Notes: generated by a model from the sequence alone, not told the origin. 64,000 nucleotides of DNA from Gammaproteobacteria bacterium (GCA_013003425.1 JABDJB010000006.1:72248-136247); one strand, 5' to 3'. Shown: positions 1 to 64,000, numbered from the stretch's first letter. Translations and numbers: made by a program.

Positions 1-880
1 CCAGGTAGCTGTCTACCGTATCGCTGTCCGGTACCGGAAAATCAGGCAGCACGCTGCGCCCGAATTCGATTTCCAGATTGCAGCGCCGGGCGATCTCCAC
101 GGTGTTTTCCAGTGCCTCCGGCACTTCGGCAAACAATTCGGCCATTTCCGCGGGGGTACGCAGGTATTGCTGCTCGGTATGACGCCGCGGGCGCTGCGGA
201 TCGGCGAGGGTGTAACCATCGTGAATGCAGACTCGCGCCTCGTGTGACTCGTAATCTGCGCGGTTTATAAAACAGACGTCATTGGTGGCGACAACCGGGA
301 CAGCATTGGCGGCTGCCAGCTTCACTGCGGCGTTGTTATAAGTCGCTTCATCCGGCCGGCCGGTTCGCTGCAGCTCCAGGTAGTAGCGATCGGGAAACAG
401 CTCACGCCACCATCCCAGGCGCTCTGCTGCCTGTACCTCGTTGCCGTTGAGCAGCGCCCGCCCCACATCCCCCGCGCGACCACCTGATAGCGCAATGAGC
501 CCGGCCGCGCTTTCACAAAGCCACTCCCGGCTGACGCGGGCATGACCCTTGTGGTCGCCCTCGACATAGGAACGGGTAATCAGTCGCAACAGGTTGGCAT
601 AGCCATTGCGGTCCTGGCACAGCAAAGTGAAACGCAGTGGGTCGCGTTCGTCGGCAAGGTCCAGCCACAGGTCTGCACCGATGATCGGCTTGATCCCGCG
701 TGCTTCAGCAGCACGATAGAACTTGACCATGGCAAACAGGTTGCTCTCATCGGTCAGGGCTACCGCCGGCATATCGGCCTGCGCAACGGCATTCATCAGC
801 GGCTTGACGCGAACCACGCTGTCGACCAGCGAATACTCGGTATGCACCCGCAGGTGCACAAAAGCGGGGCCACTACTCAT
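1..880 (-). CDS. dnaE: DNA polymerase III alpha subunit, N-terminal part (cut by window edge)
   Basis: Replicative polymerase catalytic subunit; about 293 N-terminal residues are visible and the gene runs off the left edge. The translation opens with the PHP-domain pattern of bacterial DnaE (FVHLRVHTEYSLVDS, then ALTDESNLFAMVKFY and KPIIGADLW). The ATG at 880 is preferred because it overlaps the end of rnhB by 8 nt (GAGCATGAGTAG), which is translational-coupling geometry. It is the last visible gene of the envelope operon, in the usual gammaproteobacterial rnhB-dnaE order. Polymerase and OB regions lie outside the window, so completeness cannot be judged. Confidence 0.95.
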   Translation of the reverse strand, partial: MSSGPAFVHLRVHTEYSLVDSVVRVKPLMNAVAQADMPAVALTDESNLFAMVKFYRAAEARGIKPIIGADLWLDLADERDPLRFTLLCQDRNGYANLLRLITRSYVEGDHKGHARVSREWLCESAAGLIALSGGRAGDVGRALLNGNEVQAAERLGWWRELFPDRYYLELQRTGRPDEATYNNAAVKLAAANAVPVVATNDVCFINRADYESHEARVCIHDGYTLADPQRPRRHTEQQYLRTPAEMAELFAEVPEALENTVEIARRCNLEIEFGRSVLPDFPVPDSDTVDSYL

Positions 881-1472
881 GCTCTTTCAAAGCCACACGT
901 ACCGGCTGGAACGAGCGTCGATGCACCGGCGCCGGACCGTGTCGGGTCAGCGCCTCAAGATGTGCGGGCGTGGGATAACCTTTGTGACGTGCAAATCCAT
1001 ACTGTGGGTACAGTCCGTCAAGCTCGCGCATAACGTGATCACGATGCACCTTGGCCAGTATCGAAGCGGCGCTTATCGCGCGACGACTGGCATCGCCGCC
1101 GACCACCGCCTCGACCTCACAGCACCAGCGATCCGGCAGCACGGTGTGCCGCCCGTCAATTTCAACGCGTTGCGGGTCCAGACGCAGGCCCTGCAGCGCC
1201 CGCCGCATGGCAATGAGCGACGCCTGGAATATATTGAGTGAATCGATCTCGTGCGGGTCGGCCCAGGCCACCGACCAGGCCAGGGCCCTGTCGCAAATCC
1301 GCTGGGCCAGCAGTTCGCGCCGTTTTGGCCGTAGTTGCTTCGAATCACGCAGACCGTTAATACGCCGCTGTGGATCGAGCATCACCGCTGCCGATGTCAC
1401 CGGTCCGGCCAGCGGACCACGCCCTACTTCATCGACACCGGCGACCAGCAGCCAGCGGGGTGCCCCGCTCAT
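873..1472 (-). CDS. rnhB: Ribonuclease HII
   Basis: Cleaves the RNA strand of RNA-DNA hybrids and initiates ribonucleotide excision. The 199-residue protein is full length for the family. The N-terminal VDEVGRGPLAGPV signature supplies catalytic Asp14 and Glu15; further acidic residues lie in EIDGR (about 106) and in the AASILAKVHRD helix (about 145). The start overlaps lpxB by 4 nt and the end overlaps dnaE by 8 nt, so translation of the three is probably coupled. Placement between lpxB and dnaE is standard. Confidence 0.97.
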   Translation of the reverse strand: MSGAPRWLLVAGVDEVGRGPLAGPVTSAAVMLDPQRRINGLRDSKQLRPKRRELLAQRICDRALAWSVAWADPHEIDSLNIFQASLIAMRRALQGLRLDPQRVEIDGRHTVLPDRWCCEVEAVVGGDASRRAISAASILAKVHRDHVMRELDGLYPQYGFARHKGYPTPAHLEALTRHGPAPVHRRSFQPVRVALKEHE

Positions 1473-2632
1473 GAGCTGCGACCTGTCAGCCGCAACACGG
1501 CATCGGCAGCGCGCTCGCTGGCGGATTGACGCAGCACGTCATGAATCTGGTCGCATTCCTGCAGGTAGTCGTCGTGACTGTCACGGTCCAGCAAGGCCGT
1601 AAGCTCCGCCGACAAACGCTCGGCGGTAAGTTCATCCTGCAGCACTTCAGCGACGATTTCCCGGTCCGCCAACAGGTTGGGTAATGCAAAGCGCCTGATG
1701 TTCAACAGCTTGAGTTTTTCCAGGAGAATGCGCGTGCCCTGCGCCAGCCGGTACGCGACCACCATTGGTCTTTTCAGAAGCAGAGCTTCCAACGTTGCCG
1801 TACCGGACGCAACCAGCACGGCGTCGGCGGCCGCAATCGCCTGTTGTGCCTGACGATCGACCAGCCTGACCGGCACCCCGGGCGCATGTGCCGCCAACTG
1901 TGCCGCAAATTTTTCGCGCAAGGCAGGCGCAGCCATCGGGGCAACAAAGCCGATACCGGGCCGGCTCTGGTCGAGTCGGGCAGCTGCCGAAGCAAAAACT
2001 GCACCCAACCGGTCTAGCTCGCTTGCCCTGCTCCCGGGTAGCAGCGCAACCACCTCACCTGTGCCGGGCAGTTCCAGAGCGGCGCGTGCCGCGGCGCGGT
2101 CCGGACGCAGCGGGATACTGTCGGCCAGCGGGTGACCGACAAACTCGGCCGCAACTCCATAGTCTTCATAGAATCGGGGCTCAAACGGCAGCAGGCAAAG
2201 CACCAGGTCGGCGCACTGTGCCATGCGTGCAGCGCGTTTTGGCCGCCAGGCCCAGACCGAAGGGCTGACGTAGTGCACCGTGCGTATGCCGGTGCGCCGC
2301 AGCCGGCGCTCGAGCCCCAGGTTGAAATCCGGAGCATCTATGCCAATGAATACGTCCGGCTGCTGAGCGATGATGCGCCGGTACAGTTTACGACGCAGCG
2401 CCAGCAGTCGCGGCAGGTGCGCGAGCACTTCGACCAGGCCCATTACCGCCAGCTCGTCGCTGTCGAACCATGCCTCGCAACCGGCGCTACGCATGGCCGG
2501 CCCTGCGACACCGGCAAATTGCACCCGGTCGCCCAGCCGGGCGCGCACTGCCGTGATCAGGCCGGCTCCCAGCTGGTCGCCGGATGCCTCGCCGGCGACC
2601 AGTGCGATCTGCAGCGGGCGTTCAGGGGTCAT
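1469..2632 (-). CDS. lpxB: Lipid-A-disaccharide synthase
   Basis: Glycosyltransferase (GT19) that joins UDP-2,3-diacylglucosamine and lipid X to form the lipid A disaccharide at the inner face of the cytoplasmic membrane. It has 387 residues, the usual length. The N-terminus carries the family motif VAGEASGDQLGAGL; GIDAPDFN and the C-terminal SGTATLEALLLKRPMVVAYR region are also typical. It lies 15 nt downstream of lpxA and overlaps rnhB. ATG start at 2632. Confidence 0.97.
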   Translation of the reverse strand: MTPERPLQIALVAGEASGDQLGAGLITAVRARLGDRVQFAGVAGPAMRSAGCEAWFDSDELAVMGLVEVLAHLPRLLALRRKLYRRIIAQQPDVFIGIDAPDFNLGLERRLRRTGIRTVHYVSPSVWAWRPKRAARMAQCADLVLCLLPFEPRFYEDYGVAAEFVGHPLADSIPLRPDRAAARAALELPGTGEVVALLPGSRASELDRLGAVFASAAARLDQSRPGIGFVAPMAAPALREKFAAQLAAHAPGVPVRLVDRQAQQAIAAADAVLVASGTATLEALLLKRPMVVAYRLAQGTRILLEKLKLLNIRRFALPNLLADREIVAEVLQDELTAERLSAELTALLDRDSHDDYLQECDQIHDVLRQSASERAADAVLRLTGRSS

Positions 2633-2647
2633 GCGACGGCCGCTCCA

Positions 2648-3418
2648 CTAACGAATGATGCTGCGTTCGCTCGTCTCGAGGAACCTGACGAGCAACCCGA
2701 TCTCCTCGTGACCTGTCGCCAGTTCACGCAGCTTGTCGATGGCTTCAGCCAGCCGCAGGTCCGAGCGATACAGGATTTTGTATGCTTTTTTAATACGGCT
2801 GATCTGCTCCCTGGAAAACCCGCGCCGTTGCAGGCCCTCGCTGTTGATACCACGCGGTAATGCCAGGTGGCCGGCAGCCATTACGTACGGCGGCAGATCG
2901 CGGCTGATCGCGCAGTCCATCGCGGTAAACGCATGGGCGCCAATGCGGCAAAACTGGTGTGCCTTGGTAAAGCCACCCAGGATGGCCCAGTCACCGACGC
3001 TTACATGGCCTGCGAGCGTTGTTGCATTTGCCATGATGATGTTGTTTCCAACATCGCAATCATGAGCAATGTGCACGTAGGCCATGATCCAGTTGTCATC
3101 GCCTATGGTCGTAACGTTGCGGTCCTGGGCCGTACCGCGGTTTATGGTGCAGGATTCACGGATGGTGTTGCGAGCACCTATTTCCAGCCTGGTGGGCTCA
3201 CCTGCATATTTTTTGTCCTGCGGATCCTCGCCGATCGAGCAGAACTGGTAGATACGATTGTCCGGGCCGATCCGGGTGGGGCCCTTGATGACCACATGCG
3301 GGCCGATCCAGGTGCCGGCCTCGATCTCGACGCCGGCACCGATAATGCTATACGGCCCGACCTCGACGCCAAGCGCGATACTGGCATCCGGCGAAATAAC
3401 CGCATGCTGATCGATCAA
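2648..3418 (-). CDS. lpxA: Acyl-ACP--UDP-N-acetylglucosamine O-acyltransferase (TTG start)
   Basis: First step of lipid A synthesis: transfers a 3-hydroxyacyl chain from ACP to UDP-GlcNAc. The 256 residues form a left-handed beta-helix of hexapeptide repeats followed by a helical tail (LKRRGFSRE-like segment). The presumed catalytic His is His119 in [10 protein letters not shown], equivalent to His125 of the E. coli enzyme. The only possible start is TTG at 3418: an in-frame TGA lies two codons upstream, and TTG overlaps the fabZ stop as TTGA. This implies coupled and perhaps limited translation. Confidence 0.95.
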
Positions 3419-3858
3419 CTGTCATTTCTCCGCGGAGCACACATCATTTCCGCACTCGAGACCAGCTCGTTATCGACCTCTGCCCGGGCGCCAAACATCC
3501 AGATGTTACGCCGGGTCCGATTGAGCGTCGCAGTGAGTATCAGCTGGTCGCCGGGCTCAACCGGACGGCGGAACCGCGCCTTGTCGATACCCACGAGGTA
3601 ATACAAAGTGTCGTCATCCGGTGTACCCGCCGTAGCAAAAGCAAGCAAGCCGGTGGCCTGCGCCATGGCTTCCAGGATAATGACGCCTGGCATTACTGGT
3701 CGCTGCGGAAAATGGCCCTGGAAAAATGGCTCGTTTGCCGTGACATTCTTGATAGCGCTGAGCCGCTCGCCCGGCACACACTCGGTTACCCGGTCCACGA
3801 GCAGGAACGGATAACGGTGCGGCAGCAGCTGCATGATTCGATGAACATCCATCTGCAT
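3415..3858 (-). CDS. fabZ: 3-hydroxyacyl-[acyl-carrier-protein] dehydratase FabZ
   Basis: Dehydrates 3-hydroxyacyl-ACP in fatty acid elongation and competes with LpxA for the same substrate. From the ATG at 3858 the product is 147 residues, normal for FabZ. It has the hot-dog motif [14 protein letters not shown], catalytic His49 in [10 protein letters not shown] and Glu63 in [10 protein letters not shown]. The open frame extends upstream into lpxD, but that extension does not look like FabZ. A GTG at 3870 (overlapping the lpxD stop as GTGA) and an ATG at 3852 are alternatives; 3858 has an AGG-containing site just upstream. Confidence 0.93.
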
Positions 3859-3866
3859 AACCTGGT

Positions 3867-4883
3867 TCACTCCCCGCTTTTCTTTTCCAGTTTCTTCAGC
3901 CGCTTCGCAATGGCATCGAGCTGGCGGAAGCGCGCGCTGTTGCGGCGCCAGCGTCGTGCCTCGTCCATCGGCAACGCGCTTGAGTAAACCCCCGCTTCGC
4001 TGATGGAACGGTTGACCATAGTCTGGCCGGTAATCACTACGTCGTCGGCAATATCGAGGTGACCGACAAAACCAACATGCCCGGCAATCATACATCGCCT
4101 GCCGATGCGGGTGCTGCCGGAAATTCCGCTGCCCGCAGCAATGACCGTGTGCTCGCCAATGTGCACGTTATGCGCGACCTGAATCTGGTTGTCCAGCTTT
4201 ACGCCGTTGCCAATAACCGTGTCGTCGATTGCGCCGCGGTCGATGCTGGTGCAGGCGCCAATTTCGACATCGTCGCCAACCACCACGCTGCCCAGCTGCG
4301 GCACTTTTATCCAGCCTTCCGGTTCACGCGCAATACCAAACCCGTCTGAACCGATTACCGTTCCCGGATGCACCAGGCAACGACTGCCCAGCGTCACGTC
4401 GTGACAGACCGTGACGTTGGCCGTGAGCCTGCTGCCGGCACCAATCGTGGCACCTGTCCCGACGACACAGCCAGGGCCAACTATCACGCCAGCGCCAAGC
4501 CGCGCGCCGGCCTCGATTACGGCGCCGGGAGCCACTTCGCAAGTCTCGGGCACGTCAGCATCTGCCGCGACCACCGCTGCGGGGTGAATACCCGGCCGCG
4601 GTGCGGGTGGCGGTTCCAGTTCGCCTGCCACGCGGGCATAAAGTGCATAAGGATTGTCGCTGATCAGCGCCGTTACCGGGCATTCATCCGCGTCGGCGGC
4701 AGCCAGGATAACCGCCGATGCACCGGTGGCTGCGAGGCAGCGCCGGTACCGCGGATTGGCAAGAAAACTGATACTGCCGTTGCCGGCCCGCTCGAGCGTG
4801 GCGACACGCTCGACGACGGTTGCCGGGTCGCCACGAACCTCGCAGCCGTGACGTACGGCGATTTCCGCGACGGTAAGACTCAT
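3867..4883 (-). CDS. lpxD: UDP-3-O-(3-hydroxyacyl)glucosamine N-acyltransferase
   Basis: Third lipid A step: N-acylation of UDP-3-O-acylglucosamine from hydroxyacyl-ACP. The 338 residues have an N-terminal uridine-binding domain with the [11 protein letters not shown] segment, then a long hexapeptide beta-helix from about residue 100 to 285, then a C-terminal helix. The catalytic His is His238 in [12 protein letters not shown], matching His239 in E. coli. Lies between skp and fabZ, 24 nt after the skp stop. Confidence 0.97.
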
Positions 4884-4907
4884 GACCGCTGCGGCAGGCT
4901 GCGCAAC

Positions 4908-5432
4908 TCAGTTGCTGGACTGAAAGCTGCGTTCGAGCCCGGCAAGCACCTCGGCCGTAACATCGACATTGCCACTGGCGAACAATACGCCATCACCGAC
5001 GATCAGGTCGTAATTTTTCTGCCGGGCAAAGGTCTGCACCTCTTCCATCAAGGCACGCTGCAGCCGTCCGAGTTCCTCATTACGCCGCAGGTTGAGATCT
5101 TCCAGGTACTCGTTCTGCTTGCGCGCCAGATCACGGGCACGTTCACGCAGGTCCTTCTCGGCATCACGACGTTCGGTCTCGCCCATCACTGCAACATCGC
5201 GTTCGATCTCTTCCTGCCGGCTACGCAATTCCTGTTCCTGCGACTGGATTTCACGCTGTCGTGGCGCAAACTCATCCTGCAGGGCTTTCATCGCGGACCT
5301 GGCCTGCGGTGCTTCATCGAGCAATCGCGCGACATTCACCACGCCGATGTTCAAATCAGCGGCCAGTACCGGGACAGCCGTGCAGCAGCACAGTAAGGCA
5401 ATGGACAAAACTTTAATTACAATTTTTCTCAT
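4908..5432 (-). CDS. skp: Periplasmic chaperone Skp/OmpH
   Basis: Holdase that escorts unfolded outer-membrane proteins through the periplasm to the BAM complex. The 174-residue precursor starts with a Sec signal peptide (positive MRKIVIK, hydrophobic core, cleavage near VLAA, residue 25). The mature part is mostly a charged coiled coil rich in Arg, Glu and Gln (about residues 45-130), the tentacles of the Skp trimer. It lies 12 nt downstream of bamA, its functional partner. Confidence 0.93.
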   Translation of the reverse strand: MRKIVIKVLSIALLCCCTAVPVLAADLNIGVVNVARLLDEAPQARSAMKALQDEFAPRQREIQSQEQELRSRQEEIERDVAVMGETERRDAEKDLRERARDLARKQNEYLEDLNLRRNEELGRLQRALMEEVQTFARQKNYDLIVGDGVLFASGNVDVTAEVLAGLERSFQSSN

Positions 5433-5444
5433 ACTAAAACACGC

Positions 5445-7880
5445 TCAAAACGTCGAGCCGACAGAAAACTGAAACCGTTCAACCTGATCACCGGGCAGCC
5501 GCGAAGTTCCATCGAACTTGCGGATCGGGACCGCGTAGCTGAACCTGAACGTACCGAGTGGCGCAAGCCACTGAGCGGCAACTCCGACCGATTGTCGCAG
5601 GGAATTGGCATCAAAACCATATTCTACTGGCCGGGGAGCGCAGGCATATCCCAGCGAGGCAAGACAGTCCGTGAATCCGATGTCATTGGCACCCGTGTAA
5701 AAAACGTTGCCGACGTCCCAGAAAAGGCTGAACCGCGTGCTGGTGCGCAGCCGTGCGGGGGTTGGCAGGAGCAATTCCAGCTGGCTCACCGTTTTGAGGT
5801 TGCCGCCATTGGGATTACCTCGTGAATCGATCGGCCCGAGGCGACTGTTCTCGAAGCCGCGCACCGTTTCCGGCCCACCGGCGTAAAAAAGCTTGGACGG
5901 CGGCAGATCGGTCGAAGTGCCAAGAGGCTCACCATAGGCGAGTTCCACATTCCAGCCCAATGACCAGTCACCAAACAACCTCCACAGCCTGGTGAAATTA
6001 TATCGTGCGGAGTAATACTCCACCTCGCTGCCAGGTATGGTGGTTGACAACGAAAAGGTGTGGCGCGTTCCCTTGGTTGGGAAAATTACCCGGTCGCGGG
6101 TGTCCCGAACCCAGCCGGCAAACAGCTCGAATGCCTTGAATTCGGTGCCACAGATATCGTTGATGCTTTCGCCGCATACGTCTCCTACGGCGGAGACTAC
6201 AAAGGGATTACCATTATTGCGCACGAACTGGTTGTTCTGCTGCGAACTGAACAGACTCGTAATCTGCTGGCTGTCGAGGTATGAGCCACCAAACTGCACG
6301 CGGCCAAACTCGGAAATCGGCCAGCTGTATTCCATGGACGCGACCAGGGACTCAATGGAGAAATCCGAGGACTCGGCGGTAAATGCAGTGAGATCGGAAT
6401 ACGACAGGGAGATATTGCGCCCGATACCGTCTGCAGTTCGGTAGTTGTCGCTGTGGCCGAGACTGTAAACGGTCTGGAACCGGCCGGAACTCACGTTTGC
6501 CGCGACCCGCTCCCCGGAACCGAGAAAATTTGTGTGAGTGAAATTTCCGTTCAGCAGCAAGCCCTGGGTACCGGAAAAGCCGAGGCCGCCACCGAACTGA
6601 CCTGGCAGCCCCTCCTCGATATCAAATTCGACGTCGACCTCATCCGGGCTGCCCGGCACCGGCACGGTCTCTACCGCGACCTCTTCGATGAAGGGCAGAC
6701 GTCGCACGCGCTGTTCCGAACGGTCCACTGCCGTGTTGGACAATGGTGCTCCTTCAAGCTGACGCATTTCGCGACGCAGGACTTCGTCATCGATGCTATT
6801 GGCACCGTTGAAGTTAATACGGCGCACATAAACCCGTTCGCCCGGCTCGACACGAAAATCAATCGAAACTGACTTGGCGTCTTCGTCAATGTTCGGGATC
6901 GGCGTAATCGTGGCGCGCGAAAACCCGTCCTGGCCGAGACGGAAGGACATCAGCTCAGTGGTGCCTGTAAGCTGCTTGCGCGAAAAAGTCTGACCAGGCT
7001 GGAGCAGGATCAGCTGCCTCAGCTGCTCCTCCGGGACTACCATGTCACCACTGACAGCCGTATCGGCGATTGTGTACTTGTCACCCTCGTCAATATTGAT
7101 GGTTATATAAATGTCTTTCTTGTCAGGGGTGATCGCCACCTGCGTCGACTCGATGGCAAAATCGGCATAGCCGCGATCCATGTAATAGGAAGTAAGCGTC
7201 TCCAGGTCGCCGCTGAGCACTTCGCGGGCGTAACGATCGTTTTTCTTCCACAGCGCCTGGAAGTTCGGCGTTTTCATCTTGAACTGGCGCAACAGCTCCT
7301 TATCACCGAACTGCGTATTGCCTACCACGTTTATCTGCCTGATGCGGGCCCGGTCTCCTTCAGTAATATCGATCTCGATACGTACCTGGTTGTTGTCGAT
7401 CTCGGTGACGGCTGTATCGATTGTGGCGCCGTACTTGCCGCGGTTGAAATACTCCTGGGTCAGTACCTGCTTGACGTTGTCGAGCACCGACCGGTCGAAG
7501 CTGCCACCCTGCTTGAGGCCGACACCGGACAGATTAGTCTCGAGATCCTCTGACTTGATGTCCTTGTTACCTTCGATGGTAAAGCTGGCGATGGTCGGGC
7601 GCTCGGCTACGGCGATCACCAGAGTGTCACCATCACGACGGAATTCGATGTCATCGAAAAAACCGGTGCCATACATGGCGCGCAAAGCCTCGGATATGCG
7701 CTGATCATCGAGCTGGTCACCCACATTCACAGGAAGGTAATTGAAAACCGTTCCCTCGGTGATGCGACCAAGCCCTTCTATCCGTATGTCGTCAACGACA
7801 AATGCTTCGCTCGCAGAGTGTGCCGGCATGCCGGCCAGCACAAGCACGAGAATAACAACGCTTCGAAGGCAGGTGCTCAT
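5445..7880 (-). CDS. bamA: Outer membrane protein assembly factor BamA
   Basis: Central pore of the BAM complex, inserting beta-barrel proteins into the outer membrane. The 811-residue precursor has a Sec signal peptide (to about residue 22), five POTRA repeats (about 25-425; the first begins FVVDDIRIEGLGRITEGTV) and a 16-strand Omp85 barrel. GGPETVRGFENSRLGP contains the VRGF lid-lock motif and the chain ends in the barrel signature FSVGSTF with terminal Phe. ATG start at 7880, 4 nt after rseP. Confidence 0.98.
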   Translation of the reverse strand: MSTCLRSVVILVLVLAGMPAHSASEAFVVDDIRIEGLGRITEGTVFNYLPVNVGDQLDDQRISEALRAMYGTGFFDDIEFRRDGDTLVIAVAERPTIASFTIEGNKDIKSEDLETNLSGVGLKQGGSFDRSVLDNVKQVLTQEYFNRGKYGATIDTAVTEIDNNQVRIEIDITEGDRARIRQINVVGNTQFGDKELLRQFKMKTPNFQALWKKNDRYAREVLSGDLETLTSYYMDRGYADFAIESTQVAITPDKKDIYITINIDEGDKYTIADTAVSGDMVVPEEQLRQLILLQPGQTFSRKQLTGTTELMSFRLGQDGFSRATITPIPNIDEDAKSVSIDFRVEPGERVYVRRINFNGANSIDDEVLRREMRQLEGAPLSNTAVDRSEQRVRRLPFIEEVAVETVPVPGSPDEVDVEFDIEEGLPGQFGGGLGFSGTQGLLLNGNFTHTNFLGSGERVAANVSSGRFQTVYSLGHSDNYRTADGIGRNISLSYSDLTAFTAESSDFSIESLVASMEYSWPISEFGRVQFGGSYLDSQQITSLFSSQQNNQFVRNNGNPFVVSAVGDVCGESINDICGTEFKAFELFAGWVRDTRDRVIFPTKGTRHTFSLSTTIPGSEVEYYSARYNFTRLWRLFGDWSLGWNVELAYGEPLGTSTDLPPSKLFYAGGPETVRGFENSRLGPIDSRGNPNGGNLKTVSQLELLLPTPARLRTSTRFSLFWDVGNVFYTGANDIGFTDCLASLGYACAPRPVEYGFDANSLRQSVGVAAQWLAPLGTFRFSYAVPIRKFDGTSRLPGDQVERFQFSVGSTF

Positions 7881-7884
7881 ACGG

Positions 7885-9246
7885 TTACCCCATCAGGCGC
7901 AGAATGTCGTTATAGAAAGCAAGGCTCATAAGCATTAACAACAGGAATATACCCACCTGCTGTCCGCGTAACTCGGTCTCCGGCGACAGCGGGCTGCCTT
8001 TCAATGCCTCGGCAAGCTGGAACACCATTTGCCCACCGTCCAGTATCGGCACCGGCAACAGGTTCAGAATCCCCAGGCTGATCGAGACTATTGCCAGAAA
8101 CTTGATGAAAAATTCCGGCCCCATCTGGGCTGTGGTCCCGGCATATTCAGCGATTGTAATCGGCCCGCTCAGGTTGCGGGCGGAAAAATCACCGGTGACC
8201 ATCCGCCACAGCATGCGTACCGTAAAAATGCTCATCTCCGCGGTGCGTCCGACTGCCCGGCTCATTGCCTCGACAGGGCCGTAACGCACCGACAGTTCGC
8301 GCTGTGCTGCCAGGTCTACCGGGCCGGCACCGATGCGTCCGACCGTTTCGCCCTGGTCACGCATCTCGCCAATCGCCAGGTCCAGCTCCATCTCCCGGCC
8401 ATCGCGCTGCAGCAGCAAGCGTACGGTTCGCGATGGATTGGCGCGTACAAAGTCGTACCACTCGCGCCACGTGCCGATTTCGGCATCGTCCGCTGCCAGG
8501 AGCAGATCACCGGGTAACAAACCCGATCGTTCGGCGGCCTCGCCCGGCACCAGCTGGCCGATCTGAGCAGGAATATTCGATGGCCATACGCTGATCCCGA
8601 GACCGGGCAGGAGTTCGCCCGGTTCAGTCAGCCGGCGTTGTTCGCCACCGACATCGATCAGGGCGCTGCGCGTGCTGCCGGTGGCCTCACGCACTTCGAT
8701 GCTGATCCGGCCGTCATCAATCATGTCATCGATGATGGCCAGCGTTGCATCCTGCCAGGATTGCACCGGCTCACCACCGACGGCAATCATCTCGTCTCCG
8801 GCCTGCAGGCCGGCCGCGGCTGCATAGGAATCCTCGGCGACGTCACCTATGACCGGCCGCAACAAGGTATCGCCGACCATAAACATGACCCAGTACACGA
8901 CGATGGCGAACAGAAAATTGAATGCGGGACCGGCAGCAAGCACGGCAAGGCGGGCCCAGATTGGCGCGTTATTGAATGCGCGCTGCTTTTCCTCAGGCGC
9001 GACGGTGCAATCGCGCTCGTCGAGCATTTTCACGTAACCACCAAGCGGCAGCGCCGAGATTACGTACTCAGTGCCATCGACCTTGCCGGTGCGACGCCAT
9101 AAAGGCTTACCAAAACCTATCGAAAAGCGCAGCACCTTGATACCGAGCCGTCGCGCCACCCAGAAATGGCCAAACTCATGCACCGCCACCAGCACGCTGA
9201 TGGCAAATGCAAAAGCCAGTATCCAGATGACGATGGTACTCAACAC
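7885..9246 (-). CDS. rseP: Site-2 intramembrane metalloprotease RseP
   Basis: Cleaves the anti-sigma factor RseA within the membrane in the sigma-E envelope stress response, and clears signal peptide remnants. The 453 residues include the zinc motif HEFGH (His23, Glu24, His27) in the first membrane helix, two periplasmic PDZ domains (about 115-300), and the C-terminal LLPVPILDGG motif with the third zinc ligand near Asp403. The start is GTG at 9246 (a TTG follows directly). The 68-nt gap to cdsA upstream is where dxr lies in many relatives; it is empty here. Confidence 0.96.
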   Translation of the reverse strand: MLSTIVIWILAFAFAISVLVAVHEFGHFWVARRLGIKVLRFSIGFGKPLWRRTGKVDGTEYVISALPLGGYVKMLDERDCTVAPEEKQRAFNNAPIWARLAVLAAGPAFNFLFAIVVYWVMFMVGDTLLRPVIGDVAEDSYAAAAGLQAGDEMIAVGGEPVQSWQDATLAIIDDMIDDGRISIEVREATGSTRSALIDVGGEQRRLTEPGELLPGLGISVWPSNIPAQIGQLVPGEAAERSGLLPGDLLLAADDAEIGTWREWYDFVRANPSRTVRLLLQRDGREMELDLAIGEMRDQGETVGRIGAGPVDLAAQRELSVRYGPVEAMSRAVGRTAEMSIFTVRMLWRMVTGDFSARNLSGPITIAEYAGTTAQMGPEFFIKFLAIVSISLGILNLLPVPILDGGQMVFQLAEALKGSPLSPETELRGQQVGIFLLLMLMSLAFYNDILRLMG

Positions 9247-9314
9247 TTCTTTATTAACACCCGCAGCTGCTTAACATGACGACCACAATACTGACCATTA
9301 GGTTCCCCGAAAAC
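9247..9314. other. cdsA-rseP spacer lacking dxr
   Basis: In Pseudomonas-type genomes dxr (DXP reductoisomerase) lies between cdsA and rseP; in E. coli it lies between frr and uppS. Here the first position is a 68-nt spacer and the second (10849-10866) only 18 nt. Neither can hold dxr or a recognisable remnant. Confidence 0.8.
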
Positions 9315-10118
9315 TCATGTGAGCTGCTGTGACCAGCCCAACCCGATCAGGAACAACGGCGCACCGGCCGCCATGCTGTCAATACGATCCAACACGCCAC
9401 CGTGACCTGGAAACAGGTTGCCGCTGTCTTTCAGCCCTGCGTTGCGCTTGAAAACGCTCATAGTCAGGTCACCCACGATCGAAATCAGCGCGACCGCGAT
9501 GCCCAGCGACAACATGAAGACCAGCGGCATCCCGAACCACCACGCTCCGGCTCCAGCCATCACCGCAACCAGCAGCAAGCCGCCGATCACACCCTCCCAG
9601 GTCTTTCCCGGGCTGACGTGAGGGGCCAGCCGGGTCTGGCCAAATGCCCGGCCGCTGAAATACGCTCCGCTGTCGGCCGCGGCAATCAGGACGAAGAAAT
9701 ACATGACCCACTGCGGCCCGTAAGCTACATGCAGGTGCGCCAGGGCCAGCCAGCCGGGTACCAGTATCAAAAGGCCCGCAAGCAGAACCAGCGGAAGCGG
9801 TACCGACACCGGGTAACGCAGCACCATAATAAACGCGGCGACCCACCATACGGCGGCCAGCAGCATCAGCGGCATTGGCGAATCTCCCGCCAGCCACCAG
9901 GCCAACGTCAGCCCCGTCGCGACCACGAGCATGTAGCCGACGCGTTTTGCTCCGGCCGGCAATGCGAGAAAGCCACCCCACTCCCATGCTCCGATCAGGA
10001 CGATCGCTCCGAGAAACGCGGCTCCCGCCATCCGTGGTGTAAGAAACAACACCGCTGCGACCGCGGAAATTGCCAGCAAAGCGGTAACCAGGCGCTTTAT
10101 CAGGCCCTCAGCTGGCAC
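9315..10118 (-). CDS. cdsA: Phosphatidate cytidylyltransferase
   Basis: Makes CDP-diacylglycerol from phosphatidate and CTP, the branch point of phospholipid synthesis, in the inner membrane. The protein is hydrophobic with about eight membrane segments. The family signature is near the C-terminus: VFKRNAGLKDSGNLFPGHGG followed by DRIDS. The open frame extends to 10217, but the extra N-terminus lies inside uppS and is polar. I place the start at GTG 10118, giving 267 residues and a short overlap with the uppS stop. CTG just before IKRLV (about 10103) is an alternative. Confidence 0.92.
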   Translation of the reverse strand: MPAEGLIKRLVTALLAISAVAAVLFLTPRMAGAAFLGAIVLIGAWEWGGFLALPAGAKRVGYMLVVATGLTLAWWLAGDSPMPLMLLAAVWWVAAFIMVLRYPVSVPLPLVLLAGLLILVPGWLALAHLHVAYGPQWVMYFFVLIAAADSGAYFSGRAFGQTRLAPHVSPGKTWEGVIGGLLLVAVMAGAGAWWFGMPLVFMLSLGIAVALISIVGDLTMSVFKRNAGLKDSGNLFPGHGGVLDRIDSMAAGAPLFLIGLGWSQQLT

Positions 10119-10848
10119 TGAGCTGCTCTGCCGTGCGGCCAAAGCGTCGCTGCCGCTCGCTGTAACTGTCGATCGCGCGATCGAGCAGAACGGCATCGAA
10201 ATCGGGCCACAGTGCATCGGAAAAATAAAACTCGGAATAGGCCAGGTTCCACAGCAGGAAGTTGCTCACGCGTTTTTCGCCGCCCGTTCGAATAAACAGG
10301 TCAGGGTCACGCGCAGTGCCGAGCGACAACTCGGCCGCAAGAGTCGCTTCGTCGAGGGAGTCTGCATCTATCTCGCCGGCGGCGATGCGGGCGGCGATGC
10401 GGCCGGTTGCGCGCAGTATGTCCCAGCGGCCGCCATAGGAAACGGCAATATTGAGCTGCAACCCGGTATTGCCGGCAGTCAGCTCCTCGCTGGCAGCCAT
10501 TTGCCGGGTGAGGTTGGCGGGCAACATGGCGCGGTCACCGATAAACCTGAGACGAACGTTATTTGTGTGCAGATCCTGCGCTTCTCGCTGGATTGCCTCG
10601 ACGAACAAGCGCATCAGCAGGCTGACTTCGCGCGGCGGGCGATTCCAGTTTTCGCTGCTGAAGGCAAACAGGGTCAGCATCTCTATGTCGCGCTGGCCGC
10701 AGGCCTCCACGACTTTCCGCGCAGCCCGTACACCCGCCCGGTGCCCGGAATTTCGCGGCAGGCCTCGCCGGCGCGCCCAGCGGCCGTTGCCATCCATCAC
10801 GATGGCAATATGCCGCGGATATTCGGGTTGTTTGCTGTCAGAACTCAT
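10108..10848 (-). CDS. uppS: Di-trans,poly-cis-undecaprenyl-diphosphate synthase
   Basis: Cis-prenyltransferase that condenses farnesyl diphosphate with eight isopentenyl diphosphates to make the C55 carrier for peptidoglycan and LPS. 246 residues with all family motifs: IVMDGNGRWA with catalytic Asp19, FAFSSENWNRP, and IRTGGEKRVSNFLLW near the C-terminus. It lies 18 nt after frr, without the intervening dxr of E. coli. ATG start at 10848. Confidence 0.97.
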   Translation of the reverse strand: MSSDSKQPEYPRHIAIVMDGNGRWARRRGLPRNSGHRAGVRAARKVVEACGQRDIEMLTLFAFSSENWNRPPREVSLLMRLFVEAIQREAQDLHTNNVRLRFIGDRAMLPANLTRQMAASEELTAGNTGLQLNIAVSYGGRWDILRATGRIAARIAAGEIDADSLDEATLAAELSLGTARDPDLFIRTGGEKRVSNFLLWNLAYSEFYFSDALWPDFDAVLLDRAIDSYSERQRRFGRTAEQLSAS

Positions 10849-10866
10849 GGGCGGCAGGTACTGCCG

Positions 10867-11424
10867 TTAAAATTCCATCAGTTCTTTTTCTTTTTCGGCC
10901 AACACCTCGTCAATTTTGGCGACGTGCTGGTCGGTGAGCGTCTGCACGTCGTCATGCGCACGGCGCTCCTCGTCCTCGCTGATATCCTTGTCTTTCAGCA
11001 AATCCTTCAGGTGATGCAAGGCATCACGGCGAATATTCCTGACGCTTACGCGAGCCTGCTCGGCCTCGGCCTTGACGATGCGAATCATGTCTTTGCGCCG
11101 CTCTTCGGTGAGTGGCGGCAATGGCACACGTATCAGGGTGCCTGCCGTTGCCGGGGTAAGCCCGAGATCGGAAGTCATGATCGCCTTCTCGACTACCGTC
11201 ACCATCGGCTTTTCCCACGGCGACACGGTCAGCGTGCGCGAATCTTCAACACCAATATTCGCAACCTGCGACAGCGGCACGTCGGAGCCATAGTATTCCA
11301 CGGTGATGTGATCCAGCAGGCTGGTGTGAGCCCGGCCGGTACGCAGCTTCTTGAACTCACGATGCAGAGCCTCGATGCTCTTGTCCATCCGCTCAGAAGC
11401 GTCGTTCATGATTTCCTTAATCAT
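10867..11424 (-). CDS. frr: Ribosome recycling factor
   Basis: Dissociates post-termination ribosomes with EF-G. 185 residues, exactly the family length. The N-terminus has [14 protein letters not shown] and the [20 protein letters not shown] motif; the end has [18 protein letters not shown]. It overlaps the end of pyrH by 8 nt. The start MIKEIMNDA at 11424 matches the usual RRF start. Confidence 0.98.
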
Positions 11425-12163
11425 TGGTTATAACCCGATCGTCATTTGTTACCAGAGTGCCTACCTGAGCACCACGCACAATACGTTCCAGTGCGCCCTG
11501 GTCTCCCAGGTTAAAAACCCGCAACGGCAGGTCGTTGTCGCGACACATAACTACTGCAGTCGCATCCATCACCATCAACTTGTCGGTCAACACCTGGTCG
11601 AATCCGATCTGGCTGAAGTGCACGGCATCCGGGTTTGTAACCGGATCGTCCGAGTACACGCCGTCGACCTTAGTTGCTTTCAGCAGGATGTCCGCGCCTA
11701 CCTCGATTGCGCGTAATGCAGCTGCAGTGTCGGTGGTAAAAAACGGATTGCCGGTGCCGGCAGCGAAAATCGTCACCCTCCCCTTTTCCAGGTGGCGGAC
11801 GGCGCGGCGGCGAATGTAGTCCTCACAGACTTCATTTATGCGTACAGCCGACATGACACGTGCATACATGTCGAATTGTTCCAGCGCGTCCTGCATTGCC
11901 AACGCGTTGATGACTGTAGCCAGCATTCCCATGTGATCGCCGGTGACCCGATCCATACCGGCACGTGCCAGCCCGGCCCCACGGAAAATATTGCCGCCGC
12001 CAATAACGACACCAATTTCGACGCCAAGTTCCACGATATCGCGTATTTCAGCCGCGATTCGCCGCAACACCTCCGGATCGATGCCGTAGTCCTCGGACCC
12101 CATCAGGGCCTCACCGCTGAGCTTCAGCAGGACACGTTTCAGGGTAGGATCGGCGTCATTCAT
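11417..12163 (-). CDS. pyrH: Uridylate kinase (UMP kinase)
   Basis: Phosphorylates UMP to UDP; an amino-acid-kinase-fold hexamer, usually activated by GTP and inhibited by UTP. 248 residues. [22 protein letters not shown] and the [15 protein letters not shown]-type segment (here [15 protein letters not shown]) are the canonical motifs. It lies 37 nt downstream of tsf and overlaps frr by 8 nt. Confidence 0.98.
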
Positions 12164-12200
12164 TAAAGGTACCCGGCAGCTGCATCAGGCGCGCACTACG

Positions 12201-13076
12201 CTAGTCATCGCCGCGCACCTGCGCCATGACCTCAGCAGCAAAATCTTCCTGCTTTTTCTCTATTCCCTCACCGACTTCGAGGCGCACATAGCCAACTACG
12301 CTCGCTTCGGCAGCGCCAAGCAGCTTACCTACCGACGACTTGTCGTCTTTTACAAACGGCTGGCCCAGCAGCGAGATCGAATCGAGAAACTTGCGCAGCT
12401 TGCCGCTGACAATCTTGTCAATTATGGCGTCGGGCTTGCCTTCGCCGCGTGCCTGTTCAACAAAAATCTCCTTCTCACGACTGACCTGGTCTGCCGGCAC
12501 GTCATCGGGGCTCAGGTATGGCGGGTTGTTCCACGCAATGTGCATCGCTACGTCACGCGCCAGTTCCGCATCGCCCCCTTCGAGGGCCACTACCACGCCG
12601 ATCTTGTTGTTGGTGTGAATGTACTTGCCGAGCAAAGTGCCGCCCTGCTGCACACCCAAACGACGTACCTGGATGTTTTCTCCAAGACTGGCGATCAGGT
12701 CGCGACGAGCCTCGTCGACTGTCTTGCCTGCCATCGGACAAGCGGCAAGCTCGTCGATGGTAGCCGGCTTTGCCTCCAGCACGGTCCGCGCGATCGCGCT
12801 GGTAAAATCAGCAAAGGCGTCACCGCGAGCAACAAAATCTGTCTCGCAGTTGACCTCGACGATCGCTGCGCTGCCGTCGCCTTCGGCGATGGCTACGGCG
12901 CCTTCGGCCGCAACACGTCCCGCTTTCTTGTCAGCTTTGAGTGCACCGGATTTACGCATCTGGTCGACGGCTGCTTCGATATCGCCGCCGGTTTCGGTCA
13001 GCGCCTTCTTGCAGTCCATCATCCCTGCGCCGGTGCGCTCGCGCAGCTCTTTTACCAGCGCTGCAGTAATTGCCAT
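12201..13076 (-). CDS. tsf: Translation elongation factor Ts
   Basis: Nucleotide exchange factor for EF-Tu. 291 residues, slightly longer than in E. coli (283). The N-terminal UBA-like domain has VKELRERTGAGMMDCKKAL; the core has EVNCETDFVARGDAF. It follows rpsB after a 53-nt spacer that contains a GC-rich hairpin. ATG at 13076 has a GAGAG-type ribosome site upstream. Confidence 0.98.
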   Translation of the reverse strand: MAITAALVKELRERTGAGMMDCKKALTETGGDIEAAVDQMRKSGALKADKKAGRVAAEGAVAIAEGDGSAAIVEVNCETDFVARGDAFADFTSAIARTVLEAKPATIDELAACPMAGKTVDEARRDLIASLGENIQVRRLGVQQGGTLLGKYIHTNNKIGVVVALEGGDAELARDVAMHIAWNNPPYLSPDDVPADQVSREKEIFVEQARGEGKPDAIIDKIVSGKLRKFLDSISLLGQPFVKDDKSSVGKLLGAAEASVVGYVRLEVGEGIEKKQEDFAAEVMAQVRGDD

Positions 13077-13093
13077 TTCTAGTCTCTCCCTTG

Positions 13094-13115
13094 CGTGCCC
13101 GCGTTCACGGGCACG
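13094..13115 (-). other. Hairpin between rpsB and tsf
   Basis: Perfect 8-bp inverted repeat CGTGCCCG / CGGGCACG around a 6-nt loop in the rpsB-tsf spacer. On the transcribed strand it is not followed by a U-run, so it is not a classical intrinsic terminator. It may set the rpsB:tsf ratio by partial termination or RNA processing; that role is inference. Confidence 0.6.
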
Positions 13116-13129
13116 GCAACTTGATCGTT

Positions 13130-14191
13130 TCAGGATTTCGCGACATCACTGTCGGCGGCAGGTGCATCGGGCTCACTCTTCGCAGCAACCGGCTCGGCGG
13201 CCGGCGCCTCGGGCTCGCTCTTCGCAGCAGCCGGCTCGGCGGCCGGCGCATCGGGCTCGCTCTTCGCAGCAACCGGCTCGGCGGCTGGTGCCTCGGGCTC
13301 GCTCTTCGCAGCAGCCGGCTCGGCGGTCTTCTCACCGTCAGCTGCAGCCGCCGGTTTTTTCTCTACCGGTTTGGCAGCCGCCTTTTTTCGTGTCGCTGTC
13401 TTGCGACCGGTCTTCTTCCTGCCGGTCTTGCGCTGCGCTTTCTTCTTGCGCGGCTTACCGTCCTCGTCGAGCTCGACAAACTCGTCGTCGCCCACCGCGA
13501 CCTCCGGCACAGATGCCTTGCCGTCCAGCACGGCTTCGGCAACGCCCTGCGAATACAACTGTATCGCCCGCATCGCGTCATCGTTGCCCGGAATGATGTA
13601 ATCCACCTCGTCGGGCGAGCAGTTTGTGTCGACAATCGCCACCACGGGAATGCCGAGCTTGCGCGCCTCGTGCACCGCAATCTTCTCGTGACCGACGTCC
13701 ACGACGAACACAACATCAGGCAGCGAATTCATGTCCTTGATACCGCCGAGGCTGCGCTCGAGCTTTTCCATTTCGCGCGTGAGTCCCAATGCCTCTTTCT
13801 TGGTCAGCCTTTCGAAGCTGCCATCCTCGGCCATCGTTTCAAGATTCTTCAGGCGCTTGACGGATTGCTTTATTGTCTTGAAGTTGGTGAGCATTCCACC
13901 GAGCCAGCGATGACTGACATGCGGCATGCCGCACTTGCCGGCTTCCTCGCGGATAGCCTGACGAGCAGAACGCTTTGTTCCAACAAACAGCACGTTGCCG
14001 CCGTCGGCAACGATACGCTTGATGAAGGTGGTCGCCTCGAGGTACATCGGCAATGTACGCTCGAGATTTATAATATGAATTTTGTTGCGCTCGCCGAAGA
14101 TGTAGGGTGCCATCTTCGGACTCCAGTAACGGGTTTGATGGCCGAAGTGAACGCCAGCCTCGAGCATCTGCCGCATCGATACGTTATACAT
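13130..14191 (-). CDS. rpsB: 30S ribosomal protein S2 with long repetitive C-terminal extension
   Basis: S2 core (residues 1 to about 240) is canonical: [70 protein letters not shown]. coli S2 has 241 residues; this one has 353. The extra 110 residues are a Lys/Arg-rich linker ([19 protein letters not shown]) followed by about four 14-residue repeats of the type [14 protein letters not shown], alternating SEPE and SEPD. The start is ATG 14191, with a strong GGGAG site 5 nt upstream; an open extension to 14254 is leader. First gene of the operon. Confidence 0.96.
13145..13320 (-). repeat. In-frame 42-bp tandem repeats in the 3' part of rpsB
   Basis: About four 42-bp units (84-bp higher-order period), each encoding AAKSEP(E/D)APAAEP followed by V or A. 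The plus strand shows alternating ctcttcgcagca and ctcttcgcagcaa blocks. The period is a multiple of three, so copy-number change would preserve the frame. Confidence 0.85.
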
Positions 14192-14230
14192 GTTGTCTCC
14201 CGGGTTGAGCCTCCACGTGCCCCATACGAC

Positions 14231-14253
14231 AACCCCTCGCCTGGCGAGGGGCA
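14231..14253 (-). promoter_or_regulatory. Hairpin in the rpsB leader
   Basis: Perfect palindrome CCCCTCGCC-T-GGCGAGGGG at 14233-14251, about 40 nt upstream of the rpsB start and within its predicted leader of about 110 nt. Leaders of rpsB in gammaproteobacteria are known to be structured and to mediate S2 autoregulation. Whether this hairpin belongs to that element was not tested. Confidence 0.5.
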
Positions 14254-14308
14254 CCCAGCCGCATGTGACGACACATGTGTGGTGTTAAATTGCTGAAAAA
14301 GCGCGCGA

Positions 14309-14337
14309 TTTATACCATAAAGGCCGCGGCGCAACAA
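14309..14337 (-). promoter_or_regulatory. rpsB promoter, extended -10 with GC-rich discriminator
   Basis: On the minus strand: -35 TTGTTG (14337-14332), 17-nt spacer, -10 TATAAA (14314-14309) preceded by TGG (extended -10), then the GC-rich discriminator TCGCGCGC. That discriminator type is characteristic of stringently controlled ribosomal-protein promoters. A weaker plus-strand promoter for map (TTGCTG 14290-14295, 17 nt, TACCAT 14313-14318) would overlap it. Confidence 0.7.
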
Positions 14338-14399
14338 TTTGGTTGCGCCAGAGCGGCCGGCGCCGGACAATGCCAGCGCCCGGCCACCCGGAAAGCATC

Positions 14400-15167
14400 A
14401 TGACAGTCACCCTTAAAACACCGGAAGAACAGGAAAAAATGCGGATTGCCGGCCGCCTGGCGGCGGCCGCCCTGGACATGATCGGCGAGCACGTCAGGCC
14501 GGGGATCACCACCGAGGAGCTGGACGCGATCTGCCACCGCCACATTACCGAGGTCCAGGGCGCGGTCCCGGCACCGCTCAATTACAAGGGTTTCCCCAAA
14601 TCAATCTGTACTTCGGTGAATCACGTGGTCTGCCACGGGATCCCGGGGCCAAAGAAACTGAAGAAAGGCGATATCGTCAACATCGACATCACCGTGATCA
14701 AGGACGGCTGGCATGGCGATACCAGCCGCATGTTCCTGGTTGGCGAGCCAGCGGTTCGCGCTCGGCGGATCTGCAATATCGCGCACGAAGCCATGCGGCG
14801 CGGTATCGAAATGGTCAGACCCGGTGCCCGCCTCGGTGACATAGGCCATGCGATCCAGTCCTATGTCGAAAGCGAAGGCTGTTCGGTTGTGCGCGACTAC
14901 TGTGGCCACGGAATCGGCGAGGTATTTCACGAAGACCCGAAGGTGCTGCATTACGGAACGCCAGGCACCGGGTTGCAGATTGAGGCGGGAATGACGTTTA
15001 CGATCGAACCCATGGTCAACGTTGGCCGTTACCACACAAAACTGCTGAAAGACGGCTGGACGGTAGTAACAAAGGATCATTCCCTGTCGGCGCAGTGGGA
15101 ACACACGATCCTCGTTACCGAAGCCGGATTCGAAGTGCTCACGCTGGGCGCCAGCGGCGAGATCTGA
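14400..15167 (+). CDS. map: Methionine aminopeptidase, type I
   Basis: Removes the initiator Met from nascent proteins. The open frame starts at 14343, but homology begins at ATG 14400 (MTVTLKTPEEQEKMRIAGRLAA), with GGAAAG just upstream. This gives 255 residues, close to the family's roughly 264. The metal-binding pattern is present: DITVIKDGWHGDTSRM, the His in YCGHGIGEVFHEDP, and Glu residues in FTIEPMVN and SAQWEHTILVT. Divergent from rpsB, the standard arrangement; the stop overlaps the glnD start (TGATG). Confidence 0.97.
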   Translation: MTVTLKTPEEQEKMRIAGRLAAAALDMIGEHVRPGITTEELDAICHRHITEVQGAVPAPLNYKGFPKSICTSVNHVVCHGIPGPKKLKKGDIVNIDITVIKDGWHGDTSRMFLVGEPAVRARRICNIAHEAMRRGIEMVRPGARLGDIGHAIQSYVESEGCSVVRDYCGHGIGEVFHEDPKVLHYGTPGTGLQIEAGMTFTIEPMVNVGRYHTKLLKDGWTVVTKDHSLSAQWEHTILVTEAGFEVLTLGASGEI

Positions 15168-17821
15168 TGTCGCACGGCGCGCATGTTGCCGGCAATAGCT
15201 GGCCGCCGGTGCACGGGCTGGCCGAAGTGGTAGCAAAACCTGCTGCGCAGCGGTTGGCAGCGTACAAAGACGCAATCTCGCGCGGCGATGAATTGCTGGC
15301 ACAACGTTTCGCCGCGGGCGAGGACATCGAAACGCTCGTGCGCGATCGAGCGAAACTGATCGACGAGCTGCTGGTACACGCCTGGACGGGGATCGACGGC
15401 CCCGGCGACGTTGCGCTTGTTGCCGTTGGCGGTTACGGGCGCGGTGAACTGCACCCGGGTTCCGATATCGACATCATGCTGCTGCTACCGGATCATACCG
15501 GCGACAGCTGGCGCGAGCCGGCGGAAAAATACTTCACTTTCCTGTGGGACATCGGCCTGGAAATCGGCCATAGCGTGCGCACGATAAGCGACTGCGTACG
15601 CGAAAGCGAAGCCGATATAACGGTTGCCACCGCGCTGATGGAATCGCGTTGCCTGTGTGGCAACGGCGACCACTTTGCCAGCATGCGGGCAGCGGTTGGG
15701 CCAGACCGCGTCTGGCCCTCGGCAGAGTTTTTCGAGGCCAAGCTGGCCGAACAGGTTGCACGTCACAAGCGCTATGACGAAACCCCGTACAAACTGGAAC
15801 CTAATGTAAAAGGAAGTCCGGGCGGGTTGCGCGATATCCAGATGATCGGTTGGGTGGCAAAACGTCATTTTGGCGTTGCCACATCACGCGAACTTGTGGA
15901 GCTTGGCTTTCTGACCGCACAGGAAATCCGCCGCCTGCGGGCTGGCCGTGCATTCCTGTGGCAATTGCGCTTTGCCCTGCACGTGCTCACGGGGCGGCGC
16001 GAGGACCGACTGCTGTTCGACCACCAGGTGCGCATCGCCAAAATGCTCGGTTACAGCGACAGCAATCACAACCTTGCCGTCGAGCAACTCATGCAGCGCT
16101 ATTACCGCACCGTCATGGAGCTCGGCCTGCTTAATGAAATGCTGCTGCAGCTGTTCCAGGAAGCTATCCTGATGCGCCCCGATGCGCCGGCAACGCCAAT
16201 TAATGAGCGCTTCCACGAGCACAATGGCTACCTGGCGCTGTCTGCCGACGATGTGTTCGAGCGCAACCCGGCGGCGCTGCTCGAGACATTCCAGCTGCTG
16301 CAGGAAAACCCGCACCTGCGCGGGGTCAGCGCCAACACCATTCGCCACATACGTGATTCACTGCACCTGATCGACGATGACTTTCGCGCGGCTCCCGCGC
16401 ACAAGAAAATGTTTATGGACATTCTGCGCGCCGACCGGTTTGTAACCACCGCTTTGCGCCGCATGAATGCCTACGGCGTGCTCGGGCGTTACCTGCCGGA
16501 GTTCGGTCAGATAGTCGGCCGTATGCAGTACGACCTGTTCCACACCTACACCGTCGATGCACACACGCTGTTCGTGTTGCGCAACCTGCGGCGTTTTGCC
16601 GTCGAGCCTGCAAACCCCGCCTATCCGCATTGCAGCGAGATCATACGTGGCCTGGCCAAGCCCGAGCTGGCCTACCTGGCGGCGCTGTTCCACGACATCG
16701 CCAAGGGCCGCGGCGGCGATCATTCAATGCTTGGTGCGGCGGATGCCAAACGCTTCTGCCTGGATCACGGCCTGAGCGAGTACGAAGCGAGGCTGGTTGC
16801 CTGGCTGGTAAGCAAACACCTGATTCTTTCGGTGACGGCACAGAAAAAAGACATCGATGACCCGCAGGTTATTCACGAGTTTGCTACCGAGGTAGGTGAC
16901 GAACAGCATCTCGAGTATCTCTATGTGCTGACGGTGGCGGACCTTACCGGCACCAACCCGAAACTGTGGAATTCGTGGAAGGCTTCGTTGTTCGAGGAGC
17001 TGTTCCTGCTGACCCGCCGCGCGCTGCGCCGCGGCCTGGGCAACCCGATTGACCGCGACACGCTGATAAACGAAACACAGAGCGAGGCTCTGCAGCTTCT
17101 GGCAGAGCTGGAAGTTGACCGGGAAAAATCACAAGCAGTCTGGACGCACCTGCCGGATGGCTATTTCCTGCGTCATTCGCCACAGGAAATTGCGTGGCAC
17201 ACGCAACTTCTGGCGAGTCACACCGCTGACCAGCCGCTGGTGGCAGTTGACGCTACGCCAACCCGTGGTGGCACCAGCCTTTTCGTTTACTCGCCTGACC
17301 GCATGCATACCTTTGCCATGACTACCGCGGTACTGGACGAAATGGGATTTAACATTATCGACGCCCGCATCAGCCGCAGCCGGGACAGCGCCAGCATCGA
17401 AGCATTTCGCGTAACCGAAGCCAGTGGCGAGGCCCTGATCGACGCAGACCGTGCCGCGGCACTCACAACTGCCATCAGCCGCGAACTGAACGCCGATGCC
17501 CCCGGCCAGCCCGGCGTCACCCGCCGGGCGCCACGCCAGGTGCGAATGTTCAGCACGCCTACCCGGATCAACTTCAGCGATGATCAACACAATCGCCGCA
17601 CCATGATGGAGCTGACTGCCGGCGACCGTCCGGGCCTGTTATCACAAGTCGGCGACGTATTCCGCCGCTACGACATCGTTATCGAGACCGCGAAGATCAC
17701 AACCGTGGGCGAGCGTGCCGAAGACGTCTTTTACATCACCGATGCCACAGGCAACGCGCTTTCCGGCGCACAGTGCGAGCAGCTCAATAGCGAGTTGCTC
17801 GAGTCGCTGGACCAGCAGTGA
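15167..17821 (+). CDS. glnD: Bifunctional PII uridylyltransferase/uridylyl-removing enzyme
   Basis: Nitrogen sensor that uridylylates PII proteins under nitrogen limitation and deuridylylates them when glutamine is high. From ATG 15167 the protein has 884 residues (E. coli 890). Domains: nucleotidyltransferase (GGYGRGELHPGSDIDIMLLL, about residues 88-107), PII-UTase linker, HD hydrolase (YLAALFHDIAKGRGGDHS, about 505), and two C-terminal ACT domains (about 705-785 and 810-884; the second starts near TAGDRPGLLSQVGDVF). An upstream in-frame start at 15095 lies within map and is unlikely. Confidence 0.97.
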   Translation: MSHGAHVAGNSWPPVHGLAEVVAKPAAQRLAAYKDAISRGDELLAQRFAAGEDIETLVRDRAKLIDELLVHAWTGIDGPGDVALVAVGGYGRGELHPGSDIDIMLLLPDHTGDSWREPAEKYFTFLWDIGLEIGHSVRTISDCVRESEADITVATALMESRCLCGNGDHFASMRAAVGPDRVWPSAEFFEAKLAEQVARHKRYDETPYKLEPNVKGSPGGLRDIQMIGWVAKRHFGVATSRELVELGFLTAQEIRRLRAGRAFLWQLRFALHVLTGRREDRLLFDHQVRIAKMLGYSDSNHNLAVEQLMQRYYRTVMELGLLNEMLLQLFQEAILMRPDAPATPINERFHEHNGYLALSADDVFERNPAALLETFQLLQENPHLRGVSANTIRHIRDSLHLIDDDFRAAPAHKKMFMDILRADRFVTTALRRMNAYGVLGRYLPEFGQIVGRMQYDLFHTYTVDAHTLFVLRNLRRFAVEPANPAYPHCSEIIRGLAKPELAYLAALFHDIAKGRGGDHSMLGAADAKRFCLDHGLSEYEARLVAWLVSKHLILSVTAQKKDIDDPQVIHEFATEVGDEQHLEYLYVLTVADLTGTNPKLWNSWKASLFEELFLLTRRALRRGLGNPIDRDTLINETQSEALQLLAELEVDREKSQAVWTHLPDGYFLRHSPQEIAWHTQLLASHTADQPLVAVDATPTRGGTSLFVYSPDRMHTFAMTTAVLDEMGFNIIDARISRSRDSASIEAFRVTEASGEALIDADRAAALTTAISRELNADAPGQPGVTRRAPRQVRMFSTPTRINFSDDQHNRRTMMELTAGDRPGLLSQVGDVFRRYDIVIETAKITTVGERAEDVFYITDATGNALSGAQCEQLNSELLESLDQQ

Positions 17822-19017
17822 ATCCGGATCTCGACCGGCTCCACCCCTACCCGTTTACCAGACTTGATGCGCTGCGCGCGTCACTGCAGCCACCACCGCA
17901 GCTGGATTTCATCAGCCTGGCAATAGGCGAACCCCGCCACGCGGCTCCCGGGTTCGTGGTCGAGGCGTTGTCCCGGGCCGGTGAAGATCTGGGCACCTAT
18001 CCACAGTCGGCGGGCCTGCCCGGCTTGCGCGCAGCCTGCGCACGCTGGCTTGAACGACGCTTCGAGCTTGCCGCCGGCAGCGTCGATGCCGCAACCAGCG
18101 TGCTGCCGCTCAGTGGCACGCGCGAGGGGCTGTTTGCACTGGCCCAGGCCGTTATTGATCGCAGCACAAACCCCACCGTGCTAATGCCCAACCCGTTCTA
18201 TCAGATTTATGAGGGTGCGGCGCTGATGGCCGGCGCCGAGCCCGTGTACGTCAATGCCACTGCGGCCAGCGGTTTCCTGCCAGACCTGGAGGCGGTGACG
18301 CAGGAGCAGTGGCGGCGTTGCCAGCTGCTGTACCTGTGTTCACCCGGTAACCCGACCGGCGCAGTGACAGGCCTGGACTACCTGGAGCGCGTGCTGGCAC
18401 TGGCCGATCGATATGGCTTTGTCGTCGCGGCCGATGAATGCTACGCCGAAATATATCGTGATGAACATGAACCACCGCCGTCGCTGCTGCAGGCCTGCGT
18501 ACAAACTGGCCGTGATGGTTTCGACAACTGCGTTGTGTTCCATTCACTGTCGAAGCGCTCCAACGTGCCGGGTATGCGCTCCGGTTTTGTCGCCGGCGAC
18601 CCGCGCATCATCGAAAAATTCCGCCTTTACCGCAGCTATCACGGGTGCGCCATGCCGATCCATCACCAGCAGGCGAGCATTGCGGCATGGAATGACGACC
18701 AACATGTAACAGCCAATCGCGCGCTTTACCGCGCAAAGTTCAACAGCGCGGGGCGGCGCATCGCGGCAACGCTGGGCTGTGCGCTGCCGGCTGCCGCCTT
18801 TTACCTGTGGGCCCCGGCCCCCGGTGGCGACGACGAACAATTCGCATCGCAGCTCTACAGCAAGCAGAATGTGCTGGCCCTGCCCGGCAGCTACCTCGCC
18901 CGCGAAACGACAGGTGGCAACCCCGGCAAGGGCATGGTGCGGCTGTCACTCGTGGCAACCGGGGCCGACTGCGACGCCGCAGCGGATCGCATAGAAGCGC
19001 TCGTCTCAGGAGCTTGA
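17818..19017 (+). CDS. dapC: Succinyldiaminopimelate transaminase
   Basis: PLP-dependent class I/II aminotransferase, 399 residues, predicted to make N-succinyl-LL-diaminopimelate for lysine and peptidoglycan. The PLP-lysine region reads FHSLSKRSNVPGMRSGF; upstream lie SPGNPTGAV and VVAADECYAEIY, with the Asp and Tyr that bind the cofactor. The GTG start at 17818 overlaps the glnD stop as GTGA. The assignment rests on fold plus position directly before dapD and dapE, since aminotransferases of this class have varied substrates. Confidence 0.9.
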   Translation: MNPDLDRLHPYPFTRLDALRASLQPPPQLDFISLAIGEPRHAAPGFVVEALSRAGEDLGTYPQSAGLPGLRAACARWLERRFELAAGSVDAATSVLPLSGTREGLFALAQAVIDRSTNPTVLMPNPFYQIYEGAALMAGAEPVYVNATAASGFLPDLEAVTQEQWRRCQLLYLCSPGNPTGAVTGLDYLERVLALADRYGFVVAADECYAEIYRDEHEPPPSLLQACVQTGRDGFDNCVVFHSLSKRSNVPGMRSGFVAGDPRIIEKFRLYRSYHGCAMPIHHQQASIAAWNDDQHVTANRALYRAKFNSAGRRIAATLGCALPAAAFYLWAPAPGGDDEQFASQLYSKQNVLALPGSYLARETTGGNPGKGMVRLSLVATGADCDAAADRIEALVSGA

Positions 19018-19023
19018 ACCACT

Positions 19024-19848
19024 ATGAATAATATCTCGCAACTAATTGATTCAGCATGGGAGATGGGCAGCGAGCTGACGCCTGAAACCGTCGGGAGCGA
19101 GCTGCTCGCTGCCGTCGGTGAGGCTCTCGACGAACTCGACCGCGGCGCCGTCAGGGTGGCTGAACCGGATGGCGATGGCTGGCGCGTCAACCAGTGGCTG
19201 AAGAAGGCCGTACTGCTGTCGTTCCGGCTGTTTCCCAACCGGCGGATGGATGCCGGCTACACCCGCTTTTACGACAAGGTACCGCTGAAGTACACCCAGC
19301 ACGATGAGGCCCGGTTCCGCGACGATGGCACCCGCGTGGTACCACCGGCCGTGGTGCGCCGCGGCGCCTACATCGCCCCGGATGTAGTGCTGATGCCCAG
19401 CTACGTCAACATCGGTGCCTACGTCGACAGCGGTTCCATGGTTGATACCTGGGCCACCGTGGGTTCGTGCGCACAGATCGGCAGGAATGTGCACATTTCC
19501 GGTGGCGCCGGCATTGGCGGGGTGCTGGAACCGTTGCAGGCCAATCCGACCATTATTGAAGACGACTGCTTCATCGGCGCGCGCTCGGAGGTTGTCGAAG
19601 GTGTAATTGTCGAGCGCGGCGCGGTGCTGTCAATGGGTGTATTCATCGGCCAGAGCACACGCATTTACGATCGCGAGCGAGACGAAGTCACTTACGGCCG
19701 GGTGCCGGCCGGTGCCGTAGTCGTGCCGGGCAGCCTGCCCGCAGACAACGGCCGCTACAGCCTCGCGTGCGCGGTGATCGTCAAGCGCGTCGATGCAAAA
19801 ACCCGCGCCAAGGTTGGGCTAAACGAGTTACTGCGCGGTATTCGATGA
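19024..19848 (+). CDS. dapD: 2,3,4,5-tetrahydropyridine-2,6-dicarboxylate N-succinyltransferase
   Basis: Succinylates tetrahydrodipicolinate in the succinylase branch of lysine biosynthesis. 274 residues, as in E. coli. An N-terminal helical domain is followed by a hexapeptide-repeat helix; [20 protein letters not shown] and [18 protein letters not shown] are typical, and GTGAxxxP-like closing segments precede the C-terminus. Six nt downstream of dapC; overlaps dapE by 4 nt (ATGA). Confidence 0.97.
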
Positions 19849-20969
19849 GCGACGTCGTCGACCTCAGCCGCGAACTGATCCGTCGTCGTTCTGTTACGCC
19901 GGCTGATGACGGCTGCCAGCAACTCATTGCCGACCGTCTCGACGCGCTGGGCTTCGTTATCGAGGATATGCCATTCGGCGAAGTAACTAACCTGTGGGCG
20001 CGGCGTGGCAATGTCCGCCCCGTATTCTGCTTTGCCGGCCACACTGATGTGGTGCCGTCCGGCCCGCTTGAGGAGTGGCACAGCGACCCGTTCGAACCAA
20101 CGCTTCGTGACGGCCTGCTGTACGGTCGTGGTGCGGCCGATATGAAAGGCAGCATCGCCGCCATGCTGGTGGCGACCGAGGCATTTGTTAGCAGCAACCC
20201 CGGCCACGACGGCTCGATCGCATTCCTGATTACCAGCGACGAAGAAGGCATTGCCGACGACGGTACAAAGCGCGTCATGGAGACCCTGACCGCGCGTGAA
20301 GAATGGATTGATTTCTGCCTGGTTGGCGAACCGACCAGCAACCGCAGCGTCGGCGACACGGTGCGTATCGGGCGGCGTGGGTCCCTGCACGGCAAGCTGA
20401 CCCTGCGCGGCGTGCAGGGTCATATCGCCTATCCCGACCAGGCCGACAACCCGATACACCGGCTGGCCCCGGCGCTGACCGAACTTTGCACGGAACAGTG
20501 GGATGAAGGTAATGAACATTTTCCGCGCACCACGCTGCAGGTTTCCAACCTGCGCTCCGGCACCGGCGCCGACAATGTGATACCCGGCGTGCTGGAAGCA
20601 CTGTTCAACTTTCGCTTTTCCACCGCCGTTACCGTTGATCAACTAAGACAGCGTGTCCACGCAATCCTCGACCGCCACAAGTTGAACTACAAAATCGACT
20701 GGCGCGTTGGCGGCCATCCGTTTCTGACCGAACACGGTCGCCTGATCGATGCGGTACGCGCCGCCATCCGCGGGCGCACCGGCAATGACACCGAGCTGTC
20801 GACTGCCGGCGGCACCAGCGACGGCCGCTTTATCGCGCCGAGCGGCGCCGAAGTGGTCGAACTGGGCCCGGTTAACGCCAGCATCCACCGTATCGACGAG
20901 CATGTCGATACTGCAGAGCTCGACACGCTTGCAGCTCTTTACGAAGACATCCTGGGCAAGCTGCTTTAA
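19845..20969 (+). CDS. dapE: Succinyl-diaminopimelate desuccinylase
   Basis: Zinc-dependent M20 peptidase-family enzyme that releases LL-diaminopimelate. The coding start is ATG 19845 ([23 protein letters not shown]) overlapping dapD; the open frame extends further but inside dapD. 374 residues, family length. Motifs: [12 protein letters not shown] (first metal His and catalytic Asp), [11 protein letters not shown] (bridging Asp), ITSDEEG (catalytic Glu and metal Glu), and [11 protein letters not shown]. The stop overlaps the convergent haem lipoprotein gene by 4 nt. Confidence 0.97.
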
Positions 20970-22888
20970 TTACAGAACGCTGGATCGCTGCCACACGGCG
21001 CGCCGTTTCGTATCCAGTTCAGCAGCGTGTTGAATCTTGTCTTCCCTGAAGCATTGCCGCGATCCAGCACGATACCGCCACCATGCTGTAGTGCAGTCGG
21101 CTTGGTCAGCAGCAGACTGTTCTCCGGCTCGATGAGATTTACCCGTTCCAGCACATCCCGGTAAAGCCCGGGATTGGTGTCATCAAAAAACACCGCCATG
21201 CCGGGAAATTCCATTCCGGGCCGGTGGCATGACACGCAGCTGCGCCCGCTGCCCGGATCCGCCAGCACGGTGCGGATATCGGCCGCGAATGTCAGCTCTT
21301 CAGGCGCAGGACGCAGCATGCTGTCGACGGTCAGCGTTACCTCCGATGACGCGCTGCCCATCGCATTGCTTGCTGAGAGCGTCAGTACATACTGACCATC
21401 GGTATCAGTGGAAAGCGTGGTAACGGGGCTGGCAGCGTTGGCCAGGCTGGATTGAGCACCAACCGGGGATTCGCTGATGGCCCAGGAAAAGCTGTCGGCG
21501 AGCAGGCTGGCTGAAGCATCCTGGACTGCCGGTGAAGTCACCGTACGGTCAGCTCCGCCAAGCGGCACCGGGCGTCCCGGCCGAACCACGTTGCCACCCT
21601 GATCCAGCACGTCGAAACCCGCCAGGAAACTGGCGAGAAACGTTGGCGGACCGGACGGGTTACGCCAGAAGGCTGTGTAATTTAGCAGCGACAGCGGCAT
21701 ATTGGCGCGACGGTAGACGCGATCGATAATCTCGTCGTTGTAGCTGATAAATTTTTCGTAACTGCTGAAATTTATCGCGTTGCCCAGCGGCACGCCGTCT
21801 ACTACGGCGGCTGGAGCATAAAGCTCACCGGCATTTGTGCCACGAATCGCGTGGCACTCGATACAGTGGGGCAAGACCACTTCACGGTAAAGCAACTCGA
21901 CACCGTCCGGACGATTTGCACCGCGTCGCCAGCCTTCAGGTACAAAATCGGCATCGTAGGAGCCGGCAGAAAAATTATCGTAAGGCCCGGCCACCAGCTC
22001 GATGGCGAAATCAGCGTTCCATTTCGCCACTTCATCCTCGGAACGAGCACCGATCTCTACGAACTGCTGGTGCACCAGTTGATTGATGATCTTGATCTGG
22101 CCCTGCTGCATTTCTTCTTCGGACTCTGAGAATTCGAAAGTAGTCGGCTCAAGAATGTTCATCTTCAACGATTTCAGCGAGTCGAGAGGAAAGCTGCCAT
22201 CGGTGTTCAGGGGCAGAGCTTTACCGCCATGACACGCGAAACACACGGTAGGCATGGATTTTTCGCCGCGCCCATCAGCATTGAGAAAAGTCCGCCGCGC
22301 TTGACGCCCGTTCGCTTCGGGCGGGCCAAAGGTGAACATCTTCACGATTCTGTCAGAGGAGGGGTCAGTCGGATTAACCGGGCTGAATTCTATTGCGTTG
22401 GTGGAAAACAGGAAGTCCCGGTCCGGCTCCTGCGCCGCCTGCAGGTTGAGCGGACCGTATCGGGTGGCATCCCCCGGCGTAGCCTGCACCACATAATTGT
22501 CAACGAATACCGCAATACCACCGTCGGCGCGCTGGCGAGCGTACATATCGCGGCCGTAGCCGAGATCTTTGGTATCGCGGAATGTGGCGTGGGCGGATAC
22601 GCCGTTATCAAATCCGTTGACGGCCTTCCAGGCAGCCAGGGTGGTGCGTCGTTCGAACGGGTCGACTGCGTCATAGTACGCCTGCGCATACTCCTCTGAC
22701 GAGATTCGGCTCTGGCCATCGACCGTCTGGGTGTTATCGAACAGCAGAAAATTGTCCGGCTCTACTGTTGCGTCGACGGTCGGCGGCGGAGGCACAATAT
22801 CCTTGTCGCCGCCCGACCCGCTGGGGCAGCCGCCCAGCCCGACCACGCCAAGCATGAACACAACGCTATGGGTTATCCGCCGGTACAT
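20966..22888 (-). CDS. Three-haem c-type lipoprotein with an Ig/PKD-like domain
   Basis: 640 residues; function unknown. A hydrophobic N-terminus ends in lipobox VGLGGC (Cys21), so it is probably a lipoprotein. Three CXXCH haem-attachment sites are visible: CFACH (216-220), CIECH (342-346) and CVSCH (551-555). A beta-sandwich (about 430-525, ending [10 protein letters not shown]) separates the second and third. The C-terminal part (DIRTVL...SCVSCHRPG...[13 protein letters not shown]) resembles mono-haem cytochrome domains of environmental bacteria. It is the last gene of a three-gene minus-strand set with a barrel and a giant mono-haem protein. An electron-transfer role is inference. Confidence 0.85.
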
Positions 22889-23791
22889 CTAAAACCTCAG
22901 CAGCAAGCTGGCATTGAATGACGACACGTTATATTCATTGGCGACCGCATTGACCCTTATGTGCGCTGCCGAAACATCCAGCGCAACGCGTCTGCCCAGT
23001 GGCTTGTTAATGCCGAGCACGAGCATGTTGACGTTTGCCGGCAGGCGATAGGCGAGCCAGCTGCCGCAATAGGCTTTATTGAAAGCCTCATCCGGCTCGA
23101 TCGCGGCCGCCTGCGCTACCAGGTTGAAAATATCGAGTGCCGGCGCACCATTGCAGAAGGAATCCTGGGATGTCGACCAGACATCGCCGTGTATGTAGCT
23201 GTAGGTACCATAGAAAGCCCAGCCGGTCCGGTTGGTGTAGTCGGCATTGGCAAATACACGTGCCCGTTTCTGATCGAAAACTATTCCGTCGGATACTTCG
23301 CGCTGGTACTCGAAACCGACCGTAGCCAGTACCCTGTCGGTAAGTCGCCTGGATACCAGCAGCTGGCTGCTGTATGCAGTGACATCTCGCTGCTCCACAT
23401 CGTATTCCTTCAGGCGAATACTGGTATTGAACTGATAAAAGGGGGCGAACAGGCCCATCCGGTGCTGCCAGCGGTACACAAACTGCGCACCGGCAGCCAC
23501 ATGACTGAGGCCGTCGACGTAGCGGACGAACTCTGATTCGACAAAGGCGCGCAACGTGAGCACCTGCTCAACCGAAATCTCACGGATATAAGATGCTGCA
23601 AAGCTGCCGCGCAGCATCTTGTCATCGACGATGTCGCGCTCGCGTTCGGCCCGGCCGATATTGTCGTCATACACCGTCGATACTTCCGCATCGAACAACC
23701 ACTGGGTCTCAACCTCATTCTCGGCATAAACCGCAGGCACCAGCAGCAGGCCGGCAAGTAACAGCGATACTGGATTCCAGTGGCACCTCAT
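22889..23791 (-). CDS. Outer-membrane beta-barrel protein, unknown function
   Basis: 300 residues. A Sec signal peptide (cleavage near VYA-EN, residue 24) is followed by alternating amphipathic strands rich in Tyr, Phe and Arg, e.g. QFVYRWQHRMGLFAPFYQF, and the chain ends in LLLRF with a terminal Phe, the BAM recognition feature. This predicts a barrel of roughly 12-14 strands. The stop is immediately before the haem lipoprotein start, and the start overlaps the giant gene's end by 4 nt, so the three are probably co-translated. Two Cys (in DSFCNGAPAL and KAYCGSWLAY) could form a disulfide. Confidence 0.8.
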   Translation of the reverse strand: MRCHWNPVSLLLAGLLLVPAVYAENEVETQWLFDAEVSTVYDDNIGRAERERDIVDDKMLRGSFAASYIREISVEQVLTLRAFVESEFVRYVDGLSHVAAGAQFVYRWQHRMGLFAPFYQFNTSIRLKEYDVEQRDVTAYSSQLLVSRRLTDRVLATVGFEYQREVSDGIVFDQKRARVFANADYTNRTGWAFYGTYSYIHGDVWSTSQDSFCNGAPALDIFNLVAQAAAIEPDEAFNKAYCGSWLAYRLPANVNMLVLGINKPLGRRVALDVSAAHIRVNAVANEYNVSSFNASLLLRF

Positions 23792-26700
23792 CGTTGCACA
23801 CGCCCTGCTACACGGGCCAGCAGCAACAACAGCAGTGCTGACAGGAATAACAGCCCCAACGTGCCGCTGCCACGCGGCCCGCTGGTCGGCGGCGGGTTTG
23901 CCTGCTGCGGCGTGTTGACCGAGCCGGGCACCGTTGGCCTGACGGCAACACCACCCGGGTCGCGGATGACCCCGTCGGCCACGCCGTCGGCGTCATTCGG
24001 GCCACCGTCGGTCAGCACCAGCTGGACACAGTCGGTAAAAATCTGCAGCCCCGGCTGGTAAGCACTATCGCCTGGCGCGGGGCACTCGCCATCAACACTG
24101 CGGGCCGAGCCGATCGTATCGGTGCCGTTTTCGACAAACGTTGACCAGACGCCGCCGGAGAACTTCCGATAGCTGGCATCGATGGGCACCGCAATGGTTT
24201 GCGGCAATACTACTGAAGCCGCAGGCTGAGCCAGCGAAAGGCCGCGTACTTCAAAGTCATGCACGCTACCGATCATTGTGAATTCGTCGTCCGGTACCGG
24301 CTGCCCGGCCGCATCCGTTACGTCGACGGTGCTGATCCGTGCGCCACCGACCTGCGCCGCAATCGCAAAATCGCCGAGCGCGAGCGTAGTGCCGGGACTG
24401 GTGCGCAACAGTCGGGAATAGCGATCCGACGTCCTGCCGTTGAGCAGAGTCGGATCGTCAACCGGGTCGAGAAAATCGGGCAGGCCATCGCCGTCACTGT
24501 CCCCCAGCCCCTCGTCCCGGTCTTCGATGCCATCACCGTCGGTATCGGCGCCCTCAACCAGTTCCGGCCTGGTTGCCGCAACAACAATGACAGCCGACGC
24601 GACAGTCCGGGCAAGCCCGTCATCGACCGTAACGCCGACGACGAAATTGCCCGGGCCGGAAATTTCCGGATCGAAGGTGTACTGGCTGCCCGATACCACA
24701 CCGCCGAGCTCGCTGGCCGTCGCCGTCCAGTCAAATGTCAGCTCGTCGCCATTGGGATCGGTGGCAATTGCCGAAATAATTACCGGCCCCTTGTCCAGGT
24801 AGACGACCTTGCCAAAAATTATTTCGAACCATCCTTCCAACTGCATGGCAACAAAGCTCACTGCAGGAGCGATGTTCTGCTCAACGATCGCAACGGAGTG
24901 CGTCACCGCGCTGCTGAGCGCGACATTGTCGCTGTTACGGGTCAGCGTGACGCTGAAGGTCTCGGTACCCTCCGCAACGCCATCATCATTAACCGTAACT
25001 GAAATCAGACCCGATCTGCCGCTGTTGATGACCAGCGTACCGTCGGCAAGATCATGGTCAGCTGCATCTGCCGTCGTGGCCGTTACAGCGTAATCAAGTG
25101 TCACCGGATACACGGGCGCATCACCATTGAGCGTCACCGGTATTGAAATGACCCGGCCCTCACCAGTGACCGTCGCACCAGCCAGCGTAACCAGTGGCAA
25201 CACGTCCAGTTGCTGCGTCTCTGTCGCAATATTGGGCACAGTGGCCAGATCGGCCGCCGACAGCTCGATCAGATACCGTCCCGGCCGGTATGGACCGGTC
25301 GGATCAGGAGTCACTGCCACCGGTCCGTCCTTGAAGTCGTTCGCAGCGGCGCCGAGGTCTACGTCGGTGACATAGCCGGTCGCAACAACCGTAAGGTCGC
25401 TGGCGGTGATTTCCGGCGCGACGGTGTCCACCAGGATCGCGCCGCAGCTCGTATCCCCGTCCATATCGCACAATGCGAATTCCTCGGCGTTGGTCAGGCC
25501 ATCGCCGTCGCTATCGAGCGCGCCATCCGACGCATCACGCGGATCCAGCCCATTCGCTACTTCGGCAATATCGCCCACGCCGTCATTGTCATCATCCGGA
25601 TCGCAGGTATCGCCGAGTTCATCCAGATCGAAATCCTCCTGGTCAGCGTTAGCATCGTTCGGGCAGTTATCATCGTAGTCAGCGACGAGGTCCGCATCAG
25701 TGTCGAGCAGCTCGACGGTAATATTCAGCAACTGACTCTGCAGCAGGGAGCCATCTTCGCCGCCATCCTGCACCTGCAGCGTTACGCTGTATTGTCCCGC
25801 GGTGTTTTCTCCGGGTGTCCAGTTAACGAGCCCGACGCTGGAGACTTCCATGCCGGCAGGAATTGATCCTGCCAGGCTCCAGGTGATTGCTCCGGAACCA
25901 TCGTTGGCGTCATCAACATCGTCAAGATTGCTGCCGGCATCGACGCTTAGCAGGCTCAGTTCTGTCACTTGCTGATCAGCAAACCCTGTTAATACCGGCT
26001 GATCATTTACCGCAGTAACCTCCACCGTAATCTGCGCCGGGTTTGAATTGAAAAGCCCTGCGCTCGCGGTGAACTGGAAGCCGTCGGTGCCGAAAAAATC
26101 CGCATCCGGCGTATAAGTCACGTTCGGTGGCGTACCGACGAGAGTGCCATTCGCGGGGCCGGAATTCTCGACAATTGAAAATCCGGAAATGGGCGGGGTA
26201 TTTGGATCGACCAGCTGTGCGGTCAACACGATGGGTAGCTGATTATCCTCCGCTACCGTCAGCGCCTCCTGTGCTTGTGCCAATGGTGGCGCCACATCTG
26301 TCACGTCAATCATAACCGTGGCCGAGTCAGAATCAACAATTCCATCATTGACGATGAAATCAAAGCTATCGCCACCCGCGAAGCCGGGATTGGGCGTATA
26401 CACAACCGCAGGAATTGCGCTGACATCGAGCATGCCATTTGCCGGTTGCCGGATAACGGAGAATGAAAACACCTGGTTAACGTCATCGATGTCCTGCCCC
26501 GCCAACACGACATTTACCGATGAGTTTTCCAGCACCGAAACATCCTGGGCTGAGGCAACCGGCGCGTCATTGACAGGATTCACGGTTATAGAAACGGAGG
26601 CGGGACTGCTGCTGCCAATGTCGTTAGCTTCGAAAGCGAACTGGTCATCGCCATTGAAATTCAGGTTCGGCGTGTAAAAAAGGTTTGGCGGCGTGCCGGA

Positions 26701-27516
26701 CAGGACGCCGTTCGCTGGTCCCGAGGTAACAACAAAACCCGTCACACCGTCGGAATTTTGCGCCGTCAGCGTAATTGGCGCCGAATCCTGTGGATCCTCA
26801 TTGAGCGAGACACTTTGTGGCGTTGCAACCGGGCAGGAATCTGTAGTGAACTCCGGGGCATTTCCTTCTGCTGATCCTGCGCTGGACATACCATCCAACC
26901 GGAACTGATACGTGGTACCGCACTTCAGAGTGGGGCTGGCGAGGTTTGCGTTCGCTGACTGTGACTCGAGGCCGCCACCCGTGTTGGCGGCATCAAAGTT
27001 AGCCGCAATGGTGTTGTCGAACGCCAAATTCTCGCCGTATGCGAATTCGTAGATGGCGTTATTCCCGCCATTGGTATTGAGCGTGCCGTTGAGAGTTGCG
27101 CTGTTTTTGCCGACCCCCGTCGCCGGCAACGTCGTAACCGTCGGTGCAGCTTCCAGGAGCGCCGTTGCATCGCGCCACGCTCGCACCAGCGCGATCAGGG
27201 ACGAGTCCAGCAAGCCACCAATGCAGTCGGGTGGCATCGGTTCAAGCGCCGGGTTGAAGCCAGGGTCATCAGGATCAATGCGCCTCAAAACAGTCGCGAT
27301 CGATACCTTTGCCGTGTTGAAATCCGTGTAGTTGCTGGAATCAGCGAAGTAACAAGGTGCGGTGCTGGCATGGCACGCTGTACAGTTAGGCGCGAACACC
27401 TGATCGCTAACGCCTTCCGTGCCGTTCCAGGTAACGGTTGCCGAAAGAGCGAGTGGTACGCAATATAGGGCCAGCGCAAAAAGCACACGCCGCAGCCAAG
27501 CCACGTAACACGACAT
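23788..27516 (-). CDS. Giant surface protein: mono-haem N-terminus, Ig-like repeats, choice-of-anchor U-like end
   Basis: About 1242 residues, exported (signal peptide to about residue 27). In order: one haem site CTACH (46-50) with a possible Met ligand in ALEPMPPDC; a fibronectin-like segment (about 125-230); at least three cadherin/VCBS-like repeats with NDAP, GPANG and YTPNPGFAG signatures (230-560); calcium loops of thrombospondin type 3 kind (DTDADLVADYDDNCP, 620-700); a Calx-beta-like domain (about 800-900); a PKD-like domain; further DTDGDGIEDRDEG loops; a choice-of-anchor-like region ending DGVIRDPGG; then a Ser/Pro/Gly linker, hydrophobic helix and basic tail (VAGRVQR) as in CTERM sorting tails. 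The start is ATG 27516 or the adjacent GTG 27519. Confidence 0.82.
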   Translation of the reverse strand: MSCYVAWLRRVLFALALYCVPLALSATVTWNGTEGVSDQVFAPNCTACHASTAPCYFADSSNYTDFNTAKVSIATVLRRIDPDDPGFNPALEPMPPDCIGGLLDSSLIALVRAWRDATALLEAAPTVTTLPATGVGKNSATLNGTLNTNGGNNAIYEFAYGENLAFDNTIAANFDAANTGGGLESQSANANLASPTLKCGTTYQFRLDGMSSAGSAEGNAPEFTTDSCPVATPQSVSLNEDPQDSAPITLTAQNSDGVTGFVVTSGPANGVLSGTPPNLFYTPNLNFNGDDQFAFEANDIGSSSPASVSITVNPVNDAPVASAQDVSVLENSSVNVVLAGQDIDDVNQVFSFSVIRQPANGMLDVSAIPAVVYTPNPGFAGGDSFDFIVNDGIVDSDSATVMIDVTDVAPPLAQAQEALTVAEDNQLPIVLTAQLVDPNTPPISGFSIVENSGPANGTLVGTPPNVTYTPDADFFGTDGFQFTASAGLFNSNPAQITVEVTAVNDQPVLTGFADQQVTELSLLSVDAGSNLDDVDDANDGSGAITWSLAGSIPAGMEVSSVGLVNWTPGENTAGQYSVTLQVQDGGEDGSLLQSQLLNITVELLDTDADLVADYDDNCPNDANADQEDFDLDELGDTCDPDDDNDGVGDIAEVANGLDPRDASDGALDSDGDGLTNAEEFALCDMDGDTSCGAILVDTVAPEITASDLTVVATGYVTDVDLGAAANDFKDGPVAVTPDPTGPYRPGRYLIELSAADLATVPNIATETQQLDVLPLVTLAGATVTGEGRVISIPVTLNGDAPVYPVTLDYAVTATTADAADHDLADGTLVINSGRSGLISVTVNDDGVAEGTETFSVTLTRNSDNVALSSAVTHSVAIVEQNIAPAVSFVAMQLEGWFEIIFGKVVYLDKGPVIISAIATDPNGDELTFDWTATASELGGVVSGSQYTFDPEISGPGNFVVGVTVDDGLARTVASAVIVVAATRPELVEGADTDGDGIEDRDEGLGDSDGDGLPDFLDPVDDPTLLNGRTSDRYSRLLRTSPGTTLALGDFAIAAQVGGARISTVDVTDAAGQPVPDDEFTMIGSVHDFEVRGLSLAQPAASVVLPQTIAVPIDASYRKFSGGVWSTFVENGTDTIGSARSVDGECPAPGDSAYQPGLQIFTDCVQLVLTDGGPNDADGVADGVIRDPGGVAVRPTVPGSVNTPQQANPPPTSGPRGSGTLGLLFLSALLLLLLARVAGRVQR

Positions 27517-27519
27517 CAC

Positions 27520-27724
27520 CCGGTCCCCATCCTTTCAGTTCTTGTTGCGGAGGCAGCTATTATCAATCCAGCATAGACGAGTGCGCTGCACCATTCCATA
27601 AACAATTTTGCTGGTTACATTTATCGGTTGTTTTTGATGACTACGGCGTACTACTCTTGCGCGATACCTGTTGCGATGGCGTGATCAGCTACAGGCACTA
27701 CTTATAACTACAAAAGGAATCAGG
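27520..27724. other. Divergent intergenic region, giant surface gene / FecR gene
   Basis: 205 nt between divergently transcribed genes, so both promoters must lie here. I see AT-rich GATAAT on the minus strand and TTATAA at 27702-27707 on the plus strand as possible -10 elements, but no convincing -35 partners. No ORF or palindromic operator stands out. Confidence 0.4.
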
Positions 27725-28462
27725 ATGGATCGAGATAAGTTTGCCGGCCGCAGGGCTTTCATGGACCAGGCGCTGCGCAGCGGGGCGTGGACGCTGGCTG
27801 CAGCCAGCGGCCTGCTCACGCCTCTCATGGCCGCGGCAAAAAAAGCAAGGGTGCTGCCACCCGGCCGATCCATCTATGACATGCGCGGCGAAGTTCTGGT
27901 TGATGGCGAGCCCGCAACAATGGAGACACTTATCACGGCCACTTCAGTGATTGTGACCGGCTCAGACAGCTTTATTGAGTTCAAGGTTGGCAAAGATGCG
28001 CACCATGTACGTGAAAACAGCCGGCTGGAATTATCCGGCAGCGGCATGGTAGAGGACGCAATGCGTGTGGTTGCCGGCAAAGTGCTTGCGGTATTCGGGC
28101 GGAGAAAGCGCAAGGAGAGTTACACGATTCAAACCACCACGGCGGTAATCGGTATACGTGGTACCGGTATCTATATCGAGGCGGATCCTGACGTCAGTTA
28201 CATCTGTACCTGTTACGGCACCGTCGACCTGGTTGCCCGCGCAGACGAAAACGTGAAAGAACGACTTAAGACCAAACACCACGACGCGCCCAAGTACGTC
28301 TACAGCGATACCTATGGCGGGAAGCTGATCGAACCGGCACCGTTCAAGGATCACACTGACCAGGAACTCATGCTGCTGGAGGAGATAGTTGGCCGAACGC
28401 CGCCGTTTTCCTCCCTGCTTGATCCCTACAGTACGCCGCGTCGCGACGGATACCGGATGTGA
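27725..28462 (+). CDS. FecR-domain protein with a twin-arginine-like signal
   Basis: 245 residues from ATG 27725, chosen because AAAGGA lies just upstream; the open frame extends to 27671. The N-terminus has RRAFMDQALRSG followed by a hydrophobic Ala/Leu stretch ending near LMAAAKK, a Tat-type signal. A FecR-like beta domain follows (about 50-165): VIVTGSDSFIEFKVGKDAH and TTAVIGIRGTGIYIEAD are typical. CTCYGTVDLVA contains two close cysteines. It lies 33 nt before a CHASE2 cyclase gene, a pairing that suggests an envelope sensor feeding a cyclase. It is not linked to a TonB receptor or ECF sigma factor here, unlike classical FecR. Confidence 0.85.
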   Translation: MDRDKFAGRRAFMDQALRSGAWTLAAASGLLTPLMAAAKKARVLPPGRSIYDMRGEVLVDGEPATMETLITATSVIVTGSDSFIEFKVGKDAHHVRENSRLELSGSGMVEDAMRVVAGKVLAVFGRRKRKESYTIQTTTAVIGIRGTGIYIEADPDVSYICTCYGTVDLVARADENVKERLKTKHHDAPKYVYSDTYGGKLIEPAPFKDHTDQELMLLEEIVGRTPPFSSLLDPYSTPRRDGYRM

Positions 28463-28495
28463 GCTGCGCGCCGCCGGCAACGGGCTAAACAACAT

Positions 28496-30721
28496 ATGCG
28501 GACCAGGCGTCTTGCAAAAAGCCTGATTAACCTGGCCATCATCGTTCCGCTTTTGCTAAACGCTACGCCCGCGTTTCGCCTGCCCTTTATTGAGACACTG
28601 GAACGAAATGTCGCTGACATAAGGCTGCGGGCGACCCTGCCCGGCTACATCGACGATCGCATTGTGATTGCAGACATCGACGAAGCCAGCCTGGCCGCAA
28701 TCGGACGCTGGCCCTGGAACCGGGACAAACTGGGCTCGCTCGTCGATACCTTGTTCGATCACTACGGCATCCTCGTGCTGGGGTTCGATGTGCTGTTTGC
28801 CGAACCGGACGAAAGTGTCGCTCTCGACGTGCTGGATTCGCTGGACCGCAGCCCGGCGGGCGGCCTCGACGAGTACCAGGCAGTCGCCCGCCTGCTTAAA
28901 CGTCAGTACGAATTTGACCGGCAGTTTGCGTCGTCGCTTGCAGACAGAAACGTTGTACTGGGATATGTATTCCAGCAGGACGAGCCGGTAGCCCGGAATG
29001 TGCTGCCCGACCCGATGGCAAACATCGATGGTGCCCTTCTTGACCGGCTCGAACTGTTCACACCCGCAGGCTTTACCGGCAACCTGGAAGCACTCCAGTC
29101 CAAGGCAGCATCCGCCGGGTTTTTTGACAACCCGGATTTCGACGTCGACGGGATGGTCCGACGCGCACCCATTATCCAGGCATACGGCACTGCCCTTTAC
29201 CCATCCCTTGCGCTGGCAGTAACGCGCGCCGCCCTCGATGACCCACCCATTAACCTGGCGGTTTTCGACGATGGCGCCTACGCAGCTATCGAGCAGCTGC
29301 AGGTCGGCAGTCTGCTTATTCCGCTGGACGCCTCGGGGTCGGTGACGGTGCCGTATCTCGGCAACCAGGGCAGCTTCCCCTACTATTCCATCGCCGCCAT
29401 CCTCGACAAGTCACTGCCAAAAGATGCGCTGGAAGGACGCGTTGTGCTGGTGGGGGCAACTGCGCCGGGACTTGTGGACTTGCGCACGACACCACTGTCA
29501 AACGCCTACCCCGGGGTGGAAGTTCACGCGAACATCATCAGCGGCATTCTCGATAGCCGTATTCCGATGCAACCGGCGTGGGTAATCGCGCTGGAACTGA
29601 TTTTGCTGCTGTTACTGGCAATTACCATGCTGGTTGTACCGCAGTGGCTGGGACCAAAATCGATTATTGCGCTCATCGCCGGCATAGCCGCCGTAGTCGT
29701 GGCGGGAAATTTTTACGCCTGGAACACCGGCCTTATCCTGCCGCTGGCCAGCCCGCTGTTGATGTTGCTGGGCGTGTTCATGGTCAACATGTGCTGGGGT
29801 TACCTGGTCGAGCACCGCAACCGGCGGTCAATCAAGAAATTATTCGGCCGCTACATACCGCCGGCAGTCGTCGATGAAATGGCGGTACAGCCCGACTCCA
29901 TTTCGATGGAAGGACAGGCGCGTGACATGACCGTGTTGTTTGCCGATGTACGCGGCTTTACCTCGATATCCGAGGGACTGCAGCCAAAAGAGCTGACTTC
30001 ACTGATGAATGAGCTGCTGACGCCCCTGACTCGTGTCATTCATGACCATGGCGGCACGATCGACAAGTACATGGGTGATGCCGTGATGGCATTCTGGGGC
30101 GCACCGCTGGAAAAACCGGACCACGCCCATGACGGCGTCAAGGCTGCGCACGCGATGATCGCCAGCCTGAATGAACTCAACAGCGAATTTGCCAGACGCG
30201 GCTGGCCGGAAATCAAGCTTGGTGTCGGCGTCAACAGCGGCGTAATGAATGTCGGAAATATGGGCTCGGAGTTTCGCATGGCCTACACGGTGCTTGGCGA
30301 TGCTGTAAACCTCGGCTCACGACTAGAGGGGTTGACCAAGCAATACGGGGTGCCGGTAATTGCCAGCGAGAACACAAAGAAAGCCACCCCGGCCTACCGC
30401 TTCATGGAACTTGACCGAGTGAGAGTAAAGGGACGTGACGAGCCGGTGAGCATCCACGAACCGATCGCTCCCCGCGACGAACTTACTGATGAACAGAATG
30501 ACTTTATCGAACGCTTTCACAAGGCGATCAGCCATTACCATGAGCAGAACTGGAAGGATGCCGGAAAAATACTGCATGGGCTGGCAGCGGACGCAGAAAA
30601 ACCAGGCCGGGCGGACTGGCACCTGTTTCTGTACCTGGAATACCTGCGGCGTATCGAAGACTACAAGAACTCGCCGCCGCCCGATGACTGGAACGGCGTA
30701 CACACGCACAAGTCAAAATAG
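28496..30721 (+). CDS. CHASE2-domain class III adenylate/guanylate cyclase
   Basis: 741 residues. An N-terminal membrane helix (about 8-25) is followed by an extracytoplasmic CHASE2 sensor (about 35-350; RIVIADIDEASLAAIGRWPW and GRVVLVGATAPGLVDLRTTP are hallmark segments), three membrane helices (about 361-440) and a cytoplasmic class III cyclase domain (about 475-650). Metal-binding Asp484 lies in LFADVRGFTS and Asp528 in KYMGDAVMAFWGAP; MAYTVLGDAVNLGSRLEG carries the transition-state region. The product (cAMP or cGMP) cannot be fixed by eye, cAMP being the usual one. Probably co-transcribed with the FecR gene. Confidence 0.93.
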   Translation: MRTRRLAKSLINLAIIVPLLLNATPAFRLPFIETLERNVADIRLRATLPGYIDDRIVIADIDEASLAAIGRWPWNRDKLGSLVDTLFDHYGILVLGFDVLFAEPDESVALDVLDSLDRSPAGGLDEYQAVARLLKRQYEFDRQFASSLADRNVVLGYVFQQDEPVARNVLPDPMANIDGALLDRLELFTPAGFTGNLEALQSKAASAGFFDNPDFDVDGMVRRAPIIQAYGTALYPSLALAVTRAALDDPPINLAVFDDGAYAAIEQLQVGSLLIPLDASGSVTVPYLGNQGSFPYYSIAAILDKSLPKDALEGRVVLVGATAPGLVDLRTTPLSNAYPGVEVHANIISGILDSRIPMQPAWVIALELILLLLLAITMLVVPQWLGPKSIIALIAGIAAVVVAGNFYAWNTGLILPLASPLLMLLGVFMVNMCWGYLVEHRNRRSIKKLFGRYIPPAVVDEMAVQPDSISMEGQARDMTVLFADVRGFTSISEGLQPKELTSLMNELLTPLTRVIHDHGGTIDKYMGDAVMAFWGAPLEKPDHAHDGVKAAHAMIASLNELNSEFARRGWPEIKLGVGVNSGVMNVGNMGSEFRMAYTVLGDAVNLGSRLEGLTKQYGVPVIASENTKKATPAYRFMELDRVRVKGRDEPVSIHEPIAPRDELTDEQNDFIERFHKAISHYHEQNWKDAGKILHGLAADAEKPGRADWHLFLYLEYLRRIEDYKNSPPPDDWNGVHTHKSK

Positions 30722-30729
30722 CTGCACTG

Positions 30730-31149
30730 TCAGTCGGGGTAAGTCTTGCGAATGTAGTTAACCGAGCGGGTGATCAGCTGCACCAGTACCTTCTGATCGA
30801 TATCGTCCAGTTTTTTCACGTACAGGCAGGATTTGCCGGTCTTGTACCTGCCAAGCTTTTTCATCAGCGCGTCGTAGCTTGAAAAGCCGGCCATGATGTA
30901 CAGCGTCAATGCCTGCTTACGCGGTGAAAAGCCAGTCTGGAACCAGTCGCCCTCACGGCCACTGGCATACTTGTAATGATAACTACCATAGCCGACCATG
31001 CTGTCGCCCCACATGACCGGTTTTTCGCCGGTAATTTCGCGCATCAGCTTCGCGACTGCCTTGCAATCCCGACGGCGCTGCTCGTCTTCGATGGAATTGA
31101 GAAATTTTGCCACGCTTAGCTTGCCTGGCCTGGTTTTTGGTTCAGCCAT
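30730..31149 (-). CDS. DUF1801 family protein
   Basis: 139 residues, cytosolic, no signal peptide. The fold resembles the YdhG/YjbR-like DUF1801 group: EKPVMWGDSMVGYGSYHYKYASGREGDW and the LYIMAGF segment are characteristic. Biochemical function is unknown for the family. The start overlaps the end of the arginase-family gene by 8 nt, so it is the last gene of the dinG-tsaB-dsbB set. Convergent with the CHASE2 cyclase gene, 8 nt apart. Confidence 0.85.
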   Translation of the reverse strand: MAEPKTRPGKLSVAKFLNSIEDEQRRRDCKAVAKLMREITGEKPVMWGDSMVGYGSYHYKYASGREGDWFQTGFSPRKQALTLYIMAGFSSYDALMKKLGRYKTGKSCLYVKKLDDIDQKVLVQLITRSVNYIRKTYPD

Positions 31150-31969
31150 CCGCTCTTTCTCCTTCCCGCAACATTAAGGCCGCAATTTCTTTTACCAGCT
31201 TGGCTGCAACCGCCGCAGTCATGTCGTGCACGTCGCGGCGTGGATTGTATTCGACTATATCGGCGCCGACCACCGGCGCACGCTGTTTTTGCAGCACGGT
31301 CAGCACATCACGCATGCTAAGTCCGCCGGGCTCATGATGGGAGACGCCCGGTGCAAACGCCGGGTCCAGTGCATCCAGGTCGATAGAAATATACAGCGGC
31401 CCGCGCAGCATCGGCGCAAAACCTTCAGCGTCAAAACCCGCTGCGACGTGGGACTCGACGCCGAAACGGCGCGCCTGCTCACGCAGGTGTGCGTTTTGTG
31501 CTCGTATTCCAACCTGCACCAGCCGGGTTGCCAGCCCCTCCTCCATAACCCGGGCAAACGGACTGGCGTGCGAATACCGGTTGCCTTCGTATTCGTCGTA
31601 GAGATCGGGATGGGCATCGAAATGCAGTATTTCGACAGCGCCGTGCACTGCGACGATGGCGCGTAGCGCCGGGTAGGAAATCGCATGATCGCCGCCGAGC
31701 AGCAACGGGCGTACGCCGCGGCTGGCCCTCTGCCTGACCGGCTGCTCAATTGATGCCAGCCAGTCGTCTGCGGGTGCAATTTCCAGGTCTCCGTCGTCGC
31801 GAAAACCCGAGCGACCGGCAAGATCAGTGCCACATTCGGCGGTCAGTCCCGAGGCGCCGTTGAACAGGCTCTTTCTTATAGCAGCCGGCGCAAGCGCCGG
31901 TCCGCGCATAAAACTGGAATTCTCATCGCTCGGCACGCCCAGCAGTACCACGCTGTTGGCCGCGGTCAT
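31142..31969 (-). CDS. Arginase/agmatinase-family ureohydrolase
   Basis: 275 residues with the full binuclear manganese set: GGDHAIS (His95), HFDAHPDLYDEY (Asp118, His120, Asp122) and SIDLDALDPAFAPG (Asp197, Asp199). The C-terminal GADIVEYNPRRD completes the fold. The substrate may be arginine, agmatine, guanidinobutyrate or formimidoylglutamate; nothing nearby (no speA, hut or arg genes) decides it. Lies 3 nt after the GNAT gene and overlaps the DUF1801 gene. Confidence 0.9.
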   Translation of the reverse strand: MTAANSVVLLGVPSDENSSFMRGPALAPAAIRKSLFNGASGLTAECGTDLAGRSGFRDDGDLEIAPADDWLASIEQPVRQRASRGVRPLLLGGDHAISYPALRAIVAVHGAVEILHFDAHPDLYDEYEGNRYSHASPFARVMEEGLATRLVQVGIRAQNAHLREQARRFGVESHVAAGFDAEGFAPMLRGPLYISIDLDALDPAFAPGVSHHEPGGLSMRDVLTVLQKQRAPVVGADIVEYNPRRDVHDMTAAVAAKLVKEIAALMLREGERADG

Positions 31970-31972
31970 GGT

Positions 31973-32533
31973 TCAATAACCAGAAATACCACCGGCCACA
32001 TCGGCTCGAATAATCGAATACATCAGCGCGTCGGTGGGTTGCTGTCGAAGCAGCAGCCTGGAACGTGCCACGCCTTCATAAACCGCGCCAACCTTTTCCG
32101 CCACCCGGATGCTGCGCTGGTTATCGACCGCGATGACCAGCTCGAGGCGTAACAGATCGGTGTTGGCAAAAGTCCATTGCGTAACCAGTTCGACGGCATG
32201 TGCGGCAATGCCGCGACCAGTTGCGCTGCTGCGCACCCAGTAGCCGAGGTTTGCCAGACGGTATTCCCGATTTACCTGGTTGATACCGCAGCCACCCAGG
32301 TAGCCGCCGTCGGGGCCGGTAATGGCAAATTCATAGGCCGTCCCCCTGTCGCGGCAGCTCTCCTGCTCGACCAGCCAGTTCAATGCGTCATGCACGGAGT
32401 AGCTGGACTGACACCATGGCATCCAGCGGCTCATCTGCTCGATAGATTCACTGATGGCTGCGTAGACATCGTGCGCGTCGCTCACCCGGTAGGGGCGAAT
32501 AGCAATTGAATGCATCAACGCACTGACGGCCAT
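31973..32533 (-). CDS. GNAT-family N-acetyltransferase, RimJ/RimL-like
   Basis: 186 residues. IRPYRVSDAHDVYAAISES and the central LGYWVRSSATGRGIAAHAVE (acetyl-CoA pyrophosphate loop) plus RLELVIAVDNQRSIRVAEKVG match the RimJ/RimL group, which acetylates ribosomal-protein N-termini or small substrates. The true target is unknown. It lies 4 nt after dsbB and 3 nt before the arginase-family gene. Start ATG 32533; an internal ATG at 32515 lacks a ribosome site. Confidence 0.88.
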   Translation of the reverse strand: MAVSALMHSIAIRPYRVSDAHDVYAAISESIEQMSRWMPWCQSSYSVHDALNWLVEQESCRDRGTAYEFAITGPDGGYLGGCGINQVNREYRLANLGYWVRSSATGRGIAAHAVELVTQWTFANTDLLRLELVIAVDNQRSIRVAEKVGAVYEGVARSRLLLRQQPTDALMYSIIRADVAGGISGY

Positions 32534-32537
32534 TTTT

Positions 32538-33032
32538 CTATCCAGGCCGGCGCAGGCTGTTGGCGACGCCAGCCAGGCCGAGCGCGACGCACCACACCAG
32601 CACCCAGGCCGGCATGCTCAGGCCGAGGAATTGCCACACTACTTCAGCGCATTCACCAGAGCCGACAAAAACTTTCTTCAGGACATCTGCAAGCGGGAAA
32701 GTATCCAGCATGTAATCCAGACTGGGGCCACATGCCGGAACCTGGTCCGGTGGCAAATTCTGGATCCACACGTGGCGCGCAGCTACCGCCGCACCGAACC
32801 CGCCCGCAAGAAAAAACAGCACCGCATAAATGTAGCGGCCCCAGCCTGCAGATCGATGGATGAACGCGACCAGGAAGACTATGCCAAGGGCAATTACCGC
32901 AATGCGCTGGAACACGCACAAGGGGCAGGGATCGAGGCCGACGACGTGCTGGAAATACAGCGCACAGGCCATCAGGCCGGCACACGTCAGCGCACCACCG
33001 AGATTCACTTGCCTGGCTGACAGTGGAAGCAT
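32538..33032 (-). CDS. dsbB: Disulfide bond formation protein B
   Basis: Inner-membrane quinone-linked oxidase that re-oxidises DsbA. 164 residues with four membrane helices. Both redox pairs are present: CPLC (Cys36/Cys39) at the first periplasmic edge and Cys101/Cys128 in the second periplasmic loop (VPACGPS, GSGECAE). GLDPCPLCVFQRIA is the family signature. Its periplasmic oxidation role fits the many cysteine-containing exported proteins encoded nearby, but the gene itself sits in a mixed operon. Confidence 0.96.
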   Translation of the reverse strand: MLPLSARQVNLGGALTCAGLMACALYFQHVVGLDPCPLCVFQRIAVIALGIVFLVAFIHRSAGWGRYIYAVLFFLAGGFGAAVAARHVWIQNLPPDQVPACGPSLDYMLDTFPLADVLKKVFVGSGECAEVVWQFLGLSMPAWVLVWCVALGLAGVANSLRRPG

Positions 33033-33067
33033 GCTTTCTCCGCAATGGGTAAACGACTATTGGAGCA

Positions 33068-33091
33068 AACTTGCCGTTGGCGCTGCAAGTT
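33068..33091 (-). other. Hairpin at the tsaB-dsbB junction
   Basis: Inverted repeat AACTTGC / GCAAGTT (7 bp, 10-nt loop) immediately after tsaB, touching its stop codon. There is no U-run downstream, so termination would be partial at most. It may be a processing or stability element. Confidence 0.3.
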
Positions 33092-33756
33092 CAGGGTTTT
33101 TTCCAGGCTACCTCGTCGCGCAGGTAAACAGGAATTGCCTGTTCCGGGCGCACCAGGTCGCCACGCTGCAGCAGCGATACCGCCAGACGTGCGATCACGC
33201 CGGCTCGCGGCAACAGCTCGTCGTCGACCCCGGTCAGGTTTTTTTCCAGGCGCTGCTTCATCTGCGGATAGGCCGACCAGCCCGAGCCTGCCGCAAAGGC
33301 CGGCCCGGCAAGCAGCACTGTCTCGGGCGCGCCAAGTGACTCCTTGCTGCCGGATTGCGCAATGTTGGCCTGTTCGAACAAGGACCAGTAAACCTCGCCC
33401 ATCCGCGCATCCATACAAACCAGCACGCGCTCCTGTCGATGTTTTTCTGCTGCCGCCAACGCGACGGCAGCAAGGTCTGACACGGCAATTACCGGCAAAC
33501 CGGCGGCGAAGGAAATGCCCTGGGTAACCCCGGCGGCGATGCGGACGCCGGTGAATGCTCCCGGACCGCGACCGAAAGCAACTGCATCCAGCTGGCTGAC
33601 CGCAAGCCCTGCCGATGTCAGCAGGTGCTCAATCATGGGCAGGATAAGTTGACCATGCTGTCGCGGTGCAATCTCGAATCGCTCGCTGATTTCACCATCG
33701 ATATTGAGGGCGGCCGAACAGGCGTCGGTCGCGGTGTCGAGCGCCAGAATCTTCAT
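33091..33756 (-). CDS. tsaB: tRNA threonylcarbamoyladenosine biosynthesis protein TsaB
   Basis: Partner of TsaD and TsaE in t6A modification of ANN-decoding tRNAs. 221 residues, ASKHA fold. The N-terminus KILALDTATDACSAAL and GPGAFTGVRIAAGVTQGIS are diagnostic. It overlaps the helicase gene by 4 nt and is followed by dsbB after 58 nt. Confidence 0.96.
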   Translation of the reverse strand: MKILALDTATDACSAALNIDGEISERFEIAPRQHGQLILPMIEHLLTSAGLAVSQLDAVAFGRGPGAFTGVRIAAGVTQGISFAAGLPVIAVSDLAAVALAAAEKHRQERVLVCMDARMGEVYWSLFEQANIAQSGSKESLGAPETVLLAGPAFAAGSGWSAYPQMKQRLEKNLTGVDDELLPRAGVIARLAVSLLQRGDLVRPEQAIPVYLRDEVAWKKP

Positions 33757-35678
33757 GCGGGTGCGGTCAGCTCGAATGCCTGTCGCTCATTATAAAAGTC
33801 GCAGGCATTGTCCAGCGCATCGGTAAGCGGCATCGGAGGCAGTGAGCGCAGAAATACGCGCCCGTAGTTGCGCGTGCGCAGCCTCGGGTCGCACAGCATT
33901 GCAACACCGTAGTCATCATGGTCCCGTACCAATCTGCCAACCCCCTGCTTCAGGCTCAGCACGGCCTGCGGCAGCTGGTATTCAGCGAAGGGATTACCGC
34001 CGGCCCGCCGTATTGCTTCCAGACGCGCCTGCATCAGCGGATCACCGGGCGAAGCGAACGGCAGCTTGTCGATGATGACCAGTCGCAGGGCCGCACCGCG
34101 GACATCGACACCTTCCCAGAAACTCGAGGTTCCCAGCAGCACGGCATGGCCATGGTCACGAAATTGGTCGAGCAGGGCCTCGCGCGGCGCCTCACCCTGC
34201 ACAAGCAGCGGGTACGGCAGGTCTGCCTGGCGCAATAGTCCCGCCGCTTCATTGAGCGCGCGGTAGCTGGTAAACAGCAGGAAAGCGCCGCCGCCTGCTG
34301 CAGCCAGCAGCTTGATTGCAATGTTGCACAGCTGCTCCGTATACCCGGGATCGTTGGGCATCGGTAAGTCATTTGGAAGGAATAACAACGTATTACGCTC
34401 GTAATCGAAGGGGCTGTCGAGCTTCAGCACATCAGCATCGCTTACCCCGATGCGACCGAGGAAGTGACCGAAGTCATCCTCCACCGCCAGGGTGGCGGAA
34501 GTGAATACCCAGCTCCGGGCATGGCGCTCGACCAGTTCGCCAAGTCGCTCCGCGACATCGAACGGGGTCAGATGCAGGCTGAAGCCACGCCGGTGGACAT
34601 CCAGCCAGCGCAGCCCGTCGGGACTTTCCTCGCTGTCATCGCAGAACTGTGCCAGCCGCTCCTTAAGATCACGCGCACGCTCGCGACAATTTTCCAGGCC
34701 GGCACTGGTATCGGCCAGCGGCGCCAGCGTGTCATCGAAGTTATCGAGGCTCTTCCTTAGCGTTGTGAGCGCCGATTGCGTGCCAGGCCCGGTCTCAGTC
34801 CAGTTCTGCCGCCCGGACAGGCGCGCGAATGAGGCGGCAAGTTCCCGCATTGACTGATCCAGCTGGTCGCCCGGCTTGCGCCACTCGGGCTCCACCTGTC
34901 CTGCGTTTATCAGCTCGGCAATCGAATCCTTGACCAGGTTGCTGATTTGTCGACCGCTGACCGTCACGCCGAAAAAGTTGGCCGCGACCTCGGGTACCTG
35001 GTGCGCTTCATCGATGATGCACGCATCGGCGCCAGGCAACAGCTCACCGAAGCCCTCTTCCTTCAGCGCAAAGTCTGCCAGCAGCAGATGATGATTGACG
35101 ATGACTATATGGGCATCCTGCGCGGTACGACGCGCCTTGACGACATGACACTCGTCATAGGCCGGGCATTCACTACCGAGGCAATTGTCCGCCGTCGAAG
35201 TGACCTGCGCCCAGACCGCAGCGTCTTCTGGAATCTCACGCAACTCCGCCCGGTCGCCCGCCGTGGTGTAGGCCGCCCATTCGCTGACCGCACGCAGCCA
35301 GGACGAGCCGCCGCCCTCCTCCCGTGCGAGATCAAGGCGGTGGCGGCACAGGTAATTGGCCCGACCCTTGAGCAGTGCCACACGCACCGGCCGGCCGATT
35401 GCCCGGGTAATGGTTGGCAGATCACGCTGGTACAACTGGTCCTGCAGATTGCGGGTGCCGGTCGAAATGATCACCCGCTTGCCACTGAGCAACGCCGGTA
35501 CCAGGTAGGCGAAAGTCTTGCCGATACCGGTGCCTGCCTCGACCACCAGCGTCTGACCCTCATCGATTGCGTCGGCGACGGCATCAGCCATCGCCTGCTG
35601 CTGCGGCCGCGGCGCGAAGCCGCTGACATATTCTGCCAGCGGGCTGTCGGAACCGAAAAAACGCGCGTAATCGTTCAC
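33753..35678 (-). CDS. DinG/YoaA-family ATP-dependent DNA helicase with Fe-S cluster
   Basis: XPD-like superfamily 2 helicase, 641 residues, close to E. coli YoaA (636). Walker A is VEAGTGIGKTFAYL (about residue 45), the DEAH box is IIDEAHQVPE (about 220), and late motifs include GTSSFWEGVDVRG and KQGVGRLVRD. Four cysteines suited to a 4Fe-4S cluster are visible (NYLCRHR, then DNCLGSECPAYDEC). Predicted to unwind damaged or R-loop DNA. yoaA next to tsaB is a known gammaproteobacterial neighbourhood. Confidence 0.94.
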   Translation of the reverse strand: MNDYARFFGSDSPLAEYVSGFAPRPQQQAMADAVADAIDEGQTLVVEAGTGIGKTFAYLVPALLSGKRVIISTGTRNLQDQLYQRDLPTITRAIGRPVRVALLKGRANYLCRHRLDLAREEGGGSSWLRAVSEWAAYTTAGDRAELREIPEDAAVWAQVTSTADNCLGSECPAYDECHVVKARRTAQDAHIVIVNHHLLLADFALKEEGFGELLPGADACIIDEAHQVPEVAANFFGVTVSGRQISNLVKDSIAELINAGQVEPEWRKPGDQLDQSMRELAASFARLSGRQNWTETGPGTQSALTTLRKSLDNFDDTLAPLADTSAGLENCRERARDLKERLAQFCDDSEESPDGLRWLDVHRRGFSLHLTPFDVAERLGELVERHARSWVFTSATLAVEDDFGHFLGRIGVSDADVLKLDSPFDYERNTLLFLPNDLPMPNDPGYTEQLCNIAIKLLAAAGGGAFLLFTSYRALNEAAGLLRQADLPYPLLVQGEAPREALLDQFRDHGHAVLLGTSSFWEGVDVRGAALRLVIIDKLPFASPGDPLMQARLEAIRRAGGNPFAEYQLPQAVLSLKQGVGRLVRDHDDYGVAMLCDPRLRTRNYGRVFLRSLPPMPLTDALDNACDFYNERQAFELTAPA

Positions 35679-35794
35679 CGGCGCACCATAGCACCGTGCC
35701 GGGACGGTGGTCGAACGGATATTTGCGGGTCATTGGATCCAAATGCGCGGTGTCAACGGGTTCGTGCGCGTCAGATTTTCGCGAGGCAATAGTA

Positions 35795-35822
35795 TTCGCA
35801 GCGTTAGTCGCTCCTGCTGTCA
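35795..35822. repeat. Degenerate REP-like copy
   Basis: This 28-nt stretch aligns with the intact REP-like units just downstream, with about 20 of 28 positions identical. It still has short complementary arms (AGCG and CGCT) and ends in the shared CGCTCCTGC. It looks like a decayed third copy. Confidence 0.45.
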
Positions 35823-35833
35823 CGTCCTGGGCT

Positions 35834-35929
35834 ATGAACAAAATGGAAGGTTCGCGGCTGAAGCCGCTCCTGCAGGCGCGTTCCGGGTTATGAACGAGAT
35901 GGAAGGTTCGCGGCTGAAGCCGCTCCTGC
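35834..35929. repeat. Two direct copies of a 40-bp REP-like palindromic element
   Basis: Copies at 35834-35873 and 35890-35929 differ at only two or three positions. Each has the form ATGAAC..ATGGAAGGTTC followed by the palindromic core GCGGCTGAAGCCGCTCC and TGC. The same core makes up the array at 47384-47650, so the elements belong to one dispersed family. No REP-associated transposase is in the window. Confidence 0.85.
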
Positions 35930-35931
35930 GG

Positions 35932-38900
35932 TCAGTCGTTCGACTCGCGTCGCGCCCAGAAATCCCGGTCGCGCAGGTTGTCCTGGTCGGCCTTGAAGCG
36001 GAAACGAATGTACGGGCCGCGCGCCGTGTAGCGGGCGTCCGAGAAGTCCTCGTCGTCGAATCCGGCAAAGTTATAGCCCAGGCTCAGCCAGACGTTGCGT
36101 GCAAAGGAGTAACCGATATCGGCGCCGATGCTGTAGTCGACGACATCAGAATTCCACGAGTGCAACAGTGAACCCTGCACGCCTGCATCCCAGCGTGACG
36201 AAAAGTCCCGACGCCAGTCAATACCCACCAGGTCGGTAAAGCCGTTGTAGCCATTGCCGTCGATATCGCTGCGCACATATTTGACGCCGTACTGGAAGCC
36301 CAGCTGATTGCTGCGATTTATCATCCAGTTGGCATGGAGGTTGTTGACGATGCGTGACGACTCGGTTTGTGTGCCGATCGCCTTGAGTTCCTCGTATTCG
36401 AGATCCAGCCGGTCGAGGAATACCCAGCGTGCGGTGGCCGGTCGATAAGCCCAGCTCAGACGTATATCGGCATCGGTCAGGTCGACGCCAACATCACGCT
36501 GCGAATTAAAGAACTGCAGCGCCGCCGAAAACGCGCGACCCTGTTTTTCTTCGCGATAGAAGCCGCCAAACAGACCGGCCCGTCGCTCGTCATCACTGTT
36601 GCGCCATTCGCTGCGAGTATTGACTGTCCAGTCATCATGCTTGTAAAGCGTACCAACATAGAGCGAGGTGAAGTCCGCAGCTTCGCTGCCTGAAGGTAAT
36701 CCGGCGTCTGGGTTGAACGCACCGGCACCGGGCGCGGTCAGCGTATTGGAGTGATCGACGCCGAAGTCCATTGCCCAGCGTTCGTTTATCTGCCAGCCCT
36801 GCACCAGCCCCAGCGTGGCAAACGCCCGCGGCCCGTATTCAGTCATCTCCTGGCTGACGCTGGAATTAAACTGGGCCCGGTTCCATGGTGTTGCGCGTAC
36901 GCCGGTACGTGTCATCTGTGACTCAATATCCCGGCCTTCGGCCCGCTCGTGTTCGGTATAAAGCGTCACGTCATCGTTCAGCTTGTAGTCCAGCCCGACA
37001 ATCGTACGTGTCGGATAGGCAATGTTGGCATCATCACCAAGATCAGAATCCAGCGACCCGCGCAGCGTCAACCGGTTACCCATGGTCTTGATGCTGCCGT
37101 TGACGAAGACCTGCTCGGAGGCGGCAGTCGTCCCGTCACGCGCTTCGTCTGTTGCATCACGATATCCAACGCCGGCAGTCGCAGCGCCACGTTGCCAGCG
37201 TAACCCGCTTTCATACACTTCGCGGCGCACGTCGCTCTCGAGGTTATCCTGGCGATAGGCGGCAGCATCGATGCTCAGGTGCTTGCTGAAACGCAACCGG
37301 CCATCAAAGCCCATCTTGCGCATTCCGGTTTCTGCTGCGCGCTGCTGGCCCAGCCCGAATTCCGTGTCGATCTGGCGATAATAAACCTTGCCATCTACCT
37401 TGCCGGCGGTGTGGCGCAATTCAGCAATCGCCGCGTCGCCCTCCGTCGGCACCCCGCCCTGGCGGGTATCGGAGCTGGCAAACTCGGCCCGTAACTCCGT
37501 GCCGTCGGCAATGCGCAGTTTTAGATCGAGACCCTGCAGGTCTCCGTCGGCACCACTGGTACCCTCGTCGATCATGGTCGCGCCGACCTCGACCCGGCCG
37601 TCGGCCAGTCGCAGCGATGCACGCCCGCCTGCGGTAGTCGAGCGATCCACCGGATCACGGCTTTCGTAATCGACGACAATAAATACCGGATTAAATCGCT
37701 CGTCGCGGTGGCGCACCGGCTCCTTGAAAAATATCGTGCCGGCCAGGTAATCGATATCGTAATCGAGATGACGAGTGAGCGTGCGTGAGCTCACAATCTC
37801 CTCCGAACGGAATCGGTCACGCGTTTCCAGCGTGATTTTTTCGCTGTTGATAACCAGTGGCTGACGTGACAAACGATACAACCCGGAAGTACCGTCACCA
37901 CGCAGTTCTTCCTTGACGAAAGCCTGGTCAGTGCGGGCGGTGAATGCGGTATAGCCAAAGCGTTCGCCCTGGTACTCGCTCTGGAAGCCATTGAAGCTGC
38001 GGTCGTAGCGCGACAGCTCGGTTACCGTCATCCCGGTGTCGTAGTCGCCGAACATGGCGTAAAACTGGCCACGCTCCAGCTTGACGAATATTTCATCCTG
38101 GCTGGCCGCATCGAACTGCTGTTCGGTGGCATCACCATAAAGCGTGTAAAAGCGATCCGGGTCTATAGTGCCATGCAGGCGCTGCCGCGCTTCCTGTTCG
38201 TCACGATCCGAGTCGTAGGCCAGCGTCAGCAGGTAGTCACCCTTGATGCGACCCTTGGCAAAAAACGCTACGCGCCCGTCGGTATAAAAGTCCTCTTCAT
38301 AACCGGCGTCTTTGGCGCTCTGGACATTGTCGTTGAGCGTACTGTACCCGGCCGTACCCTCGGCAAATCCCACCAGGATCCATTCACGCGTTGCCGGCTC
38401 GAGCCACGCGCGTAACTCCTCCTCGCGTTCGTCGGCGTATTCCATGTGCAGCACGACTTCACCGCTAAGCGAAGTCGCCTCGAGCTCGATGCGGGCGAGT
38501 CCGTCGGCCCCAACACGGTAAAGGGGCTGTCGATTGCCGAGCTCGAGCAGCTGGTTTTCGCGTAACGATTCCACTTCAAACCAGGACCGGTACGGCGGAT
38601 CGACACGAAATGTCCCGATTGACTCGGGCCGCGCCGGGTAGCCCCAGCGATCGTAAAGACGCACTGCCAGCACCGGCCGGGTGCGACCGTCGGCCAGCAA
38701 CGACGAAGCCTCGCGGTCGACCTCGGCGCGTACCGGTCCACCGGACAGGTGCACGTTGCGTTCAATCCGTCGCACCACTGTACCGTCTGCATCACGCACC
38801 ACGACAACAAGCTGGTTGTCGTTTTCGGCAATATCGACACCACGCCAGCGACTCAGGCTGACAGTCTTTGCAGCATTGGTATCGGTGCCCTCAAAGCTCA

Positions 38901-41826
38901 GCGCGCTCACCGGTGCGCCATTCAGCGCAACTTCGACTTTCTGCCGTGGTGCGTGCTTGACCGCAATGCGCAGCGACGGGATAGGCGGATTGTACCCGGG
39001 CAGCGGGAATACCAGGTCGCTGCCGGGATCGAGCCGGCTGACCCATGCCGGGTCATTGAAATCGGCCAGCGGATCAGACGCCTCCACCGGTAACTGCGCC
39101 AGCGACAGTTTCTGCTCGCGTGCAACTTCCAGTCGTTGTGGCCCGCTGCTTGTCTTGCCCAGGCGCATTGCACCGGGACTGACCGGCATCTGACCCCAGA
39201 GCTGCAGCTCGACCCGGCGGTTTTTCGCCCGGCCAGCCGCACCTGCATTACTTGCCACCGGTTTGTCCGGCCCGTTCCCTGAAATACTGATTTGCTCCGG
39301 AGCCAGCTGCAGCAGCGACTGAATGAATTCTGCAGCTGCCGTTGCACGTGCACGTGACAGCACATAGTTGTCAGCGAATTCGTGACGATTCTGTGGCGCA
39401 ATTCGTACGTTATCGGTGTGACCGGAAATAACGACATGCAGGTCGCTTGCCTGCTCCCATCCTGACAGCGCTTCGGCAATGCGTGCACGGTCGCGCGCCT
39501 TCAGCTCCGCCTTGCGGGTATCAAAGTTTGTGGTGAACACCAGGTCGACGCGGTCGCTTACCGGCGGTTCGCGTATGAGCGTGTTGTCGGCCAGCGGCGT
39601 GCGCTGCCTCTTCTTTGTTTCGGTGTCGAAGCTGACCAGGGCCTTGGTTACGTGCTCGCCGGCAGCTGCTCCCGGCAGGCCACGAAACTGGATAACCCGC
39701 TGCCACGGGGCACCCGCCGCATCACTCAACGGGAACGTCAGCAGGTTTCCAGACACCGTCGGGTCGCCGCTGCGTGCGCCATCGAGCCGGACGCTGCCCG
39801 GTACGAAAATAACGTTGTCTGGCAGCATCACCATGGTCCTGACGTTGCTGACTGGCACGCCATCACCACCTACCGTCAACGTGTAAATCACGTCCTGACC
39901 GGCGGCGCGGGAAGACAATGCTACCGCCACCTCTCCGCTGGGCGCCGGCAACTGACGCAGGTGGAAATCAGCGCGCCACAAGGCGCCAGCGCGTACATCA
40001 ATAAACTGTGAATAGGAGCGGCCGGCGAACCGTGCGTTGCGCTCACACGGCACGATCTCAAAGCCCTCCGGCACGGTATCGACATCGAGCTGCACAACGT
40101 GACCACCTGGCCGGACGCCCTCGAAGTGATAGCGCCCGCCCTCGTCACTGACGACATACCTGCCGTCCTCGAGGTAGATGCGAACTCCGGCCACACCGTC
40201 AGTGTCGTTGCCTACATCCGCATCACAGGATCCACTGATGACACGGCCCAGCACAGTGCTGCGGGAGCGGAATAACGCCTCTGCCAGGCGTACTGTCGCA
40301 GTAGCCACGTTGGATTCGGCGCCCCCCGCGGCGCGCGCGATCGCCGTGTTGATTGCTTCCGGACCACGGCTGCCTGCAACGATCTCGGCAACATAGTCGA
40401 TTACCGTGCGACCGGCCGGGGGCAGGTCACCAATGTCGAACTGCAGCTGGCGGCGGTCGGCTGATACCGCCGGGTCCGGGGCGCTGCTGCCGTCCACGCG
40501 GACCGAACCCGGTATCAGGCGCAAACCAACCGGGAGCTCATCGGTGATGATTACATTGTTTATCGGCTGCAGTGTGTCCGGGTTTTCCAGTGTGAGCGTG
40601 TACTTGAGGAAATCACCAATCGACGCAACGGCAGTTGCCGTGCTTTTTTGCAGAAACAGGACCGTCGATACCGGATCGAGCGGGATATCGATCATGATCG
40701 CCGGACCCGGGTCAACCATGAAGGGATCGCCAAATGAACCTGCACTAATGTTGAACGGTGCGCCGGGTAAAGCCTGCAGATCAATTATCGCGGTGGTCGA
40801 TGGCGCCGTATAACCCGCCGGTGGAGTCACTTCCAGCCGGTATTGCCCCGGGCTGACCAGCGGGTAACGATACGCGCCGGGATCGAAGTCATAATCGGCC
40901 CCGCCGCTGTCTGTCGCGACCCCGCCACTTACCACTTCGGCAGGAAACTCGCTTGCGCCGTCGTCACCAAAAACAAACGCGGGCAATCCACTGGTCACTT
41001 CAATCAAGCGGACTATTGCACCGTCAACCGGCACACCAGTCTGTGAGTCGAACACAATGCCCAGCGGATCGACCAGCGCGCTGTCGGTTGTGACATCGCT
41101 GGAATCGGCCGGATCAACATAGGTCGCCCTGATCGAGTAACCCACCGCAACCTGCAGCTGGCAATCGTGTCTCGTTGACGGCATCGCTGCGCTGGGCACG
41201 TAGCCTACAAATTGCCCGCTGTCGGGTGCTGATTCTGTCAGCTGGATTATTTCCAGGTCGCCGGATGCAGGTACCTCCAGCTGCACCTCGACGGTCTCCG
41301 CCACGGCGGAATCGAGATTCTGGTCGGGATCGGCGACTTCGACAAAAAACGCCTCGCCGGTATGAAAAAACTGCGCCGGACTCAGTGGCTGGGAATCTGC
41401 GACGTTCAGCTGGGTGCCGTCAGCGAGTACCGGTGGCGGCAGCAGGGTCAGGCCCGAACCGGTTTCGCAGCTGCTGGGTCCGGTGGGCGCGGCAAATGTC
41501 CCGCCGCCCGCATCGACACGAACAAATTGCAGCCGCGCCGGCGTGCGCCTCATTTTGGTGACGATATTGGCAGAATTGCTGGCGACACTGCGGCCGACGC
41601 CGGCAGCGTCACTGTAGGCAACCGCCGCCACGTTCGGGATTACAGTGCCGGGTGGTGTCGCCGCCGAGCAAAGCAGCGGCAAAAATGCACCAGCCAGCAA
41701 CGCGACGACGCGCGTCAGAATCTGACGCGCGTCGAGGCTCGTGAAACACAGCGGGATCAGGTGCAGTCCTGCAAAACCTTCAATGCCCGCTGTATTTCTA
41801 TTCTGGTTGTACGAGCGCGGAATCAT
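35932..41826 (-). CDS. Giant DUF11/OmpA-like outer-membrane protein
   Basis: 1964 residues; function unknown. Domains by eye: a long N-region and hydrophobic signal (about 36-55, cleavage near CSA-ATPP); a mature start TPPGTVIPNVAAVAYS; DUF11 domains around 395-500 and 655-740; between them an SdrB/carboxypeptidase-regulatory-like domain (VLGRVISG.., EDGRYVVSDEGGRYHFEGV); an OmpA-like peptidoglycan-binding domain (about 760-880: TTNFDTRKAELKARDR, ISGHTDNVRI, KNRRVELQLWG); a linker with possible Ig fold; then a C-terminal beta-barrel (about 1230-1964) rich in Tyr/Arg strands. Last gene of a four-gene operon. ATG 41826 has GGAGG 12 nt upstream. Confidence 0.85.
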   Translation of the reverse strand: MIPRSYNQNRNTAGIEGFAGLHLIPLCFTSLDARQILTRVVALLAGAFLPLLCSAATPPGTVIPNVAAVAYSDAAGVGRSVASNSANIVTKMRRTPARLQFVRVDAGGGTFAAPTGPSSCETGSGLTLLPPPVLADGTQLNVADSQPLSPAQFFHTGEAFFVEVADPDQNLDSAVAETVEVQLEVPASGDLEIIQLTESAPDSGQFVGYVPSAAMPSTRHDCQLQVAVGYSIRATYVDPADSSDVTTDSALVDPLGIVFDSQTGVPVDGAIVRLIEVTSGLPAFVFGDDGASEFPAEVVSGGVATDSGGADYDFDPGAYRYPLVSPGQYRLEVTPPAGYTAPSTTAIIDLQALPGAPFNISAGSFGDPFMVDPGPAIMIDIPLDPVSTVLFLQKSTATAVASIGDFLKYTLTLENPDTLQPINNVIITDELPVGLRLIPGSVRVDGSSAPDPAVSADRRQLQFDIGDLPPAGRTVIDYVAEIVAGSRGPEAINTAIARAAGGAESNVATATVRLAEALFRSRSTVLGRVISGSCDADVGNDTDGVAGVRIYLEDGRYVVSDEGGRYHFEGVRPGGHVVQLDVDTVPEGFEIVPCERNARFAGRSYSQFIDVRAGALWRADFHLRQLPAPSGEVAVALSSRAAGQDVIYTLTVGGDGVPVSNVRTMVMLPDNVIFVPGSVRLDGARSGDPTVSGNLLTFPLSDAAGAPWQRVIQFRGLPGAAAGEHVTKALVSFDTETKKRQRTPLADNTLIREPPVSDRVDLVFTTNFDTRKAELKARDRARIAEALSGWEQASDLHVVISGHTDNVRIAPQNRHEFADNYVLSRARATAAAEFIQSLLQLAPEQISISGNGPDKPVASNAGAAGRAKNRRVELQLWGQMPVSPGAMRLGKTSSGPQRLEVAREQKLSLAQLPVEASDPLADFNDPAWVSRLDPGSDLVFPLPGYNPPIPSLRIAVKHAPRQKVEVALNGAPVSALSFEGTDTNAAKTVSLSRWRGVDIAENDNQLVVVVRDADGTVVRRIERNVHLSGGPVRAEVDREASSLLADGRTRPVLAVRLYDRWGYPARPESIGTFRVDPPYRSWFEVESLRENQLLELGNRQPLYRVGADGLARIELEATSLSGEVVLHMEYADEREEELRAWLEPATREWILVGFAEGTAGYSTLNDNVQSAKDAGYEEDFYTDGRVAFFAKGRIKGDYLLTLAYDSDRDEQEARQRLHGTIDPDRFYTLYGDATEQQFDAASQDEIFVKLERGQFYAMFGDYDTGMTVTELSRYDRSFNGFQSEYQGERFGYTAFTARTDQAFVKEELRGDGTSGLYRLSRQPLVINSEKITLETRDRFRSEEIVSSRTLTRHLDYDIDYLAGTIFFKEPVRHRDERFNPVFIVVDYESRDPVDRSTTAGGRASLRLADGRVEVGATMIDEGTSGADGDLQGLDLKLRIADGTELRAEFASSDTRQGGVPTEGDAAIAELRHTAGKVDGKVYYRQIDTEFGLGQQRAAETGMRKMGFDGRLRFSKHLSIDAAAYRQDNLESDVRREVYESGLRWQRGAATAGVGYRDATDEARDGTTAASEQVFVNGSIKTMGNRLTLRGSLDSDLGDDANIAYPTRTIVGLDYKLNDDVTLYTEHERAEGRDIESQMTRTGVRATPWNRAQFNSSVSQEMTEYGPRAFATLGLVQGWQINERWAMDFGVDHSNTLTAPGAGAFNPDAGLPSGSEAADFTSLYVGTLYKHDDWTVNTRSEWRNSDDERRAGLFGGFYREEKQGRAFSAALQFFNSQRDVGVDLTDADIRLSWAYRPATARWVFLDRLDLEYEELKAIGTQTESSRIVNNLHANWMINRSNQLGFQYGVKYVRSDIDGNGYNGFTDLVGIDWRRDFSSRWDAGVQGSLLHSWNSDVVDYSIGADIGYSFARNVWLSLGYNFAGFDDEDFSDARYTARGPYIRFRFKADQDNLRDRDFWARRESND
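41706..41734. repeat. 13-bp perfect inverted repeat inside the signal-coding region
   Basis: Arms CGACGCGCGTCAG and CTGACGCGCGTCG separated by AAT, within the N-terminal coding sequence of the giant DUF11 protein. In mRNA it would form a very stable hairpin about 90-120 nt after the start codon. It could slow or regulate translation, or be a binding site. It encodes LDARQILTRV in frame. Confidence 0.75.
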
Positions 41827-41844
41827 GCGCGCCCCAGTCCTCCT

Positions 41845-43056
41845 TTACTGTATTTCCACGCGGAAGCTAACGTCGGCTCTGTCGCCGGCATTCAGCGTTA
41901 CCCCGTTCACCGTCATCACATTTGCGATGAACTGACCGGTATCAGCGTCTGCTTCCTCGCTCAGATCACTCGTAACCGGCGCTCCGGCACCGGGGGTATA
42001 AACCAGGCGGATATCGCCGGCTGCCCCGTACTGGTCCGCAACAAACGCCAGCGATGGTGTTGGCCCACCCATCTCACTGCTCAGGTCATCAGCTATAACC
42101 ACGTTTGTCGCCACTGCACCGCCTGCTGCGTTCGTAATCGTTACTACGTATTCGACGATGGCACCGGGTATTGCCTTGGGGAATGACCCCACAGGGCAAA
42201 CACCACCCGGGCAAGTGAACGGATCACTAATGACCGCCGAGCTCTTCAGAACCGACAGGACTGCCGCAGCAATCCTGTAGGCGTCTTCGGACGAGTGCTT
42301 ACCATCACGGTCGGCATCGCCCGCATAGTTGGCGTTTTCACCGTCGGCAAAAACGTCTTCTACGCCCAACGTAGTATCGGCAATTCCCCGATCATCTGTA
42401 GCGATCGCGCCCCCTGCAACGCCGGCCCCACCGCCTTCTGCGACCTGCGCCTCGAGCACATATGCGGCAATATCACCGTCGACCTGGGCCAGCGGGATAT
42501 TGGCGACCAGGAACACCGTAACAGAACTGTTGATATCCAGCTCATCGACATGGGTCGCCGTATCGACAGCCGGATCATACAAATTGTTGCCGTCAGCGTC
42601 GACGAACACGGTCAGACCCGTGGCATCGAAGTTATCCGTGCCCCCGAACGGGTCAAATCCCGTCGCCGATGCGCTGAGCAGGAAATCCTGCGTCTGGTTA
42701 CCTTCGTTGGTCACCGTCCAGGCCAGAACCGCCCCGGTCTGCCCGGGTGAGACACTCAGCGTGGTAGCGCTGTTGTAGGCTGTGCTGCGCTCTGCAACAA
42801 GCACATCAAGTTTGCGGTCGACAACAAACTCCGTCGCCCCGATACCATTGTTCGGGTCAGCATCGTTGTCACTCAGCACCGGCGTCTGGTCCACCCCGCC
42901 GACCCGGTACTGGACCTGGGCCTGGTTGAAAACCGAAGTACCCGCGCGGGTGCCGCCGGGATCAGTGCCAGCGGCCAACGCGGGCTGCACGGCAGCCAGG
43001 GCCAGCAGCCCGGAAATAACCGGTGCCAGTTGCAGCAGGCGACCAAAGTTTCTCAT
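41845..43056 (-). CDS. Exported DUF11-type beta-sandwich protein with calcium-loop motifs
   Basis: 403 residues with a Sec signal peptide (cleavage near ALAAG, residue 29). The mature protein begins GTDPGGTRAGTSVFNQAQVQYRV-like sequence, a motif shared with its operon mates. Several beta-sandwich repeats follow, the last (about 275-400, SVLKSSAVISDP, GAIVEYVVTITNAAG) being DUF11-like. Acidic loops FVDADGNNLYDPAVD and DADRDGKHSSED look calcium-binding. One close Cys pair lies in FTCPGGVCPVG. Probably secreted or surface-attached; function unknown. Confidence 0.8.
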   Translation of the reverse strand: MRNFGRLLQLAPVISGLLALAAVQPALAAGTDPGGTRAGTSVFNQAQVQYRVGGVDQTPVLSDNDADPNNGIGATEFVVDRKLDVLVAERSTAYNSATTLSVSPGQTGAVLAWTVTNEGNQTQDFLLSASATGFDPFGGTDNFDATGLTVFVDADGNNLYDPAVDTATHVDELDINSSVTVFLVANIPLAQVDGDIAAYVLEAQVAEGGGAGVAGGAIATDDRGIADTTLGVEDVFADGENANYAGDADRDGKHSSEDAYRIAAAVLSVLKSSAVISDPFTCPGGVCPVGSFPKAIPGAIVEYVVTITNAAGGAVATNVVIADDLSSEMGGPTPSLAFVADQYGAAGDIRLVYTPGAGAPVTSDLSEEADADTGQFIANVMTVNGVTLNAGDRADVSFRVEIQ

Positions 43057-43112
43057 GACTTACTCTCCAAAACCGGCGCTCTCGCGACGCCGCAATACAG
43101 AAAAAACAATCC

Positions 43113-43586
43113 TTAGCGCAATTGCGCCCGAAAGCGGGCATAACCACGGCTGCCGGGCTTGAGCGGGTTGCGCATGCTCCAGCGAATGTGTGTGTAGTCC
43201 TCAGCGCGAGCGGCGCGCGCGCTACCGTCCGCCGCCACGACCATCAGTTCCTCGGCGGTACCGAAAGTCTGGCCGCCATCGACCGAAAAGCGGATATCCG
43301 CACCACCGGCAAATGCCGAACCCTCGACGTAACGCATTTCCTGCGGGACGGGGTCGGTAATTGTCACGCTGCTTGCATCGGCCTCACCCTGGTTGGTGAA
43401 GGTGATGGTGTAGATCACTTCGTCACCCGGCACGACAGTTGTTACCGGTACCAGCCGGGTCGCTGTCTCGCCTCGCTCATTGACGATAATCTCCTCGGTT
43501 TGTGCCACTGTTTGCACATGTACCGCCCCGTCAGCCAGTGCGATCATCGGCACCAGGGCCATTAATATCAGCAGAATTTTCTTCAT
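43113..43586 (-). CDS. Small exported DUF11 protein
   Basis: 157 residues, signal peptide to about residue 18 (MALVPMIALA-DG). One DUF11 domain (about 50-157): VVPGDEVIYTITFTNQGE, SVTITDPVPQEMRYVEGSA, IRFSVDGGQTFG. No cysteines in the mature part. It lies between the 329- and 403-residue operon mates with gaps of 15 and 56 nt. Could be a connector subunit of the same surface assembly; this is inference. Confidence 0.8.
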   Translation of the reverse strand: MKKILLILMALVPMIALADGAVHVQTVAQTEEIIVNERGETATRLVPVTTVVPGDEVIYTITFTNQGEADASSVTITDPVPQEMRYVEGSAFAGGADIRFSVDGGQTFGTAEELMVVAADGSARAARAEDYTHIRWSMRNPLKPGSRGYARFRAQLR

Positions 43587-43601
43587 GCTTGCCTTCCTCG
43601 A

Positions 43602-44591
43602 TCAGTCTATGGTGACTGTAAAAACTACGGTTTGCGGGCCGCTGGCAGCGGTAAGGTCGCCCAGCGCAACGCTGATCGTCGGCACACCCGCGATCGTTAC
43701 CAGTTCGCCGGCATCGGCATCCGGAGCATCGCTCAGCGGCGCCCCGTTGAGCGTGATGGTTGCTGGCGTATAAGTGGTGTTGGCGGGTACCGGATCGGTG
43801 AACGCAGCGTTGGCGGCAGTGCCGCCACCCGAAGGTGTCACAACGATTGTGTAGATGATCGATGCACCGGGAACGGGCTCGGTTCCACCAAACTGGTCAG
43901 CCACACTGGCTGACTTGACGACAGCCAGCTGGATGTCGCTGACCACATATTCACCGGTGTCGTTGTCAGTTGCGCCCGAGTTGCCGGCAACCGCATCGAC
44001 TCCGCCGTCACCAGCGCCGGCAAACACCGTTCCCGGGGCACCGTTGCCGGTAACCGACGTCGCGTCGAGCAGGCTGCGACCGATGTCACCATCGGCGGTA
44101 GTCGCTGGTATATCGTTGACGATCAGCACATCAATGGATGCATCCGCAGCCAGCACCGGATCGTTCACACCAGGATTGTACGGGGTATCGCCCGCAGACA
44201 AGTCGCCGCTGCCATCGGTATCAAAGTAGATTGCAGAAGGCGCCGACGGCACGGGATCGAAGTCGTCGCCGGCAAGCGCACTGTCGAGCACCAGGGAAAA
44301 AGCCTCAGAGCCGTTACCGACGTTCGTTACCGTAAACAGCAGCTCTTCTGCACTATCGCCAGGCGTCACCGGGCTCGGCGGGCTCTGCAGCGTCACATCG
44401 ACATCGAGTATTTCCGCCACCGTAACCGTGAGCGTGTTGGAGACTTCAGTTACACCGGAGCCGGAAACCTCGTACGTCACTTCCGCAGTGTTGTCGATGT
44501 CGGTTCCGGCGAGGGTGCCAACCGCGTTGGCTGCCGGTGCCGTACCCAGTCCGACAGCCACCAGGAAGGGCAGAAAGAATTGTTTGCGCAC
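43602..44591 (-). CDS. Exported DUF11-type beta-sandwich protein, first gene of operon
   Basis: 329 residues, GTG start at 44591. Signal peptide to about residue 23 (AAPAANA-VG). The mature N-terminus GTLAGTDIDNTAEVTYEVSG parallels the 403-residue protein and the giant protein. Two beta-sandwich domains: about 60-170 with the calcium-type loop FDTDGSGDLSAGD, and 215-329, a DUF11 domain (VPGASIIYTIVVTPSGGG, FTDPVPANTTYTP). Likely paralogue of the 403-residue protein. It follows a long untranslated leader. Confidence 0.8.
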   Translation of the reverse strand: MRKQFFLPFLVAVGLGTAPAANAVGTLAGTDIDNTAEVTYEVSGSGVTEVSNTLTVTVAEILDVDVTLQSPPSPVTPGDSAEELLFTVTNVGNGSEAFSLVLDSALAGDDFDPVPSAPSAIYFDTDGSGDLSAGDTPYNPGVNDPVLAADASIDVLIVNDIPATTADGDIGRSLLDATSVTGNGAPGTVFAGAGDGGVDAVAGNSGATDNDTGEYVVSDIQLAVVKSASVADQFGGTEPVPGASIIYTIVVTPSGGGTAANAAFTDPVPANTTYTPATITLNGAPLSDAPDADAGELVTIAGVPTISVALGDLTAASGPQTVVFTVTID

Positions 44592-44969
44592 GCGTCGCTC
44601 GCTCCATCACAAATTCGTACTGATCCGCCGGACCGGAGACCCTCAGGACGGCGGGCGTGGGCGATGGTGCTGCGCCGGTGCGGCTGCAGTGCCTGTAAAA
44701 ACAATCCCTTGCGACGGCTGAATCCGTTCCTGGAAGACCCGGTGGGCGCCATCGCCAATAGCCGGAAATGTTAGGGAAAGCGTCAAAAAATCGGCGTGAT
44801 TGTGTTCACAAATTCCACATAAGTGTATGAAAATTATGGTAAATCGCTTCTAATAGTGTGACTTGCGTCAAGTTTTCGACGGTCGGGCCCGCCTGGGGAT
44901 GTTGACATTGTTGCAGTGCGGCATTAGGATGGCATTGAAGTTTATTGCACTGCACAAGAGGAGAAAGTG
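44592..44969. other. Divergent intergenic region between DUF11 operon and phasin gene
   Basis: 378 nt. The right part holds the phasin promoter. On the DUF11 side there is a possible -35 (TTGACG, 44786-44781 minus) but a poor -10, a palindrome TTGTGTTCACAA near 44800-44811, and a likely leader of over 150 nt. A degenerate REP-like core (ACGGCTGAATCCGTTCCTGG, 44714-44733) lies in that leader, with its arm changes compensatory. A small minus-strand ORF (44758 down into the CDS) has no ribosome site I trust. Confidence 0.5.
44902..44930 (+). promoter_or_regulatory. Phasin-gene promoter
   Basis: Consensus -35 TTGACA (44902-44907), 17-nt spacer and -10 TAGGAT (44925-44930), about 40 nt before the start codon. 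A clear sigma-70 type promoter. Confidence 0.75.
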
Positions 44970-45467
44970 ATGCAGGAACCCAACATGATCGGAAAGATCT
45001 CTCAGAGACTGCGGGACGGCCTGGACCACGGCTCGTCCTGGATGCAGGAACGCAAAGGGCCGCTTGATGTGGTGACTGAGAAGACCCTCAAGCTCAACGG
45101 TATTTCGCACGACAGCGCTGCCCGGCTGGTACGCCAGCAGGCCGATTTCGTCGAAGGAACCGTCGACGGCATGGCGACGCGGCTGACAGCTGCGGCGACC
45201 GCCGAGAGCTTCCGTGGCCTGATCGACAGCCAGATCAAGCTAATGCCCGAATCGCGCGATCGCGTCGTAACGGACGTACGAAAGACGTTCGAGATTCTCG
45301 GCGACACCCGCACCGACCTGGTGCAGCTGTTCCGCGAGACGCTCGATGACCTGCGCGGCAGGGACTTCGCTGAAAAAGTAGGCGATGCGGCGGAAGACGC
45401 TGCTGAAAAAGTCACCACCGCAGCAAGCAAGCTCGACGAAAAAGTCGAAGAAGCCACCGCGCACTAA
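44970..45467 (+). CDS. Phasin family protein
   Basis: 165 residues from ATG 44970, placed 6 nt after GAGGAG (a GTG one codon earlier is possible). Mostly amphipathic helix; FVEGTVDGMATRLTAAATAESFRGLIDSQIKLMPESRD resembles the phasin domain that coats polyhydroxyalkanoate granules, and the C-terminus (AEDAAEKVTTAASKLDEKVEEA) is a heptad-like Ala/Lys/Glu tail. No PHA synthase gene is in the window, so a granule role is inferred. Monocistronic: own promoter and intrinsic terminator. Confidence 0.75.
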   Translation: MQEPNMIGKISQRLRDGLDHGSSWMQERKGPLDVVTEKTLKLNGISHDSAARLVRQQADFVEGTVDGMATRLTAAATAESFRGLIDSQIKLMPESRDRVVTDVRKTFEILGDTRTDLVQLFRETLDDLRGRDFAEKVGDAAEDAAEKVTTAASKLDEKVEEATAH

Positions 45468-45496
45468 ACGTCTTTGACATTGAACGAGACTAAACT

Positions 45497-45528
45497 GCCC
45501 CGGCGCTGACGCACCGGGGCTTTTTTTT
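45497..45528 (+). terminator. Rho-independent terminator of the phasin gene
   Basis: Stem GCCCCGG / CCGGGGC (45497-45503 with 45514-45520), 10-nt loop, then eight T residues (45521-45528). Located 29 nt after the stop codon. Confidence 0.92.
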
Positions 45529-45540
45529 GCCCGGAACCCG

Positions 45541-45546
45541 TATAAT
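45541..45546 (+). promoter_or_regulatory. Likely -10 element of the pckG promoter
   Basis: Perfect TATAAT 35 nt before the pckG start codon. The -35 position falls on the T-run of the preceding terminator and has no TTGACA-like sequence, so an activator may be needed. Confidence 0.55.
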
Positions 45547-45580
45547 GTGGCGCCAGCCGCGAAGCGAAGGAAACCGTTAA

Positions 45581-47317
45581 ATGACGACCAGCAATAGTGC
45601 GCTGAGCGCATGGGTCAACCAAGTCGCACAACACACTCTGCCGGAACGCATTCACTGGTGTGATGGGTCTGGCGAAGAAAACGACACTCTGATCAGCGCC
45701 ATGCTGGCTGACAGCACGCTGCTGCCGCTGAAAGAGACATTTCCAAACTGTTACCTGCACCGGTCGGATCCAAACGATGTCGCGAGGGTTGAACACCTGA
45801 CCTATATCTGCACCGAAAACGAAACCGATGCAGGGCCGAACAACAACTGGATGGCGCCGGCCGAAGCACACCGGCTGGTCGACGGGCTGTTCGCCGGCTG
45901 CATGCGCGGACGTACCATGTATGTCATTCCCTACTGCATGGGCCCGATCGATTCGCCCTACTCCCGCTGTGGGGTTGAAATCACCGATAGTCCCTATGTG
46001 GTTGCCAACATGCGCATCATGACGCGCATGGGGCAGGCGGCGCTGGAGCGCATCGAGCGCGAGGGCACCTTCGTCAGGGGTCTGCATTCGATCGGTGAGC
46101 TTGACCCGGATAAACGCTACATCATGCATTTCCCTGCTGAACTGACGATCAAGAGCATCGGTTCAGGTTATGGTGGCAATGCCCTGCTGGGAAAAAAGTG
46201 TCATGCCCTGCGTATTGCGAGCCACCAGGCCCGCACCGAGGGCTGGCTGGCCGAACATATGCTCATTCTCGGGCTACAGGATCCGACCGGCCGCATTTTC
46301 TATATCGCCGGCGCGTTCCCGTCACAGTGCGGCAAGACCAACCTTGCGATGCTCGTGCCACCGGAGTCGCTGGAGCGCTGGCGCGTTTGGACGGTAGGCG
46401 ACGACATCGCCTGGCTGCATCCCGGCGAAGATGGCCGGTTGTACGCGATAAACCCGGAATCGGGCTTTTTCGGCGTGGTGCCGGGTACGTCGCGCAGCAC
46501 CAACCGCAATGCCTTCGATATGATCCATCACGACACCATATTCACCAACGTCGGCGTGACGGCTGATAACGAACCATGGTGGGAGGGGCGAAAATACAGC
46601 GAACCGGCGCTCGACTGGCAGGGCAAGCCAATGAACGGTGGGCCCGCCGCGCACCCCAATTCGCGCTTCACCGTATCGGCGCGGCAGAACCGCGACTACA
46701 CACCGATAATGGATGATCCACGCGGCGTTCCGATTTCAGCCATCGTTTTTGGCGGGCGCCGACGCAAACTTGCCCCGCTGGTATACCAGGCACGTGACTG
46801 GCAGCACGGCGTGCTTATCGGTGCCGGCGTTGCCTCGGAAACAACAGCCGCAGCGACCGGGGAGGTCGGCGTCGTGCGCCGCGACCCCATGGCGATGAAA
46901 CCGTTCTGTGGCTACAACTTCGCTGATTACTGGAGCCATTGGCTGGCAATCGGAAAAAAGCTGAAGCAACCGCCGGCTATGTTTCATGTCAACTGGTTTC
47001 GCAAGAATGATGCCGGCGAGTTCCTGTGGCCGGGTTTTGGCGACAACCTGCGCGTGCTGTCGTGGATCGTCGACCGCTGCCACGGCGCTGGTGCCGCGGT
47101 TGAAACGCCGATTGGCCACCTGCCGACTTCCGACGCGCTGGATATCGGCGGGCTGGACATCGCCGACGGCGCCTTGCGCGAGCTGCTTACAGTGGACAAC
47201 GCCAGCTGGCGCGAGGAGATGGTTCATCTGGGTGAATATCTCGAAAGCTATGGCGACCGACTGCCGCAGGCACTGCGCGATGAACATGCCCGGGTCAGCG
47301 CGGCGCTGGCCGACTGA
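45581..47317 (+). CDS. pckG: Phosphoenolpyruvate carboxykinase (GTP)
   Basis: Converts oxaloacetate and GTP to PEP, the entry step of gluconeogenesis. 578 residues, a little shorter than the usual 600 or so. The GTP-type kinase loop is AFPSQCGKTNLAML (about 243-256) with the hallmark cysteine; upstream lies YVIPYCMGPIDSPYSRCGVEITDSPYV. ERWRVWTVGDDIAWL and the NPESGFFGVVPGT segment bind metal and substrate. Start ATG 45581 after GAAGGAAA. The neighbouring phasin gene hints at coordinated carbon storage and release. Confidence 0.97.
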   Translation: MTTSNSALSAWVNQVAQHTLPERIHWCDGSGEENDTLISAMLADSTLLPLKETFPNCYLHRSDPNDVARVEHLTYICTENETDAGPNNNWMAPAEAHRLVDGLFAGCMRGRTMYVIPYCMGPIDSPYSRCGVEITDSPYVVANMRIMTRMGQAALERIEREGTFVRGLHSIGELDPDKRYIMHFPAELTIKSIGSGYGGNALLGKKCHALRIASHQARTEGWLAEHMLILGLQDPTGRIFYIAGAFPSQCGKTNLAMLVPPESLERWRVWTVGDDIAWLHPGEDGRLYAINPESGFFGVVPGTSRSTNRNAFDMIHHDTIFTNVGVTADNEPWWEGRKYSEPALDWQGKPMNGGPAAHPNSRFTVSARQNRDYTPIMDDPRGVPISAIVFGGRRRKLAPLVYQARDWQHGVLIGAGVASETTAAATGEVGVVRRDPMAMKPFCGYNFADYWSHWLAIGKKLKQPPAMFHVNWFRKNDAGEFLWPGFGDNLRVLSWIVDRCHGAGAAVETPIGHLPTSDALDIGGLDIADGALRELLTVDNASWREEMVHLGEYLESYGDRLPQALRDEHARVSAALAD

Positions 47318-47651
47318 CAATCAGCCGCGACGTCGGTCGCAACCCCGGCATGACCAGGTTTCGCGACTTTTGTCGCAAGCAATTCGCGGCTGAAGCCGCT
47401 CCCACACAGGTCGCAACAGTCGCGGCTGGAAGCCGCTCCCACACAGGTCGCAACAGTCGCGGCTGGAAGCCGCTCCCACACAGGTCGCAACAGTCGCGGC
47501 TGGAAGCCGCTCCCACACAGGTCGCAGCAATCGCGGCTGAAGCCGCTCCCACACAGGTCGCAACAGTCGCGGCTGAAGCCGCTCCCACACAGGTCGCAGC
47601 AGTCGCGGCTGGAAGCCGCTCCCACAGGAGCCGCCCCCACAGGAGCCGCTC
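47318..47651. other. Convergent intergenic region filled by tandem repeats
   Basis: 334 nt between the stops of pckG and the FHA-cyclase gene. About 270 nt are the repeat array described separately; the first 65 nt contain related fragments (GTCGCAA, TCGCGAC) and no gene. Confidence 0.8.
47384..47650. repeat. Tandem array of seven 36-37-bp REP-like units
   Basis: Six near-identical units start at 47384, 47420, 47457, 47494, 47531 and 47567, and a seventh at 47603 is longer and diverged. Each begins TCGCGGCTG(G)AAGCCGCTCC, an imperfect palindrome, followed by CACACAGGTCGCAACAG. The spacer portion is the same in each unit, so it is not a CRISPR array. Units alternate between GCTGAAGC and GCTGGAAGC versions. 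The location between convergent genes suggests a bidirectional terminator or stabiliser, which is inference. Confidence 0.93.
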
Positions 47652-48548
47652 CTACTCTTCGTAGATGAAGTGTATAGCCTGTGGTGAGTCGGCCTGCGGC
47701 ACCCGGCCGAGCCCGATTGCGCCCTCGCCTTTCAGCTGCACGCTGTCGCGGCGGACAAAATGTTCCTCGCCGCTGGACAACAATACACACGTGCCATTGG
47801 TGCTCTCATCGATGAGAATAAATTTGCCGCGCGAAAACTCGATGCGTGCGTGCATACGTGAAATCAGCGTGTCCTTTACCACCAGGTCACTGTCTTCGGA
47901 ACGGCCAATCGATACATTTGGCTGCTGCTCGTTCACGACCACTTCCTGACCACGGTAGCGCAGCCGCAGGCGCTGGTTACGCACGCCAGTGGCCTCGGCC
48001 CAGTCGATGGTCGGGAGCATGCGGGTGTTTTCACCCTGCTGCCACAACACTTCGTAAAGCGCGATTTCATCCGAAGTGCCGCGCATTGGTGTGAGGTCAA
48101 TCTGCCTTGTCGAGGCCTGCCACTCCGGCGACATTTTTGCGACCGTGTTGCCGCTGGTAACGATTTGAGCCGCCTTGGCCTGGTTACTCATGCGGTTGGC
48201 AATATGCACCGCACCACCGAACACATCGCCGTCTTCTTCCATGACCGGGCCAAAATGGAATCCGACACGAATCGCCACGGGCACATCTTCAGCGTCGACC
48301 TCGTTGCTGATGAAACTCTGCATTTGCGCGGCTGCTTCGACAGCATTGTCGACACGCGGGAACGTAGCCATGACCTCGTCGCCCATGGTCTTGATTACTG
48401 TGCCGTCATGCTTCTCGGTAGCGCGGGTCATCGCATCAAGGCAGCGGGCTACAGTCTCCCTTGCCTTGAGGTCGCCCATCAGCTCATAAAGCTTAGTGCT
48501 ACCGACAACATCCGCAAAGAGTATTGCCAGTTCAGTCTGATCTGTCAT
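47652..48548 (-). CDS. Class III nucleotide cyclase fused to an FHA domain
   Basis: 298 residues, soluble. An N-terminal cyclase domain (1-175) has metal-binding Asp residues in LFADVVGSTKLYEL and IKTMGDEVMATFP, and GGAVHIANRMSNQAKAAQIV. The C-terminal FHA domain (about 205-290) reads VSIGRSEDSDLVVKD..ISRMHARIEF..IDESTNGTCV, including the Arg, Ser, His and Asn that bind phosphothreonine. So a phospho-signal could recruit or control the cyclase. Likely monocistronic; the gene ends beside the repeat array. Confidence 0.92.
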   Translation of the reverse strand: MTDQTELAILFADVVGSTKLYELMGDLKARETVARCLDAMTRATEKHDGTVIKTMGDEVMATFPRVDNAVEAAAQMQSFISNEVDAEDVPVAIRVGFHFGPVMEEDGDVFGGAVHIANRMSNQAKAAQIVTSGNTVAKMSPEWQASTRQIDLTPMRGTSDEIALYEVLWQQGENTRMLPTIDWAEATGVRNQRLRLRYRGQEVVVNEQQPNVSIGRSEDSDLVVKDTLISRMHARIEFSRGKFILIDESTNGTCVLLSSGEEHFVRRDSVQLKGEGAIGLGRVPQADSPQAIHFIYEE

Positions 48549-48603
48549 CGCCGAAAAACAAGCTCAGATCAATGCATTATAACGAAAAGCGTCGCCGGCG
48601 ATA

Positions 48604-49443
48604 CTAACGCTCGGCCACGACGTAGGCGATCCAGGCCGGATCGGCGTCCCCACGCTCGACCGGCTCGTATTCATCGTTGCCCTCGCCGTCCTCATCGCTG
48701 CCCTCCCAGTAGACGGTGGACGTGCGAAAACCGGCCTCATGCAGCAGTTCGCGCAGCTCTGGCAGGGTCCACAGCCGCCACTCATAGCTAAAGGCCTCGC
48801 GCATCCTGGTTCCGTCAGGAAAGTGAAAGTGGATGTGGCACTGCATCTGGGCGCTGATCGGGTCATAGCTGTCCTGGTCCCATACATAGGTGAATTCATC
48901 CTGCTCGGTCTCTTCTTCGACTTCCTCGAGCGCTTCCGAGCCGCCAAAGCAGTCAATCATGAATAAACCGTCAGGCTGCAGGTTACGACGCGCCTGCTCG
49001 AAGTACCCGCGCAGTTCGTCACGGGTCTTGAAAACGAAATAACTGAAGTTGAACGCGATGATCAGGTCAGCCAGCGGCGTGTTGGTATTGCGCACGTCGC
49101 CTTCGATCAGCTCGATCCGCTGCTGCTGCTCTACCGAAAGCCGCTGAACGTGGCGCTGCCGCCCCCAGTTAAGTACCTCAGGATCAAAATCAACAGCCCA
49201 CGCGCGCCGTTCATCGCCATTGGCAACCCACTCGCAGGCAGCGGCCGTGGTTCCGGCAAAGTCCTCTCGCAATGTCAGTGCCGGCCGTCCACGAAGATCA
49301 CGATAAGCCTTGTCGAGAAACTTTATTTCTTCTTCGACATTCTGCACCGATTCTTCGTAAAGAAGATGTCGATCTGCCGAACTGGCAGTCAGTCTGCTCT
49401 TCTTGCGTGCTTTTTCTTTCTGCTTGCGGTTCTTTTTACCCAT
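48604..49443 (-). CDS. Class I SAM-dependent methyltransferase
   Basis: 279 residues. A Lys/Arg-rich N-terminus (MGKKNRKQKEKARKK) precedes a Rossmann methyltransferase core: LREDFAGTTAAACEWV (SAM loop), AWAVDFDPEVLNWGRQRH, LIEGDVRNTN, ADLIIAFNFSYFVFKTRDEL. The C-terminal part is acidic (EGSDEDGEGNDEYEP). The target is unknown; a protein or RNA substrate is possible given the basic tail. Start ATG 49443. Confidence 0.85.
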   Translation of the reverse strand: MGKKNRKQKEKARKKSRLTASSADRHLLYEESVQNVEEEIKFLDKAYRDLRGRPALTLREDFAGTTAAACEWVANGDERRAWAVDFDPEVLNWGRQRHVQRLSVEQQQRIELIEGDVRNTNTPLADLIIAFNFSYFVFKTRDELRGYFEQARRNLQPDGLFMIDCFGGSEALEEVEEETEQDEFTYVWDQDSYDPISAQMQCHIHFHFPDGTRMREAFSYEWRLWTLPELRELLHEAGFRTSTVYWEGSDEDGEGNDEYEPVERGDADPAWIAYVVAER

Positions 49444-49558
49444 GCCTCAGCTCGTCAGTGTGCTGGCCTCATCTTTGCGATGAGCACCGTTCAATAAAGG
49501 GAGTATCTATGCGGCGCGAACGATACCACAGACAGCGGCATTGCCAGGCTTCAGGTAT

Positions 49559-50362
49559 CTACATTGCGATTAGCGTCGGAGCTGGCAAGCTGGGACGTGC
49601 GTCTTCCATTTGATGCTGCCGCCATTGACTGGGACTCATATTGCGCAGCCGGCGAAATACCCGGCCAAAATACGACGGATCGCGAAACCCGGTGGCAAAG
49701 GCGACATCGCTCACGCCCACTGACGGATTGAGCAACAACTCTTCAGCACGCTCAACGCGGTAACGAAGCAGGTATTCCTGGAAGGTCAGCCCGAATGCGG
49801 AATGAAACTGACGGCTGAAACTGAATGAACTCATGCTGCACAACTCAGCCACCTGAGCCTGCATGATCTTATCGGCGTAGTGCGACTGAACGTAGGAGAC
49901 GGCGGGTGCCAGCGCCTGTTGGCTGCCGGCGGTAAAGCGACGCAGCCGGGTCTCCTGCGGCACCGGCGGAATTTGACGCACCGACATCCTGTCGTCGCCG
50001 CGGCGGTGGTCAATGCGCAGCAGCGATTCACTGCAACGCTCGACATCGCGACGGTCAACCGGCTTGACGAAGTAGTCCCATACCCGGGCACGAAAGGCCC
50101 ACACTGCAAGATCCTCGGAATGCTGCAGCGTCAACATCAGGACAGGAAGCGACGGATGCAGTCGCTTGGTTTCCTGCAGCAGCTTTAGCCCGGCCTTGTC
50201 GGGAAAATCATACTCAAAACAAATGGCAACTGGGCATTCAGCGGCGTCTGCTTCGAGCTGCGCCGACGACCGGCGAATGCGGAAGAATTCCGCAAAATGC
50301 CGTGTCGAATCGGCACATTCCTGCAGTGCCAGGTCTACCCACAATAACGTCCGATCGGCCAC
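49559..50362 (-). CDS. AraC-family regulator with a degenerate receiver domain
   Basis: 267 residues, GTG start at 50362 behind GGAGG. The N-terminal 115 residues have receiver fold (TLLWVDLAL.., PVLMLTLQHSEDLAVWAFRARVWDYFVKPV), but the phospho-acceptor position in ICFEYDFPDKAGLKLL aligns to Glu rather than Asp, and the acidic pair is reduced. The C-terminal AraC helix-turn-helix pair (about 160-265) has MSSFSFSRQFHSAFGLTFQEYLLRYR and VAFATGFRDPSYFGRVFRRL. Divergent from the Tad/Flp locus, so it is a likely local regulator of it. Confidence 0.88.
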   Translation of the reverse strand: MADRTLLWVDLALQECADSTRHFAEFFRIRRSSAQLEADAAECPVAICFEYDFPDKAGLKLLQETKRLHPSLPVLMLTLQHSEDLAVWAFRARVWDYFVKPVDRRDVERCSESLLRIDHRRGDDRMSVRQIPPVPQETRLRRFTAGSQQALAPAVSYVQSHYADKIMQAQVAELCSMSSFSFSRQFHSAFGLTFQEYLLRYRVERAEELLLNPSVGVSDVAFATGFRDPSYFGRVFRRLRNMSPSQWRQHQMEDARPSLPAPTLIAM

Positions 50363-50721
50363 CAGGAACCTCCGGCTTCGTGTTTTGTGTTGTCCTTAAC
50401 ATGACTATTGTTCATCAACTCTCGACTAACACGATAGTCGCTTCTGTTGGTTTGCGCAACAATTCCTGACAATCGGGCTACATAATATATTCAGACTGAC
50501 CAGCAACTTACGAGCGGTGGCAAGAAAATCCCAGCCAGACAGCAACAGAGTACCAAAATGCGCGCGGCAGCAAGATAAAACCAGTCAGTCATCAAGTTAC
50601 TTCTAACGGCTGCACCCGCGCCACTCCTATATTGAGATTCAGGATGGGCTGACATGGAAGTCGGCGGGTGACGATGCCCGCGAATTATTAGGTACCGCGT
50701 TAACACGCACCAGGAGGAATC
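50363..50721. other. Divergent region between the AraC regulator and flp
   Basis: 359 nt without a supported gene. It should hold the promoters for the regulator and the Tad operon, but I found no convincing sigma-70 or sigma-54 pair. AT-rich CATAATATAT (50481-50490) and TATATT (50629-50634) are candidate -10 regions. The flp ribosome site (AGGAGGAA) lies just before 50722. Upstream of flp there is a long leader-like stretch. Confidence 0.5.
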
Positions 50722-50931
50722 ATGGCTACTTTGAAAAGCAAAATCTTCGCGTTTTTGCGCGATGAAGAAGGCCTGACGACTGTCGAATATGCAATCGCCG
50801 GTGGTCTGGTTGGAGCTGGCGCCATCCTGGCTTTCAGCAACCTGGGTGGAGAAGTCGCCCGAGTAATCGGTGACATGTTCACAGCTCTCGAGACAGTAAC
50901 GATCGACACCGGCGGAGGTACCGCCCCGTAG
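50722..50931 (+). CDS. flp: Flp-type major pilin
   Basis: 69 residues, the pilus fibre subunit. The prepilin cleavage motif is EEG-LTTVEYAIAGGLVGAG (cut after Gly at about residue 17) with conserved Glu and Tyr at +5 and +6. The hydrophobic helix runs from 18 to 42; the tail is Thr/Gly-rich (TIDTGGGTAP). A strong AGGAGGAA site precedes the ATG. First gene of the Tad operon; the next gene encodes its peptidase. Confidence 0.95.
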   Translation: MATLKSKIFAFLRDEEGLTTVEYAIAGGLVGAGAILAFSNLGGEVARVIGDMFTALETVTIDTGGGTAP

Positions 50932-51003
50932 TCCCGGGATCACGGTTTTCCGGGATGCTCCTTTGCATCCCGGAACCCCGCCCGCCTGGACCGAGGAGAT
51001 GGC

Positions 51004-51558
51004 ATGAACCCGCTGGCCGAAACATATTTGTTGAGTGCGCCGTTGATGCTGGTGCTGCTGACCATCGCGACCTGCGACGACCTGATCGAGCACCGCATTC
51101 CCAATGCGGTGGTCCTTTGGGGAATAGTATTGGCCCTCGGCATTGGCGGATTGACTGGCGGCCACGTCGGTTTTATCGGCGCAATTAGCGGCCTGCTGCT
51201 CGGCGGCCTGATGCTGCTTCCTTTCTACGTGCTCGGCGGAATGGGTGCCGGCGATGTCAAATTGATGGCCATGGCCGGTGCATTCCTCGGGCCAGCTGCA
51301 ACCATAGTCGCGGTAGTCGTGACGCTGGTAGCGGGCCTGGTCCTGGGATTGTCCGTCGTCGGCATCTGGCTCCTGTTGCGCTCAGCACCCGGACTGGTCG
51401 CGCTGGCACAGCTGCGCAGCCACTTGCCACGAAGCCTGCGCCCTGCTTACCCGGGGACAAAACCAGCACACTTTCCTTACGCAGCTGCGATAGCAACTGG
51501 CGCAGCTGTCGCGGTGTTTGCGCCAATTCCCGGCATAATGCCAACACTAACAGGATGA
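51004..51558 (+). CDS. tadV: Flp prepilin peptidase
   Basis: Inner-membrane aspartic peptidase that cleaves Flp and the pseudopilins. 184 residues with about five membrane helices. The two catalytic Asp lie in TCDDLIEHRIPNAV (about 25) and in GGMGAGDVKLMA (about 84, the GxGD motif). The C-terminus has a second hydrophobic patch. 72 nt downstream of flp. Confidence 0.95.
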   Translation: MNPLAETYLLSAPLMLVLLTIATCDDLIEHRIPNAVVLWGIVLALGIGGLTGGHVGFIGAISGLLLGGLMLLPFYVLGGMGAGDVKLMAMAGAFLGPAATIVAVVVTLVAGLVLGLSVVGIWLLLRSAPGLVALAQLRSHLPRSLRPAYPGTKPAHFPYAAAIATGAAVAVFAPIPGIMPTLTG

Positions 51559-51561
51559 GTC

Positions 51562-52911
51562 ATGACAACGGCGGCTCACAGCGTATTCGCAAAGTCCCGC
51601 CACCGCGCCCCGGTCGGCCAGACAGTTGCGCCGCGCCCGACCACCATTGCAGAAACCGGCCTGAGTGAGGCACTCCTGGCTGAGCTGATTCTGAAACACC
51701 TGTACGAGGGCGGCGTGCTGACGCTGGAACAGCTCGTCGCCCGTATCAGGCTACCGGGCACGGTGCTGGAGCAGCTGATTACTTTCATGCGGCGCGAAGC
51801 GCGCATTGAGATCCGCGCGGGCATCGAAACCGCGCAGCGTTTCGCAGTTACCGACAAAGGCCGTGCCGCGGCGCTCGAGGCTCTTGCCCGCAGCGGGTAC
51901 GTTGGCCCGGCTCCAGTACCGCTGGAGCTCTATCGCGCGGTCAGCGCGGCGCAAACCATTCACCGCCATGTAACCGATCGCGCCACAATGGCGACAGCAT
52001 TTGAAGAAATCGTGCTGGCGCAGCACCTTGTGGACCAGCTTGGTGCCGCCATGAACTCCGGCCGCGCGATTTTTATTTATGGCCCGGCCGGCACCGGCAA
52101 GACCTACATCACGCGCCGGCTGGCGCACATTCTACCCGGCTCGGTGTTGGTGCCGTATGCGGTAAGCATCGGCGAAATAGTGCTGGAAGTATTCGACCCG
52201 GTATTTCACAAACCTGTCCGCACGATGCCGACTGACGGGCTGGCACTGAATGACGGCAACGATACTCGTTTTGTCGACTGCCAGCGCCCGGTAGCTTTTG
52301 CCGGCGGCGAACTCCGGCTCGACATGCTGGAGGTGCAGTACGACCCGGCTCACAAGACCTATCGTGCCCCACTGCAGTTTCGCGCCAACAACGGCCTGCT
52401 GATCATCGACGACATGGGCCGGCAACTTGTGCAGCCAGAGGAGCTGCTAAATCGATGGATCGTACCGCTGGAAGAAGCGCGCGACTATCTGCACATTGGC
52501 AATGGCCGGCATTTTGCCGTGCCATTCGACGTCATCGTTGTTTTTTCGACCAACCTGAACCCGGTCGAACTGGCTGACGAAGCCTTCCTGCGCCGCATCG
52601 GTTACAAGATTCGCTTCGATTACCTGTCACCGGCGGCGTATGCGCAGATCTGGCGCCAGGTGTGCACCAAGCGGGGCGTTCACTGCGACCCGGAACTCGT
52701 ACGTTACACGATCGATGAACTGCACCATCGGAACAACACGCCGCTGCTCCCGTGCCACCCGAGGGATCTGCTGGGGATGGCAATTGACTACGCCGACTAT
52801 ATCGGCACAGCAGGCGAGCTGACCAGCGCACACATTGACTGGGCATGGGATAACTATTTTGTGCCCCTGAACACTCGAGACCAGTGGGCAGATGACCCAC
52901 AGAGGTTGTAA
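51562..52911 (+). CDS. AAA+ ATPase with N-terminal winged-helix-like region, inside the Tad locus
   Basis: 449 residues. The N-terminal part (about 35-115) looks like a winged helix (LTLEQLVARIRLPGTVLEQL, FAVTDKGRAAALEAL). The ATPase core has Walker A GPAGTGKT (174-181), Walker B GLLIIDDMGR (near 280), and a sensor-like VIVVFSTNLNP before PVELADEAFLRRIGYKIRF. No transmembrane segment. It sits 3 nt after tadV and 2 nt before cpaB, so it is co-transcribed. I recognise no canonical Tad component here; TadA is separately present. Possible roles: remodelling of the assembly complex or regulation. Confidence 0.85.
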   Translation: MTTAAHSVFAKSRHRAPVGQTVAPRPTTIAETGLSEALLAELILKHLYEGGVLTLEQLVARIRLPGTVLEQLITFMRREARIEIRAGIETAQRFAVTDKGRAAALEALARSGYVGPAPVPLELYRAVSAAQTIHRHVTDRATMATAFEEIVLAQHLVDQLGAAMNSGRAIFIYGPAGTGKTYITRRLAHILPGSVLVPYAVSIGEIVLEVFDPVFHKPVRTMPTDGLALNDGNDTRFVDCQRPVAFAGGELRLDMLEVQYDPAHKTYRAPLQFRANNGLLIIDDMGRQLVQPEELLNRWIVPLEEARDYLHIGNGRHFAVPFDVIVVFSTNLNPVELADEAFLRRIGYKIRFDYLSPAAYAQIWRQVCTKRGVHCDPELVRYTIDELHHRNNTPLLPCHPRDLLGMAIDYADYIGTAGELTSAHIDWAWDNYFVPLNTRDQWADDPQRL

Positions 52912-52913
52912 CT

Positions 52914-53708
52914 ATGGCCACACGCAGAGGAATAATTCTCCTGGTTCTCTCCCTGATGATGGGAGTAGGCGCTGCCTGGGTCGCCAATAACTGGGTGACC
53001 ATGCGCCTGCTTCCAAAGGCAGAGGCCAACACCGGCGCTGACCAGGTCGTCGTTGCCGCAATGGAAATTCCGTACGGCACCAAAGTTGAAGACCGTCACT
53101 TGCGCTATATATCAATGCCGCCCGACAGCGCGCCTGACGGCAGCAGCGGAAATCTGAATGCCTTCGCCGGCAAAGTATCGACCCGCACCACGCTGCGCGG
53201 CGAGATCCTGTTGCAGGATCGCTTCGCCGAGCACCTGAGCGGCAGCACGTTGTCAGCGATCGTCAGCCCCAATATGCGGGCAGTCACGATACGCGTCGAC
53301 GACGTAGTCGGGGTTGCCGGCTTCCTGCTGCCCGGCAACCGCGTCGATATCGTTGCCAGCCGCAAGATCAAGCAACGCGCTGTTGCCGACATCATTCTCA
53401 GCGACCTGAAAGTCCTGGCCGTCGACCAAACTACATCGACCGACAAGAACGAGCCGATCATCGTGCGCGCGGTGACGCTGGAAATGACCCCCGAGCAGGC
53501 AGTCGAACTGGTGAAAGCACGCCAGGAAGGCAAGATCCAGCTGACCTTGCGCAATCCGCTGGATGACAGCATTCACCTGGTTCAGAGCGGACCGCCGCCG
53601 CAGCCGGCGGCACAACCGGTGCGTGTCGCATCAACCAGGCGGCCACCCGTCCAGAAAGTGACCGTCATTCGCGGCACCGCCGTGTCCACTGTCAAACAGA
53701 CGCAGTAA
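52914..53708 (+). CDS. rcpC: Flp pilus assembly protein RcpC/CpaB
   Basis: 264 residues. A single N-terminal membrane helix (about 7-25) followed by a periplasmic part with a SAF-like domain (about 45-110: VVVAAMEIPYGTKVEDRHLRYI) and the RVDDVVGVAGFLLPGNRVDIVA segment. Typical of periplasmic CpaB proteins that link the secretin to the inner membrane. It lies 2 nt after the AAA+ gene and 16 nt before the secretin gene. Confidence 0.92.
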   Translation: MATRRGIILLVLSLMMGVGAAWVANNWVTMRLLPKAEANTGADQVVVAAMEIPYGTKVEDRHLRYISMPPDSAPDGSSGNLNAFAGKVSTRTTLRGEILLQDRFAEHLSGSTLSAIVSPNMRAVTIRVDDVVGVAGFLLPGNRVDIVASRKIKQRAVADIILSDLKVLAVDQTTSTDKNEPIIVRAVTLEMTPEQAVELVKARQEGKIQLTLRNPLDDSIHLVQSGPPPQPAAQPVRVASTRRPPVQKVTVIRGTAVSTVKQTQ

Positions 53709-53724
53709 CAAAAGGACGTGAGCG

Positions 53725-55323
53725 ATGAACAAAAAGAGAACAACGACCCTGGCAATACCGGCACTCGTTTGCGCGGCCTTGCTGGCGGCGATAAGCCAGC
53801 CGCTTATTGCCAATGAACTGAGTGGCATGCAGGATGGCAACGGCGATTTCGTCCGCCTGCCCGTATTCAAGTCACGGGTAATCCAGCTCGACCGACCGGC
53901 CCGGCGGGTCTCAATCGGCAGCCCGGACATTGCCGACATCCTGATCCTTCGATCCAGCCAGCTATACATACTCGGCAAGGATATCGGCACCACCAATGTG
54001 CTGCTGTGGGACAACCGCGACCAGCTAATCCGGGCTATCAATGTCGAAGTTACCCACGACCTCGAGGGGCTCAAGGCTCTGCTGCATCAGCTGCTCCCGG
54101 GCGAAAATATAGAGGTGCGAAGCGCCCTGCGTTCTCTGGTACTGAGCGGCCAGGTCTCCAGCCTCGGCCGCATGGAATCAGCCTTGCGTATCGCGGAAAG
54201 TTTTCTGCAGCAGATTGCCACCGCCAAGACCAAACAGACTTTCGAGCAGTCACCGGCGGGCGGTAAAGACAAGGTTGCAGGAAAGATCATCAACATGATG
54301 ACCGTCACCGGTAATCACCAGGTGATGCTCGAAGTGAAAGTGGCTGAGATCGCACGCACCGTGCTGAAACGCTTCCAGATGAATTTTAATGCCATTGATA
54401 ACGGCAGCAGCACACGCTGGATCATGGGCGGCGCCAGCGGCGGCGCAAATTTTCCGGACGCAGAGTTTGATCCAGGCAGTCTCAGAATTCCAATCTTTGG
54501 CGACGGCTCCGGCGAACATGGCGTGGTCGGACCGGCCATTGACGAGTTTCGTCCCAACGACCTGTCAATTTCAGAGTCCGGCCTGTTTGCCAGCTTCCTG
54601 ACGGAGAACTTCCTGCTCAATGTTGTGCTCGATGCGGCCAAAGAGAAAGGACTGGCGCGCATACTGGCTGAGCCTACGCTGACAACCCAGTCCGGCAAGC
54701 AGGCAGAATTCCTGTCCGGTGGCGAGTTCCCGATACCAGTGCCGCAAGGGCTGGATACCATCACGATTACATTCAAGGAATTTGGTGTTGGGCTGAAATT
54801 CCTGCCCGTCGTGCTCGACAAGGACCTGATAAACCTGCAGCTCAGCGTAAGTGTCAGCGACCTGGTCAGCGCCGACGCGGTGACTTTCCAGCCCAGCCTG
54901 GTGTCACAGGGTTTCTTTATTCCCGCGCTCAGAAAACGCAGCGCAAACACCACGGTCGAGCTGTCCGATGGACAGACAATCGGAATTGCCGGTTTGCTCA
55001 ACGAGGACTTGCGTGAAGTGATCAACAAGTTCCCCGGGCTGGGCGACATTCCGGTCATCGGGCACCTGTTCCGTAGCCAGGAATTCATCAAGGGTGAGAC
55101 CGAACTGGTCATACTCGTGACACCACACCTGGCAAAACCCTTGCCGCCAGGCCCCATCGAGTTGCCAACTGACAATTTTGTCGAACCTAGCGACTTCGAG
55201 TTCTACCTGATGGGCCGCATGGAAGCGCGCAGCCCCGCAATGGCAACGACGCGTGACCATAATGACGATGGCCAGGACGGCGCCGAAGGCAATTTTGGCC
55301 ATTCAATACCAGAGGGTTATTAA
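53725..55323 (+). CDS. rcpA: Flp pilus outer-membrane secretin RcpA/CpaC
   Basis: 532 residues with a signal peptide (to about 30). The N-terminal pilus-formation domain (about 50-110: RVSIGSPDIADILILRSSQLYILG) and a BON-like segment precede the secretin core (about 195-470; ITFKEFGVGLKFLPVV, SVSVSDL, PALRKRSANTTVELSDGQTIGIAGLL). It forms the outer-membrane channel for the pilus. The C-terminus is acidic and polar. Confidence 0.95.
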   Translation: MNKKRTTTLAIPALVCAALLAAISQPLIANELSGMQDGNGDFVRLPVFKSRVIQLDRPARRVSIGSPDIADILILRSSQLYILGKDIGTTNVLLWDNRDQLIRAINVEVTHDLEGLKALLHQLLPGENIEVRSALRSLVLSGQVSSLGRMESALRIAESFLQQIATAKTKQTFEQSPAGGKDKVAGKIINMMTVTGNHQVMLEVKVAEIARTVLKRFQMNFNAIDNGSSTRWIMGGASGGANFPDAEFDPGSLRIPIFGDGSGEHGVVGPAIDEFRPNDLSISESGLFASFLTENFLLNVVLDAAKEKGLARILAEPTLTTQSGKQAEFLSGGEFPIPVPQGLDTITITFKEFGVGLKFLPVVLDKDLINLQLSVSVSDLVSADAVTFQPSLVSQGFFIPALRKRSANTTVELSDGQTIGIAGLLNEDLREVINKFPGLGDIPVIGHLFRSQEFIKGETELVILVTPHLAKPLPPGPIELPTDNFVEPSDFEFYLMGRMEARSPAMATTRDHNDDGQDGAEGNFGHSIPEGY

Positions 55324-55325
55324 CA

Positions 55326-55598
55326 ATGAGACTTATCAATATTCTGCTGCTTATCAGCCTCGCTGCACTGACGGCATGCGCCGGAGCGCCGTCACGTCTA
55401 GACAATAACTTCGGCGATTCAGTGCGCAGTATGGTTTACAACCAGATTGCCGACCCCGCGGTCGCAGCCAATCCCGATCCTGCCCCTGTAGAGGGCTTTG
55501 ACGGCGAAAAGGGGGAGGTTGTCCTGCACGAATACCAGGACAACGTCACCAAGCCGGAGCAGATTTCTAATGAAATACATCTGAATATAGGGCGATAA
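55326..55598 (+). CDS. Small Tad-locus lipoprotein
   Basis: 90 residues with lipobox LTACAG (Cys18). The mature part has DNNFGDSVRSMVYNQIADPAV and a GFDGEKGEVVLHEY segment, a pattern I associate with small Tad-cluster proteins next to the secretin; no established function is known to me. Two nt after rcpA, and 12 nt before the TadG-like gene. It might be the secretin pilotin. Confidence 0.75.
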   Translation: MRLINILLLISLAALTACAGAPSRLDNNFGDSVRSMVYNQIADPAVAANPDPAPVEGFDGEKGEVVLHEYQDNVTKPEQISNEIHLNIGR

Positions 55599-55610
55599 CG
55601 GGTGTAGGCA

Positions 55611-56879
55611 ATGAAAAGGCGAAATTGCAAAAACCAGCACCCGCGGGCTCGCCAGTCCGGAATTATCGTCGTAATGGTGGCAATTGGTGGCCTGGCACTG
55701 ATCGGAGCGGGCGCATTGGCATTCGACGTTGGTCATATTGTGCTCAGCAAGACCCGCCTGCAGAACGCCGTAGATGCGGCCGCACTCAGTGGCGCCAAGG
55801 AAATCGACAGCTCGGGCGACATCGTACAAGCCACCACCGCCGCCCGAACCGCGTTCCGTCGAAACGCCGAGAGCAACGGCAATCACGACCTGCTTGAGTA
55901 TTACAACAACGGCGGCGGCGTCAGCGTGCAGTTTTCCGCGACGCTGCACCCGTTTGCTGCCGGCACCACGCCACCTGACTATGTGCGCGTACGGGTGCAG
56001 GGTATGCCGCTGGATATGTGGTTGGCCAGCGCGATTGGTATAGTCGAAAAAAACGTAAGCGCTTCCGCCGTCGCCGGCCCCAGCCCGCCGCTGGGCCCGG
56101 AGGGCGATACCTGCAACCTGGCACCCATGATGGTTTGTGGCGACCCCGCGGCGACCGAGGGCACTCATTTTGGCTATGCGCTGAATGAACTGCAGGTACT
56201 CAAGACGGCGTCTCAGAATGGCAACTTCGAGGTTGGTCCCGGCAATTTCCAGCTGGTCAGGCTGGACGATGGTCAGGGCGGGGCCGACGTACGCCGGGCA
56301 ATGGCCGGGAGCTACGGCGGGTGCATGTCGGAAGAAAACGAAATCGAAACAGAACCTGGCAATACCGTCGGGCCGGTTGTGCAGGGCCTGAATACCCGCT
56401 TTGGCAAATACACCGGACCGATGAATGGCAGCCAGTATCTCTACCCGCCCGATGTAGTAGTCACCGAAAACTCTGTTGAAATCGAATTTGACGATCAGGG
56501 TGGGTTGCAAACCGAAAGCAGCGATCTGGATTTCACCTACGCCACTTACCAGCAGAAGACTTCGTCAGGTGAATTCGACTATACGCCGGCGCCCGCGGGT
56601 CCCGGCCACTTCCAGCGCCGCCTGCTCGCAGTTCCAATAGGTAACTGCAGCGTGACAACCAGCGGGCACGGTTATGTACCGCTGCTTGGTTACGGCTGTT
56701 TTTTCCTGCTGCAGAAAGTCAAGCAGAAAGGCAACGAATCGCATGTATACGGCCAGTTTATCGAAGGCTGTCGCGCGCGCGGCACACCCGGCCCCGAGCC
56801 CGGCGGCGGCGGCGGGACTGCAGGCGCCGGCCCCTACGTCATCCAGCTTTACGAGGACCCGGACAGTATCGACTCATGA
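55611..56879 (+). CDS. TadG-like pilus assembly protein
   Basis: 422 residues. The N-terminal hydrophobic helix (about 17-42: IIVVMVAIGGLALIGAGALAFDVGHIVL) and SKTRLQNAVDAAALSGAKEID define the TadE/G group. No von Willebrand A domain is evident, unlike longer TadG proteins. The middle has paired cysteines (TCNLAPMMVCGD), and the end is Gly-rich (GGGGGTAGAGP). Function: minor pilin or assembly factor. Its stop overlaps the tadE start (ATGA). Confidence 0.85.
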   Translation: MKRRNCKNQHPRARQSGIIVVMVAIGGLALIGAGALAFDVGHIVLSKTRLQNAVDAAALSGAKEIDSSGDIVQATTAARTAFRRNAESNGNHDLLEYYNNGGGVSVQFSATLHPFAAGTTPPDYVRVRVQGMPLDMWLASAIGIVEKNVSASAVAGPSPPLGPEGDTCNLAPMMVCGDPAATEGTHFGYALNELQVLKTASQNGNFEVGPGNFQLVRLDDGQGGADVRRAMAGSYGGCMSEENEIETEPGNTVGPVVQGLNTRFGKYTGPMNGSQYLYPPDVVVTENSVEIEFDDQGGLQTESSDLDFTYATYQQKTSSGEFDYTPAPAGPGHFQRRLLAVPIGNCSVTTSGHGYVPLLGYGCFFLLQKVKQKGNESHVYGQFIEGCRARGTPGPEPGGGGGTAGAGPYVIQLYEDPDSIDS

Positions 56880-57340
56880 ACGGCACACGTTATAAATCAG
56901 GGCAGCGAGGCATAGCAGCAGTAGAGCTGGCGATCGTGCTGCCTGTCCTGCTGCTCATGATGCTTGCTATCGCTGAACTGGGGCGTGCAATTGTGCAATA
57001 CAACGAGTTGACCAAGGCAAGCCGCGATGCTGCGCGCTATCTTGCCAGCTACGCCATTGCCGGCACCACCGATGTCATCCAGCTCAACGAAGAGCTAGTA
57101 ACGAAGACGCAGCAGCTACTTGTTTACGGCAGACCTGGTGCATCATCCACTGCGATTCTACCCGGCCTGGTAACTGACGATGTCGACGTCGAAGCAATCG
57201 ACAGCACTCACGTGCGCGTTGCTGTGGAATATGAATACCAGCCCATGCTGGGCACGGAGACCATGCCAATGTTCGGCATTGGCAGCGATATCGACATCGC
57301 TATTCCGTTGCGTGCCAGCGTAGTAATGAGGGCCCTGTAG
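56876..57340 (+). CDS. tadE: TadE pseudopilin-like protein
   Basis: 154 residues. Prepilin-type motif QRG-IAAVELAIVLPVLLLM with the pseudopilin Glu, then LGRAIVQYNELTKASRDAARYL, the TadE-domain core. C-terminus is a periplasmic beta region. Overlaps the previous gene by 4 nt and the next by 1 nt, so translation is coupled. Confidence 0.92.
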   Translation: MNGTRYKSGQRGIAAVELAIVLPVLLLMMLAIAELGRAIVQYNELTKASRDAARYLASYAIAGTTDVIQLNEELVTKTQQLLVYGRPGASSTAILPGLVTDDVDVEAIDSTHVRVAVEYEYQPMLGTETMPMFGIGSDIDIAIPLRASVVMRAL

Positions 57341-57837
57341 TGACAACTATCAGGCAATATACCGGTACTACCACAGTCGAATTTGCGATTGTAGGCGCAC
57401 TGTTTTTCATGGTCCTGCTTGGCGTGGTGGAGTTCGGCCGCGCCCTGTACACGTGGAATACGCTCAGCGAGGTGGCCAGGCGAGGTGCCCGCGTTGCCGC
57501 AGTGTGCCCGCTGAATCATTCGGCAATCGGCAGCGTTGCTCTGATCAGCGAACCGGGCGAATCGCAGAGTCCGTTTGTCCACGGGCTGACAACTGAGCAC
57601 ATCCTCATTCAGTACCTGAACGAGAATGGCGAGATAGTCGCCGACCCGACAGGCAATTACTCCGATATTCGTTTTGTGCGGGTATCAATAAACGGTTTCC
57701 GGTACACCACGCTCATACCGTTTTTCAGTGCGGACAGGATTTTTTCCACACCCGGCTTTGCTGCAACGCTGCCGCGGGAAAGTCTGGGTGTACCGCGCGA
57801 GGGTGAAGATGCAGTGTGCTTCGGGAGCCAGAGTTGA
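57340..57837 (+). CDS. tadF: TadE/TadF-like pseudopilin protein
   Basis: 165 residues, GTG start at 57340 overlapping the previous stop. Prepilin-like YTGTTTVEFAIVGALFFMVLL with LGVVEFGRALYTWNTLSEVARRGARVAA. A second TadE-family pseudopilin. The two TadE-type proteins likely form a minor pilus tip or initiation complex. The C-terminal part has two Cys (VCPLNHS, AVCFGSQS). Confidence 0.88.
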   Translation: MTTIRQYTGTTTVEFAIVGALFFMVLLGVVEFGRALYTWNTLSEVARRGARVAAVCPLNHSAIGSVALISEPGESQSPFVHGLTTEHILIQYLNENGEIVADPTGNYSDIRFVRVSINGFRYTTLIPFFSADRIFSTPGFAATLPRESLGVPREGEDAVCFGSQS

Positions 57838-57847
57838 GGAATAGACG

Positions 57848-59023
57848 GTGAAAAAGTACTTGAAAGTAGTAATCGCCGGAAGAGACAAGCAGTCGCTTCA
57901 GAATATCGCTGCGACATCCCGCAAGTACACCGGGTCCGATCCGCAGCTGCAACACATTACCAACGGGCACGCCGACCCCCTGTATGGTCATGTAGATCTT
58001 CCGGACCTGTTGATCCTGGACCTGGCAATGGACTGGGAAGAACAGCTCAATGCGATTCGTGACCGACCAGCCTCGGCCCGGCCGAACATGATCGTCATCG
58101 GTCCGGCCAGCCAGGCGTCCGCAATGCGGCTGGCCATGCGGGCCGGAGCCCGCGATTACCTGCCCAGGCCGGTTGCGGGCGACGAATTGCTGGCAGCCCT
58201 GCAACAACTCGAACAGGATGGCATCAGACAGCAACCGGACAATTGCACCTGGACTTCCGTCATTGGAGTGAAAGGCGGTGTCGGCGCGAGCATGGTTGCC
58301 GCTAACCTCGCGCAACTTACCACCGATGCCGCAAAACACACCGCCCTGATCGACCTTAATCTGCAGGCAGGAAGCCTGGCTGGCTATCTGGATGTCGAGC
58401 CACGCCACACATTTCGCGAAGCCAGCCTGTCGGCACACGACCTGGATTCATTGGCGCTATCCGGTTACATGACCAGGACCAGCAGCGGGCTGCACCTGTT
58501 GGCCGCGCCGGACAATGACATTTTGCTGCCAGAGCATATCCCGATCGAGAATGTTTCAGCGCTTTTTGAACTCATCGCCACTAACTATCAGCATGTATTC
58601 GCTGACCTGCCCCGCCATCTCGACTACATCGTCGCTGCAGCCATCGAGCAGGCTGACCAGCATCTAGTCGTTATGGAGCAGTCGGTAGCGGCATTGCGTG
58701 AGACGCTGCGGCTCCTCGACCTGCTCGGCAGCGAATTTGGCATAGGCGACACGCAGATTCGTGTCGTGATCAATCGTCACTGGAAGAACGCCAGTGTTTC
58801 TGAACGGCAGATCAGAAAAAACCTGGGTGAGTTTGAGATCGCGTGCATTCCCAACGACTTCCGATCGGTCAGCGAAAGCCTCGATATTGGCGTACCGGTG
58901 GTCAGTCATGCGCGCGGCTCGGCAGCCGCGAAATCCCTGCGGCGTCTGGGTGAACTGGTAACTGGCAAAAAGCCGGAGCGCCACTCTCTGGTCGGATCGC
59001 TGACCAGCATGTTCAGGAGTTAA
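57848..59023 (+). CDS. tadZ: TadZ/CpaE pilus localisation ATPase
   Basis: 391 residues, GTG start. An N-terminal receiver-like region (about 5-125, [25 protein letters not shown]) precedes a ParA/MinD-like ATPase (about 135-390) with the deviant Walker [19 protein letters not shown] seen in CpaE proteins. [18 protein letters not shown] and the [17 protein letters not shown] region follow. It is thought to position the pilus machine at the cell pole. Confidence 0.93.
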
Positions 59024-59027
59024 GACA

Positions 59028-60398
59028 ATGCGCGAAAAAAAATACCTGAGACAGCCCGCCGAAGCCGCCACGGTACTCGGCGGCAATGGAACAAGCCATA
59101 CCTTTACAGATAAATCTGGCAGCAACCAGGAAAACCACTGGAAGCGGGAAATTTACCAGCGTCTGCTCAGCGTAATGGACCTGTCGCTGATTGGCACGCT
59201 GCCGGAACAGGATGCGCGATCACAGATTCGCAATCTCTGCTCCCAGCTGATGATCGACGAGTCAGTGCCGCTGAACCGCTCCGCACGGCAGCGAGTCGTA
59301 CAGCAAATTGAGGATGAAGTACTGGGGCTGGGGCCGCTCGAACCATTGCTGGCTGACCCGGGCATCTCTGACATCCTCGTCAATCGTTACGACAATGTTT
59401 ACGTGGAACGAGCTGGTAAATTGCATCCAACGGATGTCACCTTCGACAGCGACCAGCACTTACTGAACATTATAGACCGCATTGTCTCTGCCGTCGGTCG
59501 ACGCATTGACGAGCTTTCACCCATGGTGGATGCCCGACTGAAAGACGGATCCCGAGTTAATGCCATTATTCCGCCACTGGCATTGGATGGGCCGTCAGTT
59601 TCAATTCGACGCTTTACGATCCAAATTTTGAGCATGGACAATCTCGTCAGGCTCAAATCGCTTACCGCCAGCACAGCAAAATTACTGCAGGGAATCGTAA
59701 AAGCGCGGCTGAACGTGCTGGTCTCAGGTGGCACCGGCACTGGCAAGACCACCATGCTGAATATTCTCTCCGGATATATCCCGGAAACCGAACGCATCGT
59801 TACCATCGAAGATTCGGCCGAGCTGCAGCTACAGCAGCCGCATGTCGTCAGGCTCGAAACGCGCCCGCCGAACATTGAGGGCAAAGGCCAGGTAACCCAG
59901 CGTGACCTGGTACGCAACAGCCTGCGCATGCGCCCGGATCGCATAGTGGTGGGGGAGGTGCGTGGTGGTGAGGCGCTGGACATGCTGCAGGCAATGAACA
60001 CTGGTCATGACGGCTCACTGACAACAATTCATGCCAATACTCCTCGCGATGCGCTTTCCCGCATTGAGAACATGGTATCGATGACGGGCATCAATTTCCC
60101 GCCAAAAGCACTGCGGACACAGATTGCTTCGGCGATTGACCTAGTGCTGCAGATCGAGCGGCAGGAAGATGGCAGAAGACGTCTCGTGAGCCTGCAGGAA
60201 ATCGTCGGAATGGAGGGAGACGTCATAACGATGTCTGAGTTATTCCGTTTTGAACGCACCGGCGTGGACGAGGACGGCAATGTACACGGAGTTTTTCGCG
60301 CCACCGGCGTAGTACCCGGCTTCCGTGAGGACCTCGAACGACGCGCCATTCCGTGCCCGCTGGAACTATTTGATCCCGAGAGGTGTGAGGAATGTTAG
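59028..60398 (+). CDS. tadA: Tad secretion ATPase TadA/CpaF
   Basis: 456 residues, GSPE-family hexameric ATPase that powers pilin assembly. Walker [13 protein letters not shown] (about 233-245), Asp box ([20 protein letters not shown]), Walker B and His box ([40 protein letters not shown]). The N-terminal 60 residues are a polar extension. Overlaps tadB by 7 nt. Confidence 0.96.
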
Positions 60399-61381
60399 AC
60401 CAATTCATACAGCCGGGTTTGAGTCTTTACGTGATCATGGTGTTTGCCGCCGTCTTCATGCTCTCGCAGGGAGTGATTGTGCCGGCCTTCGGCGATGCCA
60501 GGAAAACCGAACGGCGAATTCACCGCCGCCTGGCGCAGGTCGCCTCCACCATGCAACGTGTCCAACTGCGCTCATTGCTGCGCGATAAATACCTGCATCG
60601 GCTGTCAGGGCCAGAGCGTTTTCTCGAGTCGCTGCCGGGAATGGAGGGTCTGGCAAGAAAAATCGAGCAGGCCGGGCACACGATGCTCGCCTATAGACTC
60701 GTCTTCCTCAGCATAGCTTTGGCAGCACTGTTCGCGGCCGTCGCCTGGACGCTCAGCAGGATGCCGGGCACTACTGCAGCTTTTGCTGCCTTCGGCTTGT
60801 GGCTGCCGTTTATGAAAATAAATCGCGACCGCGCCAGGCGTATCGCAACTATAGAAGCAGGCCTGCCAGATGCCGTCGACATTATCAAGCGCGCTCTGAA
60901 GGCCGGCCATCCCTTCAGTGACGCCGTGAATATGGTCGGCCAGGAAATGGAGGGCCCCGTGGGACGCGAATTTGCGCTCACCTTCGCCGACATCAACTAT
61001 GGCAACAACCAGCGCAATGCGCTGTTAGGTCTGGTCGAGCGTGTGCCGAGCATGACCGTAACTGCAATTGTTACTGCGGTACTCATCCAGAAAGAAACCG
61101 GCGGTAATCTGGCCGAAATCCTCGATCAGCTGAGCCGACTGATTCGGGCCCGCTTCCGATTCTACCGCAAGGTGCGCACGCTCTCGGCCGAAGGCCGACT
61201 GTCGGCGTGGATACTGGGAATGATTCCATTAGTGCTGTTCGCAATCGTATGGATTACCACGCCCAGTTACCTGCCCACCCTGCTGGAGGAGCCACTGGGC
61301 CGCAAACTCATTATGGGTGCGGCAGTGTTGATGCTAATAGGGACAATCTGGATCAGGAGGATCATCAGGATAGAGGCATAG
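60392..61381 (+). CDS. tadB: Tad inner-membrane platform protein TadB
   Basis: 329 residues, type II secretion F-domain protein (about 155-290: [40 protein letters not shown]). Membrane helices at about 10-30, 105-150 and at the C-terminus. Assembles with TadC as the motor platform. Ends 1 nt before tadC. Confidence 0.95.
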
Positions 61382-61382
61382 T

Positions 61383-62336
61383 ATGGACTATCTACTTGCG
61401 ATACTGAAAACGACAATACAGGACACCGACGTTGTCCGCATCGTATTCGTGCTGCTGGTTGCCGCGGCCGTGTTCGGAATCGGCATATCAGTTTCCATGC
61501 TGGCGGCAAGCGCCACCAGCCCATTGCGGCGGCGCCTCAACGTCGGACAGTCGCCGGCGCCGGCAAGCGCCGCCAACAAGCTGGCCAAGACTATCGAACC
61601 GGTCTCCGGCTTCTTGCTTCCAACCAAAGAAAAAGAACTGAACGCAGTTCGCGCCAACCTGGTGCATGCAGGCTATCGTACGCAAAACGCTGTTTCAGTT
61701 TTCTATGCCCTGAAGGCGTTGTTGGCACTGTCGCTGCCGTTCATTGTGTTGTTACTCGCGCCGTTTTTCCCGCAGCTGCAGACATCAGTCATCATATTTA
61801 TCACGATGTCGGCTGCTGCTGCCGGCGTCGCCGGACCAAATATTTACCTGCGCCGACAGGTCAGGCGACGTCAGCGAGCGCTGCGTCATGGCTTTCCGGA
61901 CGCGCTCGACCTGCTGGTCGTGTGTGTCGAGGCAGGGCTCGGCCTCAGCGCGGCGGTTCAGCGTGTCGCCGCAGAAATTTGCGTAAGTCACCCTGAGCTC
62001 GGCGAAGACCTCCTGCTGGTAACCTGCGAAACACGGGCGGGTGTCGATAGCGTCACCGCATTGAAGAACCTGGCTGCGCGCACCGGACTGGAAGACATAC
62101 GCGGCCTGGTGACATTGCTGGCGCAAAGCATGCGCTTTGGCACCAGCATCGCCGACACTCTGCGGGTCTACTCCGAGGAGTTTCGTGACAAACGCATGCA
62201 GGCTGCCGAGGAGCAGGCAGCCAAGCTCGGCACCAAACTGATTTTTCCGCTGGTGACATGCCTGTTCCCGGCGTTTTTTGTCGTAACGATAGGCCCGGCG
62301 ATACTGAAAGTACTCGCCGCCGTAGGAAGAATATGA
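61383..62336 (+). CDS. tadC: Tad inner-membrane platform protein TadC
   Basis: 317 residues, the second GspF-type protein (HGFPDALDLLVVCVEAGLGLSAAV and LAQSMRFGTSIADTLRVYSEEFRDKR). Membrane helices near 18-40, 105-150 and 285-312. The EEQAAKLGTKLIFPLVTCLFPAFF segment is typical. Stop overlaps the tadD start. Confidence 0.95.
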   Translation: MDYLLAILKTTIQDTDVVRIVFVLLVAAAVFGIGISVSMLAASATSPLRRRLNVGQSPAPASAANKLAKTIEPVSGFLLPTKEKELNAVRANLVHAGYRTQNAVSVFYALKALLALSLPFIVLLLAPFFPQLQTSVIIFITMSAAAAGVAGPNIYLRRQVRRRQRALRHGFPDALDLLVVCVEAGLGLSAAVQRVAAEICVSHPELGEDLLLVTCETRAGVDSVTALKNLAARTGLEDIRGLVTLLAQSMRFGTSIADTLRVYSEEFRDKRMQAAEEQAAKLGTKLIFPLVTCLFPAFFVVTIGPAILKVLAAVGRI

Positions 62337-63586
62337 TGCGTTACCTGCCATTGATGATTTGCGCGGCAGTCACGGGCTGCGCCACTGCCCCTACTACCCA
62401 GCCGGGCGACTATTCCGAGCTGTATTCCGGCCGGCCTCAAACGGTTTTTGCCACCGAAGTTCCGCCAGATTCGGCGCAGGCCGCGCTGCGTTCCGGCGAC
62501 GCCGCTCTGGCTGAAGGCGATATCGACCGGGCGATGTATCACTATATTCACTCGCTCGAGCTCGATGACAGCGGTCCAGACGCCTTCTATCGTCTCGGGG
62601 CAATACACACCCGGCGCAGCAACAACAGCATGGCATTACGTGCGCTCCAATATGCCCTCGAACGCGATCCGGAGCACGCGGCCGCCCTGGAAGAAACGGG
62701 CCTGATCATGCTGAAACAACAGCGTCTTGAACAGGCCCGGGACTATCTGCAGCGAGCTGTTACTTCGGCCCCCGATCGCGCTCGGGCACACGTCGGCCTC
62801 GGCATCGTTGCTGATCTGCTGGGCAACCACGACCTGGCAACCAGTAAATTTGAAGTTGCGCTGACCCTGCAACCGCAGTCGGCAGATATTTTCAACAACC
62901 TCGGTTATTCGCGCTACCTGGCCGGCGACTGGGACGCCGCCGAACGCCACTACCGCGAGGCGCTGAGGATCGATGCGAAGCATGCCCCTGCCGTGCGAAA
63001 TCTTGCCCTGGTTCAGGTGCGCCGCGGCAATCATGATAGTGCGCTGGCGTTATTACGCCAGGCATCGACGCCGGCCGAGGCCAGCAATGACGTTGGCTAT
63101 CTGTGCATGCTCGACGGCCGTCACGAGTGCGCGGAACGCTATCTCCAGCAGGCCACCGCGCTGTCTCCATCGTACTATGCCCTGGCACACGACAACCTGG
63201 CCCGAAACCGGTCACGCGCAACCCGTAAAGACCCGGCAAAAGCAGGCCAATATATTGGCGGATCCACCAGCATAGTTAAGGTGCCGGTCGTCAGTTCTGA
63301 ACCCATTCCTGTGCCAGCAGAGAATAATGCGTTCACAACCCCGGCAAATGACGAGGACTCGCTGGTTAGACGATACGTGCTGGCTGACGTGCTGAATGTA
63401 CGCGCCCGGTCAAACGAAACAGGCATAATCCTCGACCGGCTTCCGCGCGGGCGCGCGGTGCAGATCCTGCGTCGCGAGGGCGACTGGGCCTACGTGATGT
63501 ACTGGAACGATGACAGCAGCGAGTCTCTGCCCCACCGCGGCTGGGTGCATGAATCGTTCCTGTCGGAGCAACTGGCCGACGCCTGA
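62333..63586 (+). CDS. tadD: TadD-like TPR lipoprotein with C-terminal SH3-like domain
   Basis: 417 residues from ATG 62333 (a second ATG follows at 62336). Lipobox AVTGCATAP (Cys about 16). About six TPR repeats (about 50-300; DAFYRLGAIHTRRSNNSMAL, RAHVGLGIVADLLGNHD, DIFNNLGYSRYLAGDWDAAERHY). A Pro-rich linker (about 315-345) leads to an SH3b-like domain (350-410: ADVLNVRARSNETGIILDRL, VQILRREGDWAYV, RGWVHESFL). TadD alone is usually the TPR part, so the SH3 tail, which in this family class binds cell wall, is the odd element. Confidence 0.87.
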   Translation: MMRYLPLMICAAVTGCATAPTTQPGDYSELYSGRPQTVFATEVPPDSAQAALRSGDAALAEGDIDRAMYHYIHSLELDDSGPDAFYRLGAIHTRRSNNSMALRALQYALERDPEHAAALEETGLIMLKQQRLEQARDYLQRAVTSAPDRARAHVGLGIVADLLGNHDLATSKFEVALTLQPQSADIFNNLGYSRYLAGDWDAAERHYREALRIDAKHAPAVRNLALVQVRRGNHDSALALLRQASTPAEASNDVGYLCMLDGRHECAERYLQQATALSPSYYALAHDNLARNRSRATRKDPAKAGQYIGGSTSIVKVPVVSSEPIPVPAENNAFTTPANDEDSLVRRYVLADVLNVRARSNETGIILDRLPRGRAVQILRREGDWAYVMYWNDDSSESLPHRGWVHESFLSEQLADA

Positions 63587-63587
63587 C

Positions 63588-64000
63588 TTAAACAGCTTGC
63601 GGCATGCTGTCCATTGCGGCCCGGACTATTGCAGCAGATGCGTCAGCCGAGCCCGCTGCCTGGCTCAGTCGGCGCCGCCACTGGCGTGCACCGGGCTGCC
63701 CCTGGTAGATGCCCAGCATGTGCCGGGTCATGCTGTGCAGGCGCACGCCCCTTTCAAGTTGCGCGGAAATATAAGGAAGATAGGCGGTGATGACCTGCTG
63801 GCGTGTAATTTCAGCAGCAACCGGATCAACCATGCGCTGCATTTTGTTCAGCACCATTGGCGACTGGTAGGCCGCCCGGCCAATCATTACCCCGGTGAAC
63901 TCCTGCACCATCGTGCCGAATTGCTGCGCGTCACGCACACCGCCATTGACGATGATCGGAACTGCCTCGTCAAGCTGCTGCTGTAACCAACTGACCACTG
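63588..64000 (-). CDS. dusA: tRNA-dihydrouridine synthase, DusA-type, C-terminal part (cut by window edge)
   Basis: Flavoenzyme reducing uridine to dihydrouridine in tRNA D-loops. About 137 residues to the C-terminus are visible and the rest lies past the right edge. Diagnostic segments: PIIVNGGVRDAQQF, GVMIGRAAYQSP and SMTRHMLGIYQGQPGARQWRR, the last typical of DusA rather than DusB or DusC. Convergent with tadD, 1 nt apart. Confidence 0.9.
   Translation of the reverse strand, partial: VVSWLQQQLDEAVPIIVNGGVRDAQQFGTMVQEFTGVMIGRAAYQSPMVLNKMQRMVDPVAAEITRQQVITAYLPYISAQLERGVRLHSMTRHMLGIYQGQPGARQWRRRLSQAAGSADASAAIVRAAMDSMPQAV

Follow-up and report, generated by a model that had tools for sequence, protein, structure and literature searches.

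Chaperone-usher pili are organised around an acceptor-only tip, a stalk whose subunits act as both donors and acceptors, and a donor-only base. Among outer-membrane barrels, the SprA protein of the type 9 translocon has 36 strands and the classical autotransporter translocator has 12. The DUF11 domain is a common surface domain in bacteria and archaea, and its function is unknown. In fibrillar adhesins, DUF11 serves as a stalk domain in proteins that bear adhesive tips (PMC9210967). Subunits joined by donor strands without a chaperone-usher system have been described for the archaeal threads (Saci_0406), in a paper that leaves DUF11 unmentioned (PMC9715654), and, reportedly, for TasA fibres (PMC9674648). 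In the literature searched, no paper links DUF11 to the assembly of such an operon's products by donor strands, the single co-mention concerning Bacillus spore appendages, and no description of the operon reported below came to light.

The four genes analysed here, termed A to D, form a tight operon on the minus strand of a 64-kb window, that is, the whole stretch of DNA under analysis (Table 1). Their open reading frames lie exactly where the first-pass annotation had placed a DUF11 operon (35932-44591), and the gaps between A and B, B and C, and C and D measure 15, 56 and 18 nt. Signal peptides, as judged by eye, are recognisable at the N-termini of all four products. Upstream of the operon lie a divergent phasin gene and the PEPCK gene, and downstream a gene for a DinG-type helicase and another for a 221-aa protein that we take, from its sequence, to be TsaB. 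With these neighbours, the reported lack of sortase, chaperone and usher genes in the immediate neighbourhood of the operon was borne out. Just downstream of the PEPCK gene, the window also holds a tandem array (47384-47652) with 6.6 copies of a 37-bp unit (TCGCGGCTGGAAGCCGCTCCCACACAGGTCGCAACAG), which looks like a dispersed repeat of the genome because similar translated repeats occur in two further loci (L058 and L153).

Table 1. Coordinates of the four genes and of the features recognised or predicted in their products (window positions).
Feature	Position	Strand	Description and basis
Gene A	43602..44591	-	329 aa, exported, two-domain; predicted N-terminal donor strand and C-terminal DUF11 acceptor
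Gene B	43113..43586	-	157 aa, exported single DUF11 domain; predicted acceptor only, no donor motif, tip-like
Gene C	41845..43056	-	403 aa, paralogue of A; predicted donor and acceptor
Gene D	35932..41826	-	1964 aa, giant: predicted donor strand, beta-sandwich domains, DUF11, OmpA, Ig-like domains, predicted C-terminal giant barrel
A residues 24-58	44418..44522	-	Predicted donor: mature N-terminal strand VGTLAGTDIDNTAEVTYE...SN; motif conserved in orthologues
A residues 122-136	44184..44228	-	Acidic loop FDTDGSGDLSAGD, possible calcium site; invariant D124, D126, D135
A residues 216-329	43605..43946	-	DUF11 without strand G, predicted acceptor; hhalign stop at C-terminus, AF2 strands
C residues 35-66	42859..42954	-	Predicted donor: N-terminal strand (G)TRAGTSVFNQAQVQY
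C residues 262-403	41848..42273	-	DUF11-like without strand G, predicted acceptor; hhalign
D residues 57-92	41551..41658	-	Predicted donor: mature N-terminal strand TPPGTVIPNVAAVAY...SN; no acceptor within D
D residues 392-501	40324..40653	-	Intact DUF11, own G strand following at 488-516; Pfam, hhalign
D residues 768-870	39217..39525	-	OmpA-like domain with peptidoglycan-ligand residues D805, R827; Pfam 45.2 bits
D residues 930-1140	38407..39039	-	Two beta-sandwich (Ig-like) domains before barrel; AF2 model
D residues ~1180-1945	35992..38289	-	Very large predicted outer-membrane beta-barrel, at least 32 long strands
Near D 1310-1390			Plug-like region of predicted barrel

The first-pass annotation proposed no mechanism of assembly and overlooked what we regard as the central feature, new in this analysis: A, B and C carry DUF11 domains that appear to be split, since their C-termini end at strand F and the canonical last strand of the fold is missing. 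Assignment to the family itself varies in strength. Pfam DUF11 matches B with 42.9 bits and D with 28.6 bits (cut-off 24.6), scores A below that threshold (19.5 bits) and leaves C without any Pfam match, while the NCBIfam repeat model TIGR01451 (cut-off 24) places D, B and A above its threshold and C at 23.9. Aligned with the intact DUF11 domain of D (386-516), the C-terminal domains of all three proteins reach hhalign probabilities of 97-98%. The alignments halt where the proteins end, at reference position 96-97 of 131, and the F-G loop and G strand of the D domain go unmatched. The text of this missing G strand, I/L-x-N-x-A-x-V(-x-Y), is found instead at the start of mature A, C and D (GTDIDNTAEVTY, GTSVFNQAQVQY and GTVIPNVAAVAY). 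By comparison, F and G strands are continuous in single-chain DUF11 tandems, as in IVFDVTI-AAGTPAGTT-IDNLATV.

Both signatures recur across the family when counted over unique proteins, with a strict pattern for the F-strand end. The latter closes 46 of 46 A proteins, 58 of 61 B proteins and 51 of 70 C proteins (68/70 when placed within 9 aa of the C-terminus), against 35 of 510 other open reading frames. The donor motif stands near the N-terminus in 39/46 A, 55/70 C and 52/71 D proteins, but in none of the 61 B proteins and in 7 of the 510 other frames. Three donors (A, C and D) therefore face three acceptors (A, B and C), B accepting only and D donating only, and since chaperone-usher pili have a tip, stalk and base of that kind, this bookkeeping suggests a pilus-type reading. 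The pairing was also assessed in silico by scoring junctions of acceptor tails and donor heads with an F-G profile of the D DUF11 domain. In each of the nine combinations, the true donors outscored all controls; the tail of C joined to the head of A reached 8.6 bits, against at most 4.1 for controls, and to that of D 7.6 bits, values comparable to the 7.8 bits of the intact DUF11 domains of tip proteins. When the G-strand segment was compared with 452 windows of the four proteins, its best non-self matches were the N-termini of D and C, and that of A matched weakly. A single-sequence Pfam scan of the same junctions had been discarded in favour of family profiles, as the DUF11 score hardly changed and appending an unrelated segment did equally well. 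Taken at face value, these patterns suggest that the subunits may form a physical complex by strand exchange.

Several loci encode, before A or flanking the operon, a long protein (319 to 2125 aa) whose internal DUF11 domains are intact and whose terminal domain bears the acceptor signature. One of these extra proteins carries an H-type lectin domain (H_lectin, E 3e-8) and another a DUF3344 domain, and the divergently transcribed neighbours of the operon in three genomes (G090, G039 and G096; 1024, 555 and 530 aa) share the same C-terminal signature. All 11 long extra proteins end in the F strand, and none of the 11 has the donor motif. Lacking a donor strand, as B does, and in one case bearing a lectin, they would, together with B, sit at the tip of a fibre.

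A scan of 84,980 species yielded 281 related stretches, of which 79 loci were kept. As named in the database records, these belong to Gammaproteobacteria (many of them Woeseiaceae), Desulfuromonadales/Geobacterales, Nitrospirota, Desulfobacteraceae and Krumholzibacteriia, and the hosts are many unrelated aquatic and soil bacteria, including the named isolate Geomobilimonas luticola JCM 17780 (L099), in which B, C and D are accompanied by an extra protein with an acceptor end. Gene order was scored with A to D profiles in the 57 unique loci that offer at least 3.3 kb of upstream DNA. The order A-B-C-D is found in 43 of them (one with a frame-split C), A is replaced by another C-like or a longer DUF11 gene in eight, B-C-D stands without A in five and nothing of the module lies upstream in one, which leaves B-C-D present in 56/57. 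The conservation that the first-pass annotation had proposed to look for thus extends across phyla, far beyond what chance would produce, and the module is hence a unit rather than a fortuitous cluster.

Among 97 relatives, about 23 hold a D-type sequence and 21 to 22 a strong D orthologue (47-80% identity over the C-terminal half). Weaker matches (26-37% identity) were rejected as orthologues, as they reflect a barrel core common to other large proteins. Nineteen of the D loci in these relatives keep the order A-B-C-D wherever upstream DNA is present, with G090 as the sole exception. The expectation that the small genes keep company with the giant one holds without exception for A, as all 21 strong-A genomes possess a D-type sequence, and fails in part for B, of which a strong match occurs without D in 4/97 relatives (G058, G027, G007 and G049). 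In the opposite direction, D stands without A in two genomes, G048, whose contig breaks off within D, and G090, from which A is missing; the D homologues of G090 (L052) and of L132 both lack the OmpA domain and retain the barrel and the N-terminal donor region. Where order can be read, the lone B-like gene lies between those for PEPCK and the DinG-type helicase, the very slot taken by the operon in our window. B can hence be kept without donor partners, and this is the main caveat to the present analysis. At L154-L159, this slot holds a B-like gene on its own, with PEPCK on one side and the DinG-type helicase/TsaB genes on the other; the relatives concerned have no A, C or D, except for G039 and G096, which possess a full operon elsewhere in the genome as well.

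The giant protein D had been annotated with DUF11 domains, an OmpA-like domain and a C-terminal barrel. One DUF11 domain is clear and another weak, and there is no long DUF11 array; a weak SdrD_B-like domain follows at 541-591. The OmpA-like domain was recovered well above its Pfam cut-off (27.2 bits), and it probably binds peptidoglycan, because D805 and R827 are each found in 75 of the 76 sequences that have an OmpA region. An AlphaFold2 model of D 930-1964, built with 49 relatives (pLDDT 79, pTM 0.71), also predicts the barrel, preceded by beta-sandwich domains; the strand count in Table 1 derives from DSSP of this model. VIA-align ranks the FimD usher first (Z 16.9, 16.6 and 16.5 over some 350 residues, rmsd 8-13; 333 residues aligned at rmsd 7.9 in the top superposition), followed by porins (Z 14.8) and SprA (11.5). 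Foldseek, with low TM-scores, returns Deinococcus SlpA, SprA (E 2e-7 to 1e-6) and other barrels as top matches. Searched by sequence against the PDB, the barrel gave no outer-membrane protein and no SprA among its matches. Profile comparison with 32 ushers gave 53-63%, aligning the plug-like stretch, with LptD at 2% and reversed controls at about 3% or less; usher homology (62.5% against 0.6% for the reversed profile) is nevertheless not claimed, since TonB-dependent receptors reach 37-90%. In the genome assembly, neither the usher family PF00577 nor, at E 0.001, the PapD-type chaperone family PF00345 had any match, the corresponding controls being positive in E. coli. A DUF11 assembly anchored in the outer membrane and cell wall, as had been envisaged from the sequence, is partly supported: the conserved operon, the kept OmpA ligand residues and the predicted barrel all fit such an anchor.

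On balance, we lean towards a donor-strand-complemented fibre of split DUF11 subunits on the cell surface, with a base that would belong to the same protein as its outer-membrane anchor. The Ig-like DUF11 domains in which A, B and C terminate break off after strand F, and the mature N-terminus of A, C or D would supply the missing strand G, so that every subunit would complete, by its N-terminal strand, the truncated C-terminal domain of the subunit lying just outside it. The tip would be B or, in other species, a longer, lectin-bearing protein, the stalk would consist of A and C, and the N-terminus of D would complete the DUF11 domain of its neighbour as the base, giving a chain that runs from B (or the adhesin) through A and C to D. 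D itself would be held in the envelope by its giant C-terminal barrel, which would probably double as an usher-like exit, and by attachment of its OmpA domain to peptidoglycan. As the OmpA domain sits between the N-terminal half of D and the barrel, the chain would have two possible courses: threading through the barrel until OmpA arrests it at the periplasmic face, or retention in the periplasm. From this scheme we infer the order of A and C, the stoichiometry, export through the D barrel, surface exposure and an adhesive role.

The same connectivity weighs against a surface location: with OmpA, and its conserved ligand residues, N-terminal to the barrel, the whole N-terminal half of D would be periplasmic unless it were threaded out. 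The donor-strand chain might then be a bridge within the periplasm, in which D spans the outer membrane by its barrel and the cell wall by OmpA, with its N-terminal domains pointing inward and A, B and C lengthening the chain so as to stiffen or space the envelope, an arrangement with which the lack of separate secretion machinery beside the genes also agrees. The sequence is compatible with either a fibre or a bridge, and we regard the bridge as unlikely. It makes little sense of the extra acceptor-ended proteins with a lectin or long DUF11 stalks, which are typical of surface adhesins (PMC9210967), or of a barrel far larger than an anchor needs, and D is found without OmpA at one intact locus (G090) and at one other (L132).

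Less likely still, in our estimation, is that no strand is exchanged at all, the N-terminal strand of each subunit packing within its own protein, the terminal domain being stable alone and A to D being merely co-expressed exported proteins. The persistence of B alone in some genomes would suit such independence, and so would the AF2 monomer of A, which is confident throughout (pLDDT 95.7), N-terminus included: strands 8-34 of the mature chain are placed at pLDDT 88-97, and the last strand of the C-terminal domain at 297-305. The N-terminal strands of A may accordingly be part of its own fold, or complement it in cis, but AF2 may also put in cis a strand that really swaps between copies. Independence, moreover, would leave unexplained the orphan donor strand of D, which has no incomplete domain of its own, the constant lack of a donor strand in B, and the intact internal yet incomplete terminal DUF11 domains of the tip-like proteins. 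The A model itself resembles Ig-like domains (integrin, alpha-2-macroglobulin), with the donor-strand pilins SafD-A-A and CfaE-CfaB among its Foldseek matches (E 1e-5 to 1e-4). The acidic DxDGxG-type loop noted earlier is real in this protein, its three aspartates being invariant in 17 orthologues, and may bind calcium.

That D is mainly a secretion translocon, SprA-like or a two-partner exporter, which releases A, B and C and uses its DUF11 parts as a substrate receptor, would accommodate its very large barrel, the SprA and usher structures among the matches and the pairing of other same-core barrels in these genomes with exported DUF11 proteins (L148-L150, L058 and L152), but it is highly improbable, as the OmpA anchor and the donor strand on D point to stable attachment instead of release and no accessory translocon genes are conserved nearby.

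Since related barrels are paired with exported DUF11 proteins elsewhere in these genomes, the operon could represent a single branch within a larger group. The genome that carries it has a second, diverged system (G000:C29; L058 6548-13774 and L152 1927-9087), which comprises two small exported proteins, ending in FSVRMQ and RFRVTVN, followed by a D-like giant of 1928 aa whose mature N-terminus starts with IENTATANL, the same acceptor/donor arrangement, and it adjoins sensor-like and response-regulator-like genes. In a third arrangement (L148, L149 and L150; G003:C16, G006:C270 and G024:C17), the gene for a multi-DUF11 protein of 2100-2200 aa immediately precedes that for a 1700-aa protein; the barrel core is the same, and the donor motif is absent.

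For the favoured surface fibre, the split-domain pattern would supply a definite route to the polymerisation of DUF11 subunits, and it yields a testable rule for recognising such fibres in genomes, namely an F-strand C-terminus together with an I-x-N-x-A-x-V N-terminus. More tentatively, it is possible to postulate a new class of Gram-negative surface fibre, spread over several phyla, that would rely on donor strands and split DUF11 domains, would need no dedicated chaperone and would carry its usher-like barrel, peptidoglycan anchor and base in one polypeptide. If the split-domain mechanism is right, Gram-negative donor-strand fibres would extend beyond chaperone-usher and type V pili, and a single giant protein could serve as base, cell-wall anchor and barrel at once.

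At the level of sequence, the system shares with chaperone-usher pili (type 1, P, Saf and CFA/I) an incomplete Ig-like fold without its last strand and an N-terminal donor strand; it would also share an acceptor-only tip, sometimes with a lectin, and has a predicted outer-membrane barrel, the D model of which superposes best on FimD. It differs in that its subunits belong to the DUF11 fold family and are not pilins, in that the host genome has no PapD or PF00577 matches, and in that D would fuse base subunit, peptidoglycan anchor and a barrel with more strands into one chain. Hence, the assembly would work much as a donor-strand pilus does and yet, by the tests made (no usher family, no PapD), appears to be no chaperone-usher pilus. 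With SprA, D shares the predicted single-chain giant outer-membrane barrel, but it carries OmpA and DUF11 domains and its operon has no type 9 accessory genes nearby. Like classical autotransporters, D combines exported N-terminal domains and a C-terminal barrel, here a predicted one, in a single chain, although the D barrel is far larger, an OmpA domain lies between and separate subunits are encoded in the operon. Fibrillar adhesins likewise have a DUF11 stalk, built of single chains with intact domains, whereas the stalk of the present system appears to be divided among several polypeptides. Finally, unlike archaeal threads and TasA fibres, which have no outer membrane or OmpA/barrel base, the system described here possesses in D a protein that would supply such a base.
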